NCBI GenBank assembly: GCA_003354055.1
Contig: PIVQ01000435.1
Span: forward strand, 1 to 6,373
Length of the DNA stretch: 6,373 nucleotides
Source: Desulfobacteraceae bacterium
GTDB taxonomy: Bacteria; Desulfobacterota; Desulfobacteria; Desulfobacterales; Desulfobacteraceae
Reading direction: 5' to 3'
Shown here: positions 1 to 6,373 of the stretch, one piece after another
Position numbering within the stretch: the stretch's first letter is position 1
Layout: the number at the start of each line of letters is the position of its first letter
Translations under genes and position numbers: made by a program
The notes under the pieces: model-generated
The model's input: only the letters and a program-made list of their open reading frames with translations
Told to the model about the DNA's origin: nothing
The model's database searches: none

Positions 1-141
1 GCCAGTCGGATAATACACACCTGTTACCCCACCGGTACCGATGGTGACAAAGGTCTGATCCGATGCCTGAACAGGAGCTGTACCAAGAAAAAGAACCATA
101 CCGAATAAAGCTGCAATACTAATAACCAAAAATTTTTTCAT
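1..141 (-). CDS. TAXI-family TRAP transporter solute-binding protein, N-terminal part (truncated by window edge)
   Basis: The minus strand encodes 47 residues starting MKKFLVISIAALFGM. Residues 1-26 form a Sec signal peptide: KK, a hydrophobic core, then a VQA cleavage site before SDQ. The mature protein opens with FVTIGTGGVTGVYYPTG, the signature start of TAXI (TRAP-associated extracytoplasmic immunogenic protein) binding proteins. These periplasmic proteins deliver a substrate to a fused DctQM-type (4TM/12TM) TRAP permease; one structurally studied Thermus member binds glutamate/glutamine, but the substrate here is unknown. The ATG (139-141) is preceded by a strong ribosome site, GGAGGT (plus-strand 146-151), four nt away. 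About 270 residues and probably the permease genes lie beyond position 1. The upstream region carries a full-match sigma-54 promoter, so expression is probably under enhancer-binding activator control. Family assignment is confident, function in detail is not. Confidence 0.88.
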   Translation of the reverse strand, partial: MKKFLVISIAALFGMVLFLGTAPVQASDQTFVTIGTGGVTGVYYPTG

Positions 142-227
142 CGTAACCTCCAAATAAGTTTAATTTGTTTAAATATGACTTGTGTACATAGTCTGTCTTT
201 GCAAATAAGCTAAAGAATTACCGTAAG

Positions 228-269
228 TCAACGACCTTTAGTCAACGACCTTGCATCAACGACCTTGCG
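228..269. repeat. Three tandem 14-bp direct repeats in the presumed TAXI 5' leader
   Basis: The element TCAACGACCTT begins at 228, 242 and 256, giving an exact 14-bp period. The three units are TCAACGACCTTTAG, TCAACGACCTTGCA and TCAACGACCTTGCG: the first 11 bases are identical and the last three drift. If the sigma-54 promoter at 319-334 is used, start near 308, the repeats fall about 40-80 nt into the untranslated leader of the TAXI mRNA (as AAGGUCGUUGA). They could be a protein or RNA-binding array, or a recent slippage duplication. No function is assigned. Confidence 0.8.
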
Positions 270-303
270 TTTTCCCTCCTTTCTTAATTTTTTTTAAAAA
301 TGC

Positions 304-320
304 GATTCTCTGTAACAGAG
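304..320. promoter_or_regulatory. Palindrome CTCTGT-A-ACAGAG overlapping the TAXI promoter -12/start region
   Basis: Positions 308-320 form a 6-bp inverted repeat with a single central base. It covers the -12 element edge (319-320) and the predicted start near 308, a place where a bound protein would block transcription. Positions 304-315 (GATTCTCTGTAA) recur exactly at 437-448. The palindrome is seen directly; an operator role is inferred. Confidence 0.35.
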
Positions 321-334
321 CAAAAGTTGTGCCA
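319..334 (-). promoter_or_regulatory. Sigma-54 (RpoN) -24/-12 promoter for the TAXI transporter gene
   Basis: Read on the minus strand this is TGGCAC-AACTT-TTGCT. The -24 block is TGGCAC (334-329), the spacer is 5 nt and the -12 block is TTGCT (323-319), agreeing with the TGGCAC-N5-TTGCW consensus at every defined base. GG and GC are separated by the required 10 nt. The predicted start is near 308, leaving a leader of roughly 167 nt before the TAXI ATG. Upstream there is an IHF-like site and three repeated palindromic elements, as expected for an enhancer-dependent promoter. A sigma-54 activator is encoded in the facing operon. Confidence 0.85.
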
Positions 335-351
335 TTGCTTGAAATGCAGTG

Positions 352-364
352 TATCAAGGGTTTT
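352..364. promoter_or_regulatory. IHF-like DNA-bending site
   Basis: TATCAAGGGTTTT matches the IHF consensus WATCAA-N4-TTR at eight of nine defined positions; only the last R is T. It is centred about 50 bp upstream of the predicted sigma-54 start and sits between the promoter and the nearest 16-bp element. This is the usual place for IHF to loop the DNA so that a distant activator can touch RNA polymerase. The consensus is loose and AT-rich DNA gives chance matches, so position is the main support. Confidence 0.45.
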
Positions 365-389
365 CACCCAGGTTCCACCCGTGGCGTTT

Positions 390-405
390 TTGATGATATC
401 ATCAA
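390..405. promoter_or_regulatory. 16-bp perfect palindrome, candidate upstream activator site 1
   Basis: TTGATGATATCATCAA reads identically on both strands over all 16 bases. It is centred about 90 bp upstream of the predicted sigma-54 start of the TAXI gene. Two related copies follow at 470-485 and 488-503. Enhancer-binding proteins with Fis-type helix-turn-helix domains bind such dyads at -80 to -200, so this is a good candidate site for the NtrC-family regulator encoded at 4657-6030. That pairing is inferred. Confidence 0.65.
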
Positions 406-469
406 TCTTTAAAAAGCAACCCTGCTATTGAGAACAGATTCTCTGTAAATTAAGGGACATCGGAGCGAT

Positions 470-485
470 TTGACCATTTCATCAA
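470..485. promoter_or_regulatory. Candidate upstream activator site 2
   Basis: TTGACCATTTCATCAA matches the perfect palindrome at 390-405 at 13 of 16 positions. It keeps the outer TTGA/TCAA arms and the whole right half-site TCATCAA. Its centre is about 170 bp upstream of the predicted sigma-54 start, and it begins exactly 80 bp from site 1. Confidence 0.6.
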
Positions 486-487
486 TT

Positions 488-503
488 TTGAGCTTATCAT
501 CAA
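488..503. promoter_or_regulatory. Candidate upstream activator site 3
   Basis: TTGAGCTTATCATCAA also matches the palindrome at 390-405 at 13 of 16 positions, with the same conserved TTGA arm and an ATCATCAA right half. It starts 18 bp after site 2, leaving a 2-bp gap. Two adjacent dimer sites are a common way for NtrC-type activators to build a higher-order oligomer. Confidence 0.6.
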
Positions 504-603
504 CCTGTCAAAAGTAGATCAGAATTAGAGCGGTGCAAAAACCAAATGAAATTTATCGTTTTCCAAAGGATTTGTAAACCAAATTTTTCAGCGGGCTTTT
601 ACC

Positions 604-658
604 TTGACATAATCCCATTTTTCGACTAATTGCTCAGGATTGACCCGAATATTATATT
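604..658 (+). promoter_or_regulatory. Possible sigma-70-type promoter(s) for the peptidase-kinase operon
   Basis: A perfect -35 hexamer TTGACA lies at 604-609, but the best -10 after it (ACTAAT, 625-630) has only four matches and a short 15-nt spacer. An alternative pair is TTGCTC (630-635) with TATATT (653-658), spacer 17 nt; its -10 falls inside the palindrome at 645-661. No sigma-54 GG-N10-GC pattern exists on this strand between 358 and 757, so the operon itself is probably not sigma-54 dependent. The choice between the two candidates is open. Confidence 0.25.
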
Positions 659-661
659 CGG
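645..661. promoter_or_regulatory. Inverted repeat CCGAATA-TTA-TATTCGG
   Basis: Two perfect 7-bp arms flank a 3-nt spacer, about 100 bp before the peptidase start codon. It has no following T-tract, so it is not a terminator. Its size and its overlap with a candidate -10 (653-658) suit an operator for the operon. The regulator is unknown. Confidence 0.35.
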
Positions 662-683
662 ATATTAAACGGTTAGAGATTTA

Positions 684-723
684 AAGACCCGGTCTTAACC
701 CCGGGTAGCAACACCCCGTTTTT
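684..723 (+). promoter_or_regulatory. Attenuator-like set of alternative hairpins before the peptidase gene
   Basis: Three stems compete for the same bases. AAGAC/GTCTT pairs 684-688 with 692-696. ACCCGG/CCGGGT pairs 687-692 with 701-706. CGGG/CCCG pairs 702-705 with 715-718 and is followed directly by TTTTT (719-723), like a short intrinsic terminator. Forming the second stem would prevent the third. The terminator stem is only 4 GC pairs with a 9-nt loop, so this may be chance or a weak signal. No known riboswitch class was recognised. Confidence 0.25.
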
Positions 724-763
724 ACCTATAAGTATTCAACCTAAAAATTACGGACAGGTGGGC

Positions 764-1906
764 ATGAATCCCAAAATTCAAACATATATAATGGAAAACC
801 GGCAGGGACTTTTTGATCTGCTTGAAGAACTGGTTCTCATCCAGAGCCATTCAAAAAACAAGGCCGGGGTTGACCGGGTGGGAGAACGGCTTGCAATAGA
901 AATGTCAAAAATGGGATTTACCTGTGAATTCTCCAGTCAGGAAATCTTTGGCAACCACCTCATTGCGAGGTCTCCTAAGTTTTCAACTGACAGAAAACAG
1001 ATCCTGATTGTAGGACACATGGATACGGTGTTTCCGGAAGAGACCGGTTTTAATTGGTACAGGGAAGATGAGACACGGTGTTTCGGCCCTGGTGTGGCAG
1101 ACATGAAAGGCGGCCTTGTTGTCGGTATATTTGCACTCAAGGCCCTGATACATGCAGGACAAATCAGGAATAGGCCGATTACCTTTATTTTTAACAGTGA
1201 TGAAGAAATCGGATCCCCGACCTCAAGGGAGTTGATCCGGCAGGAGGCAAAAAAGTCGAGAATAGCCTATGTACTTGAAGCCGGGGGCCTGTCCAATGAG
1301 ATCGTAACCGGGCGAAAAGGAAATTTTTCAGCGCGGGTTTCGATTTTTGGAAAGGCCGGCCACGCCGCATTTGCAGGCAAAGATAAGGCCAGTGCCATTC
1401 TGGAAATGGCACATAAAACCCTTGCCATTGAAGGGCTGAATGCACCTAAGAAAGGTATCTCAGCCAATGTGGGAACCATTCAGGGAGGAATCGGCCCAAA
1501 TACTGTGGCAGATTGTGCAAATGCTGCCATGGATTTCCGATTTCTCACTGATAAAGATGCCGATGACGTCAGAACGCGATTTTCCAGCATCATTGCCGAG
1601 CCGACCATTGCCGGCACCCGGGCTGAAATGAAAATTATTTCCAGCCGGCCGGCCATGCCACAGACCCGGGCTAACCAGGACCTCTTCGCACAGATACAGA
1701 CCCTGGCCAATGATTTGAGCACTCCTGTTGCGGAGGAGTTGCGCCAGGGGGTATCTGATGCCAATATTATTGCAAGCCAGGGAATCCCTGTCATTGACGG
1801 CCTGGGACCTGTTGGAGCCAAAGATCACAGCGAGGATGAATTTATTGAAAAGGCAAGTCTTTGGGAACGGAGCATTCTATTTGGCAATATACTGGCGCAA
1901 ATATGA
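764..1906 (+). CDS. M20 family metallopeptidase, carboxypeptidase G2-like
   Basis: A 380-residue zinc-dependent hydrolase of the M20A group (glutamate carboxypeptidase/ArgE/DapE-like), normal length for the family. It probably cleaves a peptide or N-acyl-amino-acid bond in the cytoplasm, since no signal peptide is present. The metal and catalytic residues are all visible: H85 and D87 in GHMDTV, D113 in GVADMKGG, E147-E148 in NSDEEIGS, E172 in VLEAGG, and H355 in GAKDHSEDEF. The lid/dimerisation domain spans about 182-290 (GKAGHAAF, then NVGTIQGGIGPNTV). The ending DGLGPVGAKDHS resembles carboxypeptidase G2, which releases C-terminal glutamate, but the actual substrate cannot be read from sequence. 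I chose ATG 764; an in-frame GTG at 758 adds two residues, and neither has a strong ribosome site. It is the first gene of the operon, followed 20 nt later by the lipoprotein gene. Confidence 0.9.
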   Translation: MNPKIQTYIMENRQGLFDLLEELVLIQSHSKNKAGVDRVGERLAIEMSKMGFTCEFSSQEIFGNHLIARSPKFSTDRKQILIVGHMDTVFPEETGFNWYREDETRCFGPGVADMKGGLVVGIFALKALIHAGQIRNRPITFIFNSDEEIGSPTSRELIRQEAKKSRIAYVLEAGGLSNEIVTGRKGNFSARVSIFGKAGHAAFAGKDKASAILEMAHKTLAIEGLNAPKKGISANVGTIQGGIGPNTVADCANAAMDFRFLTDKDADDVRTRFSSIIAEPTIAGTRAEMKIISSRPAMPQTRANQDLFAQIQTLANDLSTPVAEELRQGVSDANIIASQGIPVIDGLGPVGAKDHSEDEFIEKASLWERSILFGNILAQI

Positions 1907-1926
1907 TCCAAGGAGACCTTAAATCT

Positions 1927-2796
1927 ATGAAGCCCGGATCCATGGGAGCAAATCTGTGTTCTCTTTTTTTGGGTATATTTTTTTTGGCCTTGCTCGTCCA
2001 AAATATCGGATGTACCGGGCCGCCTGATAATCTTACCACATCTAAAACAGATCTTCCCGTCAAGGTTCAGGATGGTTTTGAGATACCTAAGTTCCCCTCT
2101 GCCGGGGGACAGCTCAACTTTGCCAAATCCGGGTTTACAGATAAAAAGAAAAAAATGGCGGCCTACAGAGCGGTATTGACCCTGTTCCCTGAGGATCGTC
2201 TTGAGTGTGGTCATGCGTCAATTGGGATGGCCTATCTTCACCTGGAACCAGACTATAGGTTTGCAAGCCCCCTTGCAATCCGAAAGGCAGCCAATGATTT
2301 TAAAGCCATTATTGATGATTTTTCAACCCTGCCCGATGTTCTGGCAAAGGCCCACTGGTATCTTGGATGGATATATACAGAGCTTATGAAAACCCCGGAG
2401 AAGGGGCTGGTTCATTATTGGCAGATTGCTGGGCAATTTCCTGATATTCCAATGAATATGTTTCCGCCCGTCCCCTGGGTTAACATAGTCTATCCTTCTG
2501 ACCAGACCCTGAAGGACCAGAAGCCTGCAACCCCACAAAAACTATGGGCCGAGGTTGCCCTTCTGGAGATCGTAAAAAATTGCAAGGACAAATCCCAGAC
2601 AATTAAAGCCTTTGATTTATTATACGACAGATTTTTTTTAAGTCCTGCAACCGGTTTTGCCATAAAGGCCATGCTGGCTGACCCGGAACTTGCCGCCCAT
2701 GCATTTGCCGGCGTTGACCCTTATCTGTCACGCAACACGGACAATCCCTATCTGGCCCGCGACATACGGACATTGGCGGAGGCAATTGCCCCGTGA
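1927..2796 (+). CDS. Putative lipoprotein with TPR-like helical repeats
   Basis: A 289-residue exported protein of unknown function. Residues 10-28 are a hydrophobic signal segment ending QNIGC, so C29 is the likely lipidated cysteine. The lipobox is imperfect because -3 is N rather than L/V/I. Residue +2 is T, not D, which by the E. coli rule favours the outer membrane. A flexible stretch (30-75) precedes amphipathic helices at about 77-107, 113-133, 136-152 and 157-171 (for example AKAHWYLGWIY), typical of TPR-like folds used for protein contacts. I chose ATG 1927 because AAGGAG (1910-1915) precedes it by 11 nt and the signal segment then sits at the N-terminus; an ATG at 1903 overlapping the previous stop is the alternative. 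Its stop overlaps the kinase start by 4 nt (GTGA), suggesting coupled translation and perhaps a partnership with the sensor. Confidence 0.75.
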   Translation: MKPGSMGANLCSLFLGIFFLALLVQNIGCTGPPDNLTTSKTDLPVKVQDGFEIPKFPSAGGQLNFAKSGFTDKKKKMAAYRAVLTLFPEDRLECGHASIGMAYLHLEPDYRFASPLAIRKAANDFKAIIDDFSTLPDVLAKAHWYLGWIYTELMKTPEKGLVHYWQIAGQFPDIPMNMFPPVPWVNIVYPSDQTLKDQKPATPQKLWAEVALLEIVKNCKDKSQTIKAFDLLYDRFFLSPATGFAIKAMLADPELAAHAFAGVDPYLSRNTDNPYLARDIRTLAEAIAP

Positions 2797-4682
2797 GCTT
2801 TTTTCCAACTGCTGCCAAATTCAGACATTCCTTCAGGATCAGAATTTTTCTGGCCCTGACCCTGATCATCATCATCGTTATACCCGGAACCGGTTACTTC
2901 TGCTATCTTCAGGCCACCCGGGTTATTGAGAAACAACTTCAGGAATTTGCTATTGGGTCTGCAAATCAGATATCCAAACGGGTGGAATCCTTTTTGTCCC
3001 ACCACACCTTTAACGTGAAACTGATCAAGTCATTGTTTGAAAACGGCCTGATCGACATGACCGATGATAAACAAATCCTCCAGTATTTTAACTTATTCCA
3101 AAAGGATCACCCGGAATTCTTTAATATTAATTTCGGGGACGAAACCGGCCGATTTTTAATGTCACCGGCACAGGTGCCCGAGGTTCACAAAACATTTGAC
3201 CCCAGAATCCGGCCCTGGTATCAGGGTGCCCTGACCACTCTTGATATTCACTGGACAGATGTCTACTTATTTGCATCTACAAGAAAACCCGGTATGACGG
3301 TTTCCCTGCCCATCTATGATGCCACCCAAAAACTTCAGGCCGTCTGCGGCATTGACATTGATATTTCCTCTTTCTCAAGGTTTCTCAAAGGCATTAAAAT
3401 CGGCACCAGAGGGGTTGCCTATATCTTTGACAACAAGAACGGGCGGATCATTGCCCACCCAGCCCTGGTTCAACAACCCTGGGAATCCTTTCATACGGAT
3501 TTGCTGAGCCATGTTCATAATGATTTGAGTACCCGTAATAAACGCTTTGGCATGTCCCCATTCCAGGGACGCCAGTATTTTACAGCCTATACCGATTATC
3601 CTGGCAATGACTGGACCGTCGGCGTGACCCTGCCGGTCTCGGACCTGTTTGAAAATGTCTTTTCCATCCGGCGGGCCATTATTTCCCTGGTGATTGGGGG
3701 GATACTTCTAGCAAGCCTGCTCTCTTACCTCATTGCCATGACAATTGTCCGTCCCCTGACCCGGCTCAAACAGGGTATTGAACGCATCTCCAGCGGTGAC
3801 CTGGACTATAAGGTTACCATCAGGGATCCGGATATCGCAGCCACCCTTGCCAATTCATTTAACCAGATGGCTGCCTCTCTGAACAAGAGTTCCAAAGAGC
3901 TGATACGGACCTACGGCGAGCTGGCTCAGAATGAAAAACTGGCTGCCGTTGGGCAGATGACCGCAGGCATTGCCCATGAGATCAAAAATCCATTGGGAAT
4001 TATCCAGGGGTCTGCCCAGGTGGTGGCTAATCCTGATCGTCCCATTGAGATGCGGGAAAAAGCGGCCCAATTCATTATGGAAGAAGTGGACCGGCTCAAT
4101 CATACCCTGACCACCTTTCTGGATTTTGCAAAACCTCCCTCGCCAAGAATTAAATCCATTGACATCCGATTGCTTGTGGAAGAGATCACAACGGTTCTCA
4201 AAACCCAGTACCCGGACCATGACTTCAAAATCACCACACCGGGAAAGGTCCCTGAAATTCCGGCTGACAGAGATCAGCTTCACCAGGTGTTCCTTAACCT
4301 TTTCATCAATGCCATCCAGGCCATGCCCCGGGGCGGGATGATTAAGATCTTAATGGATACCCAAACCCGGCAAAATCATGATACTATACCCGATGGTCGG
4401 GAAACCACCCCCATAAAAACACTGATACATCACCTAAAAATTGACATCCTCGACCAGGGATGCGGGATCAGCCAGGACCAGTTACAGGTGATATTTGATC
4501 CTTTTGTCAGCTTCAGAGACGACGGTATCGGGTTAGGTTTACCTGTTGTTTCCCAGATCATCAAGACCCATAAGGGTCAGATGGACATCCTGAGCCTGCC
4601 GGGAAAAGGCACACGGTTTACCCTGATTTTTCCACTTGATCACCAGGAGGACGGCAATGCCGCCACAGATATTACTCATTGA
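2793..4682 (+). CDS. Membrane sensor histidine kinase: dCache, HAMP, HisKA, HATPase_c
   Basis: A 629-residue inner-membrane kinase. TM1 is at about 17-37 and TM2 at about 294-317, enclosing a roughly 255-residue periplasmic dCache-type sensor with the hallmark DPRIRPWYQGA (136-146), a Y/G-rich second strand (158-172) and CGIDID (185-190). HAMP is about 317-370. The HisKA H-box AHEIKNP places the phosphorylated histidine at H395. The ATPase domain shows the N-box (N506), G1 DQGCGI (554-559), F-box DPF (569-571), G2 DGIGLGL (577-583) and GKGT (604-607). The loop before G1 (about 525-545) is longer than usual and polar. The start is GTG 2793, with GGAGG at 2778-2782, overlapping the lipoprotein stop. 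It phosphorylates, most likely, the NtrC-type regulator encoded next, as in AtoSC/ZraSR pairs. The ligand is unknown. Confidence 0.92.
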   Translation: MSFFPTAAKFRHSFRIRIFLALTLIIIIVIPGTGYFCYLQATRVIEKQLQEFAIGSANQISKRVESFLSHHTFNVKLIKSLFENGLIDMTDDKQILQYFNLFQKDHPEFFNINFGDETGRFLMSPAQVPEVHKTFDPRIRPWYQGALTTLDIHWTDVYLFASTRKPGMTVSLPIYDATQKLQAVCGIDIDISSFSRFLKGIKIGTRGVAYIFDNKNGRIIAHPALVQQPWESFHTDLLSHVHNDLSTRNKRFGMSPFQGRQYFTAYTDYPGNDWTVGVTLPVSDLFENVFSIRRAIISLVIGGILLASLLSYLIAMTIVRPLTRLKQGIERISSGDLDYKVTIRDPDIAATLANSFNQMAASLNKSSKELIRTYGELAQNEKLAAVGQMTAGIAHEIKNPLGIIQGSAQVVANPDRPIEMREKAAQFIMEEVDRLNHTLTTFLDFAKPPSPRIKSIDIRLLVEEITTVLKTQYPDHDFKITTPGKVPEIPADRDQLHQVFLNLFINAIQAMPRGGMIKILMDTQTRQNHDTIPDGRETTPIKTLIHHLKIDILDQGCGISQDQLQVIFDPFVSFRDDGIGLGLPVVSQIIKTHKGQMDILSLPGKGTRFTLIFPLDHQEDGNAATDITH

Positions 4683-6030
4683 AGATGAAGACCGGATGCG
4701 CCAGGTCATTGCCATGCAGATATCAGATCTGGATCTGACCATCCATGAGGCAAAGGACGGTGAGCAGGCCCTTGATATTTTTGACAACCAGACCATTCAC
4801 CTTGTGATCACTGACCTGAAACTGCCTAAGGTCAGCGGCATGGAAGTACTGGCCCATGTAAAGGAAAAAGATCCGGATATTCCAGTGATTGTGATCACAG
4901 CTTATGGATCCATTGAGAATGCAGTGAAGGCCATCCGGCAAGGTGCCTACGACTATGTGACCAAGCCCTTTAAGGAGGAGACGCTTAGAGACAGCGTGAA
5001 AAAGGCCATGAAGATCAGCCGGCTTGCCCATGAAGTCCGACATCTGAGGCAGGAAATCGAAGATAAGTTCACCTTTAAAAATATTGTGGGCAACTCCCCG
5101 AAAATCTGTGAAGTGCTGGAACTTGCAGGCTCCGTATCCCATACGGACTCTTCCGTACTCATCACCGGTGAAAGCGGGACGGGAAAGGAGTTGCTCAGCC
5201 GTGCCACGCACATGAACAGTCCCAGATCCTCCGGCCCATTCTCAACGGTAAACTGCGCTGCCATCCCTTCATCACTTCTGGAAGCCGAGCTTTTCGGTTA
5301 TGAAAAAGGTGCCTTTACCGGTGCTCACAAACAGCAGAAGGGAAAATTTGAAATGGCGTCAGGTGGTACTATGTTTCTGGATGAAATCGGGGACATGGAA
5401 CAGGATGTCCAGGCCAAATTCCTGCGTATTCTTGAAACCCAGCAATTTGAGCGCCTTGGGGGAAGTAAAACCATTACAGCCGATGTTAGAATCATTGCCG
5501 CCACCAACAAGGACCTATGGCAGATGGTTCAAGATAAAACTTTCAGGGCAGACCTTTACTACAGGATTAACGTCTTTCCCATCCATATCCCGCCCCTGCG
5601 TGAAAGAAAAGAAGATATCCACCGACTGAGCCTTCATTTTATCAATGAGTTTTCAAAGGCCTTTGGTAAAAAACCCCCTGCCCTTTCCGATCAAGGATTA
5701 AAAAAACTTCTCTCCTATCCCTGGAAGGGAAATATCCGCGAACTGAAAAATGTTCTGGAACGAGCCATGATTCTCTGTACAACAGATATTATCAGCCCGG
5801 ATCATCTTATTCTCAACCCCTATCAGAAAAATTCCCTGGATACCCTGCCCATGGACGAACTCATCCCAATGATGGTGGACAACGGCCTGGAAGACCTTGA
5901 GAACAGATGTATCAGCTATGCCATGGACAAAGAAAAAAACAATGTTTCCAAGGCAGCACGTATCCTTGGTATCTCCAGAGCCACCCTGCGCTATCGACTG
6001 GAAAAGATGGAGAAGAACTTAGCCACCTAA
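4657..6030 (+). CDS. NtrC-family sigma-54-dependent response regulator
   Basis: A 457-residue activator of normal length. The receiver domain (4-120) has the acidic pocket E9-D10, phosphoacceptor D53, T81 and K103. The central AAA+ domain (about 142-370) has Walker A GESGTGKE (171-178), the sigma-54 contact loop GAFTGA (218-223) intact, and Walker B FLDE (240-243). The C-terminus (about 425-455) carries a Fis-type helix-turn-helix, NVSKAARILGISRATLRYRL. With all ATPase and loop motifs intact it should remodel sigma-54 RNA polymerase once phosphorylated. The start is ATG 4657 because AGGAGG (4645-4650) lies 6 nt upstream; the gene then overlaps the kinase by 26 nt. The nearest plausible target is the sigma-54 promoter at 319-334 with its three 16-bp elements. 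It is the last gene of the operon; no clear intrinsic terminator follows it. Confidence 0.95.
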   Translation: MPPQILLIEDEDRMRQVIAMQISDLDLTIHEAKDGEQALDIFDNQTIHLVITDLKLPKVSGMEVLAHVKEKDPDIPVIVITAYGSIENAVKAIRQGAYDYVTKPFKEETLRDSVKKAMKISRLAHEVRHLRQEIEDKFTFKNIVGNSPKICEVLELAGSVSHTDSSVLITGESGTGKELLSRATHMNSPRSSGPFSTVNCAAIPSSLLEAELFGYEKGAFTGAHKQQKGKFEMASGGTMFLDEIGDMEQDVQAKFLRILETQQFERLGGSKTITADVRIIAATNKDLWQMVQDKTFRADLYYRINVFPIHIPPLRERKEDIHRLSLHFINEFSKAFGKKPPALSDQGLKKLLSYPWKGNIRELKNVLERAMILCTTDIISPDHLILNPYQKNSLDTLPMDELIPMMVDNGLEDLENRCISYAMDKEKNNVSKAARILGISRATLRYRLEKMEKNLAT

Positions 6031-6034
6031 TCGA

Positions 6035-6373
6035 CTATACATACCGGGACTTATACTTTGTTTTCTCATAAAAAGCCTCGATTCCGATTTCCCTGATGGT
6101 CTCATTCATGGTCACCCACCGGTCATATAGATGAGGATCGAATCCGGTATGGTCACAGGGAAAATCCGTACATTCAAAGCAGAAATCCACCCCTTTTCCC
6201 TGGTGGCAGGGGCGTACGCCACAGCCCCTAAAAAGCTTGCATTGCTCGCTACGACACCCTGTGCAGGATTCCCCTGCAAAATAGTCCAGCATCTCTTTAA
6301 AGTCAGGATATTGCTTGAACACAGGATCCCCCACCAGGGTTTCAAACCGCTTGGCATAGATCTCAAAATTCCC
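6035..6373 (-). CDS. DUF3795 cysteine-rich protein, C-terminal part (5' end outside window)
   Basis: The open frame runs from the window edge to TAG (6037-6035), giving 112 residues that start GNFEIYAKRFETLVG. Eight cysteines are packed into about 40 residues with the pattern CxxC, C, C, C, then CxxC and C (from CTGC to DFPCDH), followed by the conserved tail RWVTMNETIREIGIEAFYEKTK. This spacing and tail are typical of DUF3795 proteins, small proteins common in anaerobes that are presumed to bind zinc or an iron-sulfur cluster; their role is unknown. The N-terminal section, which normally holds another cysteine motif, is missing here. An in-frame GTG near 6334 is internal, since homologous-looking sequence continues upstream. 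The gene converges on the response regulator with 4 nt between stops. Confidence 0.8.
   Translation of the reverse strand, partial: GNFEIYAKRFETLVGDPVFKQYPDFKEMLDYFAGESCTGCRSEQCKLFRGCGVRPCHQGKGVDFCFECTDFPCDHTGFDPHLYDRWVTMNETIREIGIEAFYEKTKYKSRYV

Follow-up and report, generated by a model that had tools for sequence, protein, structure and literature searches.

Three conserved palindromes upstream of a TAXI-TRAP gene: a predicted enhancer for an NtrC-type regulator of Desulfobacterota

In the window, that is, the whole stretch of 6,373 nt that was analysed, a TAXI-family TRAP transporter gene and the operon of a two-component system are transcribed divergently, and the gap between them contains a sigma-54 promoter together with three copies of a 16-bp element; which protein these copies serve, and which genes they control, is the question raised by this locus. 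The original prediction was that they constitute a specific recognition sequence, TTGA-N8-TCAA, for the NtrC-type regulator of the operon. The relevant features are as follows.

1–141, minus strand: N-terminal 47 codons of a TAXI-family TRAP solute-binding protein (start at 141; the gene runs off the window)
319–334, minus strand: sigma-54 promoter (−24/−12), TGGCACAACTTTTGCT; zero mismatches, conserved in 12 aligned promoters
390–405, no strand assigned: site 1, promoter-proximal, TTGATGATATCATCAA; perfect palindrome, centre 63 bp upstream of −24
470–485, no strand assigned: site 2, the nearer of the distal pair, TTGACCATTTCATCAA on the plus strand; 80 bp from site 1
488–503, no strand assigned: site 3, the farther of the distal pair, TTGAGCTTATCATCAA on the plus strand; 18 bp from site 2
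548–578, minus strand: TTTACAAA-N6-GAAAACGATARRTTT (TTTACA-N17-TARRTT), a further conserved element upstream of the array
764–1906, plus strand: M20-family peptidase, gene 1 of the divergent operon (PF01546, PF07687)
1927–2796, plus strand: protein with a lipoprotein-like start, family unassigned; its relatives adjoin the kinase in most studied loci
2793–4682, plus strand: sensor histidine kinase (dCache_1, HAMP, HisKA, HATPase_c)
4657–6030, plus strand: NtrC-type response regulator (PF00072 receiver, PF00158 sigma-54 AAA+, PF02954 Fis-type HTH)

We assign a probability of about 0.87 to the reading that the three palindromes are the UAS of the regulator at 4657–6030, which would act with an amino-acid-sensing kinase to activate the TAXI-TRAP genes as part of a glutamate regulon. 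The sites, the promoter, their conservation, the co-occurrence with the two-component system and the gene content are established here; we infer that the regulator binds, what its signal and the substrate are, and in which direction control runs.

The palindromes and the promoter in the window

The regulator, encoded in the operon divergent from the TAXI gene, has all the domains by which the NtrC family is defined, and its translation contains GAFTGA. The TAXI fragment matches TIGR02122 partially and below the cut-off in a profile search because just 47 residues are present in the window. For the M20 peptidase the nearest NCBIfam models, again below cut-off, include glutamate carboxypeptidase; the lipoprotein-like protein, possibly a partner of the sensor kinase, had no match in profile searches against Pfam and NCBIfam.

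Four matches to TGGCACN5TTGCW are found in the window at up to two mismatches, and the one at 334–319 is the sole match with none; it is located on the minus strand and points to the TAXI gene (start 141). The sigma-54 promoter that had been proposed is therefore a perfect match, but it serves the divergent TAXI-TRAP gene and not the operon of the regulator; the possibility that it drives that operon was rejected because of its direction and because in L002 the kinase operon, about 4.4 kb away from the array, has no site at up to two mismatches in its own upstream gap. The three copies themselves, read directly from the sequence, are where they had been placed: site 1 equals its own reverse complement, sites 2 and 3 both agree with it at 13 of the 16 positions and have TCATCAA in common, and centres at about −90, −170 and −188 hold if the start is taken at about 308. 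Counted from −24, the centres are 63, 143 and 161 bp upstream, which is an enhancer-type distance and the placement of a UAS.

A matrix of 20.1 bits was built from 46 sites, all from genomes other than that of the window (among them sites of G052 and G091, in which the kinase was not matched, and one doubtful site of L152); the promoters that supplied these sites had been picked for having a site and a promoter. By this matrix the three sites take the first three ranks in the window, at 25.9, 21.1 and 18.2 bits, and the next-best position reaches 8.9. In 500 dinucleotide shuffles of the window, a score of at least 18 bits was reached anywhere in 2 and one of at least 15 bits in 14; none of the 500 had three positions of at least 15 bits. 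Chance as the origin of the sites was rejected on the shuffles and the matrix ranking. The loose pattern TTGANNNTNTCATCAA, allowing up to three mismatches, has 15 matches in the window where 9.3 are expected, which is not significant alone; the signal is therefore carried by the close (zero-mismatch) copies. Across genomes the consensus of the 46-site matrix is TTGATSAWWTSATCAA, and the inner bases are therefore specific rather than free; TTGA-N8-TCAA, while present in three copies as had been claimed, is too loose a description.

Two further elements of the gap deserve mention. The second conserved element at 548–578 is kept in G051, G087 and G088, in which no regulator was found, and it could therefore be a TAXI promoter of the sigma-70 type, or else the site of another protein. 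Near-tandem 14-bp repeats resembling AGTCAACGACCTT occupy 220–270 (two copies detected by repeat search, a third by eye), in what is presumed to be the leader separating the sigma-54 promoter from the TAXI start.

Conservation of the sites and co-occurrence with the regulator

The first comparison of loci took 12 of 79. Twelve promoters, from the window, from G052 and from ten genomes with the kinase, were picked on the basis of their site and promoter and aligned; all 36 of the 36 invariant columns are in the three sites and the −24/−12 element, while the flanks differ; phylogenetic footprinting, which had been proposed as a check, thus singles out the expected elements. When gapped palindromes were enumerated in 17 promoters, likewise selected with site and promoter in view, TTGAT-N6-ATCAA was found in 14, the maximum in 200 shuffles being 4.

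The half-sites TTGAT and ATCAA are those of FNR boxes, and the palindromes might therefore be bound by a protein of the CRP/FNR family that acts on this promoter independently of the two-component system. FNR boxes usually have a spacer of 4 bp (TTGAT-N4-ATCAA); here, however, it is 6 bp and the inner six bases are constrained, so that the sites differ from an FNR/CRP box. Further, the site follows the kinase/regulator pair across genomes, and no CRP/FNR protein stood out among the gene families of the loci, which are only partly annotated. An FNR/CRP box was rejected on the spacer, the inner constraint and the co-occurrence, and this explanation is very improbable. It may be added that a literature search for the site strings found, in the text available, a single statement, in which the FNR motif is written TTGATnnnnnnATCAA (PMC12309544).

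Presence of the kinase was called at E ≤ 1e-120, a threshold that misses fragmented genes, as G091 showed; in three families of genomes it was found in 13 of 86, 10 of 93 and 2 of 30, respectively. The exact site pattern, any match being accepted, coding included, occurs in 12 of the 13 kinase-bearing versus 19 of the 73 kinase-less genomes of the first family, and in 6 of 10 versus 9 of 83 of the second; in kinase-bearing genomes the coding matches include that of G053, one of those of G054 and the fetched ones of G011 and G012. Three kinase-bearing genomes without the exact pattern (G133, G142 and G006) are uninformative, as their kinase contigs end just upstream of the kinase. The reversed pattern gave no match in the exact-pattern searches, and a scan allowing one mismatch matched 28 of 28 genomes among the matches listed; since that scan is mostly noise and the reversed control is not composition-matched, gene context was relied on.

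Gene context was examined in the 48 exact-pattern loci whose sequence was retrieved. A sigma-54 promoter is located 30–260 bp from the site in 12 of 20 loci of kinase-bearing genomes versus 1 of 28 loci of kinase-less ones, and the site falls within an open frame of at least 150 codons in 19 of these 28 versus 4 of these 20 loci. A looser pattern of site plus promoter matched 23 of 86 genomes of the first family and 8 of 93 of the second. Eleven of the 23 have a site at most one mismatch from TTGATSATWTSATCAA, namely nine kinase-bearing genomes, G052 and G091; among the eight of the second family there was none, as judged by eye.

VcGluP-like TAXI genes were compared in the best 60 loci (30 per search), 56 of which were used after two with less than 60% identity and two with a short upstream stretch had been dropped. 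Among the matches listed, 8 of the 9 kinase-bearing genomes have a site upstream and 8 of 9 a sigma-54 promoter, while in the 47 others a site occurs in 4 and a promoter in 2; both together are found in 8 of 9 versus 2 of 47. The four kinase-less genomes with a site are G091, G052, G088 and G090. G091 encodes the regulator (78% identity) at the end of a contig of 7,991 bases, the kinase therefore presumably being off the contig; if it is counted as regulator-bearing, the site occurs in 9 of 10 versus 3 of 46, again among the matches listed. The regulator was searched for in 12 kinase-less genomes. It was not found in G052 (2.7 Mb), in which site and promoter are present, nor in G088 and G090, in which the site pairs are kept at one mismatch and the −12 element has decayed; in G087 and G051 the decay goes further, and we read these four decayed cases as relics of a lost regulator. 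Conversely, G132 has kinase and regulator and no site upstream of the TAXI gene, and in G008, which has the regulator, the gap between TAXI and kinase genes contains neither site nor promoter.

The co-occurrence with the regulator that had been expected thus holds in most relatives, but not in G132 and G008, where no TAXI site can be recognised; the site is conserved with its presumed activator and absent without it, the exceptions being these two together with G052, G088 and G090. The opposite outcome, a site that is not conserved where the regulator is, was looked for in relatives and did not overturn the prediction. When upstream regions in the retrieved loci of kinase-bearing genomes were chosen by gene, a site at up to one mismatch was present in 11 of 18 TAXI regions versus 19 of 387 regions of other genes; among the latter 19 are genes that face the same gap from the other side, as well as further members of the regulon, and four of the seven TAXI regions without a site belong to diverged paralogues. 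None of the co-occurrence counts is independent, since the genomes are related and many are drafts. In two kinase-less genomes, TTGATCATATGATCAA occurs six times (G036) and four times (G035), and is perhaps a different repeated palindrome.

As several of the genomes are closely related, the similarity might reflect mere shared ancestry of a functionless intergenic region. This is hardly credible: invariant columns are found only in the sites and the −24/−12 element, with variable flanks between them; the same site occurs at other promoters and in other families; and 43 of the 47 VcGluP-like TAXI genes of kinase-less genomes, among the matches listed, are without a site. Mere relatedness was rejected on the pattern of invariant columns and on these kinase-less TAXI genes.

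There remains the identity of the binding protein. With 29 members, the regulator is by far the most recurrent DNA-binding family in the loci. Aligned orthologues hardly vary in its recognition region, NVSKAARxLGLSRATLRYRLEK, as expected if the site is constant. The sites could instead belong to another sigma-54 activator co-inherited with the operon, given that a first look returned 80 to 349 related-protein candidates per genome and that some loci also contain members of two other response-regulator-like families, 9 and 13; these, however, account for only 6 and 4 reading frames, and G091, which was picked by site and promoter with no kinase found, carries the very regulator considered here, which makes another activator quite improbable. 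Conservation and co-occurrence with the kinase/regulator pair therefore favour the palindromes as the candidate recognition sequence of the NtrC-type regulator, as originally proposed.

Targets, transporter and sensor

Besides the TAXI-TRAP genes, sites are found upstream of a crotonase gene followed by that of an ADP-forming CoA ligase (G003, G004 and G005) and of 2-oxoacid:ferredoxin oxidoreductase genes (korAB; G141 and G009); in G009, a gene for NADP-glutamate dehydrogenase is near the site-bearing korAB. In G010 the gap with the sites is flanked by genes for an acyl-CoA ligase and for a glutamate-dehydrogenase-type protein of 1,049 residues, to which a sigma-54-like element points from a distance of about 0.5 kb. 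Sigma-54 or sigma-54-like elements accompany the sites upstream of korA and of the glutamate-dehydrogenase-type gene. With such targets, the regulon would import and oxidise glutamate.

The transporter may fit this assignment. VcGluP of Vibrio cholerae (PDB 8S4J) is a glutamate-specific TAXI binding protein according to the text available of PMC11574862, and the TAXI orthologue of L002 is closest to it (454 bits). In 15 of 19 full-length TAXI rows, nine of the 13 contact positions agree (V44, Y45, Y46, S75, Q93, H123, E125, G156 and G203); in these 15, S40 of VcGluP is replaced by Gly or Ala and D157 by Gln or Tyr, Y200 corresponds to Phe or Tyr, and M201 to Thr, Val or Met. Paralogues from the same loci, with neither these residues nor the site, make up the remaining four rows. 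The window fragment, with its 47 residues, shows V44, Y45 and Y46 only. The contact residues alone do not predict the site, as G008 has the residues without a site.

As to the signal, the sensor of the kinase carries the dCache_1AA motif when positions are mapped by spacing, in the PctA numbering given in the text available of PMC10104139, and not by alignment to PctA: R126, W128, Y144 and D173 are invariant and Y129 is nearly so in 38 sequences. Position 121, Tyr in PctA, is aromatic here (Phe or Tyr, in seven aligned sequences). In contrast to PctA, the stretch from Y144 to D173 is one residue longer, and the domain is part of a kinase rather than of a chemoreceptor. The structure model of the sensor (mean pLDDT 84) has mostly amino-acid chemoreceptors among its best 50 structural matches, including PctA, PctB, PctC, Mlp24, Mlp37, CtaA and Tlp3, and the modelled sensor thus appears to resemble amino-acid dCache domains. 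Taken together, targets, transporter and sensor suggest that an extracellular amino acid turns on the import and oxidation of glutamate; glutamate would, we infer, be both signal and substrate.

The mechanism proposed is as follows. The dCache kinase would sense an extracellular amino acid, with glutamate as the best guess, and phosphorylate the NtrC-type regulator, dimers of which would occupy the three sites and form the AAA+ hexamer; the hexamer would loop to the sigma-54 RNA polymerase at 334–319, and the divergent TAXI-TRAP genes would be switched on. The regulon might then import glutamate and oxidise it via 2-oxoglutarate to succinyl-CoA.

Related systems and the geometry of the array

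In Pseudomonas, AauS/AauR is an RpoN-dependent two-component system of acidic amino-acid utilisation. As far as described in the text available of PMC7962211, it shares with the present system a kinase with an NtrC-type activator, a sigma-54 promoter, upstream palindromes and a glutamate transporter as target; however, the AauR site is TTCGG-N4-CCGAA rather than TTGATSAWWTSATCAA, so that the present sites are not AauR sites, and the transporter is of the ABC type rather than TAXI-TRAP. In its arrangement the system may be said to work like AauSR, and the sites are probably the enhancer of an AauSR-like, glutamate-responsive regulon of Desulfobacterota. For Desulfovibrio vulgaris Hildenborough, 33 motifs of sigma-54 activator regulons have been compared; there too, per the main text of PMC4641369, the gene of the activator is close to a sigma-54 promoter that has sites upstream of it, and most regulons comprise one to four operons, although this organism belongs to the order Desulfovibrionales. 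The words TRAP and TAXI are absent from that main text, to which the comparison extended. A literature search joining TAXI or TRAP with sigma-54 found no such regulon among the results listed, the D. vulgaris studies (PMC4641369, PMC3333781) being considered apart from their figures and supplements. Within the literature searched, the motif is indeed undescribed, as had been claimed; we file it as a newly assigned predicted enhancer motif and regulon in a kind of arrangement that is already known.

The spacing of the sites is conserved in close relatives, where 79–83 bp separate the proximal site from the distal pair and 18 bp the two members of that pair; deviating spacings are seen in G011 (66 and 19 bp) and G012 (19 bp). 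In the G002 family the proximal site is 49–64 bp upstream of −24. In the G010 family the array has two sites, 81–83 bp apart, at offsets from −24 of about 118, 129 or 140 bp for the nearer site and 201, 212 or 222 bp for the farther one. The array thus shifts against the promoter in steps of about one helical turn: offsets cluster at a period of 10.5 bp with R of 0.80 (n = 13), 0.94 (n = 7) and 0.92 (n = 6), and P of 0.0001–0.0022 against uniform placement, for genomes which are related and not independent. Outside the G002 family several −24/−12 elements depart from the consensus at one or two positions (G007, G010 and G009), and these promoters were picked for the periodicity test with correspondingly relaxed matching. 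G210 (L185:6965–6998) has two site palindromes 18 bp apart; downstream of them, a plus-strand sigma-54 match at 7203 precedes an open frame whose start is TAXI-like, and a second match, on the minus strand, is located at 7132.

A speculative and, in our estimation, unlikely extension is that the rigid layout of three palindromes (80 + 18 bp) matches three dimers of one hexamer, such that the DNA would template the hexamer and set the face which it presents to the polymerase; the regulon, one of glutamate catabolism in Desulfobacterota, would otherwise be undescribed. Irrespective of this idea, the helical-turn steps by which the rigid array shifts offer comparative data on the constraints of enhancer geometry.

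In the organisms concerned, sulfate reducers of a group in which such regulons are little known, an orphan NtrC-type regulator gains a candidate DNA motif together with a target set and a signal that can be tested. The prediction is that these bacteria would sense an extracellular amino acid and in response switch on glutamate uptake and oxidation; the relatives with and without the regulator form a natural panel, which makes it easy to test.
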